DNA of 64,000 nt from Thermodesulfobacteriota bacterium (lineage in GTDB: Bacteria > Desulfobacterota > DSM-4660 > Desulfatiglandales > Desulfatiglandaceae), in NCBI GenBank assembly GCA_028278625.1, contig JANQDY010000062.1:35000-98999 (forward strand). Reading direction: 5' to 3'. The notes under the pieces are model-generated. The model saw nothing but the letters and a program-made list of their open reading frames with translations, was not told the origin of the DNA and searched no databases. Numbering within the stretch: position 1 is the stretch's first letter; each line of letters begins with the position of its first letter. Positions 1-64,000 of the stretch are shown piece after piece. Made by a program: the position numbers and the translations under genes.

Positions 1-710
1 ATGTTGCGCCATTGGTTCTTGTTCTCCTCGGGAAGTGAAGGGGCATCGGTCTTAAAAGAGCCGAAGAAAGCAGCGGCGTTTGCCCCTTTGCGGATATCTC
101 CGTTTACAAACAAAAGGCTGTTTTCAGAGCCGCAGCCATCGGGCCGAACAACTTCGCCGTCATCGTCAGGGACCAGTTCAGATCGATTGATCAGGAAAGT
201 GTATTCGTATCTTCCGGGGGGTAGCTTCACCAAAATGGCCCAGTATCCGACGGCGTCGGGGCCCTTTAGCTGAAATACGCCGGATTTCCAGTCAGAAAAG
301 TTTCCCACCAGTTGAACGTTGTCAGCTTTGGGGGCATAAAGGTCAAATACAGTCGGAACCAAACCCCTGTTGTCCGGCGGGCCTGAAAAGTTCGGAGGGG
401 TCATGAGAAGAAACATGACCAGCGCTCCGGTTACGGCCGGTATGGGCCAGAAGCGCTTTTCAGGCCAGAGTGATTTCAACCGGTGGACCCAGGAAGGTCT
501 CGGTTTTTCGGGAAGCGCCCCCATGACCCGGGAAGTGAAATCATCCGGCGCCCTCTCCCCATGGGTCTCAAGTCGTTCGAGGCAAGACCGGTACCGGGAA
601 AGGGTTTCATTCCCTGGGCCCGATGATCCATTGGCCAGGGGCCCTTTTTCCCCTTCATCCAGCAGGTGATGAAGCAGTTCATGGCGCTTGTTGTGATCGT
701 TTTGCTTCAT
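1..710 (-). CDS. anti-sigma-like membrane protein with glycogen-binding-like domain (partial)
   Basis: Read by hand on the minus strand from an ATG at 710; it runs off the window edge, so the C-terminus is missing (236 codons visible). Residues 1-87 are polar and presumably cytoplasmic. Residues 88-104 form one hydrophobic segment (FWPIPAVTGALVMFLLM). Residues about 119-202 resemble the carbohydrate-binding fold found in AMPK beta subunits and isoamylase N-termini: a 'VFDLYAPKADNVQLVGNFSDW' type start, then PPGRYEYTFLI. The gene begins 14 bases after the sigma-factor stop, with AAGGA in the gap, so the two are co-transcribed. Position and topology suggest an anti-sigma factor or membrane sensor for that sigma factor; this is inference, as no zinc-binding anti-sigma motif (HxxxCxxC) is seen. 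Confidence 0.75.
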   Translation of the reverse strand, partial: MKQNDHNKRHELLHHLLDEGEKGPLANGSSGPGNETLSRYRSCLERLETHGERAPDDFTSRVMGALPEKPRPSWVHRLKSLWPEKRFWPIPAVTGALVMFLLMTPPNFSGPPDNRGLVPTVFDLYAPKADNVQLVGNFSDWKSGVFQLKGPDAVGYWAILVKLPPGRYEYTFLINRSELVPDDDGEVVRPDGCGSENSLLFVNGDIRKGANAAAFFGSFKTDAPSLPEENKNQWRN

Positions 711-724
711 GGTCCAGGGTTCCT

Positions 725-1264
725 TCACCGGCCTGAGGTTTGATTCGAATCGGCTAAATGTTTTACCAGTTGGTCCCGTCCTCTTTTGACGCGCATTTTG
801 GCGGCGCTGGTGCCAATTGACATGATGCCGGAAATCTCCACGTATGAAAAACCCTCCACGTGCTTCAAAAACAACGGAATTCGGTATTTCTCGGGAATTC
901 TGCGAAGAGCGGTTATCAAGTCAATCCTTAAGTGTTCCGGGTTTTGGGATGCCTGAGGCCCTTTTTCAGGGTTCGGGCTGTGAGTTTCTCGTCTTCTCGC
1001 ACGGCTCCTGAGCCGGTTCTTTCCTAAATTGACGCAGATGGTGAACAACCAGTTCCTGAAGTTGCGCCGTGGGTCATAGGTTTCAAGCTTTCGGTAGGCT
1101 TGAATGAACGTTTCCTGTGCCAGGTCCTCCGCTTCCCATCGCTCCCTCATGCGGGCCAAAGAGATAAAATAGACTCTGTGTTGGTACCGTTTGACGATTT
1201 CCGCAAACGCATCTTTCTGACCACTTAGGCATTTTTCTATCAATACCGCGTCCGTTGGATGCAT
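725..1264 (-). CDS. ECF-type RNA polymerase sigma factor
   Basis: A 179-residue sigma-70-family regulator of the extracytoplasmic-function class. Region 2 is seen in the first 85 residues, with the characteristic EDLAQETFIQAYRKLETYD stretch and a Trp-containing NFRNWLFTICVN. Region 4 follows at about 115-170, ending in a helix-turn-helix (FSYVEISGIMSIGTSAAKMRVKRGR). A basic, Pro/Ser-rich linker separates the two. Length is normal for the class. It would direct RNA polymerase to a small stress or envelope regulon, probably held in check by the membrane protein encoded 14 bases downstream. The start ATG at 1264 follows a purine-rich stretch (GAAAGAAACGG). The exact ECF subgroup cannot be told by eye. 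Confidence 0.93.
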   Translation of the reverse strand: MHPTDAVLIEKCLSGQKDAFAEIVKRYQHRVYFISLARMRERWEAEDLAQETFIQAYRKLETYDPRRNFRNWLFTICVNLGKNRLRSRARRRETHSPNPEKGPQASQNPEHLRIDLITALRRIPEKYRIPLFLKHVEGFSYVEISGIMSIGTSAAKMRVKRGRDQLVKHLADSNQTSGR

Positions 1265-1500
1265 TTTCCGTTTCTTTCTGTTACACCGCGAGAGCCGTTT
1301 TCGTCACTTGACGGCCGAACTTTTTTTAAATCGGGTTGAACGATCCCTAAGTGGCAATTTAGTCCTTCGATAGCTATATCATTTTTTGGACCGTATCCAA
1401 AGACAAAGATGGATTTCCGCTGACTTCGAGTTGAGACCCGCCGTTCGGGTACAGCACTGACCTCTTTCGGTGATGAAGCGTTTGAAAGCGATTTCAGGAA

Positions 1501-2730
1501 TCAGCGAAAATCCCGGGTCTTTTTAAGAAGCATCAGGAGCCCCGGTATGGCGATGAGGGTGCAGAAGATAAAAAAAGGCTCCCAACCGAAGTGTTTGGCC
1601 ATAAAGCCGGTGGGAGCGGAAGCGAGGACTCTCGGAATGCCCATGAGGCTGCTCAAGAGCGCATACTGGGTTGCGGTGAATTTCTTGTTGGTAATGCTGG
1701 CCATGAAAGCCACGTAAGCGGCGGTGCCCATGCCGCTCGTAAGGTTTTCGAAACCGATGACCCCTGAAAGGAGAGGAACACTGTAACCCACTCTGGCAAG
1801 AACCGCGAAACCCGCCGTGGACAAGGCCTGCAAGATACCGAAGATCCACAATGATCTCTTGATTCCCTGCCGAATCATAATGATGCCGCCCGCCAGTCCG
1901 CCGCCGATGGTGGCCCAGAAACCGAAAAGCTTCACCACCGCCCCGATTTCCGTCTTGGAAAACCCAATATCCAGATAGAAGGGGGTGGTCATGGCGCTCG
2001 CCATGGTGTCACCGATTTTGTAGAAAAGAATAAAGGCGAGCACCCACAAAGCGCCCGGCCGGGTGAAATACTCCACCAGCGGGTCGAAAACCGCTTCCCG
2101 GAGGGTTTCCGGTTTTCCCATGGGTATGGGCGGCTCAGGCGTCAGCACCGTGGTGAATACCGCCGGCAGCAAACAGGCAGCCATGATGAGGTAAACAATG
2201 GTGAAGGAGACATGATCCGCCAGGATCAGACCGCCCCCTGAGGCCAGGAGCATGCCCACCCGGTAACCATTCACGTAAAGTGAGGAACCCAGCCCCAATT
2301 CCTCGTCCGGCAGGTCCTCCCGCCGATAAGCGTCTACCACGATATCCTGGCTCGCGCTGAAAAAGGTCACCAGAAACGCCACAAAGGCGACCATCCAGGG
2401 ATTGCCGGGAGGATCGGTGAGTCCCAGTCCCGCGATGGAAAGCATAAGGGCCAGTTGGGAGATCAACAGCCATCCCCGCCGCCGGCCCAGAAAGGGCAGG
2501 GTATAACGGTCCAGAAACGGCGCCCACAGAAACTTCACCGTGTAGGGGAGGCCCACCAGCGCCATCATGCCGATGACCGCGAGATCCACCCCCGCTTCCT
2601 TCATCCACGCTTGAAGCACCGTAATGGTGAGAAGGAGCGGCAATCCGCAGGCAAATCCCATGACCAGGGCCACCAGCATGCGCCGGCTGAAAACGACCCT
2701 GATGATGGATACCGGTTGTTCAGCGGTCAT
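1501..2730 (-). CDS. ampG: AmpG-like muropeptide MFS permease
   Basis: A 409-residue inner-membrane protein of the major facilitator superfamily with about 12 hydrophobic segments. The N-terminal half contains the family signature of AmpG permeases: LPYTVKFLWAPFLDRY, followed by GRRRGWLL and later SQDIVVDAYRRE. AmpG imports anhydro-muropeptides released in cell-wall turnover for recycling. The start ATG (2730) overlaps the hdrA stop by 4 bases (ATGA), so the gene is translationally coupled as the last member of the redox operon, an odd partner for it. No beta-lactamase or other recycling gene is nearby. AmpG is the best fit; a related MFS carrier of another substrate (for example an acetyl-CoA-transporter-like protein) cannot be excluded. 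Confidence 0.85.
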   Translation of the reverse strand: MTAEQPVSIIRVVFSRRMLVALVMGFACGLPLLLTITVLQAWMKEAGVDLAVIGMMALVGLPYTVKFLWAPFLDRYTLPFLGRRRGWLLISQLALMLSIAGLGLTDPPGNPWMVAFVAFLVTFFSASQDIVVDAYRREDLPDEELGLGSSLYVNGYRVGMLLASGGGLILADHVSFTIVYLIMAACLLPAVFTTVLTPEPPIPMGKPETLREAVFDPLVEYFTRPGALWVLAFILFYKIGDTMASAMTTPFYLDIGFSKTEIGAVVKLFGFWATIGGGLAGGIIMIRQGIKRSLWIFGILQALSTAGFAVLARVGYSVPLLSGVIGFENLTSGMGTAAYVAFMASITNKKFTATQYALLSSLMGIPRVLASAPTGFMAKHFGWEPFFIFCTLIAIPGLLMLLKKTRDFR

Positions 2731-5156
2731 GGTGAGGTGAGAATTCGAACCGTCTCATCAATCTCTTCCGGTGTGACCTCATTCCTTAAAGATTCCATCC
2801 GTCTCATGACTTCCGCAAACCGCACCCCTTCGGCGGCGCTGATCCATTCAAGCTGCAGGCGTTCGGGCCGGATGCCCAGTTTTGACATCTTCTTGCGGAT
2901 TTTCAGGATCCGCTTTTCCGTCCAACGATTGGCATCAATATAATGGCAGTCGCCGATGTGACAGCCGCTGACCAAAATGACGGGGGCTCTCATCTTGAAC
3001 CCGTCCCAGATGAATTTTTCATCCACGCGACCGGAACACATGGTTCGGATCAGTCTCGCATTGGGGGGATACTGAAGTCGGGACACCCCTGCATAGTCGG
3101 CGCCCGCATATGAGCACCAGTTGCAGGCAAATACCAGGATTTTCTTCTGGGGCTCGGTTTCGAGCATGGCATGGGACTGCTGAAGAATCTGCTCATCGGT
3201 AAAATGGTTCATCACGATGGCGTCAAATCTGCACTCCGCCGCACAGGTGCCGCAACCGGCGCAGGCGGCCGTATTGACGGAAGCGGGAATTTTCCGTTTG
3301 ACATCCACGGTGATGGCATTATAGGGGCAGACCTCGGCACATTTTCCGCATATTTTGCATTTTTCCTCCATCACCACGCTGGTGATCGGTTCGGTGGTGA
3401 TTTCCCCCTTATGCATGAGGCGGATCACCCTGGCCGCCGCTGCGGAAGCCTGTGTGACGCTCTCTTTAATATCCTTGGGCCCTTCGGCGCAGCCGGCGTA
3501 GAAAACGCCCCGGGTAGCTGCGTCCACCGGCAGCAGCTTGGGATGCGCCTCCAGGAAAAAACCGTCCGGCGTCAATTGCAGTCCGAGCATTTCCTGAAGC
3601 CTTTGTGTCTTCCTGGCGGGCTTCATGCCCAGGGCGAGAACCAGCATATCAAGCTGGTGCATTTCCAGCTTGCCCGTGTTGGTATTCTCAACCGCAATGC
3701 GAAACCCTTTATTTTCATCCTCTTCCACCGAACCGGGAAGTCCGCGGATATACTTGACCCCAAGGCGGCGGCTCCGTTTATATAGATCTTCAAACCCCTT
3801 TCCAAAGGCCCGTATATCGATATAGAAGACTTTGATCTCCAGGTCCGGGTAATGTTCCTTCAGCATAAGGGTGCTTTTGACGGTATTCATGCAGCAGGTG
3901 TTGGAGCAGTAGCTACCCCCTTTTCTGGCTGATCTGGATCCCACGCACTGTACAAACCCGACGGATTTGGGGTGTTTCCGGTCCGCGGGCCTCACCAGTT
4001 CGCCCTTTGTGGGACCGCCCGCATTGATAAGCCGTTCAAATTCAATGCTGGTCAGCACGTTTTCAAAGCGGGAATAGGCGTATTCGTCCATTTCCGTGGG
4101 ATCGTACACTTCCAATCCCGTGGCCACCACGATGGTTCCCACTTTTTCCACAATCTCCTCGTCGGACATGTGAAAATCAATACACCCCTTTTCGCAGGCG
4201 TCTTTGCATTTGGCACAAACCACCGGGTTATGTCCCAAGCATTCGCCAACATTGATGACATATGACGAAGGAACTGCCTGGGGAAATGGGGAATAGATGG
4301 CGCGTCTTGAGGAGAGGCCCAAATTGAATTCATCGGGGCGGACCACCGGGCAGACAGCGGTGCAATCCCCGCATGCGGTACACTCTTTTTCGTCCACATA
4401 TCGGGCTTTTTTCAGAATGCGAATGTCAAAGTTCCCCACATATCCCTTGACATCCACCACTTCACTCATGGTGTACAGCGTGATCCTGGGATGTCGACCG
4501 ACATCCGTCATTTTCGGTCCCAGAATTCAGATGGAGCAGTCCATGGTGGGAAAGGTTTTGTCAAGCTGGGCCATCATGCCGCCGATGGTGGGGCTCTTCT
4601 CCACCAGTATCACCTGATAGCCGTTGTCGGCCAGATCCAGTGCCGCCTGAATACCGGCCACACCACCGCCGATAACCAGTGTGCGTTGGGTCAGCGGAAT
4701 GGTGTCCTCCACCAAAGGCTCAAGCAACCGAACGCGGGACACCGCCATCCGTACCAGATCACACGCTTTCTTTGTGGCGGCTTCCGGTTCCTGCATATGG
4801 ACCCAACTGCATTGCTCACGAAGGTTGGCCATTTCCAGAAGGTAAGGGTTGATGCCGGTCGACTGGAGCATCTGTTTGAATGTGGGTTCGTGAAGTCTGG
4901 GTGAGCAGGAGGCCACCACCACCCGGTCCAGGTTGTTGTCAGCGATATCGTCCTTGATTTCCTGCTGGCCCGGTTCTGAACAGGCATAGGCGATATCCTT
5001 GCTGACAACGACGCCTTCAAGACCGCCCGCAAAAGCCGATACCTTTTCACAGTCAACGGTCTGGGCGATGTTAAGACCGCAATGACAGGTATAAACGCCG
5101 ATTCTGGGATCCGTAGCAGGCGCTTCATATTTTCTCGCAGCCGCTTGTGATTTCAT
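2727..5156 (-). CDS. hdrA: heterodisulfide reductase subunit A, selenocysteine-containing, fused to MvhD
   Basis: One 809-residue protein whose reading frame is crossed by TGA at 4529-4527. The bases after the TGA stay in frame and continue the HdrA alignment without loss (DCSI-U-ILGPKM-TDVGRHP), so the TGA is read as selenocysteine (residue 210). Visible parts: Cys-rich N-terminus (CHCG 24-27, C59, C84, C116), FAD-binding GGGVAG at 163, ferredoxin cluster motif at 259-271 (CTACGDCTAVCPV), two more 4Fe-4S motifs at about 600-611 and 632-642, and a C-terminal MvhD domain from about 672 (ACNWCSYAGADYAG, then MCSGRVD and GCHIGDCHY). HdrA is the flavin subunit that splits or merges electron pairs; MvhD carries a 2Fe-2S centre linking it to a donor. 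The start ATG at 5156 has a GAGGAAACC ribosome site. An annotation pipeline would break this gene in two. Confidence 0.9.
4481..4529 (-). promoter_or_regulatory. bacterial SECIS-like element after the UGA codon of hdrA
   Basis: Directly after the in-frame TGA (4529-4527), 20 bases of spacer lead into a perfect 7-bp hairpin, GGATGTC-GGTC-GACATCC (4506-4489). A second outer pairing, CTGGGA with TCCCAG, encloses it. The loop reads GGUC, the same bases found in the apical loop of the E. coli fdhF SECIS that SelB recognises. Distance, stem and loop all fit a bacterial selenocysteine insertion element lying inside the coding region. Folding was done by eye. Confidence 0.75.
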
Positions 5157-5200
5157 GGTTTCCTCTGATATATGCTTTTGGGGTTAACGACGGTTTAACA

Positions 5201-6784
5201 CTATTCCCATTCGATTGTATTTGCCAGTACACTGACCAGGTCCATCATCTCCATTCTCAGCTCTTCCCCTTTAAAGGGGTCTTCCATGGCGCAACGCAGA
5301 TGAATCTGACATTTGGGGCAGCCGGTAACCAAGAGATCGCTGTTGGTATCCTTGGCCTGGCCGATGCGTTTGACCTGAAGGGCTTTGCTGAACGAATCAC
5401 AGCCGATCCAGGCGCTGTTGCCGCAGCATATGCCATTGGCCCCATGATCCTTCATTTCCTCAAAACCATCGGGTTTCAACCGGTTAATCAGTTTTCTGGG
5501 GAGATCGGAACGATTTTCAAACCGGCTCAGCCTGCAGGGATCCTGAAAGGTTAACCGCCGGTGCAAAGCTTTAAAGCCGACGGCGCCCTTATCGATTTCG
5601 TTTTCAAGATAATCGTAGATGTGGGTCACCTTGAAATTGATTTCAAATCCATGTTCAGGGTAATCGTGTGCAAGGGTTCGATAGCATTCGGGACACGCGG
5701 TCACCACTTCTTCAGCGCCGGAAGCGTTAATGGCATCAACATTGAGGTTTGCCAGTTTCAGAAAATTGGCTTTGTCTCCGGACCACAGGAGATCATGTCC
5801 GCAGCATCGAAGATTTTGCATGACAGCAGGATGAATGTCGAAAAAATTAAGAAGCCGAATACTGTCCAGAAGAATGTCCCGTGTTCGGATTTCCACGTGC
5901 CGGCTGAAGAATAGATCGAAATAGGGCGCACAACCACCAAAGAAGAACGTCTTGCTCTTTTCATCGATTCTTACGTCTTCGGGAAGCCAGTCCCATAATC
6001 GAATCTTCAGATCCTTGGATGTCATGGTCCGCATCAGGGACTGGAAAAACCCGCCATGCACCGCGTGGGTATCCAGTCTGCTCCCCACGACCACTTCCCG
6101 AAGATCCCTGATAAATCGGGAAAAATCGACGGCTGAAGGGCACCTTTCGTAACATTGACCGCAACTGAGGCAGGACCAGATGTCCGTCTGGACACTATTT
6201 GAGGCAATCTCACCGGCAATGGCCGCGTTGGCGGTGGCTCTGGGAGAAAAGGGCTTTCCCACCAGCGTCAAAGGACAGGCGGAAGTGCACTTGCCGCAGT
6301 CCTGACAGGCGAAAACATCATGGAGAGATGCCAGGCGCTGCAAGGCATCCCTCTGGTTCATTTGGGGTTTTGGCACTGAAGCGGGCTTTACCGGGCTTGC
6401 ACCCATCTGTTCGATTTCGGTGGAGAAAGTTTGAAGAAATTGGAGCAGGGCCTGGGATTCATCGGGCAGAAAAGTGGCTAGGCGGAGTCGATCTCTTCCC
6501 AAACCCAAAAGGTCCAAAATGCCACGGGTATCTTCAACGTGCCCCTTGGCATTGGTTGTGCCGGTTCCGTAACGGCATGTTCCAGAACTGCAGCCCACCA
6601 GGGCCACACCCTCCGCACCCATTGCAAAACATTTGAAAAGGAGTGCTTTGCTGATTCTGCCGGTGCATGGAATCCGCACCATTTTTATTTCACCGGGGAT
6701 TGAAACCGCCTGATCCTGGAGCACCTGATAAGCGGAGTGCGGTCCCCAGTTACACAAAAAAAGAATGATTTTAGGATCTTTCAT
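5201..6784 (-). CDS. MvhD-HdrC-HdrB fusion iron-sulfur protein
   Basis: A 527-residue fusion. Residues 5-125 are MvhD-like (LFLCNWGPHS, then RIPCTGRISKALLF and GCSSGTCRYGTG), but lack the second Cys of the usual CNWC motif, so the 2Fe-2S site may be altered. Two 4Fe-4S motifs follow at 160-171 (CQDCGKCTSACP) and 205-216 (CLSCGQCYERCP), as in HdrC. Two CCG domains follow, as in HdrB/HdrD: C285, C327-C328, C364/C367 and C417, C453-C454, C489/C492. Both have the full C-X(n)-CC-X(n)-CXXC pattern known to bind non-cubane 4Fe-4S clusters, the site of disulfide reduction in HdrB. The gene is 44 bases upstream of hdrA and belongs to the same operon, so the protein is the likely partner of the HdrA selenoprotein. 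The true electron acceptor is unknown. Confidence 0.88.
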   Translation of the reverse strand: MKDPKIILFLCNWGPHSAYQVLQDQAVSIPGEIKMVRIPCTGRISKALLFKCFAMGAEGVALVGCSSGTCRYGTGTTNAKGHVEDTRGILDLLGLGRDRLRLATFLPDESQALLQFLQTFSTEIEQMGASPVKPASVPKPQMNQRDALQRLASLHDVFACQDCGKCTSACPLTLVGKPFSPRATANAAIAGEIASNSVQTDIWSCLSCGQCYERCPSAVDFSRFIRDLREVVVGSRLDTHAVHGGFFQSLMRTMTSKDLKIRLWDWLPEDVRIDEKSKTFFFGGCAPYFDLFFSRHVEIRTRDILLDSIRLLNFFDIHPAVMQNLRCCGHDLLWSGDKANFLKLANLNVDAINASGAEEVVTACPECYRTLAHDYPEHGFEINFKVTHIYDYLENEIDKGAVGFKALHRRLTFQDPCRLSRFENRSDLPRKLINRLKPDGFEEMKDHGANGICCGNSAWIGCDSFSKALQVKRIGQAKDTNSDLLVTGCPKCQIHLRCAMEDPFKGEELRMEMMDLVSVLANTIEWE

Positions 6785-6808
6785 GATGAATAGCCATAAT
6801 GGGATCTT

Positions 6809-9800
6809 CTATAGCAGGACTTCTTCGAGTACCTGTTCCAGATATTCCTGATTTCGATAAGGGCTGTCCGCTGCATTGGAGGGGCACACTGAAATACAAT
6901 TGCCACAACCTTTGCAGAGCGCCTCATCAACCACAGCGTGCCACCCTCCGACACCATTGGGATTAAAAGAAACGGCCCGGTAGGGGCATATTTCAATGCA
7001 GCGCCCGCATCCGCGGCACCGGTCTTCGCTCACCACCACGGTGAAGCCCTTGCTCTGCCTTGGCCCCCGTGGCATGACGGCGGCCGCCAGTGCCGCCGCG
7101 GCATGTCCGGCTTTTCGGTTTGAAATCTGAATGCCGGGGGTTGATGTCGTAAAAAGGCCCGAAATAGGCGTTGTTCCCGGATAGTGAAACGGGATGTCGG
7201 GAACCCCTTTTTTCTGCACGTTGACCTTCAGTTTCGTATTGGGAAGGCCTTTCTGGTGAACGTAGGGTACCCGGCCACTGGCCTTTTCACCCAGGATAAT
7301 GGCGCCCACCTGCATTACCTGGGAAAAATCTGCGGTTTTAACGGTAATCTGAAAATCCCCCAGGGTGCCACCGATGTCTGTGATGCGTGATCCTTCAAAG
7401 CAGTGAATATTTGGGTGCTCGATAACCCTGGTGAGCGGTTTTTCCTTCACGCCGAACATAAAAACTTCATATCCCGAGGAGGCCAGGGTCTGGGCGCTGA
7501 CAACGGCTGCCTCGGATTCGCCGATGACCGCCGTGGTGAAATTGTAATCCCGCATGGGTGACGGAAGCGGCCGCAGGTGCCTGGCCCGGTTAATGGACCG
7601 GCCGATCAATCCGTTGAATGTGTAAATGGCTGCGGATGGGTCATCCGGTAGGCGCCGCAATACCTCGCCTCTGAGATTACAGGTTTCCACCATGGCGCGA
7701 CTGATGCCGGTGCCGCGAAAGAGTGCGCGTTTGAGTCGGCTCCGCTGATCCGTGCAGGCACTGCAGACAAAATCGTGGGGACAGCAAACGCAAGAGGCCA
7801 GAACCACACGTGTGAGACCTTTTTCGCGGATGGTCCGAAGAATGCCCGCGGACCCCTCGGGGATGCAGGCGGCGGTCATGGTCTGAGCGTGGGAGATATC
7901 CTCCCTTCGGACCAGAGCCTCCACGTACCGGTCCATTTCAGGGGCCCAACCAAAGGAATCATTGCAACGGCAGACGAAGACGCCGATACGGATCTCCGGG
8001 GAGAGTTCAGGATCCGGTGGAAAAAAGGAAACTCCCTTACCTTTGGGTCTCTGGGAACCTCCTTCCAGGAGAAGCATGGCATTGGCGGCAGCGGCAAAAC
8101 CCCTGGCAACCATGGCATTCACGTCCGGTTTTGCGGCCTTGGGACCGTAGGCACGAATGACATCTTCTCCTTTAACGGAGGGTGCGGCATCGGGGTCCGC
8201 AATGATGACAACACCGGCATGCGCAACATTTTCCCTGTGTTCTTCATGATGGCGAATGGCACCAACCGCTTCGCAGGCCTCCGTACAAAGGAGACACTCG
8301 GAGCAGATGCCGCACTGAAGACACCGCTCCGATTCAAAAACCACCTGTGATTCACTGAGGCCCATGGCAACTTCCGAATGGTTGCTTTTTCTGACATTCG
8401 GTTGCTGTTCCGGCATGGTGGGTCTTGAAAGGGACGGGATCTCTTTGGGGATATCCGGATAGTCCCCGTTTTTGGGCCTTCCGGATTGGAATAGGTGCGC
8501 CATTTCGCCGCTCAGGGCTTCATGGATGGATCTGGCAGCCGCACGCCCAGCCGCCATGGATTGCACCACGGTGGTGGGGCCGGATACACCGTCGCCGGCC
8601 GCATAAAAGCCATCAATTCCGGTCTTGTATCGGTCGTCAACGCTCAGGCAACCATGTGTATTGATGACAATTCCGGACATGCAATTTGCTTTATTGGATG
8701 GGTCATTATTCATAAAAGGGCCATCCTGGCCGATGGCCACGATGGCTTCATCAAAAGGCATATCAAAGGGCTTCGCATCCGGAATGGTGACAGGCCAGGG
8801 GATGCCGTTGGCATCAGGCTCCCCAGGCTCGGTAGCCTTACATCTCAGATGTTTCAGCCGTCCGTTTTCCCCTTCAAATGATATGACCCGTGTGGCATCA
8901 ACGATTTTGACGCCTTCTTCCCTGGCGCCCTGGAGTTCGTGGGGATCGGCTGGTATGAGGTTCTCGGGAAACCAGCTCAGAAGGGTCACCCTTTTTCCAC
9001 GACGTATGAGGGTCCGGGCCAGATCGAATGCGGCGTTCCCATCACCGATGACGGCGATGTGCCGGTTGCCTGAGTCGGTTTCAGGGGATCTGTTCTGCTC
9101 GTCTCCGTTGTTTCGGTAAAACCGGGTCAGAAAAGAGAGGCAGCCCGCTACCCCTTCAAGGGTTTCACCCGGAATACCCAGTTTGCGATCCGTCCAGGCG
9201 CCCACCGTTGCCAGCACTGCCGCATACTTCTTTCTGAGTGTCTCAAGGTCATTGTTCAGATCCACGGGGTGTGAGGTCTCAAAACGGACGCCCAGATTAC
9301 GGACGTAATCAAGGTCATTATCCAAGATCCGCCTGGGCAGACGGTGGGCGCCGATGCCATAACGCAAAAGTCCCCCCGGTTTCTTTTCCTTATCAAAAAC
9401 CGTTGTTTGATAACCGAGCCTTGCAAGCTCGGCGGCAGCCGCGAGCCCCGCGGGTCCCGAACCGATGATCGCCACGGCTTCTTCTCTAAAAGGGGCCTTT
9501 GCGGGCGTTGTTTCATGGCTTTCCGATATTTCAAGGTCCGCCAGAAAACGCTTGATGTCCCGAATGGCAATTGGATCGTCCATTTCACCACGACGGCATG
9601 CTTCTTCACAGGGGTGGGTGCATATCCTGCCGCAGATGCCGGGCAGGACGTTGTCTTTTCGAACCACGTTCAGTGCTTCCGCGTAGCGGCCTGCGCGAGC
9701 CAGGGCCACGTAGCCTTGGGCGTTTACGCCTAAGGGACAGTTTGCCTGACACAGGGGCTCCTTTCTTTTTTCGACGACCGGCCTTCCGGGAATGGCATGA

Positions 9801-10210
9801 CGGCCTCCAAACTGAACAGGCGTCATTGCGTCCGGTGTGACAACCGGACAAACGGCTGCGCATCGGCCGCACAGGACGCATTGTTCGGTGTTCACATAGG
9901 TCTCCGGTTGCTCTATCCGGATGCGAAATCCCTGGGGTGAGTGCTTAATACTGGTGACACGTGCCGGAAGCATCAAACGGATATCGGTGTTCCCCAGGAG
10001 ACGGATCAGACCGGGACGATGGGCGAAATTAAAGGGTGCCCCCGAGGGGAGCCGCCATTGTTCGTCGGCCAGCTTCCGGTTCAGGTCCGCATCCCGATCC
10101 ACCAGTGTGATGGGAATACCAAGTTCTCCCAGCTTGTTGGCGGCGGCAATACCGGCCGGATTGGCGCCAATAATGACCACACTATGCAATCTTTCCTTGG
10201 AACGTTTCAT
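6809..10210 (-). CDS. GltD-type flavoprotein / HdrA-like multidomain fusion
   Basis: A 1133-residue protein with an unusual layout. Residues 10-100: FAD-type Rossmann start (IIGANPAG). 111-123: ferredoxin motif CVLCGRCAAVCPV. 150-570: complete glutamate-synthase small-subunit (GltD/NfnB-like) module with CQANCPLG at 154, CGRICTHPCEEAC at 193, FAD site GSGPAG at 250 and a nucleotide site GDGNAA at 389. 630-646: Cys-rich CLQCGICSECLLCTEAC. 741-860: an HdrA-like N-terminal Cys domain (VCRCN, ASCVCC, ETCNLRGE). 890-1000: a second, degenerate Rossmann fold. 1065-1110: two 4Fe-4S motifs. The GltD-type module binds FAD and NAD(P)H in related proteins, so this subunit probably brings pyridine nucleotides to the Hdr assembly. 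It lies 3 bases after korC and 24 before the MvhD-HdrCB gene. Confidence 0.85.
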   Translation of the reverse strand: MKRSKERLHSVVIIGANPAGIAAANKLGELGIPITLVDRDADLNRKLADEQWRLPSGAPFNFAHRPGLIRLLGNTDIRLMLPARVTSIKHSPQGFRIRIEQPETYVNTEQCVLCGRCAAVCPVVTPDAMTPVQFGGRHAIPGRPVVEKRKEPLCQANCPLGVNAQGYVALARAGRYAEALNVVRKDNVLPGICGRICTHPCEEACRRGEMDDPIAIRDIKRFLADLEISESHETTPAKAPFREEAVAIIGSGPAGLAAAAELARLGYQTTVFDKEKKPGGLLRYGIGAHRLPRRILDNDLDYVRNLGVRFETSHPVDLNNDLETLRKKYAAVLATVGAWTDRKLGIPGETLEGVAGCLSFLTRFYRNNGDEQNRSPETDSGNRHIAVIGDGNAAFDLARTLIRRGKRVTLLSWFPENLIPADPHELQGAREEGVKIVDATRVISFEGENGRLKHLRCKATEPGEPDANGIPWPVTIPDAKPFDMPFDEAIVAIGQDGPFMNNDPSNKANCMSGIVINTHGCLSVDDRYKTGIDGFYAAGDGVSGPTTVVQSMAAGRAAARSIHEALSGEMAHLFQSGRPKNGDYPDIPKEIPSLSRPTMPEQQPNVRKSNHSEVAMGLSESQVVFESERCLQCGICSECLLCTEACEAVGAIRHHEEHRENVAHAGVVIIADPDAAPSVKGEDVIRAYGPKAAKPDVNAMVARGFAAAANAMLLLEGGSQRPKGKGVSFFPPDPELSPEIRIGVFVCRCNDSFGWAPEMDRYVEALVRREDISHAQTMTAACIPEGSAGILRTIREKGLTRVVLASCVCCPHDFVCSACTDQRSRLKRALFRGTGISRAMVETCNLRGEVLRRLPDDPSAAIYTFNGLIGRSINRARHLRPLPSPMRDYNFTTAVIGESEAAVVSAQTLASSGYEVFMFGVKEKPLTRVIEHPNIHCFEGSRITDIGGTLGDFQITVKTADFSQVMQVGAIILGEKASGRVPYVHQKGLPNTKLKVNVQKKGVPDIPFHYPGTTPISGLFTTSTPGIQISNRKAGHAAAALAAAVMPRGPRQSKGFTVVVSEDRCRGCGRCIEICPYRAVSFNPNGVGGWHAVVDEALCKGCGNCISVCPSNAADSPYRNQEYLEQVLEEVLL

Positions 10211-10213
10211 CGA

Positions 10214-10825
10214 TCAGGCTCCCCTATTGCCAGATGCCCTTTTTTCCCGTCCTTTTAAAACAGCCTGGCCGTAGTCATATCCCTTGTTGAAAGCTTTGAT
10301 ATTCTTCTTCTCGGTACCTTTTGGCACCGATTCCGTGACGGCATTCTCCGCCCCTTTTACGGATATGGCACCGGTAATTGCCGTAAAAAACCCAAGCATT
10401 ATGATATTGGCCATCATTTTGTGGCCCAGTTCCTCGGCCATGCGTGTGGCGGGAATGGCAAAATATGTTTCATCACTACCCTCTTGAAATAACCTATTGG
10501 GATTCACGAGGTCCTGGTCAATGATCAGAGTGCCATTTTCTTTAATATCTTTAATGAATTTATCGAAACCTCCCTGACTCATACAAACCAGAATATCCGG
10601 ATGTCTCACATATGGATAATGGATGGCGTTGTTGCTGATGATGATCTGGGCACTGCAGGCCCCGCCGCGGGCCTCGGGCCCGTAGGCCTGTACAAGGGTG
10701 CTCTCTTTGTGGTCCCCGATAACTGCTGCTTGGCCCATAATTCGGCCGGCCAGAACAATGCCCTGGCCGCCAAATCCCGTAAAAAGAATCTCGTGCTGGT
10801 TTGGGGCAATGGTTTTGCTGGTCAT
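10214..10825 (-). CDS. korC: 2-oxoacid:ferredoxin oxidoreductase gamma subunit
   Basis: A 203-residue gamma subunit of the pyruvate/2-oxoglutarate:ferredoxin oxidoreductase family. It opens with the family hallmark LFTGFGGQGIVLAGRIMGQAA and continues with VQAYGPEARGGACSAQIIIS. An upstream in-frame extension exists, but ATG 10825 sits one base after the korB stop and begins at the conserved domain, so it is chosen as the start. Together with KorA, KorB and KorD it forms the enzyme that oxidatively decarboxylates a 2-oxoacid to an acyl-CoA and reduces ferredoxin, or runs the reverse carboxylation. Symbols assume 2-oxoglutarate specificity, which sequence alone does not prove. Confidence 0.9.
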   Translation of the reverse strand: MTSKTIAPNQHEILFTGFGGQGIVLAGRIMGQAAVIGDHKESTLVQAYGPEARGGACSAQIIISNNAIHYPYVRHPDILVCMSQGGFDKFIKDIKENGTLIIDQDLVNPNRLFQEGSDETYFAIPATRMAEELGHKMMANIIMLGFFTAITGAISVKGAENAVTESVPKGTEKKNIKAFNKGYDYGQAVLKGREKRASGNRGA

Positions 10826-10826
10826 A

Positions 10827-11681
10827 TCATGCGGCCTTTTCTTCCTCAAAAAGTTCAGGTGGGCGACAGGTGGCATCGTAACGGTCGATGCAGGTGGGAC
10901 GTTCAATATCCACGAATTTTCCCAGTATGACGCCCCGTTCAAAATCGATGTCCAGTTCCGATGGGTGGGTGTCATTTTTGATGATGGTCTTTTCCTGGTA
11001 AAGCCGCAACGAGTCCAGGGCCTTTTCCTTGTTTCTTCGGCCGAAATTGACCGGGCAGGGTGAAAGGATTTCCACAAAAGCGAAACCGCGGTTCAGTAGT
11101 GCGTCTTTAATTGATTCCGTCATTTCGCGGGTATGGAGAATGGTCCAGCGTGAGACGTAGGTGGCCCCGGAGGCATATGCCATAAGCGGCAGATTAAAAG
11201 GACCGTCGGGATTGCCGGCAGGTGTGGTGGTGGTTTTGGAGTCCAGGGGGGTTGTGGCCGCCACCTGGCCCCCGGTCATGCCGTAATTCAGGTTGTTGAC
11301 GCAGACCACGGTGATATCCACATTTCGACGGGCGCCGTGAATAAAGTGGTTGCCACCGATGGCAAACAGATCTCCGTCGCCGCTGAATACGACCACGTTC
11401 AGTTCAGGATTTGCCAGCTTCAATCCCGTTGCAAAGGGGATGGCCCGGCCATGGGTGGCATGGTAAGAGTCCAGCATCACATATCCGGCGCCTCTCGCGC
11501 TACAGCCGATACCAGAAACCATGACGGTCTTTTCAAGATCGATGCCGCTGGCCTTCAGGGCAGTGAGGCAGGCGGCAAACGCTGTTCCGATGCCACAGCC
11601 GGGACACCAGATGTGAGGGATGCGATCCGTTCGAAGCAGATCATCCAAGGGATGTCGTATTTGGCTTTTAGTGGAGGTCAT
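10827..11681 (-). CDS. korB: 2-oxoglutarate:ferredoxin oxidoreductase beta subunit (TPP-binding)
   Basis: A 284-residue thiamine-diphosphate-binding subunit. Visible features are CPGCGIG near residue 28 (cluster-ligand Cys), the TPP signature GDGD...NN (GDGDLFAIGGNHF through VCVNNLNYGMTGGQ), and the conserved ATTPLDSKTTTTPAG. The YGMTGGQ-TTP pattern is typical of KorB-type enzymes. This subunit holds the catalytic centre where the 2-oxoacid is decarboxylated. A GGGAGAG ribosome site lies just ahead of ATG 11681. The gene lies between korA (47 bases upstream) and korC (1 base downstream), the usual order for a kor operon. Confidence 0.93.
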   Translation of the reverse strand: MTSTKSQIRHPLDDLLRTDRIPHIWCPGCGIGTAFAACLTALKASGIDLEKTVMVSGIGCSARGAGYVMLDSYHATHGRAIPFATGLKLANPELNVVVFSGDGDLFAIGGNHFIHGARRNVDITVVCVNNLNYGMTGGQVAATTPLDSKTTTTPAGNPDGPFNLPLMAYASGATYVSRWTILHTREMTESIKDALLNRGFAFVEILSPCPVNFGRRNKEKALDSLRLYQEKTIIKNDTHPSELDIDFERGVILGKFVDIERPTCIDRYDATCRPPELFEEEKAA

Positions 11682-11728
11682 GACGCTCTCCCATTGTTTT
11701 TGAATTGGGTTTTGCCTTCGGCCAACAT

Positions 11729-12874
11729 TCAGAATGCCGTCTTGAGTGTTTCAAGGACACGGTCCGGCGTGATTATGGTGCCGCCGGCATGGCCTACCAG
11801 AAAGCAGGGTGCCTGTCCCCGTGAAGCCCGTTCAACTTCCAGATGTATCTGGCCCAGGTTAATTTCCACGGTAACAAAGCCTTTGACACGGGCCGCAAGC
11901 TTCCGGATGAGTTCCTCCGGAAAGGGCCAGACGGTGATCAGTCGAAGAAGGCCAACCCGGATGCCCTGTTCACGTGCTTCATCCACGGCGGCAAGGCTGG
12001 TTCTGGAAGAAACACCGTAGGAAACGATCACAATTTCCGCATCATCGAGACGGTAGCTCTCCGTTCTTATAATGTCCTTCAGGTTGTTCCGGATTTTACC
12101 AACGAGATGCGTCATCATGGCTTCCTGGCCTTCCACCGACATGTCGGGATACCCTCTCTCATCGTGGGTCAACCCGGTTACGTGGATCCGGTACCCTTCA
12201 CCGGCGATGGCCATGGGCGGAACGCCGTTTTTACCCGGAGCAAACGGTTTAAATCTGTCCTTCCGTCCGCTGGCTCTGGGCCGGGAGACCGTGTGAATGG
12301 CATGAGCCTCGGGAATGACGACCCGTTCGCTCAGGTGACCGATCATTTCATCCGTCATGATCAGAACCGGCACGCGGTAGGTTTCACTGAGGTTGAAGGC
12401 ATGAATGGTCTGGTAAAAGATTTCCTGAGGGGAGGCAGGGGCCATGGCGATGATTTCATAATGACCATGGGAACCCCAGCGGGCCTGCATCATGTCTCCC
12501 TGGGCTCCCAGGGTGGGAAGTCCCGTTGACGGTCCGGCCCTTTGAACATCCACCACAACGCAAGGTGTTTCAGTGCAGACGGCCAAGCCGATGTTCTCCA
12601 GCATCAAGCTGAGTCCGGGTCCGGAGGTGGCCGTCATGCTTTTGACGCCGGCGCAGGACGCTCCCACGATAGAGGCCATGGCAGCAATCTCATCCTCCAT
12701 CTGGATAAATGTACCGCCCACTTCGGGAAGTCTTTCGGAAATGTGTTCGGCGATTTCAGTTGCGGGCGTAATGGGGTAACCGCCGAAAAAACGGCAGCCT
12801 GCCGCCACCGCCCCTTCGGCACAGGCCTCGTCGCCCGTCATGAAATGCTCACCGGTCAGAACTGCGGGTCTCAT
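11729..12874 (-). CDS. korA: 2-oxoglutarate:ferredoxin oxidoreductase alpha subunit
   Basis: A 381-residue alpha subunit (pyrimidine-binding plus transketolase C-terminal-like domains). It shows the family pattern GGYPITPATEIAEHIS near residue 30, the glutamate-containing FIQMEDEIAAMASIVGAS, and TSGPGLSLM. The short form without a fused gamma domain matches KorA of bacteria with four-subunit enzymes. Its partners are korB and korC downstream and the ferredoxin korD upstream. The start ATG 12874 is preceded by GGAGGCGAA. Substrate could be 2-oxoglutarate or a branched-chain 2-oxoacid (VorB is closely related). Confidence 0.92.
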   Translation of the reverse strand: MRPAVLTGEHFMTGDEACAEGAVAAGCRFFGGYPITPATEIAEHISERLPEVGGTFIQMEDEIAAMASIVGASCAGVKSMTATSGPGLSLMLENIGLAVCTETPCVVVDVQRAGPSTGLPTLGAQGDMMQARWGSHGHYEIIAMAPASPQEIFYQTIHAFNLSETYRVPVLIMTDEMIGHLSERVVIPEAHAIHTVSRPRASGRKDRFKPFAPGKNGVPPMAIAGEGYRIHVTGLTHDERGYPDMSVEGQEAMMTHLVGKIRNNLKDIIRTESYRLDDAEIVIVSYGVSSRTSLAAVDEAREQGIRVGLLRLITVWPFPEELIRKLAARVKGFVTVEINLGQIHLEVERASRGQAPCFLVGHAGGTIITPDRVLETLKTAF

Positions 12875-12906
12875 TTCGCCTCCGTTAGATTATTCGTTTG
12901 CAGGCT

Positions 12907-13167
12907 TTAGTCCGTGTCTTCCACCGAATATATGGCAAATTCAGGGCATATGATTTCACAATAATGGCAGTTGACACATTCACCCGGTTTGACCACAAAA
13001 GGGGGATGGTAACCTTTTGTGTTAAACCGCTTGGAGAATTCAAGCACCTTTCTTGGACAGAATTCGATGCAGAATCCACAGCCTTTGCACCGGTCTTCAA
13101 GAATATGCACGATACCGATGGTGGTCTGGATTTCTTCCGAATCTAATGGAACCCGCCATAAAACCAT
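12907..13167 (-). CDS. korD: 2-oxoacid:ferredoxin oxidoreductase delta subunit, 2x[4Fe-4S] ferredoxin
   Basis: An 86-residue ferredoxin-type subunit with two 4Fe-4S motifs, CKGCGFCIEFCP and CVNCHYCEIICP, and the KorD-typical phrase FCPRKVLEFSKRFNTKGYHPP. It passes electrons out of the KorABC core. A longer version using a TTG at 13188 is possible, but ATG 13167 is preferred because GAGG lies nine bases ahead of it. First gene of the eight-gene redox operon; the leader would be about 50 bases if transcription starts near 13218. Confidence 0.92.
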   Translation of the reverse strand: MVLWRVPLDSEEIQTTIGIVHILEDRCKGCGFCIEFCPRKVLEFSKRFNTKGYHPPFVVKPGECVNCHYCEIICPEFAIYSVEDTD

Positions 13168-13224
13168 TGGGTTATTCCTCGAATTCAAACGCCGTTTTTT
13201 TCGTTGCTAATATAAATGTGGTAA

Positions 13225-13252
13225 CCTATAGCAGCGACGGGAAGCATGTCAA
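13225..13252 (-). promoter_or_regulatory. sigma-70-type promoter of the kor/hdr operon
   Basis: On the minus strand TTGACA (13252-13247), a 16-base spacer, and TATAGG (13230-13225) preceded by TG one base upstream, an extended -10. It lies 58 bases upstream of the preferred korD start. Consensus match is good; no mapped transcription start is available. Confidence 0.65.
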
Positions 13253-13309
13253 GCGATAATTCTCTCAAAAGGGATGAATGTTGGGGGATATGGTACTGTT
13301 TTTTAAGGG

Positions 13310-13393
13310 GGTGTCCGTATTATGCCCTGGCGGGGCAGAGTGAGAACCTGATTGTTGCCAGCTTGTCGTCTTTTTGGTAGAAGTACGGACGCC
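13310..13393. repeat. 84-base element bounded by a 10-base inverted repeat
   Basis: GGTGTCCGTA (13310-13319) is matched by TACGGACGCC (13384-13393), an inverted repeat with one G-T position. Inside it, TGCCC-TGGCG-GGGCA (13323-13337) can form a small hairpin. Whether it is a dispersed repeat, an RNA fold in the moxR leader or chance cannot be told from one copy. Confidence 0.4.
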
Positions 13394-13541
13394 TCCCTGT
13401 TTTGAAAACAATTGAAAAACTGCGTCTTCAGTGGTATGGAAATCGAGCGATTATGCGCCCGTGGATATTGCCGTTTTTCTGTTGGCAACATGCAACCGAA
13501 AAGCGCTTGGTTAGATCAAATTAAGGAGAGGTGGCAGCCAA

Positions 13542-14522
13542 ATGGACATTCAGGAAATCACACAGAGAGTGGAGCAGGAAAGCGTTATCATACGCCAGAT
13601 GATGGCCAATATTGAGAAAGTGATCGTCGGTCAAAGGTACCTCATTGAACGAATGATTATCGGACTCCTCTGTGACGGCCACCTGCTGCTGGAAGGACTT
13701 CCCGGTCTCGCCAAGACCACTGCGGTGAAATCTCTGGCCACCACCATTCAAACGACCTTTCAACGGATACAGTTCACGCCGGATCTATTGCCCGCGGATA
13801 TACTGGGAACCCAATACTACCGGCCGGACACCGCCACCTTTGAAATCAAGAAAGGGCCTGTTTTTCACAATATTATTCTGGCCGATGAAATCAACCGTGC
13901 GCCGGCAAAAGTCCAGAGCGCCCTTCTGGAAGCCATGCAGGAACTTCAGATCACCATCGGCGAGACCGAATTTAAACTTGAGAAACCCTTTCTGGTTCTG
14001 GCCACGCAGAATCCCATTGAACAGGAAGGGACTTACCCCCTTCCCGAAGCACAGATCGACCGATTCATGATGAAAATCAAGGTGGACTATCCGTCGGCGG
14101 AGGAAGAGCGGGAGATCATGACCCGCGTTTATGGCGGCGCCGTAGATCAAATGACCGGCGCTGTGGAATGGGACCGGATTGCTCGGGCGGGAAGGACCAT
14201 GCGGGCCATTCACATGGAGGATCGTATCCTGGATTACGTGGTTCGATTGGTGCGTGCCACCCGTGAGCCCGCGGCTTTCGGTCTGGAGCTGGCTCCCATG
14301 ATTCATTATGGGGCATCGCCCCGGGCATCCATCTGGCTGGGCATGGCGGCCAGGGCCCATGCCTTTGTGAGCGGTCGCGGTTACGTAACGCCGCAGGATG
14401 TCAAAACCATGGCGCCGGACATTCTAAGGCACCGCATTATTCTGAGTTATGAGGCGGAAGCCGAGGAGAAAACCACCGACGATCTGATCCAGGTGCTGCT
14501 GGAAAGAATTGAGGTGCCCTGA
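13542..14522 (+). CDS. MoxR-family AAA+ ATPase
   Basis: A 326-residue AAA+ chaperone-like ATPase. The Walker A variant GLPGLAKT is at about 52-59, Walker B IILADEINRAPAKVQ at about 106-120, and sensor 1 region LATQNPIEQEGTYPLPEAQIDRF follows, all hallmarks of MoxR. MoxR ATPases act with VWA-domain proteins encoded alongside, and such proteins follow here. ATG 13542 is preceded by AAGGAGAGG. First gene of an operon of seven tightly packed genes ending at 21768. Confidence 0.94.
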   Translation: MDIQEITQRVEQESVIIRQMMANIEKVIVGQRYLIERMIIGLLCDGHLLLEGLPGLAKTTAVKSLATTIQTTFQRIQFTPDLLPADILGTQYYRPDTATFEIKKGPVFHNIILADEINRAPAKVQSALLEAMQELQITIGETEFKLEKPFLVLATQNPIEQEGTYPLPEAQIDRFMMKIKVDYPSAEEEREIMTRVYGGAVDQMTGAVEWDRIARAGRTMRAIHMEDRILDYVVRLVRATREPAAFGLELAPMIHYGASPRASIWLGMAARAHAFVSGRGYVTPQDVKTMAPDILRHRIILSYEAEAEEKTTDDLIQVLLERIEVP

Positions 14523-14523
14523 G

Positions 14524-15399
14524 ATGCTCCAAGAGGAAGTCCTCAAGAAAATCCAGAGATTTCATTTTACAACCCGCCGCATGGCCAATGACATGTTCGC
14601 CGGGCAGTATGAGAGCGCCTTCAAAGGAAGGGGAATGGAATTTGCCGAAGTGAGGGAATACCAGATCGGTGACGATATCCGTACCATCGACTGGAATGTT
14701 TCGGCGCGCTTCGGTCATCCCTTTGTCAAGGTGTTTCACGAAGAGAGGGAGCTGACGGTGATGTTGGTGCTGGATCTGTCCGGGAGCCACCGGTTCGGAA
14801 CCCGTGGGAAATTCAAACGTGAACTGCTGGCGGAGGTGGCCGGTATGCTGGCATTTCTTGCCATTCGCACCAACGACAAGGTGGGAGCCGTACTTTTCAG
14901 TTCAAAGGTGGAAAAATACATTGCCCCCAAAAAGGGTGCGAGCCACGTGTGGCGCCTCATAAAAGAGGTTTTTACCTATCAGCCCGAGGATTTGCGGACC
15001 GATCTGGACGGCGTTCTGACATTCTTGAACCGTGTGGCCAAGCGCCATGCCATCGTTTTTTTGATTTCCGACTGTATGGACAAAGGGTTTGAAAAATCCC
15101 TTCGGCTGACGTCCAAAAAGCACGATCTCACGGTGATTCGCATCTCCGATCCTGCTGAAGAGAGGCTCCCCAACGTGGGGTATGTCTATTTGAGGGACCC
15201 TGAAACCGGTGTGACCACTCTGGTCAACAGCGGGAGCCGGAAGCTCCGAGATAGGTGGCGGACCCATTTTGAAAGGCAACAGTCCTATTTAAATGAAACA
15301 TTCAAAAAAGCCGGAATTGACCAGGTTCTCCTGACCACGGACGGCCCGGTGGTGGAACCGCTGACACGGCTTTTTGAGAGCAGGAAACGGCGTTTATGA
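14524..15399 (+). CDS. DUF58-domain protein with VWA-like fold
   Basis: A 291-residue protein of the DUF58 family, regularly encoded next to MoxR. The DUF58 signature REYQIGDDIRTIDWNVSAR is seen near residues 45-65, followed by a VWA-like stretch with a MIDAS-type DLSGS near residue 84. An earlier start at 14509 would overlap moxR; ATG 14524 one base after the moxR stop is preferred. The stop TGA overlaps the next gene's ATG. Biochemical role is not established; the family is thought to work with MoxR and Bat proteins in envelope stress or assembly of other proteins. Confidence 0.9.
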   Translation: MLQEEVLKKIQRFHFTTRRMANDMFAGQYESAFKGRGMEFAEVREYQIGDDIRTIDWNVSARFGHPFVKVFHEERELTVMLVLDLSGSHRFGTRGKFKRELLAEVAGMLAFLAIRTNDKVGAVLFSSKVEKYIAPKKGASHVWRLIKEVFTYQPEDLRTDLDGVLTFLNRVAKRHAIVFLISDCMDKGFEKSLRLTSKKHDLTVIRISDPAEERLPNVGYVYLRDPETGVTTLVNSGSRKLRDRWRTHFERQQSYLNETFKKAGIDQVLLTTDGPVVEPLTRLFESRKRRL

Positions 15400-16457
15400 T
15401 GAAGGGTTTAAAAAGGCATCTTTTCTTGTTGACCCCTTGCTTTTTTCTGCTGGCATGGAGTCCGTCGGCTGTCTGCAAAACCGCCGGGTCCGACGCCGAA
15501 ATGACGGCGGTTCTGGTGCCGAACCAGACAAGCGTGGGCGGCATTATTACCCTGACGTTGAAATTTCGCCTCCTTGAAGGTGCACATGTCACGCGCCAAC
15601 AGGCTTTGAAAGGTCTTGAGGGATTTCAGATTCTGGATCGTCAATTGATCCCGGAAGATCCCCTAAAGACAAAGGATGGGGCAAAGACAAAGGGCGGGCC
15701 AAAGCATCAAGACACGCCCATTAGAGGGGAATACCGTGTTCGTCTGCTGGTGAACCGTCTCGAATCGGGGACCATCGGGCCCGTTACCCTCTCATACGTA
15801 ACGGCAGAGGGCGGCAAAGCAGATCTTTCGGCTCCGCCGGTTTCCCTGACGGTTCTGTCCAACCTGGGCGACACCCCTGAAGCGGCAGGTCTGAAACCCA
15901 TCTACGGAATCATCCCTACCCAATCATTCATAATCAAATACCGGTTCTGGATTCTGGGAGGGATTGTGCTCTTGCTCCTTTTGGCGGCGTTTGAGTGGTG
16001 GCTTCGAAACCGGCGCCGAAAATCCGCCTCGGCCGTTGAAACAACACCCCCTGACAAGCTGGCCATGCGGCGCCTTGGGGCACTGGATAAACAAAGACTC
16101 TTTGAGGAGGGCCGGATCAAAGACTTTTACTTCACCTTTTCGGAGATTCTGCGGCAATATCTGGAAGCCATCCGAGGGTTTCCCGCCGCGGAATTCACCC
16201 TTGAAGAGATTACCCGGGCGGTAGAGAAGAAAGAAGATCATCCCCTTCTGGCACTCCTTCGCCGCGCGGACATGATCAAATTCGCCGATCCCATAGCTAC
16301 GCCCGCCGGAAAGGAAGAAGATATGGCGGCGGCATTTGCCTATATTCGCAGTACCCGGGAACAGACCATGACCGAGGCGGCCGCTGAGAGACGGGGCGGA
16401 AAAATATACACCGCCAATGAAATGCCGGCCCATAAAAAGGCGAGGATGCCCTCATGA
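15396..16457 (+). CDS. Bat-operon membrane protein, DUF4381-like
   Basis: A 353-residue protein with an N-terminal signal sequence (hydrophobic LFLLTPCFFLLAW), a periplasmic beta-type domain (about 35-165), a single membrane segment near 190-205 (FWILGGIVLLLLLAAF) followed by RNRRRK, and a cytoplasmic helical domain with FEEGRIKDFYFTFSEILRQYL. The same layout, signal-beta domain-TM-short helical tail, is seen in the larger BatD encoded downstream, so the two look related. It overlaps DUF58 by 4 bases and the next VWA gene by 4 bases (ATGA), implying coupled translation. Confidence 0.78.
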   Translation: MMKGLKRHLFLLTPCFFLLAWSPSAVCKTAGSDAEMTAVLVPNQTSVGGIITLTLKFRLLEGAHVTRQQALKGLEGFQILDRQLIPEDPLKTKDGAKTKGGPKHQDTPIRGEYRVRLLVNRLESGTIGPVTLSYVTAEGGKADLSAPPVSLTVLSNLGDTPEAAGLKPIYGIIPTQSFIIKYRFWILGGIVLLLLLAAFEWWLRNRRRKSASAVETTPPDKLAMRRLGALDKQRLFEEGRIKDFYFTFSEILRQYLEAIRGFPAAEFTLEEITRAVEKKEDHPLLALLRRADMIKFADPIATPAGKEEDMAAAFAYIRSTREQTMTEAAAERRGGKIYTANEMPAHKKARMPS

Positions 16458-17449
16458 TGTTTCGGTTCGCCTATCCCGTTATGCTGCTGCTGGTTCCTTT
16501 GGCGTTGGGATGGCTGGCCTTTGTCTTTGTAAGAAAGCCTGCTGGAATTTCCTATTCCATGGCATCGCAAATGGCGGTTATTTCAGGGGGCGGCAGTCAT
16601 CTGGTGCCCCGTATCCCCACCATTCTTCGGGCCTGTGTGCTGCTGCTGTTGATCCTTTCGGCGGCAAGACCTCAATTGTATAATGTATCCCGGGATGTGC
16701 GCGCCACCGGGGTCGATATCATGCTCTGTCTGGATACTTCCGGTTCCATGCAGGCCCTCGACTTCAAAATGGAAGGGGATGCCGTGACACGCCTTGACGC
16801 GGTCAAGAAGGTGGTGACGGATTTCATTCACAAAAGGGAGAGCGATCGTATCGGATTGGTGGTATTCGGTGAAGAGGCGTTTACCCAGTCGCCCCTGACC
16901 ATTGACAAGGGATTGTTGCTGGATCTGGTGGATCGAATGAAGATCGGCATGGCGGGGGACCGGACGGCTATCGGGAGCGCCATCGCCATCGGAGGCAAGC
17001 GCCTGAAGGATCTGAAAGCCAAGTCAAAAATCCTGATTCTGTTGACAGACGGCCGAAACAATGCCGGGGAAATCAGTCCTCAGGCCGCGGCCCAGGCGGT
17101 TCGGGAGTTTGGCATCAAGCTTTATACCATCGGTGTGGGCGGAAAGGGTCCTGCACCCTTCCGTGTGAAGACCCTTTTCGGCACCCAAGTTGTACGCCAG
17201 CAAGTGGACCTGGACGAAGCGACCTTAATAAATGTGGCGGAAACCGGTGGCGGAAAGTACTTTCGCGCGGCCAACAGCCAGGAACTTCGGCAGGTCTATG
17301 ATATCATCGACCGGGCGGAAAAGACCGATGTAAAAGTGAAAGAGTTCTTTCATTTCAAAGAACTCTACCCCTGGTTTCTGGTGCCTGCCATTGTTCTATT
17401 TTTGCTGGAATTGCTTCTGAAAATCTGGATATTGAGGATCGTTCCATGA
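16454..17449 (+). CDS. batA: BatA-like VWA-domain membrane protein
   Basis: A 331-residue aerotolerance-operon protein. Two N-terminal membrane segments (about 5-24 and 55-75) precede a von Willebrand factor A domain with a full MIDAS set: DTSGS at about 94-98, the Thr in GDRTAIGSAI, and LLTDGRNN. A C-terminal membrane segment (LYPWFLVPAIVLFLLELLL) closes the protein. The domain should therefore face the periplasm or be held at the membrane with metal-dependent ligand binding. ATGA overlaps with both flanking genes. Confidence 0.9.
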   Translation: MMFRFAYPVMLLLVPLALGWLAFVFVRKPAGISYSMASQMAVISGGGSHLVPRIPTILRACVLLLLILSAARPQLYNVSRDVRATGVDIMLCLDTSGSMQALDFKMEGDAVTRLDAVKKVVTDFIHKRESDRIGLVVFGEEAFTQSPLTIDKGLLLDLVDRMKIGMAGDRTAIGSAIAIGGKRLKDLKAKSKILILLTDGRNNAGEISPQAAAQAVREFGIKLYTIGVGGKGPAPFRVKTLFGTQVVRQQVDLDEATLINVAETGGGKYFRAANSQELRQVYDIIDRAEKTDVKVKEFFHFKELYPWFLVPAIVLFLLELLLKIWILRIVP

Positions 17450-19218
17450 ACTTGTCCCATCCTATGGTCCTCCATTCTCTCTGGCTGGTCCCGCTGACGG
17501 CGGTTACCTTTCTGGTGCTGTCCCGCAAGCGAGGGCAGGCCCTTGCGCGGTTTGCGGATGCGGAACTGCTCCTGCGCCTGGCGCCCGAGGATTCACGGGG
17601 AAGACGGGTTATGAAGGCGGTTTTGTGTCTTGCGGCCCTTTTATGCATGCTGCTGGCACTGGCAGGGCCCCGCTGGGGCAGCCATTATCAGGAGGTGTCC
17701 CAAAAGGGTGTCGACATCGTGATTGCGCTGGATGTCTCCCCCAGCATGCTGGTTGAAGATGTCAAGCCGGATCGGCTGGAGCGGGCCAAGAGGGAGATCA
17801 CCGATTTTCTAAAAGTGGTGCAGGGGGACCGTGTGGGTCTGGTGGCCTTTTCGGGCGCTGCGTATACCCAGTGTCCCCTGACCCTTGACCATGGTGCATT
17901 GATGATGTTTCTAAATATCTTGCACCCAAACCATATTCCGAAACCCGGAACGGATCTGGGCGCGGCCATTGAGGGTGCCATGAAGGCCTTTGATGTCAAA
18001 TCGGAGACCGACAAGGTCATCCTACTCATTACGGACGGTGAGGATAACGAAGGGCGGGGAATTGAAGCTGCCAGGGCGGCGGCCAGAAAAGGGATTAAGA
18101 TATTTGTCTTCGGCATTGGAGATCCGGCCGGAGGACCTGTCCCCACCTCCGGTGGAAAGGGAGGGTTCATAAAAGATGAAAAGGGTGAGCTGGTCCTGTC
18201 AAAACTGGATGAGGCGGGTTTGCAGAAAATCGCCGCCGTAACCGGTGGCGAGTACGTTCGGTCCATGGCCGGCGATCTGGACCTGGACCTGCTCTATTTT
18301 GACGGTATCAAGCAGAAAACGGATGCCGCCGTTGTGAAAAGCGGCAAAATCAAGGTTTATGAAGAAAAGTTCTTTGTTTTCGCGGCAGCGGCGTTTCTGC
18401 TGTTATTGCTGGAGGGGATGATCGGCCATCTGAGAAGGAGGGCTTCGGGGTTTTTCGTGGCATTTTTTCTTCTCCTTCACGCACAGGGCTATTGCGCGGA
18501 AAATCCGGATGAGCTTTATGAAAAAGGACGCTTTGAAGAAGCGGCGAAAGGGTATGCGGAGCAGGATATGGATAACCCTCGCGATATTCGCTACCGTTAC
18601 AACAGGGGTTGCGCCGATTATCAGGCCTCTGATTTCAAAGGGGCCATGGCGGCCTTTAAAAGCGTTTTAAAACGCACGGAAGATCCGAAGACCCTTAACA
18701 AGGCAGTCTTCAACCTGGGTAACGCCGCTTTTAAGCAAGGTGATTTTGCCTCTGCCAAAGCCTACTTTCAGCAGGCCATTATAATGGATCCGGCCAACCA
18801 AAACGCGAGATATAACCTCGAATTGACATTGAGGGAATTGGAAAAGCAGAAAAAACAGCAAGAGGAGAAAGCAAAAGAACAGCAGAAGAATCAAAAGAAA
18901 GAAGGCTCCCAAAAAGAGAAGCAGGATGCAAAGGAGGCGTCGTCTGCCGATCAAACCCAACAGGAGGAACCGGAACGGAAAGAAGACCGGAAAAAGGAGA
19001 AGGATAGAGAAGAGGCATCAAAGAATGCGGGTGACAAAAATTCCGGTGAGGCCAAAGAACCCGAAGCCCAAAAGCCCGAACCGGTTCCCGTCGTTCCAAT
19101 GGAGAAACAAAAGGCCCAAGCGTTACTGGACAACATCAAAGAGGATCGTGCCAGGTTTTTGAAGTATCAGGTTCCTGAAACAAAGCCCCCTGGAAAACCT
19201 TCGGGAAAGGGATGGTGA
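17446..19218 (+). CDS. batB: BatB-BatC fusion: VWA domain plus TPR domain and charged tail
   Basis: A 590-residue protein. Residues 1-330 match BatB: membrane segments at about 10-26 and 57-74, a VWA domain with MIDAS DVSPS at 96-100, GTDLGAAI and LLITDGEDNEGRG, and a third membrane segment at 310-326. A second hydrophobic segment (335-349) leads to TPR repeats at about 355-460 (FEEAAKGYAEQD, FKGAMAAFKSVL, FASAKAYFQQAIIMDP) as in BatC. Residues 462-545 are an extremely Lys/Glu/Gln-rich stretch. BatB and BatC are separate genes in many bacteria; here they are one chain, with the TPR part placed outside the membrane after two closing segments. Confidence 0.88.
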   Translation: MNLSHPMVLHSLWLVPLTAVTFLVLSRKRGQALARFADAELLLRLAPEDSRGRRVMKAVLCLAALLCMLLALAGPRWGSHYQEVSQKGVDIVIALDVSPSMLVEDVKPDRLERAKREITDFLKVVQGDRVGLVAFSGAAYTQCPLTLDHGALMMFLNILHPNHIPKPGTDLGAAIEGAMKAFDVKSETDKVILLITDGEDNEGRGIEAARAAARKGIKIFVFGIGDPAGGPVPTSGGKGGFIKDEKGELVLSKLDEAGLQKIAAVTGGEYVRSMAGDLDLDLLYFDGIKQKTDAAVVKSGKIKVYEEKFFVFAAAAFLLLLLEGMIGHLRRRASGFFVAFFLLLHAQGYCAENPDELYEKGRFEEAAKGYAEQDMDNPRDIRYRYNRGCADYQASDFKGAMAAFKSVLKRTEDPKTLNKAVFNLGNAAFKQGDFASAKAYFQQAIIMDPANQNARYNLELTLRELEKQKKQQEEKAKEQQKNQKKEGSQKEKQDAKEASSADQTQQEEPERKEDRKKEKDREEASKNAGDKNSGEAKEPEAQKPEPVPVVPMEKQKAQALLDNIKEDRARFLKYQVPETKPPGKPSGKGW

Positions 19219-19219
19219 T

Positions 19220-20992
19220 ATGAAGCGGCCCGCCGTCACCCTGATTTTCTTATCAATTCTCATTTTCATGGCCCATACGGCCGTTGCGGCGGTCTCCGTG
19301 ACTTTGGAGCTGGACCGAAATGAGACGACCCTAAAAGAGCCCGTGACGCTACGAGTACGCGTATCCGGGGCCAGGAGCAGTGACGCGCCCCCGGTCATCC
19401 AGGGCCTTGAGCGGTTTCATGTGACCCGTGGGGGAAGCGCCAGCCGGGTCGAGATCGTAAACGGCCAGTATCATTCAGGCGTTGATTTCACCTACTACAT
19501 CCAGCCCAAGGAAAAGGGCGTATTCAAAGTGGGTCCCGCCAAAATCGAAGTGGACGGCAAAACCTGGCCGAGCAACGTCGCCACCCTTAAGGTGACCGAT
19601 GGCGGCAGCGCGTCGGGATCTCAGAAAGACCCCGTCTTTCTCAGGGCGAAACTGGGTTTAGAGAAAGCGTACGTGGAACAACAGGTCCCCTATGTTTTGA
19701 GACTGTATCTTCGTACCAACGTGAGCGACATTTCCCTCGATCTTCCCGAAACAGGTGACCTTTCCTTTCGCCAGCGAGAAAAACCAAAAGAATATCAATC
19801 GGTTATTGATGGAGTTCCTTGCCGGGTTCTGGAGGTTTCATACGGGGTCGTGCCCCTAAAGCCGGGCAGTTACACCATTTTGCCCGCCCGGATGGGGATG
19901 ACCGTGTACAGTCATCAAAAAAGAAGGCAAAGAGGTCTTTTTGATGACCCCTTTTTTGGTAGTGTTCTCAGGACAGGTCGGCCCCTCACCGTCAAGAGTG
20001 AACCGCTTGTGCTGGAAGTACTCCCTTTTCCCGAACAAGGAAAACCCGGCCGTTTTAGCGGTCTCGTGGGGCAGTTTGAAATTGAAGCGAATCTTTCCGG
20101 TTTCGAAGTTTCCGTTGGGGATTCCGTGACCCTCACGGTCCGTCTTTGGGGAGATGGCAACGCCAACCGATTACCGGATTTGAAAATGCCAGCCATGGAT
20201 CACTTTAAGACCTATGCGGATGAGCCCGTATTCGAAGTCAAACCTGGCATGAACGGGCTTATGGGTTCCAAAACCATGAAATGGGCACTGGTGCCCGATC
20301 AGCCGGGCAATTACACCGTTCCGCCCTTCGGTGTCAGTTATTTTGATCCGAAGAAGAGAATCTACCACACCATCAGAACGAAACCGCTGGTCTTGAAAGT
20401 GCTCCCTGGAAAAGAGGAGAGCCTTGTTGCTTCCCAGGAAATGAAAACGGCTGGCGAACCTTCAAACAACTTGAAACGGGAAGTCAAGGAAATCGGGCAT
20501 GATATCCTCCCCATCCGTACCTCAACTGCTGATATAAAGATAAATAAATGGTTTTCTACAAAAAAAATGACAAGTCAACATCTGCTCCGTTGGGTTGTTC
20601 TCCTGGTCCCATTGTTGGTCTATGGAGGCGTTCTTCTGGTATTGCAATATCATAAGAAATCTGGTCAGGCTATCTACGCACAGCGGGCCAGGCGGGCGGC
20701 CGGCAATTTCATGAGAGAGTGCCCACAGAGTGAAGAAGATGCAGACGGCATGATGACCGCCGTACGGGAGTACATCAACAATCGTTTCCAATTATCCATG
20801 GGATCTCTGACCCCCGATGAAGTGCCGGGACTGCTGGTTGAAAAAGGGGTGGAGCCCCATACGGCAAAAGATCTTCAAACGGCGCTGGAGGAGCTTGAGG
20901 CTCTGATTTATGCCGACGGGGAAGCAACCTGCGGGGCCTTGGGCCGGCGCATTTCAGAAATCATCAAACGGATCGAAAAGGAGCTTCGGTGA
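19220..20992 (+). CDS. batD: BatD-like protein
   Basis: A 590-residue exported protein: signal sequence at about 1-24 (LIFLSILIFMAHTAVAAV), a long periplasmic region of repeated immunoglobulin-like beta domains (about 25-440; VTLRVRVSGAR, FTYYIQPKEKGVFKVGPAKIEVDG, and QFEIEANLSGFEVSVGDSVTLTV patterns), one membrane segment near 458-476, and a cytoplasmic tail. Size and order are those of BatD. It starts 1 base after the BatB-BatC stop and its stop overlaps the batE GTG start. Confidence 0.88.
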   Translation: MKRPAVTLIFLSILIFMAHTAVAAVSVTLELDRNETTLKEPVTLRVRVSGARSSDAPPVIQGLERFHVTRGGSASRVEIVNGQYHSGVDFTYYIQPKEKGVFKVGPAKIEVDGKTWPSNVATLKVTDGGSASGSQKDPVFLRAKLGLEKAYVEQQVPYVLRLYLRTNVSDISLDLPETGDLSFRQREKPKEYQSVIDGVPCRVLEVSYGVVPLKPGSYTILPARMGMTVYSHQKRRQRGLFDDPFFGSVLRTGRPLTVKSEPLVLEVLPFPEQGKPGRFSGLVGQFEIEANLSGFEVSVGDSVTLTVRLWGDGNANRLPDLKMPAMDHFKTYADEPVFEVKPGMNGLMGSKTMKWALVPDQPGNYTVPPFGVSYFDPKKRIYHTIRTKPLVLKVLPGKEESLVASQEMKTAGEPSNNLKREVKEIGHDILPIRTSTADIKINKWFSTKKMTSQHLLRWVVLLVPLLVYGGVLLVLQYHKKSGQAIYAQRARRAAGNFMRECPQSEEDADGMMTAVREYINNRFQLSMGSLTPDEVPGLLVEKGVEPHTAKDLQTALEELEALIYADGEATCGALGRRISEIIKRIEKELR

Positions 20993-21768
20993 AATATCGG
21001 TTGCCCATTTGCTTTTTCTTCATCTTTTTCTTGCTGGCCATGCCGGTTTTCGGGCAGGAATCCCACAAAGAAAAGGTGTGGGAGGAGGTTTTCTACGAGG
21101 CCAACCAGGATTACCGGAAAGGAGAATTTAAAAAAGCGGCTGAGGGCTACCAGCAATTGATCCGGATGGGATATGATTCGCCCGTCATCCAGTACAACCT
21201 GGGGAACACCTGGTTCAGGATGCATCAGTTGGGCAGGGCCATAGCAGCCTACGAACGGGCCCGAATTGCCATGCCCAGGGACGCGGACCTCAATTACAAC
21301 CTGGCCCACGCCCAAGACCAGTTGGTAGATGCCATTCCCCCTTCAAAAGGGTTTTTCAGCATGGCGTTTTTCTGGCTCTCCTCCGTCAGCCCCGGCGAAC
21401 TGTTTTGGTCTTTTGCCGCACTCAATCTACTCCTTTGGACGGCGCTTCTGATCCGCCTTTTCCATCGGCCCGAGTGGCTTTTCTACAGTTTGGTGCTGTT
21501 GCTTTGCCTCTGGATCATAACCGGGCTTTCCTTTGGTATCAAATGGGTCCAGGTTCACGATGATAACCGTGGGGTTATTCTGAAAGAGGAAGTGGCGGTT
21601 CTGGCAGGGCCCCATGAAGGGGACACGGTGCTGTTCAAGCTCCATGAAGGGGCCATTGTTAAGCAGGAACGGGCGGAAGGAAAATGGCGTCTTATCAGAC
21701 TGCCGGACAAAAAGCGGGGATGGCTGCGCGAGGAAGGATTGGAACTGATTGCCCAAAACCCTCATTAG
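20989..21768 (+). CDS. batE: BatE-like TPR and SH3-domain protein
   Basis: A 259-residue protein with a GTG start overlapping the batD stop (GTGA). It has a signal sequence, TPR repeats at about 30-110 (FYEANQDYRKGEFKKAAEGYQQL, YNLGNTWFRMHQLGRAIAAYERA), two membrane segments at about 143-185, and a C-terminal bacterial SH3-like domain (AVLAGPHEGDTVLFKLHEG...GWLREEGLELI). Last gene of the MoxR/Bat operon. The TPR and SH3 parts point to protein-protein contacts rather than catalysis. Confidence 0.85.
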   Translation: MKYRLPICFFFIFFLLAMPVFGQESHKEKVWEEVFYEANQDYRKGEFKKAAEGYQQLIRMGYDSPVIQYNLGNTWFRMHQLGRAIAAYERARIAMPRDADLNYNLAHAQDQLVDAIPPSKGFFSMAFFWLSSVSPGELFWSFAALNLLLWTALLIRLFHRPEWLFYSLVLLLCLWIITGLSFGIKWVQVHDDNRGVILKEEVAVLAGPHEGDTVLFKLHEGAIVKQERAEGKWRLIRLPDKKRGWLREEGLELIAQNPH

Positions 21769-21862
21769 CAGAACGCCGCCAAGTCCCCAGGGAAAATGGC
21801 ATGAGGGTAAACCACAAGTAACGCTTAGGGTAAGGATCTTTGCTGAAAGATGGGCTTTGATC

Positions 21863-21897
21863 GTGATGGGGCCCTGGCTAGGGCCCCTGTGAATCAC
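21863..21897. terminator. possible convergent terminator between batE and ilvE
   Basis: GGGGCCCT-GGCT-AGGGCCCC (21868-21887) is a perfect 8-bp stem, extended by GTGAT/ATCAC with a bulge. On the plus strand it is followed by CTTTATTTTTT after a few bases. It overlaps the last codon of ilvE, so it may serve mainly the plus-strand operon. T-tract placement is imperfect. Confidence 0.45.
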
Positions 21898-22967
21898 TTT
21901 ATTTTTTCGACCCATCCGTAAGGATCGGGTTTTTGGCAATACTGGATGGCAACGATTTCATCATAGAGTTTCTGGCTCAATTCACCCATGTTTCCGCCGG
22001 CCACAACGTAATCCTTTTCTTTGAAGGTGATCTGGCCCACCGGAGAGATGACGGCTGCCGTACCGGTACCGAACGCTTCCTTGAGCCTGCCGGTTTCGGC
22101 CGCGGCAATGACTTCATCAATGGCAAGAGATCTCTCCGTCATCTTCATGCCCCAGTCCTTCACGATTTTAATGACGGAATCCCTGGTCACGCCCGGAAGA
22201 ATGCTTCCGTTCAGCGGTGCGGTGATGACTTCATCGTCAATGCGGAAAAACATGTTCATGGTACCCACTTCTTCAATGAATTTACGTTCCGCCGCATCCA
22301 GCCAGAGGACCTGAGTGAATCCCTTCTCTTTGGCCTCTTCGGCGGCAAGAAGACTGGCTGCGTAATTGGCCGCTGTTTTGGCTTCTCCCGTGCCGCCGAT
22401 GGAGGCGCGTACAAAAAAGTCCTCCACATAGATCTTCACGGGATTTAATCCCTCTTTATAGTAAGCGCCCACCGGGCCGATGATAATGAAGAAGAGATAA
22501 TTCTTCGCGGGACGGACCCCCAGATGCGGTTCGGTGGCGATCATGGTCGGCCTTATGTAAAGTGAGGTGCCGGCGCTTCTGGGAATCCAGTCCTGGTCCA
22601 GGAGGATCAGTTGTTTCATCCCTTCCATGGCCTCGGCCGCATCCACTTCAGGCATGCAGAGCCGTGCCGCCGAACGGTTGAGACGTTCAAAATTCTCTTT
22701 GGCCCGAAATAGCGCGATGCCGCCATCTCCGATCCCATAGGCTTTTAGGCCCTCGAATATCTCCTGGCCATAATGAATGCCCATGGCGGCAGGATCAATG
22801 GAAAGAGGACCATAGGGTACGATGCGCGAATTGAACCAGCCCTTTGAAACGTCATAATCCATCAGAAACATGTGGTCTGTGGTGATATCTCCGAATCCAA
22901 GTTTGGATTCATCAGCGGGTTTTGGTTTCATCTGGTCAGGCGTTGCCGCCGAAATTTCTATGCTCAT
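21894..22967 (-). CDS. ilvE: branched-chain amino acid aminotransferase
   Basis: A 357-residue fold-type IV PLP enzyme. Seen are HYGQEIFEGLKAY (about 65-77), the PLP lysine K197 in GGTGEAKTAANYAASLL, and EEVGTMNMFF. These features and the length fit the larger (eukaryote-like, BCAT) bacterial IlvE type. It transaminates leucine, isoleucine and valine with 2-oxoglutarate as acceptor, in the cytoplasm. A GGAG-containing ribosome site precedes ATG 22967. It is separate from the DUF362 gene upstream by about 150 bases and points towards the Bat operon. Confidence 0.95.
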   Translation of the reverse strand: MSIEISAATPDQMKPKPADESKLGFGDITTDHMFLMDYDVSKGWFNSRIVPYGPLSIDPAAMGIHYGQEIFEGLKAYGIGDGGIALFRAKENFERLNRSAARLCMPEVDAAEAMEGMKQLILLDQDWIPRSAGTSLYIRPTMIATEPHLGVRPAKNYLFFIIIGPVGAYYKEGLNPVKIYVEDFFVRASIGGTGEAKTAANYAASLLAAEEAKEKGFTQVLWLDAAERKFIEEVGTMNMFFRIDDEVITAPLNGSILPGVTRDSVIKIVKDWGMKMTERSLAIDEVIAAAETGRLKEAFGTGTAAVISPVGQITFKEKDYVVAGGNMGELSQKLYDEIVAIQYCQKPDPYGWVEKIK

Positions 22968-23119
22968 TCTCTTCTCCTTAATATTAACGCCAACTCATAA
23001 CACCGATGACACATACCACAAGGCGCATCCAAAGACAAGCAACCGTTACAAAAAAGGGGATTTCTTCATTAGTGCCAAACAGAAATGCGGAAAGGGGCCA
23101 TTCCCAGAATGGAAACCCA

Positions 23120-24229
23120 TCAAATGGCAATCAATTCGTAATTTCGATTTCCCAGTCCGATTTTTTCGCCGTGGTCCAGTTGAATGGTCCAGTCCACTTT
23201 GGGGTATACGGCGCGAAATTTGTCCTCACCCGGTTTCAGTTCGGTTTTAAGGCAACTTGCGGCAACCCCCGTCTGCTGATTCACAAGATCCGCTGAGGCC
23301 TGGTCGATGGCAATGGGGTCCTTTGAGGCCACAATCCCCACATCATGGACGATGGGCGCATCGCTGTGTCCGTAACAGTCGCAAGCAGGTGAAATATCGG
23401 TTAGGAAATTGATGAAAAAGGCGTTCTTTTCTTTTCCCTTGAGAGCGGCCAGAGCGTACTCGGTCATCTTCTTCTGAAGGCGTGGTACATCCTTGCTCCA
23501 GCTCACATCGACCGCTTCGTTGGGACAAATAAGGATGCATTCCCCGCAACCCACGCATTTTTCAACATCAATGGCGGCTTTTTTCTTTACGAGAGAAATG
23601 GCGATGCTGGCACAATGATTTACGCAGTCCCCGCATCCGATGCACTTCTTCTTTTTGACCTTGGGGGATACGTCGGAATGCTGAACCATTTTTCCTTTTC
23701 TGGAGGCGCACCCCATTCCGAGGTTCTTGAGGGCCCCCCCAAAACCGGTCAATTCGTGGCCCTTAAAATGGGCCACACTGATCAATCCGTCCGCTTCGGC
23801 GATATCTCTGGCGACATAAGCCGTCTGGATGATCTTTTGGTGAATAGGGACCTCCTTGTGACTGGCACCCCGAATACCGTCAGCAATGATGACGGGCGCG
23901 CCCACCACTGAAAAGGCAAATCCGTTCAAAACGGCCGTGTGCAGGTGAGAAACGCTGTTGCCCCTTGTTCCTGCGTAAAGGGTATTGGCGTCGGTCAAGA
24001 AAGGATCTGCTCCAAGTGCCTTAAGGCGATCTACAATGGTTCTCAAGAAATTGGGGCGGACAAATGCGGCGTTTCCCATTTCGCCGAAGTGCAATTTAAC
24101 GGCAACCAGGCTTCTTTCCGTTACGGTTTCATCCATGGCGGCCTCATCCAGAAGGCGATTCAGCTTCAGAAAGATGTTCTCTTTAACGGATGTTCTGAGA
24201 TTTGAAAAAAAAACCTTGCTTGCGGCCAT
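23120..24229 (-). CDS. DUF362 protein with two 4Fe-4S motifs
   Basis: A 369-residue cytoplasmic protein. The DUF362 part carries LVAVKLHFGEMGNAAFVRP near residue 42 and VAHFKGHELTGFGGALKNLGMG near 155. Two ferredoxin motifs, CIGCGDCVNHC and CVGCGECILICP, follow at about 194-230, and a DUF362 tail (DVGIVASKDPIAIDQAS) ends it. The family is common in anaerobes and its function is not established; an electron-transfer role is inferred from the clusters. Divergent from the rhodanese/thioredoxin genes to its right. Confidence 0.9.
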   Translation of the reverse strand: MAASKVFFSNLRTSVKENIFLKLNRLLDEAAMDETVTERSLVAVKLHFGEMGNAAFVRPNFLRTIVDRLKALGADPFLTDANTLYAGTRGNSVSHLHTAVLNGFAFSVVGAPVIIADGIRGASHKEVPIHQKIIQTAYVARDIAEADGLISVAHFKGHELTGFGGALKNLGMGCASRKGKMVQHSDVSPKVKKKKCIGCGDCVNHCASIAISLVKKKAAIDVEKCVGCGECILICPNEAVDVSWSKDVPRLQKKMTEYALAALKGKEKNAFFINFLTDISPACDCYGHSDAPIVHDVGIVASKDPIAIDQASADLVNQQTGVAASCLKTELKPGEDKFRAVYPKVDWTIQLDHGEKIGLGNRNYELIAI

Positions 24230-24390
24230 TCAGGTATTCCTCCCCATGAAGTATTTGTGGGCAAAACCGCCTCTTTGCCAGCCAGCATTTTTCATTGACA
24301 AACATACGGTACTGGATTATTTGTTTATACTCAAGTTTTAAAGGGCGCCTAATACGGATAGTAATTCCATCCTTATCAGAAGACAACAGA

Positions 24391-25011
24391 ATGAACCGAA
24401 AAATTCTCTTTAGCGGTGTCATTTTCATGGTGCTCCTGCTGACGTTCTTTGTGAACGCCCAAGCCGAGGAGCCAAAGCAAATATTGAGCATTGAGGCGTA
24501 TGATATGCTCAACACCGTCCCCGACACGTACCTCATCGATGTCAGAACGAGGCCAGAGTACCAATTTGTGGGCCACCCCATCAATGCCTATCTTTTTCCG
24601 TATCTTTTTTGGGAGGGCCGTCTCTCAAAGGACGGGGATCGTTATGAATATGATATGGGCAAAAAGAACAAGGCGTTTATCAAAGAGATCGGCAAGTTGT
24701 TTAAAAAGACCGATAACCTCCTGATCCTCTCAAGGGACGGAACCAGGAGCGCCCTTGCGGCGAAAGATTTGATGGATGCCGGGTACAAGAAGGTATATGA
24801 AGTGGAAGACGGTTTTGAAGGGTCGCAGTTTCCGGTTTTTAAAGACCAACACAAAAACAAATTTTACCGCCAGTTGGCAAAGCGAAACAAGATTTACAGT
24901 TTCAATCACAGAAGACACTACGGGTGGCAATGGTGGGGGCTTCCTTGGACCTACGAGATAGATCCAAAGTATGCATATCCCCCTGATTTGGAGCCATCCA
25001 AAAGGAAATAG
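24391..25011 (+). CDS. exported rhodanese-like protein lacking the catalytic Cys
   Basis: A 206-residue protein starting at ATG 24391, which begins at the signal peptide (ILFSGVIFMVLLLTFFVNAQA). A rhodanese fold follows: YLIDVRTRPEYQFVGHP and a LILSRDGTRSALAAKDLMDAGYKKVYEVEDGFEG active-site region. The loop position that normally holds Cys (CxxGxR) is Ser here (SRDGTR), so sulfur transfer of the usual type is not expected. The C-terminal 40 residues are aromatic-rich (GWQWWGLPW) and not part of the rhodanese domain. It is 11 bases from the small gene and probably co-transcribed with trxA. Confidence 0.85.
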   Translation: MNRKILFSGVIFMVLLLTFFVNAQAEEPKQILSIEAYDMLNTVPDTYLIDVRTRPEYQFVGHPINAYLFPYLFWEGRLSKDGDRYEYDMGKKNKAFIKEIGKLFKKTDNLLILSRDGTRSALAAKDLMDAGYKKVYEVEDGFEGSQFPVFKDQHKNKFYRQLAKRNKIYSFNHRRHYGWQWWGLPWTYEIDPKYAYPPDLEPSKRK

Positions 25012-25022
25012 GGAGGTAGGAA

Positions 25023-25205
25023 ATGGATTCAGAAGAACTGATTGCGTTGATGAACCAGGTTGAAGAAAAGGGAATCGAATGGGACACGGTGAAAGAGAAG
25101 ATCAAGGTTCCCTATCAGGTGTTGAAGCTCTACACGAATTCCGGGCCCATACCGGTCACCATTGAGAAGAATCTTAAGAAACTGCTCGAAGAAGAGGACG
25201 GGTAG
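25023..25205 (+). CDS. 60-residue conserved-looking small protein
   Basis: Short acidic, helical-looking protein (ELIALMNQVEEKGIEWDTV; KNLKKLLEEEDG). A strong ribosome site (GGGAGG) sits just ahead of ATG 25023, and it fits neatly between the rhodanese-like gene and trxA in the same direction, which argues for a real gene. No family is recognised. The sequence has no Cys, no signal peptide and no membrane segment; it may be a small regulatory or adaptor protein, but nothing proves it. Confidence 0.7.
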   Translation: MDSEELIALMNQVEEKGIEWDTVKEKIKVPYQVLKLYTNSGPIPVTIEKNLKKLLEEEDG

Positions 25206-25260
25206 CGATCGAACAAAACAAAGAGACTGCCCACCCCCGGTGGAGCGGAAGGAGTGAATA

Positions 25261-25584
25261 ATGTCTGATGTGTTGCAGGTTACAGATGGGGATTTTGAAG
25301 AGCAGATCATTAAGTCGGAATTGCCCGCAATGGTCGATTTTTGGGCGGAATGGTGCGGACCCTGTAAAATTGTCGGACCGACTGTTGAAGAATTGGCAAA
25401 GGAATATGAGGGCAAGGTAAAGATCGCCAAGATGGATGTGGACAAGAATCGTGAAACGCCAACACGATTTGGCATCAGGAATATCCCCACCCTCATCCTG
25501 TTTAAGAACGGAGAGGTGTTCCAGACCATTGTGGGGGCCCATCCAAAGAGCCACCTTGAAGAGGAATTAAAAAAACTTCTCTAG
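25261..25584 (+). CDS. trxA: thioredoxin
   Basis: A 107-residue thioredoxin with the canonical active site WAEWCGPCKI (Cys about 33 and 36), the cis-Pro region RNIPTLILFKNGE, and full family length. It reduces protein disulfides in the cytoplasm and is recycled by the thioredoxin reductase encoded about 90 bases downstream. GGAAGGAG precedes the start. A rho-independent terminator lies between trxA and trxB, so trxA may be expressed partly apart from trxB. Confidence 0.96.
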   Translation: MSDVLQVTDGDFEEQIIKSELPAMVDFWAEWCGPCKIVGPTVEELAKEYEGKVKIAKMDVDKNRETPTRFGIRNIPTLILFKNGEVFQTIVGAHPKSHLEEELKKLL

Positions 25585-25604
25585 CAATGGACAAAGCAGA
25601 TGCC

Positions 25605-25636
25605 AACCCGCCAAACAGTATCCGGCGGGTTTTTTA
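25605..25636 (+). terminator. rho-independent terminator after trxA
   Basis: AACCCGCC (25605-25612), an 11-base loop, GGCGGGTT (25624-25631), then a run of T. Perfect 8-bp stem directly after the trxA stop. Confidence 0.85.
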
Positions 25637-25674
25637 TTGATAGCTAAACGGTTACGCTGGAGTTTTTGGAAGCA

Positions 25675-26595
25675 ATGGAAGATCTCATTATTATTGGCGG
25701 CGGCCCGGCAGGCCTGACAGCCGGCCTGTATGCCGCAAGGGCGCGCCTCAAAACGGTACTCCTTGAAAAGCTGGCGCCCGGCGGTCAGATGATGAACACG
25801 GATTGGATCGAAAACTATCCGGGGTTTCCGGACGGTCTTTCAGGGTTTGAACTGGTGGATCGAATGAAACGCCAAGCGGAAAATTTTGGTCTCAGAATAG
25901 AGAGCAAAGAAGTGGTTCGCCTCGATTTGACACCTGAGAAGAAGATGGTCATCACGGGCCAGGAGACCCTGGAAACAAAGGCCCTGATTCTGACCACCGG
26001 TGCATCTCCGAAAAAGCTGGGAATTGAGGGCGAAGGATTGCTGACAGGTAAAGGGGTTTCCTACTGCGCTACCTGTGATGGACCTTTTTACCGGGACCAA
26101 GAGGTGGCGGTCATCGGGGGAGGGGACACGGCCGTGGAAGAGGCGCTCTTTCTCACCAAATTTGCCAGTCGCATATACCTTGTGCACCGAAGGGATGAAC
26201 TGCGAGCCACGAAACTGCTTCAGGAACGTGTGAAAGCTGCCGAAAAGGTGACACCGGTGTGGGACTCGGTGCCTGTGCGGATTCTGGGGCAGACAGGTGT
26301 CGAAGGGGTGGAACTTAAGAATGTCAAAACCAATGAATTATCCACCCTTGGAGTGGAAGGTGTGTTCGTATTTATCGGCTACGATCCCAGCAATGATCTT
26401 CTGGCCGATCTCCCTTTTGATTTGGACGAATTTGGTTTCGTGAAAACAGACGACAATATGCAAACCGCTATCCCAGGGGTTTTTGCGGCGGGCGATATCC
26501 GGTCTAAAATACTCAGACAGGTTAGCACCGCTGTTGGTGATGGCGCCAATGCTGCCTTTGCGGCCGAAAAGTATATTGAAGGGTATGAAGTATGA
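25675..26595 (+). CDS. trxB: thioredoxin reductase
   Basis: A 306-residue low-molecular-weight flavoprotein. FAD site IIGGGPAGLTAGLYAARA at the N-terminus, redox-active CATC (VSYCATCDGPF) near residue 135, NADPH site IGGGDTAVEEALFL, and the closing FAD-binding FAAGDIRSKILRQVSTAVGDGANAA. ATG 25675 is preferred over the TTG nine bases upstream. It uses NADPH (or another reductant) to reduce thioredoxin. The next gene starts at its stop. Confidence 0.95.
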   Translation: MEDLIIIGGGPAGLTAGLYAARARLKTVLLEKLAPGGQMMNTDWIENYPGFPDGLSGFELVDRMKRQAENFGLRIESKEVVRLDLTPEKKMVITGQETLETKALILTTGASPKKLGIEGEGLLTGKGVSYCATCDGPFYRDQEVAVIGGGDTAVEEALFLTKFASRIYLVHRRDELRATKLLQERVKAAEKVTPVWDSVPVRILGQTGVEGVELKNVKTNELSTLGVEGVFVFIGYDPSNDLLADLPFDLDEFGFVKTDDNMQTAIPGVFAAGDIRSKILRQVSTAVGDGANAAFAAEKYIEGYEV

Positions 26596-26612
26596 TCAAG
26601 AGAGGTATGATC

Positions 26613-27329
26613 ATGAACGCCAGAACCCTTATAGGGGTACTGCTCGGCATCTGTTGGCTCTTTCTGTTTAGCGGCTGTGCTATATGGAATGAGTTCTTTG
26701 GTCCCGAAGATGAACTCACACCGGGTGAGATCATGAGTGAGGGAATGGCGGACTATAACGATGGCAATTTCACGGAGGCCATCGAGACATTTCAAAAGAT
26801 CAAAGACCGCTATCCCTACAGCACCTTCGCCATTACCGCGGAACTCAAAATGGCGGATGCCCTTTATGAAAAGGGACAGTATGATGAGGCCCGTGAAGAA
26901 TATGCCGAATTTGAAAAGATGCACCCCAGAAACAAGGATATCCCATATGTGATTTATCAGCAGGGCATGTGTTATTTTAAGAAATCAGCGACCATCGATC
27001 GGGACCAGTCCAATACGCTTAAGGCCAGAGAGGAGTTTGAACGGTTGATCAAGCGGTTTCGAAAAAGCGACCATACGGAACAGGCCCGCAGAAAAGTACG
27101 GGAGTGTTACGTGAAACTGGCTGAACATGAACTCTACGTGGGGAATTTCTATTTCAAAAAAGGAAAATACGAAACCGCCATGGCCCGGTATCTTTATCTC
27201 ATTGACCATTATCCCGACGTGGGGCAGTATTATGTGGCCCTTGAATCCATCAAAAAGTGCAAGGACAGGATTAAGGAATTAGACGGCGCTGAAGAGACCT
27301 CCTGGCTACACGGTTTCCTCTACGATTAG
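26613..27329 (+). CDS. bamD: outer-membrane assembly lipoprotein BamD
   Basis: A 238-residue TPR lipoprotein. The signal ends in LFSGC, a lipobox-like site, so it is lipid-anchored. TPR units follow: AIETFQKIKDRYPYSTFAITAELKMADALYEKG, YDEAREEYAEFEKMHP, and a later YETAMARYLYLIDHYPD. Size and the ERYPyS-type phrase match BamD/ComL, part of the machine that inserts beta-barrel proteins. Several in-frame ATGs exist (26592, 26607, 26613); 26613 has AGAGAGG at a suitable distance and starts directly with the signal peptide. Its 3' end overlaps that of alaS by 24 bases, tail to tail. Confidence 0.88.
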   Translation: MNARTLIGVLLGICWLFLFSGCAIWNEFFGPEDELTPGEIMSEGMADYNDGNFTEAIETFQKIKDRYPYSTFAITAELKMADALYEKGQYDEAREEYAEFEKMHPRNKDIPYVIYQQGMCYFKKSATIDRDQSNTLKAREEFERLIKRFRKSDHTEQARRKVRECYVKLAEHELYVGNFYFKKGKYETAMARYLYLIDHYPDVGQYYVALESIKKCKDRIKELDGAEETSWLHGFLYD

Positions 27330-29948
27330 CGTTTCGAGGGCGTTTAACGCTTCTTGCAGTTTTTCCGGCTTGTCCCCCCCTCCTTGGGCCATATCCGGTC
27401 GGCCGCCCCCTTTCCCACCGACGATGCCGGACAATTCCCTGATGATTTGACCGGCATTGAATGTTCCCTTGAGATCCTTGGTCACCGCACAGATGAGCAT
27501 GGCTTTGCCCTTTGCCTCGGCCCCTAAAAGGATAATGCCGGAGGTGAGTCGATCTTTGATTCGATCCACCGCATCACGAAGCTCCTTGGGTGTTTCGGCT
27601 TCCAGTCTTTTGGCGATCACTGAAACGCCTTCTATTTCCTTCATGTCCTCCAGGAGATCAGCCGATTTTTCCGTAAATAGACGACCTTTGAGCGATTCGA
27701 TTTCCCGTTCTTTTTCCCTGGTTTCATCCAACAGCCGCTGGAGTCTTATAATGAGCTTCTCGGGCGAGACCTTGAGCAGGGCGGCTGCGCTCTTCAGCTT
27801 TTCATCTTGTTTCTGGTCATGTATCAGTGCCGCGGCACCCGTAAGTGCTTCAATTCGGCGGACATTGGCTGCGACGGCCCCCTCGCTCAGAATACGAAAA
27901 ACGCCGATATCGCCGGTCCGTCCCGTGTGGGTTCCGCCACACAGCTCCCGGCTGAGTCCGTCACCGATATCAACAATCCTCACCATGTCGCCATATTTTT
28001 CTTCAAATATGGCCATGGCGCCCGTTTTCATGGCATCGTCCTTATCCATGACCCGGGTGTTGAGCGGCAGGTTTTCCCGAATACGGCTATTTACCCATCG
28101 TTCCACTTCCATAAGATTGTTGGGGGAGACCTGGGTAAAATGGCTGAAGTCAAACCTGAGGCGGTCGGGAGCCACGCGCGATCCCGCCTGTTTAACATGG
28201 TCTCCCAGGATCTCTCTAAGCGCCGCATGGAGCAGGTGTGTTGCCGAATGACTGGCGGCAACAGGTTTTCGGTGGGATGCATCCACGATTGCCATGACGG
28301 AATCGCCCACGGAAAGTGATCCTTCCTCCAAAATGCCTTCATGGACGATGAGGTCCTGGCCGTATTTGAAGGTGTTTTGGACGCGAAAATGGGCTGTACC
28401 GTTGGTGATCCTGCCCACATCTCCCACTTGGCCCCCGGATTCAGCGTAGAACGGGGTTTTGGCAAGTACGATTTCCGCTTTGTTCCCTTTTTGAAGGTTG
28501 CCCACTTCCTGCTGGTCGGCGATCAACGAGAGAATCTCTGATTCGGTTTCAAGGGTCTCGTACCCTTTGAAGCGGCTCTCAAGCCCCCGGTTCAGAAGGT
28601 CTCGGAAAACCTTTGGAACCGAGGCTTCACCACTCCCTTTCCAGGATTCCTGGGAGAGTGAACGCTGTCTGCTCATGGATTCTTCAAACCCTGCAAAATC
28701 CACCTCAAGATTTTCATCCCTCGCCACATCTTCCACCAAGTCAACTGCAAGGCCGTAAGTGTCGTAGAGTTTGAACACCACGTCACCCGGTATGACGGTT
28801 TCCTCTTTTTCTTTGAGTCGCGCGACTTCTTCTTTCAGCACCTTCATGCTGTATCTGAGGGTGTCGGCAAACCGACGTTCCTCGTTTTCAACAACCCCCA
28901 GAATAAAGCTTCTGGCGCGAATCAACTCACCGTAATCCTGGCCCATCAATTCAATGACGCGATCACAGACGGAATTGAGGAATATATCTTCAAGACCAAG
29001 TGCCTGTCCAAAACGGCTGGCACGTCTGATAATCCGTCTTAGGACATACCCGCGGCCTTCGTTGGACGGCATGATTCCGTCGCCGATCAAAAAGGAGACC
29101 GCGCGGGCATGATCGCTGATGACGCGAAATGCCACGTCCATACGGTCATCAACGCCGTATGCCTTCTTTGAGAGGGATTCAATGCGGCTGATAATTTCCT
29201 GAAAAAGATCGGTGTCATAATTGCTTTTGACCCCTTGAATGACGGCAGCCAGCCGCTCAAGGCCCATTCCCGTATCGATATTGGGTTTTGGCAAAGGTGT
29301 CAGTGTCCCGTCGGGGCTACGATCGAATTGAGTGAAAACCAGATTCCAGATTTCCAGGTAACGGTCACAGTCACATCCGCAGGCACAATCCGGTTTGCCG
29401 CATCCCACGGAAAGACCCTGATCGATATGAATTTCAGAACAGGGACCGCATGGTCCGGTATCTCCCATGGCCCAGAAATTGTCCTTTTCGCCCAGCCTTA
29501 CGATGCGATCGTCCGGCACACCGATTTCCCTTTGCCAGATCTCATAGGCCTCGTCATCATCTTTATAGATGGATACATACAGCTTGTCTGCGGGGAGCCC
29601 GTACCCTTCGGTCAGCAGTTCCCAGCCCCATTTGACGGCCTCTTCCTTGAAGTAATCCCCGAAGGAGAAATTTCCCAGCATCTCAAAGAACGTGTGATGC
29701 CTGGCCGTATAGCCCACATTATCAAGATCGTTGTGCTTACCGCCGGCACGCACGCATTTCTGGGCAGTGGCCGCCCTGGTATACCCGACGTTTTCGCCCA
29801 GAAAGGCATTCTTGAACTGAACCATCCCGGCATTGGTGAAAAGCAGGGTCGGGTCATCCCGGGGGATCAACGAAGAACTCTCGATGATCCGGTGGTCCTG
29901 TTGTCTGAAGTAGTCCAAAAACTTTTGTCTGATTTCCCTGAAATTCAT
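27306..29948 (-). CDS. alaS: alanyl-tRNA synthetase
   Basis: An 880-residue class II synthetase of usual length. Catalytic motifs: NAGMVQFKNAFLG, HHTFFEMLGNFSFGDYFKEEA (motif 2) and GMGLERLAAV (motif 3). The editing domain has HSATHLLHAAL and the CGGTH zinc site. The C-terminal DHHA1-like region ends GGKGGGRPDMAQGGG. It charges tRNA-Ala. An unusually Cys-rich insertion (GCGKPDCACGCDCDRY) lies in the catalytic domain. Last gene of the recA operon, 72 bases after recA. Confidence 0.97.
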   Translation of the reverse strand: MNFREIRQKFLDYFRQQDHRIIESSSLIPRDDPTLLFTNAGMVQFKNAFLGENVGYTRAATAQKCVRAGGKHNDLDNVGYTARHHTFFEMLGNFSFGDYFKEEAVKWGWELLTEGYGLPADKLYVSIYKDDDEAYEIWQREIGVPDDRIVRLGEKDNFWAMGDTGPCGPCSEIHIDQGLSVGCGKPDCACGCDCDRYLEIWNLVFTQFDRSPDGTLTPLPKPNIDTGMGLERLAAVIQGVKSNYDTDLFQEIISRIESLSKKAYGVDDRMDVAFRVISDHARAVSFLIGDGIMPSNEGRGYVLRRIIRRASRFGQALGLEDIFLNSVCDRVIELMGQDYGELIRARSFILGVVENEERRFADTLRYSMKVLKEEVARLKEKEETVIPGDVVFKLYDTYGLAVDLVEDVARDENLEVDFAGFEESMSRQRSLSQESWKGSGEASVPKVFRDLLNRGLESRFKGYETLETESEILSLIADQQEVGNLQKGNKAEIVLAKTPFYAESGGQVGDVGRITNGTAHFRVQNTFKYGQDLIVHEGILEEGSLSVGDSVMAIVDASHRKPVAASHSATHLLHAALREILGDHVKQAGSRVAPDRLRFDFSHFTQVSPNNLMEVERWVNSRIRENLPLNTRVMDKDDAMKTGAMAIFEEKYGDMVRIVDIGDGLSRELCGGTHTGRTGDIGVFRILSEGAVAANVRRIEALTGAAALIHDQKQDEKLKSAAALLKVSPEKLIIRLQRLLDETREKEREIESLKGRLFTEKSADLLEDMKEIEGVSVIAKRLEAETPKELRDAVDRIKDRLTSGIILLGAEAKGKAMLICAVTKDLKGTFNAGQIIRELSGIVGGKGGGRPDMAQGGGDKPEKLQEALNALETLIVEETV

Positions 29949-29966
29949 TGTGGCTCCTGAGATTAA

Positions 29967-29997
29967 AGCTGTTAGCCATTAGCTGTTGGCTGATAGC
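29967..29997. repeat. short imperfect tandem repeat between recA and alaS
   Basis: AGCTGTTAGCCATT (29967-29980) is followed at once by AGCTGTTGGCTGATAGC, an imperfect direct repeat with internal AGCT symmetry. Similar AGCTGATAGC-type runs are scattered in many proteobacterial intergenic regions. No function is assigned. Confidence 0.5.
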
Positions 29998-30020
29998 GGG
30001 TTTCCTTTGTTCTCATCTTC

Positions 30021-31061
30021 CTATTTCTTTTTTCCCAGAACAGGCGTTTCACCCTTCTCATCCTTCACTTCCGGGCCTTTTTTGAGTCCTGTTTGTTCCG
30101 TGACCTGCTCCGCAATTCTATCCCGAATGTCGACATTTTCAGCCAGAAAACGCTTCACATTCTGCCGGCCCTGGCCGATGCGGTCGCCATCAAAGGAGTA
30201 CCATGCGCCGCTTTTCTCAACAATGTCCAGGGACACTCCCAAATCCAGAATGTCACCTTCCTTTGAGATGCCTTCTCCGTAGACAATGTCAAATTCGGCA
30301 TTCTTGAAAGGAGGTGCCACCTTGTTCTTGACAACCTTCACCCGGGTGCGGCTGCCCACCACCTGGTCCCCGTCTTTCAGTGCACCGATTCGACGAATGT
30401 CCAGGCGCTGGCTGGCGTAGAACTTGAGTGCGTTGCCGCCTGTGGTGGTTTCCGGATTTCCAAACATGACGCCGATTTTCATCCGTATCTGGTTAATAAA
30501 AATAAGGCAGGTTCTGGATTTGCTGATGGTTCCCGTGAGTTTTCGAAGGGCCTGGCTCATGAGCCTGGCCTGAAGCCCCACATGGTGGTCACCCATTTCT
30601 CCTTCAATCTCCGCCCTGGGCACGAGGGCCGCCACCGAATCGATGATCAGGACGTCAATGGCGCCGCTTCGAACCAGGATTTCAGCGATGTCCAAAGCCT
30701 GTTCACCGGTATCCGGTTGGGAAACCAGCAAGTTGTCCACATCAACCCCCAACTTTCGCGCATAGACCACATCAAGGGCATGTTCCGCATCCACAAATGC
30801 CACCATACCCCCTTTGGCCTGGGCTTCCGCGGCGATGTGCAACGCAAGGGTGGTTTTGCCTGATGACTCCGGCCCATAGACTTCCACCACCCTCCCTCTT
30901 GGGACACCACCGACGCCCAGGGCAAGGTCCAGAGCCAGTGATCCAGTGGAAATGGCCGGAACATCGATGCTTTTGTCTTCGCCCAGTTTCATGATGGAGC
31001 CGCGACCGAACTGCTTTTCGATCTGGCTAATGGCCTGATCAACCGCTCTTTCTCTGTCCAT
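30021..31061 (-). CDS. recA: recombinase RecA
   Basis: A 346-residue RecA: Walker [14 protein letters not shown] near residue 64-72, Walker B region [24 protein letters not shown], and the highly conserved [46 protein letters not shown]. It forms filaments on single-stranded DNA, drives strand exchange and triggers LexA cleavage. The acidic/Lys-rich C-terminus is typical. It sits between thpR and alaS, a neighbourhood also seen in other Desulfobacterota. A possible operator lies just upstream. Confidence 0.98.
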
Positions 31062-31103
31062 TCTGTTTCCCCTTTACGGTTTTGGGTTTATTTTCCACTT
31101 TTT

Positions 31104-31124
31104 CTGACAACGGCACCCTGTCAG
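31104..31124. promoter_or_regulatory. inverted repeat upstream of recA, possible operator
   Basis: CTGACA (31104-31109), nine bases, TGTCAG (31119-31124): a perfect 6+6 inverted repeat 43 bases upstream of the recA start, overlapping the thpR stop. The position suits a LexA-type operator, but the known LexA boxes of this phylum vary and no match is claimed. It could also be a weak hairpin. Confidence 0.35.
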
Positions 31125-31693
31125 CTTCCCTCAAGCGGCCAGCTGTTCAGTTTCGTGTAAACGGCGCCGCCAGGCGATAGGTCGCTCTTGAAAAGCACCA
31201 GTTCAGACAAGGTGCAGGTGGCACCTTTCGGGTCTTTGTATTTTGCAATCATGTGATCCAAATGAGGCCAAGGACGTGCGCCTTTTTTGAATCTTCCCAA
31301 TGTCAGATGGGGTTTGTAGGGTCTTGTTTCCCGCTTTATGCCAAACGATCTTAGTTTTTTCTGAAGGGCGTCTCTCATATACCCCATGCGGCGAACATCC
31401 CCGCCAAGTCCCATCCACAAAACCCGCGGATAGCGGCGACTGCCGAAAAATCCCAAAGAACCTGCATGGACGTGAAAAGGGGCAAACCTGGCGCAGACCT
31501 TTTCAGCCGCATCGCCGATGGGTTCAAGGCTCTCACGGGAAATGTTCCCCATAAACACCACGGTCAGATGCACACTGTCCGGTTTAACCCATCTTAGATC
31601 CAGGGGCAATCCCTTTTCCGCCAGCAATACCGTTTCGATCTTTTTTTTGATGGCGGGCGGCAGTTCAAATGCCAGGAATGAACGGATTTCCAT
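31121..31693 (-). CDS. thpR: RNA 2',3'-cyclic phosphodiesterase (LigT family)
   Basis: A 190-residue 2H phosphoesterase. Both catalytic HxTx motifs are present: HLTV (in DSVHLTVVFMG) and HLTL (in YKPHLTLGRF). Length is normal. The ATG at 31693 is chosen; a TTG one codon earlier is unlikely. It overlaps the cinA 3' end by 29 bases. In E. coli the homologue opens 2',3'-cyclic phosphates and joins tRNA halves in vitro; the role in the cell is unclear. Confidence 0.92.
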   Translation of the reverse strand: MEIRSFLAFELPPAIKKKIETVLLAEKGLPLDLRWVKPDSVHLTVVFMGNISRESLEPIGDAAEKVCARFAPFHVHAGSLGFFGSRRYPRVLWMGLGGDVRRMGYMRDALQKKLRSFGIKRETRPYKPHLTLGRFKKGARPWPHLDHMIAKYKDPKGATCTLSELVLFKSDLSPGGAVYTKLNSWPLEGS

Positions 31694-32921
31694 CAAGATA
31701 CCTGCGAACCCAGTCGAGAGCCATCATGGCGCTGTTAAGTTTTATTTGCTTCCTTTTTCCCCAGAATCGGTATTTTTCCGTAAACGTCTCTTTTTGAGAT
31801 GCAAGGGCAATGTGCACCGTGCCCACCGGTTTGTCTCTGCTTCCTCCGTCCGGCCCGGCAATTCCCGTGACCGCGAGTCCCAGGTCGGCATGTAGGGCTG
31901 TACGAACGCCAAGGGCCATTTCCTGGGCCGTTTGGGCGCTGACAGCACCGTGGGCTTGTATGGTTCCGGCCGAAACCCCCAAAAGATCCATCTTTGCACG
32001 GTTGGTATAGGAAACCACGCCACCATTATAATAGTGTGAACTGCCGGGAACATCCGTGAGCCGGTTTCCGATGAGCCCACCGGTACATGATTCCGCAACG
32101 GCAAGGGTCTTTTCCTTGCTTAACAATGCTTCCCCCACAACTTGTTCCATGCTGCGGCTGTCGTGGGTAAAAGCATGGGGGCCCACCATTTCTGAAATGA
32201 TCTCTTCCGCGTGATTCAAGGTTTTGGATACTGTGGGCTCGTCCTTGCCCCTTAGACTGATGGTAATGTGGTTTTCCGGGTAATGGGGGTAGAACCCCAG
32301 AACCACTTTTTCCATGCGATTTTCAAGGGACTTGAATATGTCAGCGATTCGCGGTTCATTGAGGCCAAACACCTTGATAATCCGCTGGCGCATGAGTGGA
32401 AGGGTGTCATATCGGCTCAAAATGTCGGGTATGACGAAGGTGTCAATGAGGTAACGCGTCTGATCGGGAACGCCGGGAAGGAAATAGAAATGGACCCCTC
32501 CCGTGATCAGCGAAAAACCACAGGTGGCGCCCTCGGGATTCAGCATGTGAGCCCCTTTGGGCATCAGGGCCATTTTCTTGAGGGATTCCGTCATCTTGAT
32601 TCTGCGCACCTTGACATACGCTTCGATTTTTTCGAGCATTTGCTCATCGAGGCAAAGGGGGCGGTCAAGGGCGTCGGCGGCAATCCGGCAGGTCATGTCG
32701 TCAGCTGTGGATCCCAAGCCTCCCGTGACGATGACAAAATGGGAAGTTGCCAGCGCCCGTTTGAGTGCATCACCGGTTCTCTTTTCATCATCGCCCACGG
32801 ATGTGACGCGGACCACTTTAAGACCGGATGCGGTTAATCTTCCCGCGGCATACCAGGAATTCATGTCCTGAGTTCTGCCTGAAATCAATTCGTTTCCGAT
32901 GGTGATGATTTCGCCGTGCAT
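31665..32921 (-). CDS. cinA: CinA-family protein (nicotinamide-nucleotide amidase)
   Basis: A 418-residue two-domain protein. The N-terminal MoCF-like domain starts GEIITIGNELISGRTQD and includes VTGGLGSTADDMT; the C-terminal amidohydrolase domain (from about 255) has TLAVAESCTGGLIGNRLTDVPGSS and AVTGIAGPDGG. CinA/PncC recycles nicotinamide mononucleotide; the N-terminal domain can hydrolyse ADP-ribose in studied members. ATG 32921 is preferred over 32933, as GGA lies seven bases ahead and it starts at the conserved motif. Flanked by pgpA and thpR in one operon. Confidence 0.93.
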   Translation of the reverse strand: MHGEIITIGNELISGRTQDMNSWYAAGRLTASGLKVVRVTSVGDDEKRTGDALKRALATSHFVIVTGGLGSTADDMTCRIAADALDRPLCLDEQMLEKIEAYVKVRRIKMTESLKKMALMPKGAHMLNPEGATCGFSLITGGVHFYFLPGVPDQTRYLIDTFVIPDILSRYDTLPLMRQRIIKVFGLNEPRIADIFKSLENRMEKVVLGFYPHYPENHITISLRGKDEPTVSKTLNHAEEIISEMVGPHAFTHDSRSMEQVVGEALLSKEKTLAVAESCTGGLIGNRLTDVPGSSHYYNGGVVSYTNRAKMDLLGVSAGTIQAHGAVSAQTAQEMALGVRTALHADLGLAVTGIAGPDGGSRDKPVGTVHIALASQKETFTEKYRFWGKRKQIKLNSAMMALDWVRRYLDGNPFIPGI

Positions 32922-32939
32922 ATCGGTTTCCATGAGAAG

Positions 32940-33452
32940 CTAAAAGGGCAAAAAATAGAGAAAGACCCTTAGACACAGGTTCGCGTACAGGCCGGCCACA
33001 AGGTCATCTGCAACAATCCCTAAGCCCCCATGAAGCTTTTCGGCAGATCTGGCGGGCCACGGCTTAAAGATATCAAAAAGTCTGAAAAACAAAAAGCCGA
33101 TCAGCAGCGTTCTGAGGGACAGGGGGACAAAGAGCATGGTTAACAGAAAGCCTGCCACCTCATCAATCACGACTTCCGGGGGATCCGCTTTGTTAAGCAA
33201 CCTTTGGACCACATGTGAGGACCAGATGGCACAACACGTAAAAATCGCCAGAAACAGGGCGCTCGATGCCGGCGAAAAAACGGATGACAAGGCGACCATG
33301 GGTACGGCAGCCACAGTGCCGAAAGTCCCTGATGCAAAAGGAATCGTTCCTGAGCCGAACCAGGTGCCCATGATCAGCGCTGTTTTTCCGTAAACCCCGC
33401 TTTGTCTGAAAAGGGCATCTGGTCCCATATGTCCTGGTTTGGTTTGGGGCAT
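32940..33452 (-). CDS. pgpA: phosphatidylglycerophosphatase A
   Basis: A 170-residue membrane protein with three to four hydrophobic segments. Family signs are GSGTIPFASGTFGTVAAVP near residue 32, VVIDEVAGFLLTMLFVP (acidic pair for catalysis) near 95, and FFRLFDIFKPWPAR near 124. It removes the phosphate of phosphatidylglycerophosphate, the last step to phosphatidylglycerol. It starts 6 bases after larC and ends 18 bases before cinA, within the same operon. Confidence 0.93.
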   Translation of the reverse strand: MPQTKPGHMGPDALFRQSGVYGKTALIMGTWFGSGTIPFASGTFGTVAAVPMVALSSVFSPASSALFLAIFTCCAIWSSHVVQRLLNKADPPEVVIDEVAGFLLTMLFVPLSLRTLLIGFLFFRLFDIFKPWPARSAEKLHGGLGIVADDLVAGLYANLCLRVFLYFLPF

Positions 33453-33458
33453 GTCTTA

Positions 33459-34664
33459 TTAACGCTGGTTTTCGCGGTTTAAGCTTTCAACCCACTGATA
33501 AATGTCCTTCAGTGGAATGTTGTGTTTTATTGCAATTTCCCTGCAGGTATCAAATTCCGGTATAAATTGGGTGCAACCACTTCGAAGAATCCGCTTGACA
33601 TTCATTTTTCCCCATGGGCTGTCGATTTTTTTCTGTTCCCGCGGAAGAATCTTCCGTCGGGAATATCGAAAACGAATGCCAAGCGTGGTGGTTTCCCGGA
33701 CCATGATTTCCATCAGAGCGTCCTTGTGGTCCGGTCTGCCGATGACTTGAACCTGAACGCCTGGCCGGTTCTTCTTCATTTGGGCCGGGAAGAAAGCCAC
33801 ATCCAGAGCGCCTGCCAGGAACAACCGATCCATGAGGTATCCCAACCCTTCCGGAGACATGTCATCCAGGTTGGTTTCAAGGACCACCACCGTGTCCGTC
33901 TGGCTTTCGGGGGCCTCATGGCCGATGATGATCCGCAAGAGATTCGGCCGGTCGGGCAGGTCACGGGTGCCGACCCCGTAGCCCACACCCTGAACCGTCA
34001 TGGGGGGCATGGCACCAAAGCCCGAAGCCAAACTGGTGGCCAATGCCGCGCCCGTGGGGGTTACCATTTCCTGCCTAAGACCGGAATCAAATACCGGGAC
34101 GCCTTTTAGAAGGGCGAGGGTGGCAGGCGCCGGAACAGGGATTCTGCCGTGGGCGGTTTCCACAAAGCCCGATCCCAGCGGCAACGACGAAACGAACAGG
34201 CGGTCAATGCCCATGGTTTCAAGGGCATATACCGTCCCCACAATGTCAATGATGGAATCGACGGCACCCACTTCATGAAAGTGGACCTTTTCTATGGGCA
34301 TGTTGTGGATATGACCTTCGACGCGAGCCAGGGATTCAAAGACCGATATGGATTTTTCTTTCATGACGTCGGTCAGGTCCCCCTGTTTGATGATCTCACA
34401 GATGGCCGTCAGTCCTCTGTTTTCATGGGCGCTTTTGTGTCCGTGCCGATGATTTTCGTGATGATGGCTGTCCACGTGGACCAGAAAACGGGTGCCCGAC
34501 ATCTGTTGCCGCATCTCCCGTCTGATCTCAAGCTCATAGCCTTCAACGGCAAGGGTCAGAAGGCATCTTTTCAAATCATCAAAGGGGAGTCCTGCGTCCA
34601 GAAAGGATGCCACAAACATATCCCCGCTCAAACCGGAAAAACAATCAAGATAGGCTGTCTTCAT
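33459..34664 (-). CDS. larC: LarC-like nickel insertion protein (DUF111)
   Basis: A 401-residue protein starting AYLDCFSGLSGDMFVASFLDAG. It has a His-rich stretch at about 67-80 (HHHENHRHGHKSAHE), KVHFHEVGAVDSIIDIVGT and the C-terminal ETNLDDMSPEGLGYLMD. LarC puts nickel into the pincer cofactor used by lactate racemase and related enzymes. In some lactobacilli LarC needs a programmed frameshift; here both halves are in one frame. No larA, larB or larE is in the window. First gene of the larC-pgpA-cinA-thpR-recA-alaS run, after a strong terminator. Confidence 0.9.
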   Translation of the reverse strand: MKTAYLDCFSGLSGDMFVASFLDAGLPFDDLKRCLLTLAVEGYELEIRREMRQQMSGTRFLVHVDSHHHENHRHGHKSAHENRGLTAICEIIKQGDLTDVMKEKSISVFESLARVEGHIHNMPIEKVHFHEVGAVDSIIDIVGTVYALETMGIDRLFVSSLPLGSGFVETAHGRIPVPAPATLALLKGVPVFDSGLRQEMVTPTGAALATSLASGFGAMPPMTVQGVGYGVGTRDLPDRPNLLRIIIGHEAPESQTDTVVVLETNLDDMSPEGLGYLMDRLFLAGALDVAFFPAQMKKNRPGVQVQVIGRPDHKDALMEIMVRETTTLGIRFRYSRRKILPREQKKIDSPWGKMNVKRILRSGCTQFIPEFDTCREIAIKHNIPLKDIYQWVESLNRENQR

Positions 34665-34710
34665 GGGTCACTCGAAACTTGGGGGCCTGAAAACTAAAGG
34701 CCAGAATCAC

Positions 34711-34742
34711 GAAAAGCCCTGCCCGGCGGGGCAGGGCTTTTC
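34711..34742. terminator. strong hairpin terminator between larC and the HdrB/D-like gene
   Basis: GAAAAGCCCTGCCC (34711-34724), four-base loop, GGGCAGGGCTTTTC (34729-34742): a perfect 14-bp stem whose arms include the A and T tracts. It lies 17 bases after the stop of the minus-strand iron-sulfur protein gene and separates it from larC. Confidence 0.88.
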
Positions 34743-34759
34743 GATGAATTTTCAAACGG

Positions 34760-35908
34760 TTAAAGTGCTTCCGCAATCAATTCTGAGATGTCTTTGATTT
34801 CGATTTCGTCTTCCTTGTTCACGGTCTTCCGGCTGTCTTCCAGCATGGAGACGCAATAGGGACATGCGGTGGCCAAGATGGTGGCGCCGGTGTCGATGGC
34901 TTCATGGATTCTCAAATCGGAAAAACGCCATTCCGGTGGTGTTTCCATCCAAAGACGCCCCCCGCCCGCGCCGCAACACAAACTTTTGTTTCGGTTACGT
35001 TCCATTTCCACCAGGTTGCCGCCGGTGGCCGCGTTAATCAATGCACGGGGTTCATCATAGACTTCACTGTGTCGGCCCAGATAGCAGGGATCATGGTAGG
35101 TGATCTTCTTATCGATGGTTTTTGACAGTTTCACATCCCCTTTTTCAATCAGTTCCGCCAGCAGCTGGGTATAGTGAACCACCTCAAACTCGCCGCCGAA
35201 TTCAGGGTATTCCTGGGTGTAAGTGTAGTAGCAGTGGGGCGAGGTGGTGATGATCTTCTTGACCCCTTTGTCCTGATACAGCTGAATGTTTTTCTGAGCC
35301 ATATTCATGAAAAGCTCTTCATCGCCGATTTTTCGAACCGATTCCGCACAACAGCTTTCCTTTTCGCCGATAATCCCGAAACTGATGCCTGCCGCGGAAA
35401 GCACTTTGACCATGGCCTCAGCGATTTTTTGGCTTCTGGGATCGTACGCGGAGGTGCAGCACACAGAAAGAAAGTATTCGGTATTTTCATCAAACGCCGG
35501 AACGTCCAAGCCTTCCGTCCAGACAGTTCTTTTTTCCCGCGGTTCTGACCAGGGGTTGCCGTTAGAGTGTACGCTTCCGGTGGCTGTTTTCAAAACACCC
35601 GGAATGGTGCCGGTTTCCGCCATCATTCCTCGCATGGCCTTTACCACATCGATGATGGTGACGCCGCGGGGGCATTTTAAAACACAGGTGTTGCAGGTGG
35701 TGCAGCCGTACAAAATATCATCCGATTCGTATCCTTCCACGCCCAACTGAGCCATTCGAATCAATTTGCGAATGTTGAAAGGCCCCTCGACGATACGCCA
35801 GGGACATGAACCCGCACACATGCCGCACTGCATGCAAAGGTTCAGTTTTTCGGCCCCCATGGCAACGAGGGCTTCGTTCACTTCATAAAACGGGGTTAAC
35901 GCTTCCAT
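34760..35908 (-). CDS. HdrB/HdrD-like (Fe-S)-binding protein
   Basis: A 382-residue protein. Two 4Fe-4S motifs at 25-36 (CMQCGMCAGSCP) and 69-80 (CTTCNTCVLKCP) resemble HdrC. A first CCG-type domain (C150-C151, C186-C187, H225-C226) is degenerate, lacking the closing CXXC. A second is complete (C275, C311-C312, C349 and C352), so one non-cubane cluster site is likely. Such proteins act as electron-transfer partners of menaquinone, ETF or membrane complexes in anaerobes. The gene stands alone between a terminator and the divergent clpB, so its partner is unknown. AAAGGAG precedes ATG 35908. Confidence 0.88.
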   Translation of the reverse strand: MEALTPFYEVNEALVAMGAEKLNLCMQCGMCAGSCPWRIVEGPFNIRKLIRMAQLGVEGYESDDILYGCTTCNTCVLKCPRGVTIIDVVKAMRGMMAETGTIPGVLKTATGSVHSNGNPWSEPREKRTVWTEGLDVPAFDENTEYFLSVCCTSAYDPRSQKIAEAMVKVLSAAGISFGIIGEKESCCAESVRKIGDEELFMNMAQKNIQLYQDKGVKKIITTSPHCYYTYTQEYPEFGGEFEVVHYTQLLAELIEKGDVKLSKTIDKKITYHDPCYLGRHSEVYDEPRALINAATGGNLVEMERNRNKSLCCGAGGGRLWMETPPEWRFSDLRIHEAIDTGATILATACPYCVSMLEDSRKTVNKEDEIEIKDISELIAEAL

Positions 35909-36045
35909 TATTCAGATGCTCCTTTCAGCAAGATTATTAACATGCAATTCCATGTGGATGCATGGGATCGAAACAGTCGGATTTTTTTAGCAAATGCGAT
36001 TATTGATGTCAACAGGTGAATGGTTTCGTTTTTGGATGGCCAATG

Positions 36046-36074
36046 TTGACTTCTACTCTAGTAGAACTTAAATT
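36046..36074 (+). promoter_or_regulatory. clpB promoter with embedded inverted repeat
   Basis: TTGACT (36046-36051), 17-base spacer, TAAATT (36069-36074): a sigma-70-type promoter about 115 bases ahead of clpB. The spacer holds TTCTAC-TCTA-GTAGAA (36051-36066), a perfect 6+6 inverted repeat placed like an operator. It does not match CIRCE or HAIR sequences. Confidence 0.55.
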
Positions 36075-36188
36075 GATGATGTTGACCTAAATAATAATAA
36101 AAAATCCCTTCAGAAGAGGGGTTGTAGCAATTTATACGAATTTAAATTGCTTTGAAAAGAACGCACTTCTCAGAGGAGGAATGAACAT

Positions 36189-38771
36189 ATGAAATTTGAC
36201 AAATTCACGTTGAAAGCACAGGAAACCATTCAAGATGCCCAGCAACTGGCTGAACGCTTCGGCAATCAACAGATGGAGCCGGAGCATATTGTAAGAGCCA
36301 TACTTGATCAGAAGGAAGGGGTGATTCCACCCCTTTTGGGTAAGATTGGCGCGGACCAGAACCAGCTGGCAGGCGCCTTTGAGGCGGCACTGGAGAAGCT
36401 GCCGAAGATTTCCGGCGGCGGCTATGGGCAAGCCTATCTGTCTCAAAGGGCCAAAGCCATGTTGGACCGCGCTTTTGCCGAGGCGGAACAGGTAAAAGAT
36501 CAGTTTGTGAGCCTCGAACACATCTTGCTTGCGGCAACGGAGGAAAAACAAGGCGAAGCGGTCCGGCTTCTGGCGGCCTCGGGAGTCACCAGGGATGCCA
36601 TTTTAAAAGCGCTGGTGGATATTAGAGGCGGACAGCGTATCACTGACCAGAATCCGGAAGACAAATACCAGGCCCTGGAACGGTTCTGCACCGATCTTAC
36701 GGATATTGCTTCAAAGGGAAAGCTGGATCCGGTGATCGGGCGCGATGATGAAATTCGAAGGATTGTGCAGGTGTTGAGCCGAAGAACCAAAAACAATCCC
36801 GTGCTCATCGGTGAGCCCGGGGTTGGAAAGACGGCAATCGTGGAAGGGCTTGCTCAGCGCATTGTTCAGGGAGATGTCCCTGAGACCCTGAAGGACAAAC
36901 AGGTGGTGGCCCTTGATATGGGTGCCCTCATTGCCGGAGCCAAGTACCGGGGGGAATTCGAGGACCGGCTGAAAGCGGTGCTCAAGGAAGTGACCGACGC
37001 CGAAGGGCAGATTGTTCTTTTTATCGATGAGATGCACACCCTGGTGGGTGCGGGAGCCGCTGAAGGGGCCGTGGATGCCTCCAATATGCTAAAACCGGCC
37101 CTGGCCCGCGGAGAACTGCGGTGTGTGGGTGCCACGACCATTAAGGAATACCGAAAATACATTGAAAAGGATGCCGCATTTGAGCGGCGGTTTCAGCCGG
37201 TGATGGTGGAGGAACCGACCGTTGAAGATACCATCAGCATCCTTCGAGGATTGAAAGAGAAATACGAGGTGCATCATGGGGTCCGCATCAAGGATTCCGC
37301 CCTGGTGGCGGCGGCGACACTCTCCAACCGGTATATCACCGACCGTTTTCTGCCGGACAAGGCCATCGACTTGATAGATGAAGCCACCAGCCGTCTTCGG
37401 ATCGAGATCGACAGCATGCCGGCGGAGATCGACAACATTCAGCGGAAAATCACCCAGCTTGAGATCGAAAACGAGGCCCTTAAAAAGGAAAAGGATAAAA
37501 CGAGCAAGGAACGGCGGGAAAAGATTAAAGCCGAACTGAAAGAGTTGAAGGCCCAGACGGACGAGATGACCAAACACTGGAAAAAGGAAAAAGAGGCCAT
37601 CCATACGATTCAGAACATCAAGGAACGGATGGAGGCGACCAAGTCCGAGGCCCAGATTGCGGAACGTGATGGCGATCTTGCCAAGGCCGCCAAGTTGAAA
37701 TACGGCCAACTGGGGGAACTGGAGAAGACCCTGGAAGAAGAAAACCGAAAGTTGGAGGAACTTCAGAGCGGGCAGAAAATGCTCAAGGAAGAAGTGGACA
37801 GCGAGGATATTGCCGAGGTAGTGGCCAAATGGACCGGTATCCCCGTATCACGAATGATGGAAGGGGAGAAGGAAAAGCTTCTCCAGATGGAGGAGCGTCT
37901 TTCAAAGCGGGTGGTTGGGCAGCGCAAAGCCATTGATGCGGTTGCCAATGCCGTTCGCCGGGCCCGGTCCGGCCTGCAGGATCCCAATCGACCCATCGGA
38001 TCCTTTATTTTCCTGGGACCGACCGGCGTCGGCAAGACGGAGCTGGCCAGAACCCTCGCTCAATTCCTTTTTGACGATGAGCAATATATGGTGCGCGTGG
38101 ACATGAGCGAGTATATGGAAAAGCACTCCGTGGCGCGGCTGATCGGCGCCCCTCCGGGGTACGTGGGTTATGAGGAAGGGGGCTATCTGACGGAGGCCAT
38201 TCGGCGTCATCCCTATTCCGTGGTTCTCTTCGATGAAATCGAGAAGGCCCATCCCGATGTATTCAACGCCCTTTTGCAAATTCTGGATGACGGCCGCATG
38301 ACCGACGGCAAAGGGCGAACCGTGGATTTCAAAAACACGGTTCTGATCATGACCTCCAATGTGGGGAGTCAAATCATTCAGGAAATGCAGGGAAAAGACC
38401 GGGAAAAAATGGAAAAAGCGGTTATGGAGGTTTTGCGTGCCACCTTCAAGCCGGAGTTCTTGAACCGTATTGATGAAATCGTGACCTTTAACTCACTGGG
38501 GCCTGAAGAGATCAAAATGATCGTGGGAATACAGATCGGGCTGTTGAGCAAACGCCTTAGTGACAGCAAGATCGCGCTTAAACTGACCGATGCGGCCGAG
38601 ACATACCTGGCGGAGGCCGGTTTTGATCCTGTTTACGGTGCCAGGCCGCTTAAAAGGGCCATTCAGCATTACATACAGGATCCGCTGGCCATGAAAATCC
38701 TTGAGGGAACGGTGAAGGAGGGAGATCAGGTTACCGTAGACATTAAAGACGGTGAGGTCGTTTTTTCCTAA
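36189..38771 (+). CDS. clpB: ATP-dependent disaggregase ClpB
   Basis: An 860-residue Hsp100 protein of usual length. Clp N-terminal repeats come first (about 1-145). The first AAA domain has Walker [10 protein letters not shown] at about 206-214 and [17 protein letters not shown] coiled-coil middle domain (about 400-530; long Lys/Glu-rich helices) is the mark that separates ClpB from ClpA/ClpC. The second AAA domain has Walker [10 protein letters not shown] near 609-617 and [29 protein letters not shown]. With DnaK it rescues aggregated proteins. AGAGGAGG precedes the ATG. Monocistronic by its neighbours. Confidence 0.97.
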
Positions 38772-39003
38772 AGGAAATGCCCATCGCCCAAATAAAGGCA
38801 GTGGACAACACAATTGTGATGGTGTTCATTGAAAACGCGCAAAATACGTGCTACACGTAACTGGGGTCTTTGTGGATACAACAAACAGCCGGTTTTTCTT
38901 TGTACAGGGTGTTGCATTTAAAAGAGGTTTCAAATACTCTTTCGGCGAAATATCTGAAGGTTTTTAAGATCTTTGGATAATTAGAAGGAGAAGTGAGACA
39001 ATC

Positions 39004-40053
39004 ATGGCAAGTATACTGGTCACTGGATCTGCCGGCTTGGTCGGTTCAGAGGCTGCAAAATTCTTCTCAGCACAAGGGCATGAGGTCATCGGCGTTGATA
39101 ACGATATGCGAAAGTACTTTTTTGGGGAGACTGCATCCACCGAATGGAATGGGGCCGAATTGCTCAACAGATGCACCAATTATGAGCACCGTAACATCGA
39201 TATAAGGGACAATACGCTACTCGAATCTCTTTTCAAAGACTTTGACTTCAACCTCGTCATACACGCTGCCGCGCAACCATCCCATGATTGGGCAGCCAAA
39301 GAGCCGTTTACAGATTTTGCCATCAACGCCAACGGCACATTGAATCTTTTGGAGAATTTCAGATCTTGCTGTCCGGATGGTGTTTTTATTTTTATTTCAA
39401 CCAACAAAGTATACGGCGATACACCCAACTACCTACCGCTAAGAGAATGGGAAACCCGTTATGAGGTAGAAAAAACGCACAAATTCGGCAAAGCTGGCAT
39501 TGATGAATCCATGTCAATAGATCAATGTAAGCATAGCCTCTTTGGCGCTTCCAAAGCCGCGGCCGACATTTTGGTCCAGGAGTACGGAAGGTATTTTCAA
39601 CTGAAAACCGTTTGTTTTCGGGCCGGTTGTATAACGGGGTCACATCATTCCGGTGCGGAGCTCCATGGTTTCCTCGCCTATCTGGCAAAATGCATTATGA
39701 CCGGAGAAACATATTCCATCTTCGGTTACAAAGGAAAACAGGTTAGAGACAATATTCATGCCTATGACCTGGTAACCGCATTTGATCACTTCTACAAAAA
39801 CCCCGGAATTGGTCAAGTCTATAATATGGGAGGGTCAAGATATTCAAACATTTCCATGATGGAAGCGATCAAAAAAATTGAACGATTGGTCGGAAAAAAA
39901 GCGAAGACAGAATATATAGACAGGGCTCGGATCGGTGATCACATCTGGTACATTTCCGATGTATCAAAATTTAAGAAAGACTATTCCGGTTGGGATTTTA
40001 GGTATGATATGGATGGCATATTGGAAGAAATCGTAGAGAACATTAGATTATGA
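39004..40053 (+). CDS. NAD-dependent sugar epimerase/dehydratase, CDP-paratose epimerase-like
   Basis: A 349-residue extended short-chain dehydrogenase/reductase: NAD site [10 protein letters not shown] at the N-terminus, [11 protein letters not shown] near 88, STNKVYGD near 131 and [22 protein letters not shown] near 212, patterns shared with CDP-paratose/tyvelose 2-epimerases. The usual catalytic YxxxK is FGASK here, so Tyr is replaced by Phe. It opens the exopolysaccharide locus and should act on a nucleotide sugar; the exact substrate is not known. Confidence 0.85.
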
Positions 40054-40163
40054 TACCGATGCTTATGATATTCGTGTTTTGCGCATATGGCAGGGAGGAT
40101 GCAATAGAGATTCTTGTTTGGAAATTGCTTGAGAACGAGGTTTGATCGGCAGAAATTGATACG

Positions 40164-41558
40164 ATGAAATTCCTGGGAATGCGACAAACATCTTGGAACC
40201 GGATGCTTTTATTGATCGGCGACATTGCTCTCATATTGCTCGCAACACAGTTGTCCGCCTGGATCCGGTTTGAACCGGATGAACCTTCTTATGATATTTT
40301 CAGAGTCCATACCGGCGCTTCCACCTTTACACTTCTGTTATATATCACCGCCTTTTACATCTTTAACCTCTACGATGTCTATCGCCCTCCTACGGTTAAA
40401 GAGATGGCAATGCGGACAACGGCCGCAGTCATTGCCGCGGGTGTTTTGCTGGCGTTTTTATTCTATTCACTGCAGCACTGGGAATTCGGACGCGGCATCT
40501 TTCTGCTGCAGATGGGGTTTGTGTGGGGTTTCGGATTCTGCTGGCGAAATGCGCTCTTTCGCATGAATCCGGTCTCTTCCGGCAAAGAAAAAGTCCTCAT
40601 CGCCGGGGCAGGGGAGAGTGGATTGGCGTTGCTCGATCTGTTGAAAGGACCGTTCGGCTTTTACGAACCGGTGGGATTCTTGGACGATGATGTTCAGAAA
40701 ATTGGCCGGATAATTGGGGACCTTCCTGTCCTGGGAAGAGTTTCCCAGTTAAAGGAAATCGGAAAAGAGGTCGGTGCGCAGACGACTTTGGTGGCGATCA
40801 CCCGGGATCGTTCAGAGTATATGATTAAAGCCGTTCTGAACGCTAAATTGGAGGGTATGACCATCAAGAACATGCCGGAAGTTTTCGAGGAAGTCACTGA
40901 AACTGTGCCGGTAGAACATATTCGGGATGATTGGCTGGTGTTTTCGGAAGGGTTCAGTCTGGTTACCAAATCGTACATCCAGAAAGTCAAACGGCTGCTC
41001 GATTTTTCAATCTCCGGAGTGTTGGTTCTCATGTCACTGCCCATTATCGTCTTGACCATTTTGGCCATTCGGTTGGATTCATCAGGGCCTGTTTTTTTCA
41101 GACAACAGCGGGTGGGCAAAGGGGGCAAACCTTTCACCGCCTGGAAATTCCGTTCCATGAAAGAAAATGCCGAACAAGACGGGGCCCAGTGGGCGGAAAA
41201 GGAGGACCCCAGGATCACCCGGGTTGGCCGCATCATACGCAAACTCAGAATTGATGAGTTGCCCCAGATCTATAATGTATTTTTAGGTGATATGAGTTTG
41301 ATCGGCCCCAGGCCGGAACGCCCTGAGTTCGTGGAACAACTGGAAGCGGAGATCCCCTATTACGGCATACGCCATGCGGTGAGCCCCGGCATTACGGGGT
41401 GGGCACAGGTGAACTATCCCTATGGGGCATCCGTAGAAGATGCTTTGAAAAAGCTTGAATATGACATTTACTATATCAAGAACATGTCACTGATTCTGGA
41501 TGGCAAGATCGTCCTCAAAACCATAGGGGTTATGTTGTTTGGGCAGGGAGCGAGATGA
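40164..41558 (+). CDS. undecaprenyl-phosphate sugar phosphotransferase (long form, TIGR03013-like)
   Basis: A 464-residue polyprenyl-phosphate phosphoglycosyl transferase. Four to five hydrophobic N-terminal segments (about 12-135) lead to a CoA-binding-like Rossmann domain (KVLIAGAGESGLALLDLL near 146), then a membrane hairpin and the catalytic domain (about 270-460) with KFRSMKENAE, the Asp-Glu dyad in IDELPQ, and LIGPRPERPEFV. It starts a glycan repeat by moving a sugar-1-phosphate to undecaprenyl phosphate in the inner membrane. Its stop lies 5 bases from the convergent stop of a second such enzyme. Confidence 0.92.
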   Translation: MKFLGMRQTSWNRMLLLIGDIALILLATQLSAWIRFEPDEPSYDIFRVHTGASTFTLLLYITAFYIFNLYDVYRPPTVKEMAMRTTAAVIAAGVLLAFLFYSLQHWEFGRGIFLLQMGFVWGFGFCWRNALFRMNPVSSGKEKVLIAGAGESGLALLDLLKGPFGFYEPVGFLDDDVQKIGRIIGDLPVLGRVSQLKEIGKEVGAQTTLVAITRDRSEYMIKAVLNAKLEGMTIKNMPEVFEEVTETVPVEHIRDDWLVFSEGFSLVTKSYIQKVKRLLDFSISGVLVLMSLPIIVLTILAIRLDSSGPVFFRQQRVGKGGKPFTAWKFRSMKENAEQDGAQWAEKEDPRITRVGRIIRKLRIDELPQIYNVFLGDMSLIGPRPERPEFVEQLEAEIPYYGIRHAVSPGITGWAQVNYPYGASVEDALKKLEYDIYYIKNMSLILDGKIVLKTIGVMLFGQGAR

Positions 41559-41563
41559 TGCCG

Positions 41564-42232
41564 CTAAAGGCCTTCGGCCTTCATTAGCTTAAAGACCGAT
41601 TTCCACATAATTCCAAGGTCATATTTAAAAAGCTTCAAAGGGCCATAGGAATAACATTTCTTGAGATACTCTTCACTAAGCGCCAATCCACTGTCCTCTA
41701 CCTGCCCCTTGGCCAATTGTGCCGGTCCCGTGATGCCCCCCTTTAGATATTTCAGCGCGCGATGCCCTTGTGCCAGATCTTCTTGATAAATGGGTAGCAC
41801 CCGCGGCCTGGGACCCACAAAACTCATCTGACCCAAGAATATGTTCAAAAGTTGCGGCATTTCGTCAAGATAACACTGAATCAGAATTTTGCCCATGAGC
41901 GTCGTATTTTTCTTGTCGAATTGAATAAACCATACGGAGTCTTCTTTTGCCGCTCTTTGAAGAGCAGCTTGTGTGAGAACCCGAAATTTGTACAATTGGA
42001 AAAGCTTGCCTTTGGAGATTCTATTTTCACGATAGAATATAGGACCCCTGGCGCTTTTGAAAAAAAACCCTTCGATCCATATGCCGTAAGCCACTAAAAA
42101 GAACAACGGACTCGACGCCATCAAGAATATCCAACCTAAAAATCTGTCGAAGGCATATTTAAGATAGAAGATTGTTTTAGAGTCAATATCATTGGAGGCA
42201 GAGCCTGGGCTCATCCCAACGCTTTGAACCAT
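41564..42232 (-). CDS. sugar transferase, catalytic-domain-only phosphoglycosyl transferase
   Basis: A 222-residue monotopic enzyme: one membrane segment (FLGWIFLMASSPLFFLVAYGIW, about 32-53), then YKFRVLTQ, LDEMPQLLNIFLGQMSFVGPRPR with the catalytic Asp-Glu pair, and ITGPAQLAKG. It is the short PglC-like form with no N-terminal Rossmann part. A very strong ribosome site (GGGGGAGGAG) precedes ATG 42232. It is encoded 32 bases after the long-form enzyme at 42265-43707, so the two are co-transcribed. Confidence 0.9.
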   Translation of the reverse strand: MVQSVGMSPGSASNDIDSKTIFYLKYAFDRFLGWIFLMASSPLFFLVAYGIWIEGFFFKSARGPIFYRENRISKGKLFQLYKFRVLTQAALQRAAKEDSVWFIQFDKKNTTLMGKILIQCYLDEMPQLLNIFLGQMSFVGPRPRVLPIYQEDLAQGHRALKYLKGGITGPAQLAKGQVEDSGLALSEEYLKKCYSYGPLKLFKYDLGIMWKSVFKLMKAEGL

Positions 42233-42264
42233 CTACTCCTCCCCCAAACCATTATTCTCTATTC

Positions 42265-43707
42265 TCACCTACCTTCTCCCAGCATCATCGCTTTGGCAGT
42301 CCTGACGAGAATCTTGAAGTCAAGCCACAAAGACCAGTTGTCAATGTAAATAAGATCCATTTTCATCCATGCATCAAAGTCGATATCATTACGTTTTGGC
42401 GCACATTGCCAAGTGCAGGTCAGCCCCGGTTTCATGGACAACCGACGGCGCTGCCATGTTTCGTATTTTCCAACTTCTTCGGGAATGGGCGGTCTAGGGC
42501 CAACGATGCTCATTTCCCCGCGTAGTACATTGATCATCTGGGGTAATTCGTCCAGGCTGGTCCTTCTTAACAACGGCCCAATACCTGGAATGAGCCGCGG
42601 GTCTTTCCGAATCTTAAATACAGGTCCATCCGCTTCATTTAAAGCCCTTACTTCCTCAAGACGCTCTTCGGCATTTTTCACCATGGTTCTGAATTTGTAT
42701 AGTGTGAACCTCCTGCCGTTTAAGCCACAACGCTCCTGTCTGAAGAAGACGGGTCCCGGTGAAACGATCTTGATGGCACATATAATAACAATAAACTGAG
42801 GAAGAAAAAAGAGAAAGATGATACTGGCCATCAAAAAGTCCAATAGGCTCTTTAAATAGAGCGCAGCATGAGCCTGTGGGCTCATTGTAAGGGTCATGGA
42901 GGGCACGCCCAGAAATTCTTCAAAGTTGACCGAAACTTTGTCCGGCTTGTGAGTAAGGGAGTGTATCTGCCAGTCAGGAATGATGCGGACTGCCACTCCA
43001 ATTTCTTCGGCCATGGCAATGTACTGATCAGCCTTGGCGATTCGTTTGAGCGGCATGGCAAAAATCACTTCGTCGACAACGTGCTCCTTAAGGATTTTGA
43101 TGAAGGCATCAACAGTATCAATGACACTTACACCTCTTTTCACCTTATCACCAACCCGATTGGGTTCTGTTTCGAGACAGCCAAGCACTCTAAAGCCGGC
43201 ACCCAGGTTTTCCCCAATTGCTTCAATAACATCTCTTGCTCTGGCACGGCTTCCGATAATTAAAACATTTCTGAAGTTAAATCCTCTCTTCCTGTATTTC
43301 TGAAGCATCTTGTAGACAATCCCTTTGCTGGAAGCAAGCAGACCGATGTCAAACAAGAAGAAAATTCCCAGAAGAATGCGACTGACCTCTCTGATATTCA
43401 GCAGGTAAATGGCAACAAAAAGCAGACTGGTTGACACTGAAACTGCCTTGAACATCTTCCAGAGTATGCTACTTAGAATCTGCCTTCTGTAGCTGTCGTA
43501 CAACCGAAACAAACCGAATACCGAATACCAGATAATGACAATTAAGAGAATAACAACATAGTAATCGGGTACCGAGGCCAAGCCTGAAGAATTATAGGGA
43601 ATCAAATGCTTCCGCAGGAAGTATGCACAGACAAACGCTACGACCGTAAGCCCTATATCGAGCGCCTTATGTACGCTGGTAATGAGTCTTTGCTGTTCCC
43701 TTAACAT
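42265..43707 (-). CDS. undecaprenyl-phosphate sugar phosphotransferase (WbaP/WcaJ-like)
   Basis: A 480-residue enzyme. N-terminal membrane segments at about 15-30, 48-66, 85-105 and 112-126 are followed by a Rossmann domain (NVLIIGSRARARDVIEAIGE), another membrane region (FLMASIIFLFFLPQFIVIICAI), and the catalytic domain with YKFRTMVKNAEERLEEV, SLDELPQMINVLRGEMSIVGPRPPIPEEV, and GLTCTWQC. Likely adds galactose- or glucose-1-phosphate to undecaprenyl phosphate. It is the second long-form initiator in the locus; the two may start different glycans. Confidence 0.92.
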   Translation of the reverse strand: MLREQQRLITSVHKALDIGLTVVAFVCAYFLRKHLIPYNSSGLASVPDYYVVILLIVIIWYSVFGLFRLYDSYRRQILSSILWKMFKAVSVSTSLLFVAIYLLNIREVSRILLGIFFLFDIGLLASSKGIVYKMLQKYRKRGFNFRNVLIIGSRARARDVIEAIGENLGAGFRVLGCLETEPNRVGDKVKRGVSVIDTVDAFIKILKEHVVDEVIFAMPLKRIAKADQYIAMAEEIGVAVRIIPDWQIHSLTHKPDKVSVNFEEFLGVPSMTLTMSPQAHAALYLKSLLDFLMASIIFLFFLPQFIVIICAIKIVSPGPVFFRQERCGLNGRRFTLYKFRTMVKNAEERLEEVRALNEADGPVFKIRKDPRLIPGIGPLLRRTSLDELPQMINVLRGEMSIVGPRPPIPEEVGKYETWQRRRLSMKPGLTCTWQCAPKRNDIDFDAWMKMDLIYIDNWSLWLDFKILVRTAKAMMLGEGR

Positions 43708-43721
43708 TTTAAAATAATTTA

Positions 43722-44735
43722 TTAATTTTCAGAATTCACCTTTATGTAATTCCAGGTAATAACCGAAAGAGCCGCATGAATGCATGCTTTAAAAAGCTCT
43801 AGCATGCGTACGCCGGAGGAGGGACCGACATGGAAAGGTTCATGGTTTTCACTGCACATTTCGCTCAATTCAAACAAAGATGCTTTTCGCTTCATGCGCA
43901 TCAAAGTTCGAATATATGGAACGAAAATTATCCTTTTCGTGTTGGCGCTCAAAATGATCCTGGAATTCAAGGAATAGGGATCGTATAGCCACGGCCGAAT
44001 TCGGCGCAGTCCCTGAAAGTGGAAAAATATCAGCGGCAGTTCGTCTACCCGAACAAGGCCTGCATTGTCCCGTGATATGTGGAAGTTGGCCATATTCCAC
44101 ACTGCAAGATTTAGCCCTTTGTTTTTCAAAACAGTCACACCTTCAAAAAGGGTCGGCCATTGGTCCAGATATTTCTGATCCGCAAAACGGTCTTTTTCTA
44201 CCCATGCGTGGCACCAATCAAGACAGCGCTGGCGCCACCAGCGAAGACACGATAGGCCATTTTCATCTTTCCGAAAGTAGATGAGGCCCACGTTGTAAAT
44301 GCCGTATTTTTCCTTATGCCGAATTCTCCAAGGAAAACGGTGGGGGATAATGGCTATTGAACTGCTGGCGATCTCTTCATAAACAATGGAAGGACTGTCA
44401 AAAAAGTAGAGATCCGCATCCAAATAAGTGATTTCTTTAAGTTCAGGATATGCTTCCAGGAGATAGAGCGGAAAGGCTGGCGAACAAGTAAAATAGTACT
44501 CTATCTTTGAACGGGTTTGTTTCGCTTCCCGAAGTTCGCAGTCAGCGGCCTCCAGCTCCTGAAGCGACAACAGCCGCACGGACGGCAATCGCATGCTGCT
44601 CAGCACCTCATGGCACCGATGGTCCATACAAAGGATCCATAACAGAAATGACTCGCAATGCTGAACCAGGGAATCATGAAGTGCCAGACCTCGATCCAAA
44701 AACCGATGGTCAAAATAGGTGCAAAAATGATACAT
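43722..44735 (-). CDS. glycosyltransferase, GT-A fold (GT8-like)
   Basis: About 337 residues from ATG 44735, which begins MYHFCTYFDHRFLDRGLALHDSL. The GT-A metal-binding DxD is seen in ITYLDADLYFFDS near residue 116. The rest (YGIYNVGLIYFRKDENG, WCHAWVEKDRFADQKYLDQWP) fits GT8-like retaining transferases. Longer starts reach back through a REPIN-like repeat (44817-44868) and are rejected. The ribosome site for 44735 is weak, so the start remains somewhat uncertain. It is encoded just upstream of the WbaP-like gene (14 bases). Confidence 0.78.
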   Translation of the reverse strand: MYHFCTYFDHRFLDRGLALHDSLVQHCESFLLWILCMDHRCHEVLSSMRLPSVRLLSLQELEAADCELREAKQTRSKIEYYFTCSPAFPLYLLEAYPELKEITYLDADLYFFDSPSIVYEEIASSSIAIIPHRFPWRIRHKEKYGIYNVGLIYFRKDENGLSCLRWWRQRCLDWCHAWVEKDRFADQKYLDQWPTLFEGVTVLKNKGLNLAVWNMANFHISRDNAGLVRVDELPLIFFHFQGLRRIRPWLYDPYSLNSRIILSANTKRIIFVPYIRTLMRMKRKASLFELSEMCSENHEPFHVGPSSGVRMLELFKACIHAALSVITWNYIKVNSEN

Positions 44736-44816
44736 TCTCAATGTTCCGGCTTTTCTATTTGCTGATCTTGAGAACTCTAAATTATCAGCAATTCTCATTT
44801 TGAAATGATTGACCTT

Positions 44817-44868
44817 TGTGGGAGCGGCTTCCAGCCGCAAAAAATCGCGGCGAGACGCCGCTCTCACA
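44817..44868. repeat. REPIN-like palindromic repeat
   Basis: Two hairpins, GCGGC-TTCCA-GCCGC (44824-44838) and GCGGC-GAGAC-GCCGC (44848-44862), are enclosed by an outer stem TGTGGGAGCGGC / GCCGCTCTCACA (one G-U). This double-hairpin layout is that of REPIN elements (paired REP sequences), which are moved by RAYT transposases. Single copy in this window. Confidence 0.75.
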
Positions 44869-45060
44869 GATTTTGCACCCAATCAACGTCCATAATTAGA
44901 ATTGCTGCTAAATTATTCTCTAATTTCTATTATCTGCGATGATTATTGTGGTGGGGGACAAGCGGATTTAAATTGATGCTTGGAGTGTTGTCTGATTGTT
45001 ATATAGTCTGTGGTGTCTGTTTTGCTCCTTTTTCACAGGTGTTTCGGGAGAGGTAAATCC

Positions 45061-47019
45061 GTGAAGCTTCTTTCAATCACAGTGTTTTTCGTATCGCTTG
45101 CTTTTGGTCTGTATGAATTGGTTCAAGCGGACAGCAATTTCTACTCGGGCGTTATCATTGTACCTGATTCCATCCGGAAGCATCTTGCGGCAAAGTCCGA
45201 AAAGAGCGTGAAAAAGCAAAAAACGCGGGTCATTTCTTATCCTCCGGATGCAGGGATTCGTGACATGAAATACCTGGGGGCAAAGGGTGATGGTCTAACG
45301 GACGATACTGCTGTAATCCAGGATATTTTCCAGAATACACCCAACACCCACATGCGCACATTTTATTTCCCAAGAGGTACTTATCTGGTTTCAAAAGAGG
45401 TGTGGACAAAGCCTTGGGTTTTCATCCAAGGTGAAAACAGGGATGAAACCATCATTCGGCTAAAGGACTACAGCCCCAGCTATCAGGACCCAAAACACCC
45501 AAAGGCAGTTTTCGGCACAACCGATCCAAAGCCCAGCAAAGGATGCAGAAACACAAATTTTTCATGTCATGTGATGGATTTGACGATTGATACGGGAAAA
45601 GGAAATCCAGGTGCCATCGGAATCGAATTCATGAGCCACAACGGCGGTGGGTTGCACCGCGTCACAATCAGGTCGGGCGACCCACAACTGAGTGGGGCCT
45701 TCGGTATCGATATGCGCCGACACGGCCCTGGCCCGGCACTCTGCAAGAACGTTCTGGTGACGGGCTTTGATATTGGCATAGAAGTCGCCAATGTTGTGTA
45801 CACCTCAACATTTGAACACATTATTCTTCGAAATCAGCATGTTGCCGCAATTCGAAATCATGGACACGCAATTGCCATACGGGGTTTGATTAGTCGCAAC
45901 AATGTCCCGGCCATCATCAACGCCGGCAGAAACAGCCAGGTTGTTTTGCTGGATTCATGTCTTGAAGACGGCAGCGCACAAAATGCAGCTATCGTAAACA
46001 ATGGCGGTTCGTTGTTTCTCAGAAACTTGACCGTTGAAGGCTATAAAGCCGCTGTCAGAGAAGGAAAAGAGCTCATCTCCGCTGAAATTGTCAGCGGCGA
46101 ATATGTAAATGGCCCGGTAAGGACTTTGTGGGGTGGCAAACACTCATTGAATCTTCCTATTAAGGAAACGCCAGAAATGCCTTGGGAAGACCCAGGAAAT
46201 TGGGAGAGTGTTCAAAAGCATAAGCCACCCATAAGACGTTGCTGGTTCAGGGGGCACAACATCAATGTCTATGATGCAACCGAGGCGCTTCAAAAGGCCA
46301 TAGATTCCGGAAAAACAACGGTCTATTTCCCTCATGCCACTTACATGATTCGCGACACGATAAATGTCCGGGGTAATGTCAAGGTCTTGCAGGGGTGCGG
46401 TTCGATCCTCATGGCTGATGAGAAGTCCCTTGGGAAAAAACCGATGCTTATGTTTGATGATCCCGATCGTGGCGAAGTATTTCTAGACAGACTCACCTTT
46501 AGTACTTTCGTCTGGAACCATCCCATTACCGATGTGTTTCACAATTCGCCAAAATCCCTGATCGTTCTGCACAGCCGCGGGATGCGAGGTTACACCACCG
46601 GACCCAATTGCGGCGACCTGTTTGTAGACGACATGTTGGGAAAGCCCTGGCATTTTGATCACCCACAAAACGTCTGGATGCGTCAACTAAACGCAGAATC
46701 GAAAGACACCAAGGTTTTCAATAATGCTGCCAGAATCTGGATTTTGGGATATAAATCCGAGGGCAGGGGAACAAACATTGTCACCGGACCCAGAGCGGAA
46801 ACCGAGGTGCTTGGCGGACAAGTGTACCCGGCAACGCCTACGCCTGATACAATTCCCGAATGGGAAAACCAGGGGCGTATGTCACTGGTACACACCAATT
46901 TCTGGGCAAATAGTCTCTACATAAAAGATCAGAAGGGCGGACTGACCAGAGAACTCAGGATTCCCAAAAGCGAACGTCATATCCATCTTTATGTCTCTGA
47001 TCCGTCACAATCAAAGTAG
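45061..47019 (+). CDS. exported pectate-lyase-fold protein (beta-helix, two modules)
   Basis: A 652-residue exported protein with a GTG start at 45061, chosen because GGGAGAGG lies seven bases ahead and a signal peptide (KLLSITVFFVSLAFGLYELVQA) follows at once. Two Pectate_lyase_3-like modules are seen: GIRDMKYLGAKGDGLTDDTAVIQDIF near residue 65 and NINVYDATEALQKAIDSGKTTVYFPHATYMI near 397, each starting a right-handed beta-helix. Relatives include GH55 glucanases and polysaccharide lyases. It sits alone on the plus strand within the glycan locus and probably trims or degrades the exported polymer. Catalytic residues could not be assigned. Confidence 0.8.
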   Translation: MKLLSITVFFVSLAFGLYELVQADSNFYSGVIIVPDSIRKHLAAKSEKSVKKQKTRVISYPPDAGIRDMKYLGAKGDGLTDDTAVIQDIFQNTPNTHMRTFYFPRGTYLVSKEVWTKPWVFIQGENRDETIIRLKDYSPSYQDPKHPKAVFGTTDPKPSKGCRNTNFSCHVMDLTIDTGKGNPGAIGIEFMSHNGGGLHRVTIRSGDPQLSGAFGIDMRRHGPGPALCKNVLVTGFDIGIEVANVVYTSTFEHIILRNQHVAAIRNHGHAIAIRGLISRNNVPAIINAGRNSQVVLLDSCLEDGSAQNAAIVNNGGSLFLRNLTVEGYKAAVREGKELISAEIVSGEYVNGPVRTLWGGKHSLNLPIKETPEMPWEDPGNWESVQKHKPPIRRCWFRGHNINVYDATEALQKAIDSGKTTVYFPHATYMIRDTINVRGNVKVLQGCGSILMADEKSLGKKPMLMFDDPDRGEVFLDRLTFSTFVWNHPITDVFHNSPKSLIVLHSRGMRGYTTGPNCGDLFVDDMLGKPWHFDHPQNVWMRQLNAESKDTKVFNNAARIWILGYKSEGRGTNIVTGPRAETEVLGGQVYPATPTPDTIPEWENQGRMSLVHTNFWANSLYIKDQKGGLTRELRIPKSERHIHLYVSDPSQSK

Positions 47020-47027
47020 GATTTAGG

Positions 47028-47057
47028 GCGGTCTTTCTTTCGATTTCCGCTTTTTTT
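47028..47057 (+). terminator. weak possible terminator after the pectate-lyase-like gene
   Basis: GCGG (47028-47031) and CCGC (47047-47050) flank a 15-base loop, followed by seven T. Short stem, so confidence is low. Confidence 0.3.
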
Positions 47058-47081
47058 CGTCCATCTGACTTAATATTACCG

Positions 47082-47897
47082 TCAAGCTTGATGCCTTGAT
47101 TTCAGCAGTTGCCTCAAGAAAAATAGAATAAACCGAGGATTATGCTTTAAATAGCGTCTCCAAAGTCGACGGGGGTCATTTGCTAGACGAAAGACCCACT
47201 CAATTCCGGCCTTTTGCATCCAAACCGGCGCATGCTTCTTCCTACCACTGAAAAAATCAAAAGCAGCCCCAATCCCTACCATGACACAGGGAACTCTGTC
47301 TCTGATGGCAGCCATCCACTTTTCCTGTTTGGGGCATCCAATCCCAATGAATAGAATCCGAATTCCAGAAGTCCGAATGGCCTCTAAATAGTCCTCTTCT
47401 TCTTGTTTGATCAGCGCTCTAAATGGTGGCGCGGAAAAAAAGGGGATCTTCAATGTAGGAAATCTGTTCATCACAAATCTCAAAAAGTCGGCCAGACTTT
47501 GTTCTGATCCGCCATAAAAGCCAACGGGGATTTCCTCTTCCTCTGCTGCTTTGCACAGTCTGATAAACAAATCCGATCCCCTGACCTGAATCGCTTTATT
47601 GCATCTCAGCAATCGCATTGCCCATACCAACGGCTTCCCATCAGGCACTACCATGTCTGCATTGTTTATTATTTTTCTAAAAAATGGATCATCAAAAGCC
47701 TCCATGCACATATGCACGTTTGATGCGCAAACATACCTTCCAAAATACGGAAAGTCCTTGGCCCAGTTAATGATTGCATTGACAGCCTTGACATAAGACA
47801 CCTCATGAACTCTCATTCCTAAAATAGAACAAAAAGCATCTTTTTCGGAAAAGGCTGAACTTTCAGAAGCTGAAAACTCCATCTGCACTTGGACCAT
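47082..47897 (-). CDS. WecG/TagA/CpsF-family glycosyltransferase
   Basis: A 271-residue GT26-family enzyme: GMRVHEVSYVKAVNAI near residue 28, NNADMVVPDGKPLVWAMRLL near 80, GFYGGSEQSLADF near 122, and the C-terminal IGIGCPKQEKWMA...VGIGAAFDFFSGRKKHAPVWMQKAGIEW pattern. Family members add N-acetylmannosaminuronic acid or N-acetylmannosamine to a lipid-linked GlcNAc, the second step of polymer start. ATG 47897 is chosen over a TTG one codon earlier. It follows the polymerase gene (79 bases) in the same direction. Confidence 0.9.
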   Translation of the reverse strand: MVQVQMEFSASESSAFSEKDAFCSILGMRVHEVSYVKAVNAIINWAKDFPYFGRYVCASNVHMCMEAFDDPFFRKIINNADMVVPDGKPLVWAMRLLRCNKAIQVRGSDLFIRLCKAAEEEEIPVGFYGGSEQSLADFLRFVMNRFPTLKIPFFSAPPFRALIKQEEEDYLEAIRTSGIRILFIGIGCPKQEKWMAAIRDRVPCVMVGIGAAFDFFSGRKKHAPVWMQKAGIEWVFRLANDPRRLWRRYLKHNPRFILFFLRQLLKSRHQA

Positions 47898-47976
47898 CAA
47901 AAGTAGATTTCATTAAGAACCCGGGTAGTTGCCAAACAAGTCCCAAAACCAGTCATGCCGCTACTTTTCTGCAACA

Positions 47977-49413
47977 TCATTCTGTCTGTCCCTCAACAGC
48001 GCGATGTCGATGTGACACAATCGCAAGTCCCACGATCAAGGCTACAGGAAGGACAAATCCAGGCTCCTCCATCCATGAATAACTGACGCCTAATGTTGCC
48101 GCTAGAAGTATTGCGGCTCTGGCCGAAATGCTTTCCCACCCTGAGCCTTTCTTAAGTTCAAGCCAGACTCGAATGGACATCCAAAGATAAAGGCCCAAAC
48201 CAAGTGGGCCAAAATCTCCATAAAGGGCTAGCCAGGTTGATTTCACCCCATAAGCAGATGAGCCGCGCGCGTATACAGGGCTTAATTCCGGGGACAAAAG
48301 CCATATCTCTTGGGCCGTTGGTGATGCGGATAATCCAAGAAGTTGAATGGGAGAGCTGGCTTTAGCTGCCATTGACAGAAAAGCAACCCGACCTACTGAA
48401 TTTCCCCCTCCTAATCCCAATAGCAATGACCAGGGTCTCTCCGATTGTAAGCCAATAATGAATTCCAATACACGGGCTTTGACCTCAAATCCGTATAGCA
48501 GTTTTTCCAGGCTGACAGCCGCACTCAGTCCTGAATGCAGGTAGGTGGCAATTAAACCTGTCAAAACAACTAAAGGCGTCAAGAACAAAACTGTCTTTAT
48601 TTGTATTTTGTTGGAAATCAATAATGCGTAGAGGAGACAAGGCAAAAAAGCAACAATCATTTGTCTGGAATCAGACAATACAGCAATTACGAACAATATG
48701 GCAGCGATTCCAAGCCATTGCCACCGCGCAATCATAATACTTGAATAGAGCCCCCTTACGACACACAAAAGGGCACCGACCAGTACTAGGCCCCCACAAA
48801 CGTGATGCCCCGCACCCATTCCAGCAAAGGTCCCCTGAACAAAATCCCCTGCACCGAGAAGTATGAATTGAGCAAATCCAGTGGGTATTTGTATCAGAAG
48901 AATGAAAATCAGCACTCCCCACAACATCCTCACTCCTTCAACAGATGGGCGGGCTTTTAAAAGTGCATAGATAATTAAAAAGGGTTCAAGAAAAACCAGC
49001 CAAGCCATAAATGGTCGGAACAATTCTCCGCTGTTAACAAAAAGAGAAATATAGGACCATAGAAGGAATATTGCCAAACCGGTACCAATTGTTTTGCCTG
49101 TTTGTGACCTGCCTTCACCATGATACACTGCATAAAGGGCACCTACCAAAGCAATCGGAAAATGGACAAAATTTACAATTCCCGGGACTCCAATATAACA
49201 TTCGAGAAAGCGGGAAAGCGTTGCGGAAAGTACAGCTGCGGTCACCCAGACACTGGCAGGCATTTCAAGCAGTATGATACCAGACAGTGCACCAAGCAGA
49301 ATAGTCGAAAATATGAAATTTTGGGCCAGTGCATAGGCCATTATTGAATTTGTTGCAAGAACGATAACCCAGAATTTTTTGGATTTAGCGGTAATCGATT
49401 TACAGGGTGGCAT
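47977..49413 (-). CDS. O-antigen polymerase/ligase-like membrane protein (Wzy candidate)
   Basis: A 478-residue polytopic membrane protein with about 10-12 hydrophobic segments. It has a large soluble loop (about 290-380) between later segments with GLGGGNSVGRV and RGSSAYGVKSTWLALYGDFGPLGLGLYLW, a layout usual for the Wzy_C (O-antigen ligase/polymerase) family. In this locus, with a Wzx flippase and a Wzc co-polymerase, polymerase is the more probable role. Sequence divergence in this family is high, so a ligase cannot be ruled out. Confidence 0.78.
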   Translation of the reverse strand: MPPCKSITAKSKKFWVIVLATNSIMAYALAQNFIFSTILLGALSGIILLEMPASVWVTAAVLSATLSRFLECYIGVPGIVNFVHFPIALVGALYAVYHGEGRSQTGKTIGTGLAIFLLWSYISLFVNSGELFRPFMAWLVFLEPFLIIYALLKARPSVEGVRMLWGVLIFILLIQIPTGFAQFILLGAGDFVQGTFAGMGAGHHVCGGLVLVGALLCVVRGLYSSIMIARWQWLGIAAILFVIAVLSDSRQMIVAFLPCLLYALLISNKIQIKTVLFLTPLVVLTGLIATYLHSGLSAAVSLEKLLYGFEVKARVLEFIIGLQSERPWSLLLGLGGGNSVGRVAFLSMAAKASSPIQLLGLSASPTAQEIWLLSPELSPVYARGSSAYGVKSTWLALYGDFGPLGLGLYLWMSIRVWLELKKGSGWESISARAAILLAATLGVSYSWMEEPGFVLPVALIVGLAIVSHRHRAVEGQTE

Positions 49414-49484
49414 AGCAAGGAAAACGCTGAATCAGATTTGGCCTTTTCATTTTGAGTACAAGAAAGACTTTCAAAGACAGTCTT

Positions 49485-50657
49485 CTACAAATTGCCTATT
49501 GCTTTGTCGTAGATGTCCATGAGCATTTGATAGTTCTTTTCGGCGGTATAGTTGTTTTCGTATTCAGACCTTGCCTGTTTTCCCATAGAATCCGTATTGG
49601 CAGGGTGGGTCCAAACCCATTCAATCTTTTCGGCCAAATCCTGTGGATTTCCTGCAATAAAATGGAGTCCTGTCCCTCGATGATCAACAATTTCCTCCAA
49701 GGCACCGATTCTTGAAGTAATTACCGGTACACCACATGCAAACGACTCTGCAATGCTCATAGGAAAACCCTCATACCAGAGAGATGGAAAAATCAAACAA
49801 GCCGCGCTTTTAAGTAGCTCTATTATTTCTTTTCCACTTCGATACCCCATAATTTGAACGTTTCGAATGTTGGATGAATGAATATACTTAACCATCTTTT
49901 TGAGCAATGGCCCATCACCAGCAATTTTTAGAGGAATTTCCGGCAAGCCTTTAAACGAATGAAGAAGTGTCTCTACACCTTTTTCAGGTGCAAGTCGCCC
50001 AACATAAAGCATATAGTGCCTTCCGTTTCTTTTTCTGCCAGGGTCAGGATGAACAAAATTAGGCTTGATCGCAACTTTCTTTGCAGGAAGACCCCCTTCA
50101 ATGAAAAACCTTTGGGAAAACGATGTGAGTGATATGTAAGTATCAACCTGATTCTGAAATGTTCTGAGGAGCCTATGGGCGGCAGTCATAACAGCCACGG
50201 CAGCGGTTTGAGGAGCGGAGTTTCTATAGCATCTCCTTAGAATGCCTGGCCAGGCAAAACGACGGCTTACGCAATCAGTGCAAATACTGCTGCGGTGGTA
50301 TAAAAGCGCTGATGGGCATAAAAGGCGGTAATTATGAAGGGTCTGTACAACCCTGGCACCAGTTTTTTTGCACGCATAATATGCAGAAGGTGAAATAAGA
50401 GGAAATATATTATGAAAGTGGACAACATCGGGTTGAACTTCCCGAAGCAATCTTGAAAGGTCTTTATAACAATCTAGAGACCAGATCGTCCCAATCCCCG
50501 TGGACAAAATATTCTTTGCTCCTATTGTGGCGTTGTATCGCGTGTATCCATGCACATTGTTCCCATGCTGTTTCAAGAGAGCCATTTCGGAGCTGAAAAC
50601 CTGGTCCTCTCCCCCGCATTGCTGGTAGAAGTCATGTACAATTAAAATAGTTTTCAC
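49485..50657 (-). CDS. glycosyltransferase family 4
   Basis: A 390-residue GT-B-fold enzyme with a GTG start. The N-terminal domain begins ILIVHDFYQQCGGEDQVFSSEMALL, typical of family 4. The C-terminal domain shows YVGRLAPEKGVETLLHSF near 220 and the E-x7-E signature PSLWYEGFPMSIAESFACG. A short Cys-containing stretch (SSICTDCVSRRF) is seen in the N-terminal half, as in many such enzymes. It extends the lipid-linked repeat unit in the cytoplasm from a nucleotide sugar. Confidence 0.9.
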   Translation of the reverse strand: MKTILIVHDFYQQCGGEDQVFSSEMALLKQHGNNVHGYTRYNATIGAKNILSTGIGTIWSLDCYKDLSRLLREVQPDVVHFHNIFPLISPSAYYACKKTGARVVQTLHNYRLLCPSALLYHRSSICTDCVSRRFAWPGILRRCYRNSAPQTAAVAVMTAAHRLLRTFQNQVDTYISLTSFSQRFFIEGGLPAKKVAIKPNFVHPDPGRKRNGRHYMLYVGRLAPEKGVETLLHSFKGLPEIPLKIAGDGPLLKKMVKYIHSSNIRNVQIMGYRSGKEIIELLKSAACLIFPSLWYEGFPMSIAESFACGVPVITSRIGALEEIVDHRGTGLHFIAGNPQDLAEKIEWVWTHPANTDSMGKQARSEYENNYTAEKNYQMLMDIYDKAIGNL

Positions 50658-50736
50658 GGGTGGTTGCTTACTGGTGATGAATTAATTAGAATAGCGATTA
50701 AAATTGCCATCGATATGGACGATTTATTGATGAGGC

Positions 50737-51882
50737 TTGAAAATGAAAAAAATTTTCCACTTGATTACATCCATCAGCCTAGGTGGGGCGGAAAGTGTCG
50801 CATTTGAATTGGTTACAGGATGTCCCGATTTAAGTAACAAGAAGTTGGAGTTCGTTTTAATTGAGGTTTTCCCGACCTACACCGAATACGCCGGAAACAT
50901 ACGGAAAAATTTGATTTCAAAGGGGGTGAAGTGTGTGACACTCTTTCGTGGCCCGAAGAAAATCGCATTGGTCTTTGCGCCATTCAAACTCACGTGTATA
51001 ATTAAAAGAGGAAAGCCCGATATCATACACTCTCACACAGATATTCCTGATTTCGTCTTATCACAATCATTGAAAATTCTAAGTCTTTTTCGATTATCAA
51101 CACCGTTCGTAGTGCGAACGATACACAACATTTCTCTGTGGGCTACGCGTCCAATATTGGGGCGGTGGGTAGAAAAAAGCTTCAAAGATGATATTGTTAT
51201 CGGTGTCTCAAATGCCTCTATTTATGGATATCGAAGATTGAGGAAAAGAAGCAAGCTTCATGAAAGCAGGCATCAGAGCGTGATTTACAACGGAGGTCGT
51301 TTGCCAGAATCTGTGGAGACCAACGATAGGAATGACCATTTAATTCGGCCTTTTCATGCCGCATTTATTGGTCGATTCGAAATGCAAAAAGGCGTTGATT
51401 ATCTGGTTCATTGGATTGATGCTATGGACCCTCAGCTCCGAGAATCCTTCTTTTTTCATTTCATTGGTGATGGAAACCTGAGAAGCAAAGTTTTTGATCT
51501 CAAATCACATCATTCAGAAGTTGCCGTGTCTGATCCTATTCCTGATGTTTACAGAGTAATAAATCAATTTGACCTAATAATTATGCCTTCACGATTTGAA
51601 GGGCTCGCATTGATCTCAATTGAAGCTTCACTTGCGGGCGTGCCCGTATTAGCCGCCGATGCCCCTGGTCTTAACGAAACGCTTCCTCCAAGTTGGCCTC
51701 TTTTTTTCGAAATCGGAAATAAAGAGCAGTTTATGAAGTGCTTAAAAGAAGTGAATTACGGAAAGTGGGATTTAGAAGAACTCGGGGAACAATCTCGGTC
51801 GTTTGTCAAATCTCGATTTAGATTGGAAAAAATGTTATTCTCATATAATCAGATATATGATAATTTGCTGTATCGTAACTAA
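50737..51882 (+). CDS. glycosyltransferase family 4-like
   Basis: A 381-residue GT-B-fold protein; the only glycosyltransferase on the plus strand between 41.5 and 62.6 kb. It begins IFHLITSISLGGAESVAFEL, has HSHTDIPDF near residue 102, AFIGRFEMQKGVDYLVHWI near 212 and the E-x7-E signature PSRFEGLALISIEASLAG. Catalytic layout is complete. It stands between two minus-strand glycosyltransferases and must have its own promoter. Sugar specificity unknown. Confidence 0.87.
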   Translation: MKMKKIFHLITSISLGGAESVAFELVTGCPDLSNKKLEFVLIEVFPTYTEYAGNIRKNLISKGVKCVTLFRGPKKIALVFAPFKLTCIIKRGKPDIIHSHTDIPDFVLSQSLKILSLFRLSTPFVVRTIHNISLWATRPILGRWVEKSFKDDIVIGVSNASIYGYRRLRKRSKLHESRHQSVIYNGGRLPESVETNDRNDHLIRPFHAAFIGRFEMQKGVDYLVHWIDAMDPQLRESFFFHFIGDGNLRSKVFDLKSHHSEVAVSDPIPDVYRVINQFDLIIMPSRFEGLALISIEASLAGVPVLAADAPGLNETLPPSWPLFFEIGNKEQFMKCLKEVNYGKWDLEELGEQSRSFVKSRFRLEKMLFSYNQIYDNLLYRN

Positions 51883-51964
51883 ACTCAAGCCAAAAAGGCT
51901 GCATTGCACTCACCAGCGATTGACAGAATTGGTGAACTTGAGGATGTTTTGGGTGTGATGTTCC

Positions 51965-53101
51965 TCACAAATCTTGCAGGAATGACATCCAGGCTTTGGC
52001 GATGTTTTCGGGCCTAAATTCTTGGCATCTCTCTCTGCCCAATTTGGCGAAGTGTTCTCGCCTCCTTTTTGAGACAAGTAGCTCATGAATTGCGTCGCAG
52101 AAAGCTTTTGGATCATTTCTATCAACAAGTTTTCCATATTTTCCATTTTCAAGAATTTTCCGCGGCCCACCGCCCAAAGCGTCTGTCGCCACTACAGGTA
52201 CATTGGTAGCCATCGCTTCCACCAGAACCAGGCCAAAAGCTTCTTCCTTTGACGATAGTACAAATACATCTGCATTTTTTACAAACGGCATAGGATTATC
52301 AACATAGCCAAGCAAACTCACATCATTTCTTATGTCCATTTTGGAAAGTTTTTTTTCAAGACATTTTCGTTCAGGCCCGTCACCGATTATGATAAGCTTT
52401 GCTTTTTGTTTTTTGGTTAGGATGCTAAAAGCGACTAGAAGAAAAGGGATGTTCTTTTGGTCCGCAAGTCTAACGACAGTTACCAGCACAGGTGATTCTT
52501 TTTCAAGAATCCATGGATGGGCTACCCTTTTGTTAGCTAGCTTCTCAACCTTTTCAATGTCTACAGGGTTGAGTATGGATGTGTGCTTCAACCCAGCTAC
52601 CGGAACTCCTATATTTTGGACCAAATCATCGAGAACTTCTTGGCTGTTGGCAACCAGCCCATCAGCCAAGGGATAAAGACGAGGCAGAATCAGAGGTTGA
52701 AAACGAACTCTGGGATCGTACCTGTGCTCGCGATACGCGTGAAAGCTTACTGTTGCATGTTCTGTGACAATCAATTTAGTTTTGTGGAGTCTCCTGGAAA
52801 TATACCATGCAATAAGGGCCGCCATATTGACAGTGGTTGGCATGGTAATCAAAAAGTCGGGATTTTGCTTTGCCAAAAAGCTAATTAGTGGAATCGGCGA
52901 GCAAAACGATCTTGGCACACCCAGCCTGACCAACTGCACTTCTTTTGGATAACTTATATACTTGCCAGGACCCCTGTGCAGATAGAGGACATACAATTGC
53001 TTGATTCCGGCTTCTAAGAAGCCCTTTGACAAGGAAGCAGTCAAATTGGAAAATGCACCCCCTGACAGCCTCTGAGTAAAAATTGATAATTTCATTTCCA
53101 T
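51965..53101 (-). CDS. glycosyltransferase family 4
   Basis: A 378-residue GT-B-fold enzyme: N-terminal LSIFTQRLSGGAFSNLTASL, middle VTEHATVSFH, VTVVRLADQKNIPFLLVAF near 210, and the E-x7-E stretch SSKEEAFGLVLVEAMATN. The start at 53101 overlaps the end of the next upstream gene by 10 bases, and a second ATG six bases later would also serve. It likely adds one sugar of the repeat unit. Confidence 0.89.
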   Translation of the reverse strand: MEMKLSIFTQRLSGGAFSNLTASLSKGFLEAGIKQLYVLYLHRGPGKYISYPKEVQLVRLGVPRSFCSPIPLISFLAKQNPDFLITMPTTVNMAALIAWYISRRLHKTKLIVTEHATVSFHAYREHRYDPRVRFQPLILPRLYPLADGLVANSQEVLDDLVQNIGVPVAGLKHTSILNPVDIEKVEKLANKRVAHPWILEKESPVLVTVVRLADQKNIPFLLVAFSILTKKQKAKLIIIGDGPERKCLEKKLSKMDIRNDVSLLGYVDNPMPFVKNADVFVLSSKEEAFGLVLVEAMATNVPVVATDALGGGPRKILENGKYGKLVDRNDPKAFCDAIHELLVSKRRREHFAKLGRERCQEFRPENIAKAWMSFLQDL

Positions 53102-54252
53102 TCAATCGAGATCTTTTTGATTACGTCTTTTAGAGAAATGGCTGCTTTCCTAGGAGTATGAGGCCCAATAAGTTCATTAGCCCTACTGCCAAACATATCA
53201 ATTTTTTCAGGATTCTCAATTGAAAAGCGTATGTAATTACAAAGCTCTTCCGTTGAGTGAGGATCAAAAATAAAACCGCATTCACCGTGAACGATGAGTT
53301 CCGATACTCCTGCATGCTTGGAACAAAGAACTGCATTTCCGGCGCTCATAGCTTCACAAACCACCACACCCCACGTATCTTCCAGTGAAGGGAAAACAAA
53401 AACATCAGAGTTTAGATACCAAGAATCCAGGGACCCATAATCAACATTGCCAACAAAGAAAACATTACTTAATCCCAGCTTTTCCTTGGTTCTCATTAAG
53501 TCCTGTTTTGATTCACCGTCACCAACAATGACCAATCTTGCCTTTTGGGATTTTTCAGGAGGAAGCAAAGACCAAGCAATAAGTAGTTGCCAAATTCCCT
53601 TTAGTGGAATCAGTCTTCCTACATAAATAAAATTGCATTTTGAACTATTATGTAAACATAATATGGAGCTATTGTAATTCGAGGAGTTTCTCATTCTTCT
53701 ATATGCCTGATAATAGATTATGCGATGCAATTTCTTTTCGTCTGCATCAAGAAATTCCTTCAAATAGCTTATTGTTCTATGGGAATTTGTTACAAATGAG
53801 TCACACATTCTTGCCATAATTTTCCTCACTAACGTACGCGTCTTACTGTGTCTTGCTTCAACTGATTTTGAAGGTCCATCAATCAAAATAGTAACCTTCC
53901 ATCCCCCCCATTTCTTTGCTATAAGAGCAAAAAGTGTCCACAAATTGAATTCTGGGGTGATAACTATATCTGGTCTAAGATTTAAGAGATCAAGCAAAAT
54001 CATTGGAGAAAGAAGTGTAATCCCTCTTTTATGGTGAGTGCCAGGGAAAGGTTTCCAGGTTTTCCGCTTGTGCTTTCCTCTAATTAGCACCCTGAATTTT
54101 CGGGCGTATTCATCACATACACTTTCATTAGTGATGAAAGTTGTCTTGGGAAAAATAGAACAGAACTCCATGAATAGGGCTTCCATGTATAGAAGCGCGC
54201 CTTTCTTGGAGAAACCCAGACCAGGATTTAACCAAACAATCTTAGTTTTCAT
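53092..54252 (-). CDS. glycosyltransferase family 4
   Basis: A 386-residue GT-B-fold enzyme. The C-terminal donor-binding half has FIYVGRLIPLKGIWQLLIAW near 210 and FPSLEDTWGVVVCEAMSAGNAVLCS, in which Asp replaces the first Glu of the E-x7-E pair. The N-terminal half is Lys-rich and has PEFNLWTLFALIAKKWGGWK. Codons are AT-rich compared with the housekeeping genes. Overlaps the following glycosyltransferase gene by 10 bases. Confidence 0.86.
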   Translation of the reverse strand: MKTKIVWLNPGLGFSKKGALLYMEALFMEFCSIFPKTTFITNESVCDEYARKFRVLIRGKHKRKTWKPFPGTHHKRGITLLSPMILLDLLNLRPDIVITPEFNLWTLFALIAKKWGGWKVTILIDGPSKSVEARHSKTRTLVRKIMARMCDSFVTNSHRTISYLKEFLDADEKKLHRIIYYQAYRRMRNSSNYNSSILCLHNSSKCNFIYVGRLIPLKGIWQLLIAWSLLPPEKSQKARLVIVGDGESKQDLMRTKEKLGLSNVFFVGNVDYGSLDSWYLNSDVFVFPSLEDTWGVVVCEAMSAGNAVLCSKHAGVSELIVHGECGFIFDPHSTEELCNYIRFSIENPEKIDMFGSRANELIGPHTPRKAAISLKDVIKKISIEWK

Positions 54253-54347
54253 TTTGATGAATTAGAAATTGGCATTCTAAGTGAGGCCGGTTTTATAACA
54301 CATAAAGGGCGACAATATGTCCATAAACCCATTCATTTATCTGTTTT

Positions 54348-55574
54348 TCAAGAAACTAGCTCATTCAAGAAAGAACATAGTTCATTCGCCTGTTCTTTAG
54401 TGGAAAACCTTTGTATCTTTTGGTTTTCTTTAATTGAGGCGGAAGAAAAACTTCCTATGTCTTTGAAAAATAGCTTAATTTCCTCTAAGCTAGAACATAG
54501 TTTTCCCTTATCAGTGCTAGCAACAATTTTTCCAATTTCAGAATTTGAACCTGCTATTGCTAGTATGGGAGGTTTCATCGGTAGCAATTTAGTAAGCTTT
54601 CCGCAAATCGATCCAGCTTTTAAATCATCAGTGCAGTTTAGGTCTTCTAGCACAATGTTGGCAACGGATCTTTGAGATTCCATATTTACTTGATCTGAAC
54701 TGCACGGTGTCAAAATACAAACTAGATCTTCAATGCCATTTTCTCTTGAATAATTTAAAATCTTTTCCTTTATTTTGTGAGTACCAGTAGATCTCATCAA
54801 TAATCTTATGTTTCCATGGCATCTCAATGCCTCCAGAAGCAGAAAAATAGGTTTTAGGCAGTGTTCATAAAGAAATCCGGCATAATATACATATGGTTTT
54901 CGAAAAACATTTGGGATATCGAATTTTACGAACTTTTCCTCAGTATAGTGTTCCGACCATCCGTGGTAAATTACTTTGGCGAGCTTATCATAAGTATTTT
55001 CATGCATCCTTGCCCATGTTTCGCTAACTGTGGTGATAGCTTGGCTTGGTTTTAATAGATATTTCTCTATTTTCTGATCAATAGTTGCGGAAATGTAATT
55101 CGTTCTGTTCCTGAGTGCTCCAGGATCCCTGAAGTCAGCTATCCACGGAATGTTGTATTTCACTGAAAAGTAGCGGGCGATCCAATGCGGAGCTGCAGGT
55201 CCATAGCTTGAAATAATGCAATGGAGTTTTGGTAGCTGATTTAGTATCATTAATTCTTGCTTTTTCAGGGGAAAATACCAATCAAACATACTTGTTTCTA
55301 GAGATCGTAGACTGATTCGAAAACGTTTTGGGATTTTTCTATATTTGCTGATTGGTTTTGGGACATTGAATTCTACATGACTTGATTGATGTTTAGATAT
55401 TCTTATAATATTTGATTCAGAAATGTTCACACTAGCGGAGCCACTAGAGTGAGTAGTGAGAATCCAGGGCATCCAACCGAACGAAGTCATGTGCTCTACT
55501 ATTTCACCAAATCTTCGAGCCGCTATATGATTCAAAGGTGGAAAGAAATAAGTTATGAGAAGCATGTTCTTCAT
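54348..55574 (-). CDS. divergent glycosyltransferase (GT4-like)
   Basis: A 408-residue protein. The start LLITYFFPPLNHIAARRFGEIVEHMTSFGW is the usual opening of GT-B enzymes of the colanic-acid type (WcaI-like), and YVYYAGFLYEHCLKPIFLLLEAL near 230 marks the donor half. No clear E-x7-E motif could be found (region VANIVLEDLNCTDDLKAGSICGKL), so activity is less certain. GGAG precedes ATG 55574. AT-rich coding sequence. Confidence 0.75.
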   Translation of the reverse strand: MKNMLLITYFFPPLNHIAARRFGEIVEHMTSFGWMPWILTTHSSGSASVNISESNIIRISKHQSSHVEFNVPKPISKYRKIPKRFRISLRSLETSMFDWYFPLKKQELMILNQLPKLHCIISSYGPAAPHWIARYFSVKYNIPWIADFRDPGALRNRTNYISATIDQKIEKYLLKPSQAITTVSETWARMHENTYDKLAKVIYHGWSEHYTEEKFVKFDIPNVFRKPYVYYAGFLYEHCLKPIFLLLEALRCHGNIRLLMRSTGTHKIKEKILNYSRENGIEDLVCILTPCSSDQVNMESQRSVANIVLEDLNCTDDLKAGSICGKLTKLLPMKPPILAIAGSNSEIGKIVASTDKGKLCSSLEEIKLFFKDIGSFSSASIKENQKIQRFSTKEQANELCSFLNELVS

Positions 55575-55608
55575 ATCATCTCCTCAAATTCAAAATGATT
55601 CAGACGAT

Positions 55609-56751
55609 TCAGCATTCAAGTAGACTTAGAATCATATTCCACATTTGCACTGAGGCATTTTTCTGAACTTTTGCAGCAGTAACAATTTTATCGATTATGT
55701 AATTGCGTCTTGATTCAGAAATGACCATTTCAAGTCTATTGTGGAGGTCAAAATGACTTAATTCAGGTGAGATTAAGCCCTCTTTGAAACCATAATCTTC
55801 AAAGAGCATAGTATATTTATGGCTCCATCCAGTTCCAAGTGCAGGGATGCCTTGAGAAAGCGCACTAACTAAGCCATGAAATCGTGAGCTAATAACAGCT
55901 TCACTGGCACCAATAATTCCTTTAACATAAAGTGAATTCTTTTCACATACAATACTAATATCTTCACCAACTGCATTTACGATTCTTCGGCATAAATCTA
56001 AATCGTCTTTCTCTTCATGAATAAGAATAAAAGGGCTTTTTCCTCTATCATGAATATGTTTCACGCATTTTCTCATAAAGTCAATATAAGAGTTGCCACG
56101 CTTATCGGAAGTCATATCGATCATTCTATAATTGGGAATTATGCAAAATCTATTTTTTTTAGTGTCAAAGTCCTCAGGAAGTTCACCATCCAAGAGGTTT
56201 GTGAAATCTGGCGCTATTTTTATATTATTTCGCTTTCCTGTAACGTCAACCATGTATCCATAAGATAACCTGTCCCTGGCAAAGACTAAGTCGGCATATT
56301 CGACAATGGTGTTTAAAGCTGACCGGATTTGCCTGCTTTTAAAGGGACCAAAGGCCTGTGGCAAAAATACGACTTTTGTCCCCTGTTTCTTCCACTTCTT
56401 TGCAGCTTTTGCAGCAATTTGGGTTTGATATGGTCCCCAATGATCAGCATAGGCAAATCCAGACGCATCGAGAACAACATCTAGTTCTGAATCCAGCACC
56501 ATGCCGTAGGCCGAACGTAATCTTTTCGGAATTAAAGCGCCGAAATAGCCCCATTGAATTCCGAATTTTCTCAGCCACAATTTTTGATAGAGCCCAATTC
56601 TGCATCTGTCAAGATAGGGGGATGGATTTCCCCAAGGATCTATTGAAAATGACGCACAAGGAAGCGCCTCCGCAAGTCTGGATTGGATGGTGCGGAGCAT
56701 AAGTTCTGCCCCTTTGTTAACAAAACCCGCTCCCCTTATTTCGATTAGCAT
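55609..56751 (-). CDS. polysaccharide pyruvyl transferase family protein
   Basis: A 380-residue protein from ATG 56751, which begins LIEIRGAGFVNKGAELMLRTI, the normal N-terminus of the family; longer starts are unlikely. Family marks are VVLDASGFAYADHWG near 83, VVFLPQAFGPFKSRQIR near 118, and SSRFHGLVSALSQGIPALGTGWSHKY near 300. Members use phosphoenolpyruvate to add ketal-linked pyruvate to a glycan sugar. The start overlaps the F420-beta-family gene by 7 bases, so both are translated together. Confidence 0.88.
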   Translation of the reverse strand: MLIEIRGAGFVNKGAELMLRTIQSRLAEALPCASFSIDPWGNPSPYLDRCRIGLYQKLWLRKFGIQWGYFGALIPKRLRSAYGMVLDSELDVVLDASGFAYADHWGPYQTQIAAKAAKKWKKQGTKVVFLPQAFGPFKSRQIRSALNTIVEYADLVFARDRLSYGYMVDVTGKRNNIKIAPDFTNLLDGELPEDFDTKKNRFCIIPNYRMIDMTSDKRGNSYIDFMRKCVKHIHDRGKSPFILIHEEKDDLDLCRRIVNAVGEDISIVCEKNSLYVKGIIGASEAVISSRFHGLVSALSQGIPALGTGWSHKYTMLFEDYGFKEGLISPELSHFDLHNRLEMVISESRRNYIIDKIVTAAKVQKNASVQMWNMILSLLEC

Positions 56752-58103
56752 GTTGAGGTTCTCGTCTTTTGCGATTCTTTCGGTCTTGAAAAAGTTTTTC
56801 TGATTATCTTTTGAAGATATCGCAGAGGAAATGAAAAAATAAGGATACAAAAATCTATTTTTCTTGAATAATGTACCTGTTTCAACAAGGCTCGTCTGAA
56901 ATCAGAATCGTCCAGCTTTAGAGAATATTTTAGACTCTTTGCGTATTTTCTTTTGTTCACAGGGCAAGTGGTATAATCCATGACAAATTTGACATACTCA
57001 GGCAACTGAAATTCGGTTTCTTTCCAAGCTTTTACATAGCTGGCCCATTCTCTTTTCTTGTCATCTATGTGCTGACCCTTCAGCATTTCCTTATATTGAA
57101 GAGAACGTACTTCAATGGCATTTCCACGTTGTAATGATCGAAAAGCACTGAGTCCCTTAGGCGTTCTCAATATAATTGCCGACTCGCCCATATCTCTGTT
57201 TACGCCCGCTATTTCGTGGGGATCGCCAATTGTTATGTCCGAAAAAATATTCATCTTATCAAAACAGATTCTGCATCTAGCCGGCGTAAAATAGTCTTTA
57301 ATCTGCAACCTGACTCCAGACGGAAGTATTTTGTTTTGCCCGTTTTTAGTTTGGATATGGATATTTCCAGGATAGCCCCCGCAAGCCTTATCTTTGAATG
57401 CAATATTCAGCTCGGATTTATTTCCTATCCCTGATGAATAAATAAAATAGTCCAAAGCGGCATAAGTCATCACCCTTTCACAAATCAAACCAATTATAAG
57501 AATGATATTCTTCCGTATCTCTGGCAGTTGGTCCATGATGTTTGCTAGGCCGTGAACCTGGCATGGGGTACCCACAAAAACAACCCTCTTTTCGGAATGA
57601 AGAATCTCTTTCAATACAGAAAGAACAGGAACAGGGCAGTATTTCGATTTTTGGGAATCCATAACCTCCTCTGCACAGTGGGCCAAGCAGGCCCTGGGGC
57701 GAGGAGGAATTCCCCAATCCATCACAACCGAAACCGCTGCATCGGCGAGTCCATTGTCTATCATCTCGATTGTCAAAGCGGAAACAATACCACCACTTTG
57801 TGAACTATAATATATCTTCTGATTCTTAGCTTTGCCAACGTATGACTCAAGACAAATCCCTGAAAATGGATCCATAGGCATCCTATTCCATAAGTCATCA
57901 GAAAAATGTTTGCCGGAACATACGGACAAGCACAAACCACAATTCTTGCATAGATTCGTGGTAATAAAAGGGAAATAATGGCCTCCAGTTGTTTCTTTGA
58001 AATATATGGCATAAGAAGGACAAACAGCAGAACAGGCTCCGCAAGAGGTACAAAGATTTTCTCGGACAATTTGGTTTACGTTTCTTTCAGCCAAGGATTT
58101 CAA
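56745..58103 (-). CDS. coenzyme F420 hydrogenase/dehydrogenase beta-subunit family iron-sulfur protein
   Basis: A 452-residue protein. Two 4Fe-4S motifs come first: CTSCGACSAVCP at 18-29 and CKNCGLCLSVC near 52-62. The F420-hydrogenase beta N- and C-terminal domains follow (YYSSQSGGIVSALTIEMI; VVFVGTPCQVHGLANIM; PARCRICFDKMNIFSDITIGDPHE). The start is TTG 58103; a TTG nine bases later fits the GAGG site better, so the first residues are uncertain. The family is found in glycan loci next to pyruvyl transferases, with unknown reaction; use of F420 itself is not implied. It lies 3 bases after the flippase gene. Confidence 0.85.
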   Translation of the reverse strand: MKSLAERNVNQIVRENLCTSCGACSAVCPSYAIYFKETTGGHYFPFITTNLCKNCGLCLSVCSGKHFSDDLWNRMPMDPFSGICLESYVGKAKNQKIYYSSQSGGIVSALTIEMIDNGLADAAVSVVMDWGIPPRPRACLAHCAEEVMDSQKSKYCPVPVLSVLKEILHSEKRVVFVGTPCQVHGLANIMDQLPEIRKNIILIIGLICERVMTYAALDYFIYSSGIGNKSELNIAFKDKACGGYPGNIHIQTKNGQNKILPSGVRLQIKDYFTPARCRICFDKMNIFSDITIGDPHEIAGVNRDMGESAIILRTPKGLSAFRSLQRGNAIEVRSLQYKEMLKGQHIDDKKREWASYVKAWKETEFQLPEYVKFVMDYTTCPVNKRKYAKSLKYSLKLDDSDFRRALLKQVHYSRKIDFCILIFSFPLRYLQKIIRKTFSRPKESQKTRTSTC

Positions 58104-58106
58104 ACC

Positions 58107-59621
58107 TCAATTGTCCGAAGAATTTCTAAATTTGTTTAGTAAACGGGCAAGAATTATAGACGATGTTTCGCGCATTGATTTTCGACAGTAGCTAAACCCT
58201 GCATACATAGAGGCAAAGAGCAAAAGGAAAAGCCCATCCCAAAAAAAAGAATGCTGATTCAAGTTCCACTTCAATACCATTAGTATAATTCCGGCAGTTC
58301 CTGCAGCTGCGAGGGGTGAAAAGAGCGTTTTAAGAAAGAGGGGTACAGTTACAGGTGTTCCGTAAAAACAGTAAAAAAGAGACGGAATTAGAATCAAGTA
58401 ATTCATTATAGCGTAAGCACAGGCAATCCCTTCTATGCCATATGAGAGCCCCATGAAAAAGGAGATGCTGCACAAAAAGCCATTCGATATGCCCCAGTAA
58501 AAATATCTTTTATGAAAGCCACTGCTTAACAGAACAATACCACGAGTCCCCGCAACTGGTTGAATCATGCCAGCAAAGGCAAGGATGCGAAAAACCGAAA
58601 CTGCCCCCATCCATTGTTGGCCTAGTGTTAGAAAAACAATGAATTCAGCTTCGATTATACAATACACCGCGATTGGAATTGTTAATGTCGCTGTAACATC
58701 GATTATACGTTGATAGTATTTTTCATATCGTTGGGGTTCATTTCTCAGCTTGCTGAGCACTGGCATCGCAACACTTGCTATCGGTCCTCGAATTTGGCTC
58801 ATAGGCAACATAAATAACTGATACGCTTTAGAATAGAGCCCCAAAGAGCCTGAACCAATATAGCGACCGATGAGAATATTGTCCAAATTGCGCGCAAAGT
58901 AGTTTACAAAGTTGAATCCCGTTACATATAAACCGAAATTTAGCATGCTGCGTACTCCAGAACCTTTTTGCATCCGGCCCGGAAACCACTGGCAGAAAAA
59001 GAGTGTTAAAGAAATGGACGCAAAAGCCGAAGCAGTTGAGCCACCGACTAGCGCCCAGTAGCGCCAATCATTGGAGGCCAGAAAAATAGCAGTAGTGAAT
59101 GAAATGCTTTGTGCCAGGATCTGGACAAAAGCAAGACATCCAAAACGCATGTTGCGGTTCAGTAGAGCGGTGTGCTGAATGCCTAAACCGGTGATGATGA
59201 ATGAAACAGAAAGAACAGCAGTGACCATAGTTAACTCTGGCTTATCATAGAACAAAGCGACGAGAGGGGATGCAACCAGTACACATAAACCGATAAAGAT
59301 ACTTACCAGAACATTTATCCAAAACAACATGCTGATTTGTTCGTGGCTAATATTATCTTTTTGAATGGTTGCCATAGAGAGACCAGCGTCTTTAAACATT
59401 TGAGCAAAATTGATAACGACAGCAACCATGCTTATTAAACCGAAATCAGCAGGCGTCAACAACCGAGCAAGAAACATCGTTCCAGTAATTTGTATAATAA
59501 ATTGAATTACCTGTGCAGCCATGGTAATTAAACCACCATGAACTGATTGGGTAGCCAAATTGCGATCTGGACTGCCGGAATTGAAAATACGATCCGGCTT
59601 CAACGGTTTGAGGTTCAGCAT
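58107..59621 (-). CDS. Wzx-type lipopolysaccharide/exopolysaccharide flippase (MOP superfamily)
   Basis: About 504 residues with 12-14 hydrophobic segments. The start region GLITMAAQVIQFIIQITGTMFLARLLTPADFGLISMVAVVINF is typical of the WzxC/TuaB type of polysaccharide transporter, and LFMLPMSQIRGPIASVAMPVLSKL lies in the middle. It moves undecaprenyl-linked repeat units across the inner membrane. ATG 59621 is chosen over a TTG upstream; neither has a clear ribosome site. Confidence 0.9.
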   Translation of the reverse strand: MLNLKPLKPDRIFNSGSPDRNLATQSVHGGLITMAAQVIQFIIQITGTMFLARLLTPADFGLISMVAVVINFAQMFKDAGLSMATIQKDNISHEQISMLFWINVLVSIFIGLCVLVASPLVALFYDKPELTMVTAVLSVSFIITGLGIQHTALLNRNMRFGCLAFVQILAQSISFTTAIFLASNDWRYWALVGGSTASAFASISLTLFFCQWFPGRMQKGSGVRSMLNFGLYVTGFNFVNYFARNLDNILIGRYIGSGSLGLYSKAYQLFMLPMSQIRGPIASVAMPVLSKLRNEPQRYEKYYQRIIDVTATLTIPIAVYCIIEAEFIVFLTLGQQWMGAVSVFRILAFAGMIQPVAGTRGIVLLSSGFHKRYFYWGISNGFLCSISFFMGLSYGIEGIACAYAIMNYLILIPSLFYCFYGTPVTVPLFLKTLFSPLAAAGTAGIILMVLKWNLNQHSFFWDGLFLLLFASMYAGFSYCRKSMRETSSIILARLLNKFRNSSDN

Positions 59622-59919
59622 CAGGCGAGAACAACGCAAAACCAGAACGGGAAGTTCGAAATGTGAAAATGTGATTCTAAATACCGGGTTGTAGGTTTCG
59701 ACAAAACGCCATATTCACAATGGCTTGAACCCCATCTTAAGGCATAGCTCCGCTCTTCAAGTTCCAACTTGTTATTCAGCTAAAACAGCGTTGGCAAGCT
59801 CTTAGCCATTCCTAAATTCAGTTAAGCAGCAAATTACTCAACAACAAGCCAAGTTCACAATTCTGTATTTCTCTGGACTTCTTCTTAGAAAGACAACTCA
59901 TGAACACAAAAGATATCTT

Positions 59920-62619
59920 TCAAGACCCAGCCGTATAATAGCTGGAATAATATTTATGAAAGTACTTATAATAGGCCTCTTTTTTGAGATCCACACGGTT
60001 AAGAACGATGCCAAGTATATTGGCTTGCGCCATTTTCAACTGGTCGACACTATTTCTTAACATCTCACGCTTTATGTGACCTGCCCGTACTACTAGGAGC
60101 ACCCCATCAGTTCTGGGGGCTAGAACAAGGGCGTCGCTCATGGGTAAGATGGGTGGTGTATCGATAATCAGGCAGTCAAATCGGTCTTTCAGTTGTGAAA
60201 TCAGAAAGGCCATGCGATTTGATCCCATGACCTCACTTGGATTGGGTGCAAGCCGGCCTGCCGGCAGCAGAAAGAGATTTTTTGTATCTGTTCTAACAAT
60301 GGCTTCATCTATGGCTTTTCCCAAAAACGGAAGGCTTTCTTTTCCAATGAGAGCCCGTTTATAAACCTGATCGAAATCAACGGGATCAAAGGAGGCCTGA
60401 TCGGATTCAACTTCCTGTGACTCTTTGAAGTGAAAAACTCCCTTTCTCATTTGCAGGGCTGTGCGAAGCGCTTCTATCATATGAATCATCAGAGGACCCT
60501 TCAGGTCATCCTCCGCTAAAATTCCCATGTTGATGATAATAAACGCCAGTTTTTGTCCAGTATCTCTTTGGCGTCTGATGGCCTGAGTGGCCTGTTCTGT
60601 TGTAATGAGGCCAGATCTGCCGAGCACGACCGCCAGTTTTCGGTTATTCGGTCGCGTCAGCCAGTTGATGTCTTTTATGAGGCCCCTTACAAATCGGATT
60701 TCTACCAGATCTTTGTTATCTTTAAGATGAAGCGTGCCGTTCTTTTTTTGAAGTGAGACGAGTCTGATAAGGTCGCTAATTCCCACAGATTTATTCGGCT
60801 GAGTTTTATCAACGTTCGTTCCGAAAAGGTCCAGGATGATCCCCGTAAGCCCTGGGGAATTGTTTTCAGGAACGACATTGCTTAAGCTTGGTTTTCGAAG
60901 GTCAGCATCTATCATGAGAACGGATTTCCCAGCTTGTGCTAAGGTGTGTGCAAGGTTCAAGGCGGTAATTGTTTTTCCTTCCCCCTGCGCAGCACTGGTG
61001 AGCAAAATTGCGCGAAAAGTGTTATCCAGGAACGAAAAATTGACATTCGTCCGAAGGGTTCGAAAAGATTCCGCGTACCTGGAATTCGATGGATAGTCTC
61101 CGAGAAAAATCGGAAAATTCTTGGCAGTATTTGTCTCAGTCGACTTGCCCTTTCTTTTGTCCGCTTCGGGAATGACTGAAAGGACCGGCAGGTCCAGATG
61201 TTTTTGAACGTCATCTTCCGTATGTATGGAGCGATCCAGGTATTGTCGAAGAAAGGCCAGGCATAACCCTGTCATAAGACCGAAAATAATACTCAGAACA
61301 AAATTCAGTTTCTTGTTCGGTTTAAAGGGCGTAAGAGGCAGTACGGCTTTTTCAACGATTCTAATATTGGACAAGTCCACATCTTTGATGAGATTGGATT
61401 CCTCTATCTTCGACAAGAGGGTGTCGTACAGCTTCTGGTTGGTTCTGACGCCTCTTTGAAGAATGGAATACTTCAACTCCTTTCGATTTGTGCTCAATGC
61501 TTCCTGGCCGAAATCTGCGATTGTACGCTCCATGGCCTTTTCCTTGGCCAGCAGGACGGCCCGTTCCGCTTCAAGACTTTTTATCTCTTTATTGATTTCT
61601 TGAGCTAGTTTCTTCTCTGTTTTTTCAATTTTAGTTTTAATCTGTATGATTTTCGGGTGTTTTGATTTGTAAACCTTGCTGAGTCGGGAGAGCTCCACTT
61701 CGGCGTTTAATAATTGCGTGTTCAGACTGTCAATAACCGGATTCCCTATAAGAGAACGAATTCCCAGTTTTCCAACTCCCAAGCGGAGTGATCGTTTCAG
61801 TTCATGCAGTTTTGCCTCTACTTCCAGGCGTTTGTTTCGGGCTTGGAGCTGAGCATCATTAAAATCCGCAATTTTCTGAGAGATGAGCTTTTGTTTCCCC
61901 TCGATGGAAAAAAGATTTTCCTGCTGCTTGTAGTCCAGAAAGGCCTCCTCTGACCCTTCCAGTTTGCTTTTCATTTCGTTTAACTGCTCTCTCATCCAAT
62001 TGAGCGTATCTTTGGAAGATCTCAGCTTGTTGGCGATGTTGAACTCAATGTAGGTGGCCGCGAGGGAATTGGCGATGCAAAAAGCCATTTCAGGGTTGCT
62101 GTCCTGGACCGAAATTCTTAACAGCCTGGTATTCTTGACTTCTTGAATGTCTATCCTTGAACGAAGGGAGTCTATCTCTCGAGTGAGCTGCGCATCATCC
62201 GTTAGCGGTTTTTCTTCATGTCCCAGAAGTCGGTGAATCGATTTCTTGATCCTGGACAAAAACGCATCCCAGGAATTTACCTCCGGCGTTGTCTTGCCTT
62301 GATTCAGTTTAAGGCGACCAATTAGAGTTTCTATTATCTGACGGGAGGTGATTAGTGTAGAATGGGTTTTGAGTGTAACCGCCTGGGACGCATAGCTAGC
62401 AGCAAAGTCGATTCCTTCACCGTTAAGAGGCGATTTGCTTCTTTCTTCATCAATAACAAGCGTAGCCGTTGCACGATAAAGCGGTTTCATTCGGAAAGTA
62501 AAAAACATGGTCAGTAGGACCATGATGACGAGAGAACTGAGGATGATCCATTTTTGTTTTCTGATAACGCCGTAATATTCAGAAAGGTGTAGTGACATAT
62601 TGGGTTTTTGGTTTTCCAT
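59920..62619 (-). CDS. Wzc-like polysaccharide co-polymerase / BY-kinase with inserted PATAN (DUF4388)-like domain
   Basis: An 899-residue inner-membrane protein, about 150 longer than usual Wzc-type proteins. The Wzz domain has membrane segments at about 24-41 and 438-456 with periplasmic coiled coil (200-400) between. The cytoplasmic tyrosine-kinase domain has Walker A SAAQGEGKT at 542-550 and Walker A' MIDADLRKP at 569-577; Walker B LIIDTPPI is only at 817-824. Between them, residues 613-735 form an extra domain (GISDLIRLVSLQKKNGTLHLKD; FVRGLIKDINW; VLGRSGLITTEQATQAI; LKGPLMIHMIEALRTAL; GVFHFKES), matching the PATAN/DUF4388 pattern. The C-terminus has a seven-Tyr cluster (883-895) for autophosphorylation. 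It controls chain length and export. First gene of the minus-strand glycan genes. Confidence 0.9.
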   Translation of the reverse strand: MENQKPNMSLHLSEYYGVIRKQKWIILSSLVIMVLLTMFFTFRMKPLYRATATLVIDEERSKSPLNGEGIDFAASYASQAVTLKTHSTLITSRQIIETLIGRLKLNQGKTTPEVNSWDAFLSRIKKSIHRLLGHEEKPLTDDAQLTREIDSLRSRIDIQEVKNTRLLRISVQDSNPEMAFCIANSLAATYIEFNIANKLRSSKDTLNWMREQLNEMKSKLEGSEEAFLDYKQQENLFSIEGKQKLISQKIADFNDAQLQARNKRLEVEAKLHELKRSLRLGVGKLGIRSLIGNPVIDSLNTQLLNAEVELSRLSKVYKSKHPKIIQIKTKIEKTEKKLAQEINKEIKSLEAERAVLLAKEKAMERTIADFGQEALSTNRKELKYSILQRGVRTNQKLYDTLLSKIEESNLIKDVDLSNIRIVEKAVLPLTPFKPNKKLNFVLSIIFGLMTGLCLAFLRQYLDRSIHTEDDVQKHLDLPVLSVIPEADKRKGKSTETNTAKNFPIFLGDYPSNSRYAESFRTLRTNVNFSFLDNTFRAILLTSAAQGEGKTITALNLAHTLAQAGKSVLMIDADLRKPSLSNVVPENNSPGLTGIILDLFGTNVDKTQPNKSVGISDLIRLVSLQKKNGTLHLKDNKDLVEIRFVRGLIKDINWLTRPNNRKLAVVLGRSGLITTEQATQAIRRQRDTGQKLAFIIINMGILAEDDLKGPLMIHMIEALRTALQMRKGVFHFKESQEVESDQASFDPVDFDQVYKRALIGKESLPFLGKAIDEAIVRTDTKNLFLLPAGRLAPNPSEVMGSNRMAFLISQLKDRFDCLIIDTPPILPMSDALVLAPRTDGVLLVVRAGHIKREMLRNSVDQLKMAQANILGIVLNRVDLKKEAYYKYFHKYYSSYYTAGS

Positions 62620-63099
62620 GTTTCAGGCGCTATTGCCTACGCTAGACGCTTTTTCCCGCATTCGAATGATGTAGGGTACCAAAGCAGACATCGAGATTTT
62701 CCGAGACGGCTTAGGAAAAGAATATAAAAATCCCTTTAACCCTCATGCTGGCTTTGCCATTCGCTTTTCAGCGAAGATAAAAGACAGGTTTCGGTATCGA
62801 GTGTAAAAACAGACAGCAACCCATGGGCAATGCTTGCCGTCAGTTCATCGATTCACTAAAAATATAAAATAAATAGGGTTTTTATTGCAAGGGGGGTTAT
62901 ATGGGTGGGAAACTATAAAAAAGGTAGGTTTTACATATTAAAGATGAGAATTTGTAAATGAAGTCAGTAACGATTAAAAGAGTAGGACCTAACCCGGACA
63001 AGCCGGAACCATAAAGGTAAAAACATTTATAGCTTTGTTTGATTTTGATTTCATAGACTTATACCATGATGACAACCGCTATTTTTGGAGATGCTCATC
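62620..63099. other. 480-base AT-rich intergenic region
   Basis: Separates the divergent wzc-like gene and the right-edge gene. A perfect hairpin TTCGCT-TTTC-AGCGAA is at 62760-62775. At 62987-63018, ACCT and AGGT flank CCGG-ACAAG-CCGG, a possible small stem-loop. 62850-62990 is strongly AT-rich. A GGAG ribosome site lies at 63087-63090. No coding gene, tRNA or clear terminator is seen; Wza, which often precedes wzc, is absent. Confidence 0.6.
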
Positions 63100-64000
63100 A
63101 TGACAGGTTTTATTGAACGACACTGCGATAAAATCCTCGGACAGCTTTCATGTTACGATAGAATCATCATCCAAGGAACGTTACCTGACATTTGTTATCC
63201 GGGAGCCATTACCAACTTCTTTTTTCGATCCCGCATCAAGATATTTGATTTCAAAAAATGGGCTTCCCCTATGAGAGACAAAATCAATGAAACCGCGAAG
63301 TCCATCGCCTGCAAAAATGGGCTCGAAATTGAGTTCATCCGAAAGAAAAACTTCCGCAAGGATGATCGGGTCGCAGAGATTCTTGCCAAACGGGGCGATC
63401 GTCCCGGCCTCGTGCATATTTTTTCAGCCATGGAGACCTGTACGGCTTTCAAACCATGGCACGACAAGAAATCACACAAAACATTTTTCAAATACGATTC
63501 CGGACGGTGCCTCCATTACTATTTCTATTTTATCGATAAGGACTATGGCCTTTGCTATCTCCGTGTACCTACCTGGGCACCTTTTCGGCTACAGTTCTAT
63601 TGCAATGCCCACAATTGGCTTGCCAATCAACTCTGCAGAGAAGGTATCGGTTATAAGCAAAGAGAAAATGCCTTTTATGACCTCGACAGCTTTGAAAAAG
63701 CACAAGAAATATCCGATACGTTTTCCGGTAAAAACCTCCATCAGATTCTGGAAAAATATGCGCCTGTTTTTTGTCCCCCAATCAGTCAATTCAAAGCGGG
63801 TATTCATTGGTCCATCATGCAAGCGGAATATGCCACCGATATTGTTTTTCGGAACAGAGAAACCCTTTCTACAATTTATGAGGAACTTGTTCGAACCCTT
63901 TCACATTCCGTTAAACCGGATAACGTTGCCATGTTTTTAGGCAAACGTCTTGACCTGCGATACGAGGGGGAACTCGGTGGTAGATTCTCAACTCGCATCG
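63100..64000 (+). CDS. uncharacterised conserved-family protein, C-terminus beyond the window
   Basis: An open frame of 300 codons from ATG 63100 (GGAG nine bases ahead) with no stop before the window end. The start MTGFIERHCDKILGQLSCYDR, and FRKDDRVAEIL, GLVHIFSAMETC, WHDKKSHKTFFKY, CLHYYFYFIDKDYGLCYLRVPTWAPFRLQFYCN further on, are very regular and look like strongly conserved blocks. I recognise the overall type as a recurrent unnamed protein in environmental bacteria, often multi-copy, but know of no proven function; database labels differ. No membrane segment or signal peptide. Rich in His, Cys and aromatic residues. The setting next to an AT-rich gap and at the edge of a glycan locus is compatible with a mobile or accessory gene. 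Confidence 0.8.
   Translation, partial: MTGFIERHCDKILGQLSCYDRIIIQGTLPDICYPGAITNFFFRSRIKIFDFKKWASPMRDKINETAKSIACKNGLEIEFIRKKNFRKDDRVAEILAKRGDRPGLVHIFSAMETCTAFKPWHDKKSHKTFFKYDSGRCLHYYFYFIDKDYGLCYLRVPTWAPFRLQFYCNAHNWLANQLCREGIGYKQRENAFYDLDSFEKAQEISDTFSGKNLHQILEKYAPVFCPPISQFKAGIHWSIMQAEYATDIVFRNRETLSTIYEELVRTLSHSVKPDNVAMFLGKRLDLRYEGELGGRFSTRI

Follow-up and report, generated by a model that had tools for sequence, protein, structure and literature searches.

The window analysed here, a 64,000-nucleotide stretch of a Thermodesulfobacteriota contig, encodes on its minus strand an HdrA2-type protein whose reading frame is broken by an in-frame TGA, and this TGA is very probably a selenocysteine (Sec) codon (probability of roughly 0.93). 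In the mechanism that we propose, SelB loaded with Sec-tRNA-Sec would bind a GGUC-loop hairpin located 27 nt downstream of the UGA, and Sec would be inserted at residue 210 of an 809-residue HdrA2—the putative FAD/Fe–S subunit of an electron-bifurcating heterodisulfide-reductase-type complex encoded together with a 2-oxoacid:ferredoxin oxidoreductase. A UGA read as Sec in HdrA, with a SECIS element inside the coding region, is what a first-pass annotation of this DNA had suggested, and it stands as the best reading, supported by the codon, the conserved RNA, the exchange between Sec and Cys among homologues and the Sec machinery of relatives. Sec insertion in the source organism itself, as well as the partners and the reaction of the enzyme, we infer from sequence comparison. 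The features of the locus are collected in Table 1.

Table 1. Predicted features of the hdrA2 locus, with positions counted over the whole window.
Feature	Position	Strand	Remarks
hdrA2 CDS	2727..5156	(-)	809 residues, Sec predicted at 210; ATG at 5156, frame broken by TGA at 4529-4527, continuing to stop codon 2729-2727; NF040770 1204 bits
In-frame UGA, proposed Sec210 (C-x-x-U)	4527..4529	(-)	TGA in homologous loci; Cys in database proteins
Candidate bacterial SECIS hairpin	4489..4506	(-)	7-bp stem, GGUC loop 4499-4496, 27 nt UGA-to-loop
AGAGGA, likely ribosome-binding site of hdrA2	5161..5166	(-)	read directly from the sequence
MvhD(FlpD)-HdrC-HdrB-like fusion, 527 aa	5201..6784	(-)	FlpD, Fer4, CCG domains
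GltD-like NAD(P)/FAD protein, 1133 aa	6809..10210	(-)	HdrA-type N-terminal domain from residue 741
2-oxoacid:ferredoxin oxidoreductase gamma subunit (KorC-like)	10214..11077	(-)	PF01558
KorB-like beta subunit	10827..11681	(-)	PF02775
KorA-like alpha subunit	11729..12874	(-)	PF01855, PF17147; PRK08659 570 bits, cut-off 411
KorD-like ferredoxin subunit	12907..13188	(-)	Fer4 domains

Once the TGA is read through, the frame yields a protein with a single U, at position 210 within MDCSIUILGPKM (DCSIU, a C-x-x-U motif), and the minus-strand context of the codon is ATGGACTGCTCCATC-TGA-ATTCTGGGACCG; the initial description of a TGA that breaks an otherwise open HdrA frame at a C-x-x-U motif is therefore borne out. 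Under the standard code, the same frame falls into ORFs of 209 aa (5156-4527) and 594 aa (4511-2727), just the two truncated genes that had been expected from automatic annotation. Against the NCBIfam HdrA2 profile (NF040770), the full read-through protein scored 1204.3 bits (cut-off 1100), and the two standard-code pieces scored 327 bits (profile positions 1-192) and 844 bits (199-776). The earlier identification as HdrA was thus sound and can be refined to the HdrA2 family. Pfam searches placed an FAD/Rossmann motif, ferredoxin domains and a fused FlpD/MvhD domain on the protein. Across the window, a mechanical list gave 47 TGA read-through candidates (at least 25 codons on each side; 140 in all), three of which have a SECIS-like stem that is free of breaks and folds at -7.5 kcal/mol or below: the hdrA2 TGA and those at 4693 and 14904. 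The latter two were rejected, as they lie in another frame inside hdrA or antisense to a longer ORF, and none of the 46 further read-through TGAs in the window has a qualifying hairpin in its own frame. ARAGORN found no tRNA within the window.

The codon recurs widely among relatives. TGA was present at the position in 45 of 48 distinct homologous loci (60-91% identical), the other three carrying a Cys codon (two TGT, one TGC)—a comparison among sequences that are related rather than independent. These 48 loci were obtained by reducing 79 matches, excluding those below 55% identity or not spanning residues 200-235, and combine an initial genome scan (the best 80 of 121 loci were kept) with loci from the family and class of Delta proteobacterium NaphS2. 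In the close set (L001-L021 and L025), all 22 loci have TGA at the codon, with 62-91% identity over at least 400 residues. Among the best 120 of 7999 protein-database homologues, Cys occupied the position in 81 of the 81 proteins that span it; in the remaining 39, the sequence begins only downstream of the codon, at aligned residue 216 in 38 cases. Database proteins lack Sec at this codon because gene callers stop at TGA, so full-length Sec forms are invisible there, and the 81 of 81 speaks for tolerance of Cys rather than for its frequency. With these proteins and the three Cys-codon loci, the earlier expectation that homologues have Cys where this gene has TGA holds. Standard gene calling likewise splits hdrA2, and the homologues that begin after the codon indicate that these bacteria carry a wrongly annotated electron-bifurcating system.

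A tree was built by a quick method from 42 Sec and 21 Cys rows, after 19 of the 81 Cys proteins had been selected and all rows with fewer than 700 aligned residues removed. It required six state switches, five of them forced by well-supported branches; in a 2006 count, HdrA was credited with two Cys-to-Sec events, on our reading of the table (PMC1794560). The window gene grouped with those of MASpbin.1 and NaphS2, a placement that adds to the original assignment. One genome (G060, carrying locus L170) encodes two HdrA2 proteins, one of Sec type (79%) and one of Cys type (67%), as would be fitting if the latter replaced the former when selenium is limiting. TGA also stands at this column in many more distant HdrA paralogues, such as L038:3187 (DCAMUIISPKL). 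Their hairpin lies in another register (CUGGUCG-AGGU-CGGCCGG), which suggests that the SECIS position differs between HdrA groups.

Downstream of the codon, the 7-bp hairpin with a GGUC loop that the first-pass annotation had pointed out was confirmed at 4506-4489: it reads GGATGTC-GGTC-GACATCC, begins 20 bases after the TGA and has a folding energy of -9.4 kcal/mol for the hairpin alone. The published bacterial SECIS model, as laid out in the consulted text of PMC13188914, calls for a loop of 3-9 nt, a stem of 4-16 bp, a G in the first two positions of the loop, a distance of 16-37 nt between UGA and loop and a minimum free energy of at most -7.5 kcal/mol. With a loop of 4, a stem of 7, GG, a distance of 27 nt and -9.4 kcal/mol, the hairpin lies within all of these limits, as computed with our own script. 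When the gene was recoded synonymously at random, at least six of the seven pairs arose in 18% of trials and all seven in 2.5%, and some SECIS-like qualifying hairpin appeared in 134 of 2000; the minimum-energy fold of 60 nt was a structure other than the conserved hairpin, with a weak signal (z of -1.35). In the window sequence alone, the hairpin is therefore only moderately above chance. A long alternative fold, in which bases near the UGA pair with bases behind the hairpin, was rejected: its upstream CTGGG occurs in only 8 of 23 aligned Sec-type genes and is absent from the others, so conservation does not extend to this fold. No Rfam family matched within the window at its gathering score, and around the codon there were just three chance-level matches (E 4.8-8.6).

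Across relatives, the hairpin appears decisively above chance. Among 46 Sec-type genes, the GGTC loop was invariant (46/46) and at least six of the seven pairs were kept in all, with seven of seven in 40; the varying inner pair (29-36) was U-A in 32 genes, C-G in seven, U-G in six and unpaired in one, and the bottom pair was open in five. Two of the hairpins (L010 and L141) fold at -7.0 kcal/mol, above the published limit of -7.5. In 20 distinct rows, 97.9% of the pairs form; shifting the partner strand by 1-3 columns lowers this to 24-57%. The covariation, confined to one pair of the hairpin, gave a score reached by 7 of 500 shuffles, and the count of one doubly changed pair was reached by 342 of 500. 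Moreover, of the 434 conserved codons compared (those for Met and Trp excluded), just three had zero synonymous entropy—D218, G220 and H222, all in the hairpin—and codons 217-222 were the quietest of 381 six-codon windows in the 46 genes. We take the hairpin to be selected as RNA, and the comparative set to be a clean case of RNA-level selection within a coding sequence.

The Cys-type genes complete this picture. In L170, the same peptide ILGPKMTDVGRHP is written in different codons and three of the seven pairs are kept; in L140 and L074, four are kept. The hairpin is hence kept in 46 of 46 Sec-type genes (at least six pairs) and lost in three of three Cys-type genes (three to four pairs), the Cys-type DNA control comprising just these three, of which L074 was matched over a short stretch and L140 is long-branched. 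In a wider set of 45-nt folds, the mean energy was -8.0 kcal/mol for Cys-type (33 genes) versus -10.8 for Sec-type (64 genes), and the contrast between the two types lies in the conserved hairpin and not in folding as such.

The machinery for Sec insertion was surveyed in 21 genomes, which carry the close loci other than L010, and in 14 control genomes. Over the cut-off, selB was found in 18 relatives, selA in 19 and selD in 17, compared with 2, 1 and 2 controls, respectively, and 16 of the relatives' 17 selD genes contain an in-frame TGA of their own. A canonical tRNA-Sec (97-99 nt, UCA, G73) was recovered in 11 of the 21 relatives by combining Rfam, ARAGORN and the discriminator base, including G001 and G004, two of the four nearest. 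NaphS2 (G002) has selA, selB and selD; the same tRNA screen found no tRNA-Sec in NaphS2 or in G003. Such absences mean little, since the completeness of these genomes is not reported. Genes for selABCD are present in the relatives, with incomplete recovery in some drafts. The Rfam model RF01852 matched in all 14 control genomes at E 1e-3 and was over its cut-off in five, and several of its matches were discarded as tRNA-Sec: by ARAGORN, L182 and L189 are tRNA-Trp, L184 and L188 are tRNA-Ser, and L183 is none. The match in G003 and the second matches in G005, G009, G017 and G018 were also set aside, being selC*-like by their U73 discriminator, which marks selC* (role from PMC7609411).

These data bear on three other ways of explaining the TGA. 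If it were a true stop and HdrA were made as two polypeptides, the second piece could start from the ATG at 4511 to give the 594-aa protein, six bases downstream of a GGGA that might act as a weak ribosome-binding site, and many such pieces do exist in databases, though gene callers would produce them either way. However, the five codons between the TGA and this ATG keep I, L, G, P and K in 46 genes while varying synonymously, and so are translated; the break would fall inside the FAD domain, and full-length Cys homologues are common. We regard a split gene as highly improbable. A sequencing or assembly error in a Cys codon has a still smaller, practically negligible chance: TGA is indeed one base from TGT or TGC, but it recurs in the 45 of 48 distinct loci from other assemblies, and the SECIS hairpin is absent from the three Cys-type genes. 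Read error, an outcome that the earlier annotation had named as fatal to its proposal, is thereby rejected in practice.

Somewhat less remote, yet still quite unlikely, is that the UGA is read as Cys, always or at low selenium, by a selC* tRNA-Cys(UCA) together with a second SelB (SelB*). Such a system—selC* with selB*, and also cysS*—has been described in reviews, for deltaproteobacterial orders, as decoding Sec UGA as Cys (PMC7609411, PMC11415595). In 4 of the 21 relatives (G003, G005, G009 and G017), 92-nt U73 UCA tRNAs share a contig with a second selB-like gene, the one in G005 having the A1:U72 pair described in PMC7609411, and G018 has a GCA-anticodon version of the selC*-like tRNA (loci of these tRNAs and second selB genes in the five genomes: L084, L088, L185, L186, L187, L172 and L173). 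Yet in G001 and G004, where a canonical tRNA-Sec (G73) and one selB over the cut-off were found and nothing matches the G003 selC*, hdrA has the same TGA and hairpin, and the second selB of G003 reads as frame-broken in the draft, with an internal TAG. Since selC* as described would act on the UGA that serves for Sec, probably through one and the same SECIS, it would modify Sec decoding rather than replace it. Sec decoding is thus the base case, and Cys substitution may modify it in some relatives.

The N-terminal cluster of HdrA is of the [4Fe-4S] type. With phmmer, HdrA2 aligned to chain A of the solved structure 5odc over query residues 16-665 (E 3.5e-235); U210 falls on residue 197 of that chain with no gap nearby, and six of the seven N-terminal-domain Cys of the chain are kept in HdrA2. 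A comparative study states that Cys197 of HdrA serves as a ligand to the N-terminal Fe-S cluster of the opposite protomer, in the ferredoxin branch, and that where HdrA genes occur in tandem, one supplies the N-terminal domain and the other Cys197 (PMC9012536). The alignment of U210 with this inter-protomer ligand suggests that Sec may be an Fe-S ligand: like Cys197, Sec210 would reach across the dimer interface to ligate the N-terminal cluster of the partner HdrA. We tentatively extend this idea, as one of several possibilities and not the favoured outcome, to a natural selenolate Fe-S ligand across HdrA-type protomers in the low-potential (ferredoxin) branch of the electron-bifurcating complex, in which the GltD-fused paralogue (6809-10210) may serve as acceptor and selC*/selB* relatives could tune the codon between Sec and Cys by selenium supply. 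In the open-licence literature, no report of a natural Sec ligand of an Fe-S cluster was identified, and selenium as a ligand of an electron-transfer Fe-S cluster is a testable idea. It is conceivable, at rather low odds, that Sec is inserted as proposed and U210 forms a redox-active C-x-x-U selenylsulfide instead of ligating a cluster. C-x-x-U is a common thiol-redox selenoprotein motif (PMC1794560), and a 2026 review classes HdrA (NF040770) as CxxU (PMC13188914); the ligand role of the aligned Cys197 and the retention of the six N-terminal-domain Cys weigh against a selenylsulfide.

Selenoprotein forms of HdrA are already known from Syntrophobacter, Syntrophus, D. autotrophicum and Desulfococcus multivorans (PMC1794560, PMC2702500, PMC5109826), and the gene described here is a further member of the deltaproteobacterial group. 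As in the window, the genes of Syntrophobacter fumaroxidans, D. autotrophicum HRM2 (hdrA1 and hdrA2) and D. multivorans combine an in-frame UGA, CxxU and sel machinery, and a SECIS is stated for the HdrA of Desulfococcus multivorans (PMC5109826), as found in hdrA2 here. They differ in species and in context, the operons described in the consulted texts being linked to frh/mvh hydrogenase genes, whereas korDABC lies upstream here. The locus of Desulforapulum autotrophicum (L017) has the same kor-linked arrangement as the window, and one of the described genes may be that of L017. HdrA of Methanococcales, Methanopyrus and Asgard archaea shares the family and Sec with HdrA2, but archaeal SECIS elements lie most often in the 3'-UTR (PMC13188914, PMC11227280). 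A hairpin inside the gene is for this reason the bacterial arrangement, and an Asgard locus (L030) that has the TGA and no local hairpin (-2.1 kcal/mol) is as expected. The methanogen precedent cited in the first-pass annotation stands, with the correction that Sec-HdrA is known from deltaproteobacteria as well. Chain A of 5odc, from HdrABC-MvhAGD, is printed with Cys at 197 (the tool might print Sec so too); its MvhD is a separate chain, whereas HdrA2 has MvhD fused.

The hdrA2 gene belongs to a putative operon in the order korD-A-B-C, the 1133-aa GltD-like gene, MvhD-HdrCB and hdrA2, and this arrangement is conserved: at an identity of at least 45%, MvhD-HdrCB lies on the hdrA2 locus in 18 of the 22 close loci and the 1133-aa gene in 17, neither being found at that threshold in the four Chloroflexota loci (L018-L020 and L025). 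The true start of the KorC-like gene is probably downstream of the listed TTG, since its domain begins at residue 103. From the gene neighbourhood, electron bifurcation would take place between a 2-oxoacid route, NAD(P)H and an HdrB-type substrate. Aligned with HdrA2, the 1133-aa protein misses 26 residues over the Cys197 segment (25% identity, with uncertain gap placement). A paralogue that has an HdrA N-terminal domain and lacks this segment leads to the hypothesis that Sec210 reaches the cluster of a partner, perhaps that of the paralogue, which makes the 1133-aa protein a possible heterodimer partner of HdrA2; a homodimer is equally possible because HdrA2 keeps its own N-terminal domain. 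At its 3' end, hdrA2 shares an ATGA (2727-2730) with an MFS transporter gene, the stop codon of the one overlapping the start codon of the other, and a homologue of this transporter also follows hdrA2 in 5 of the 22 loci (L002-L006).
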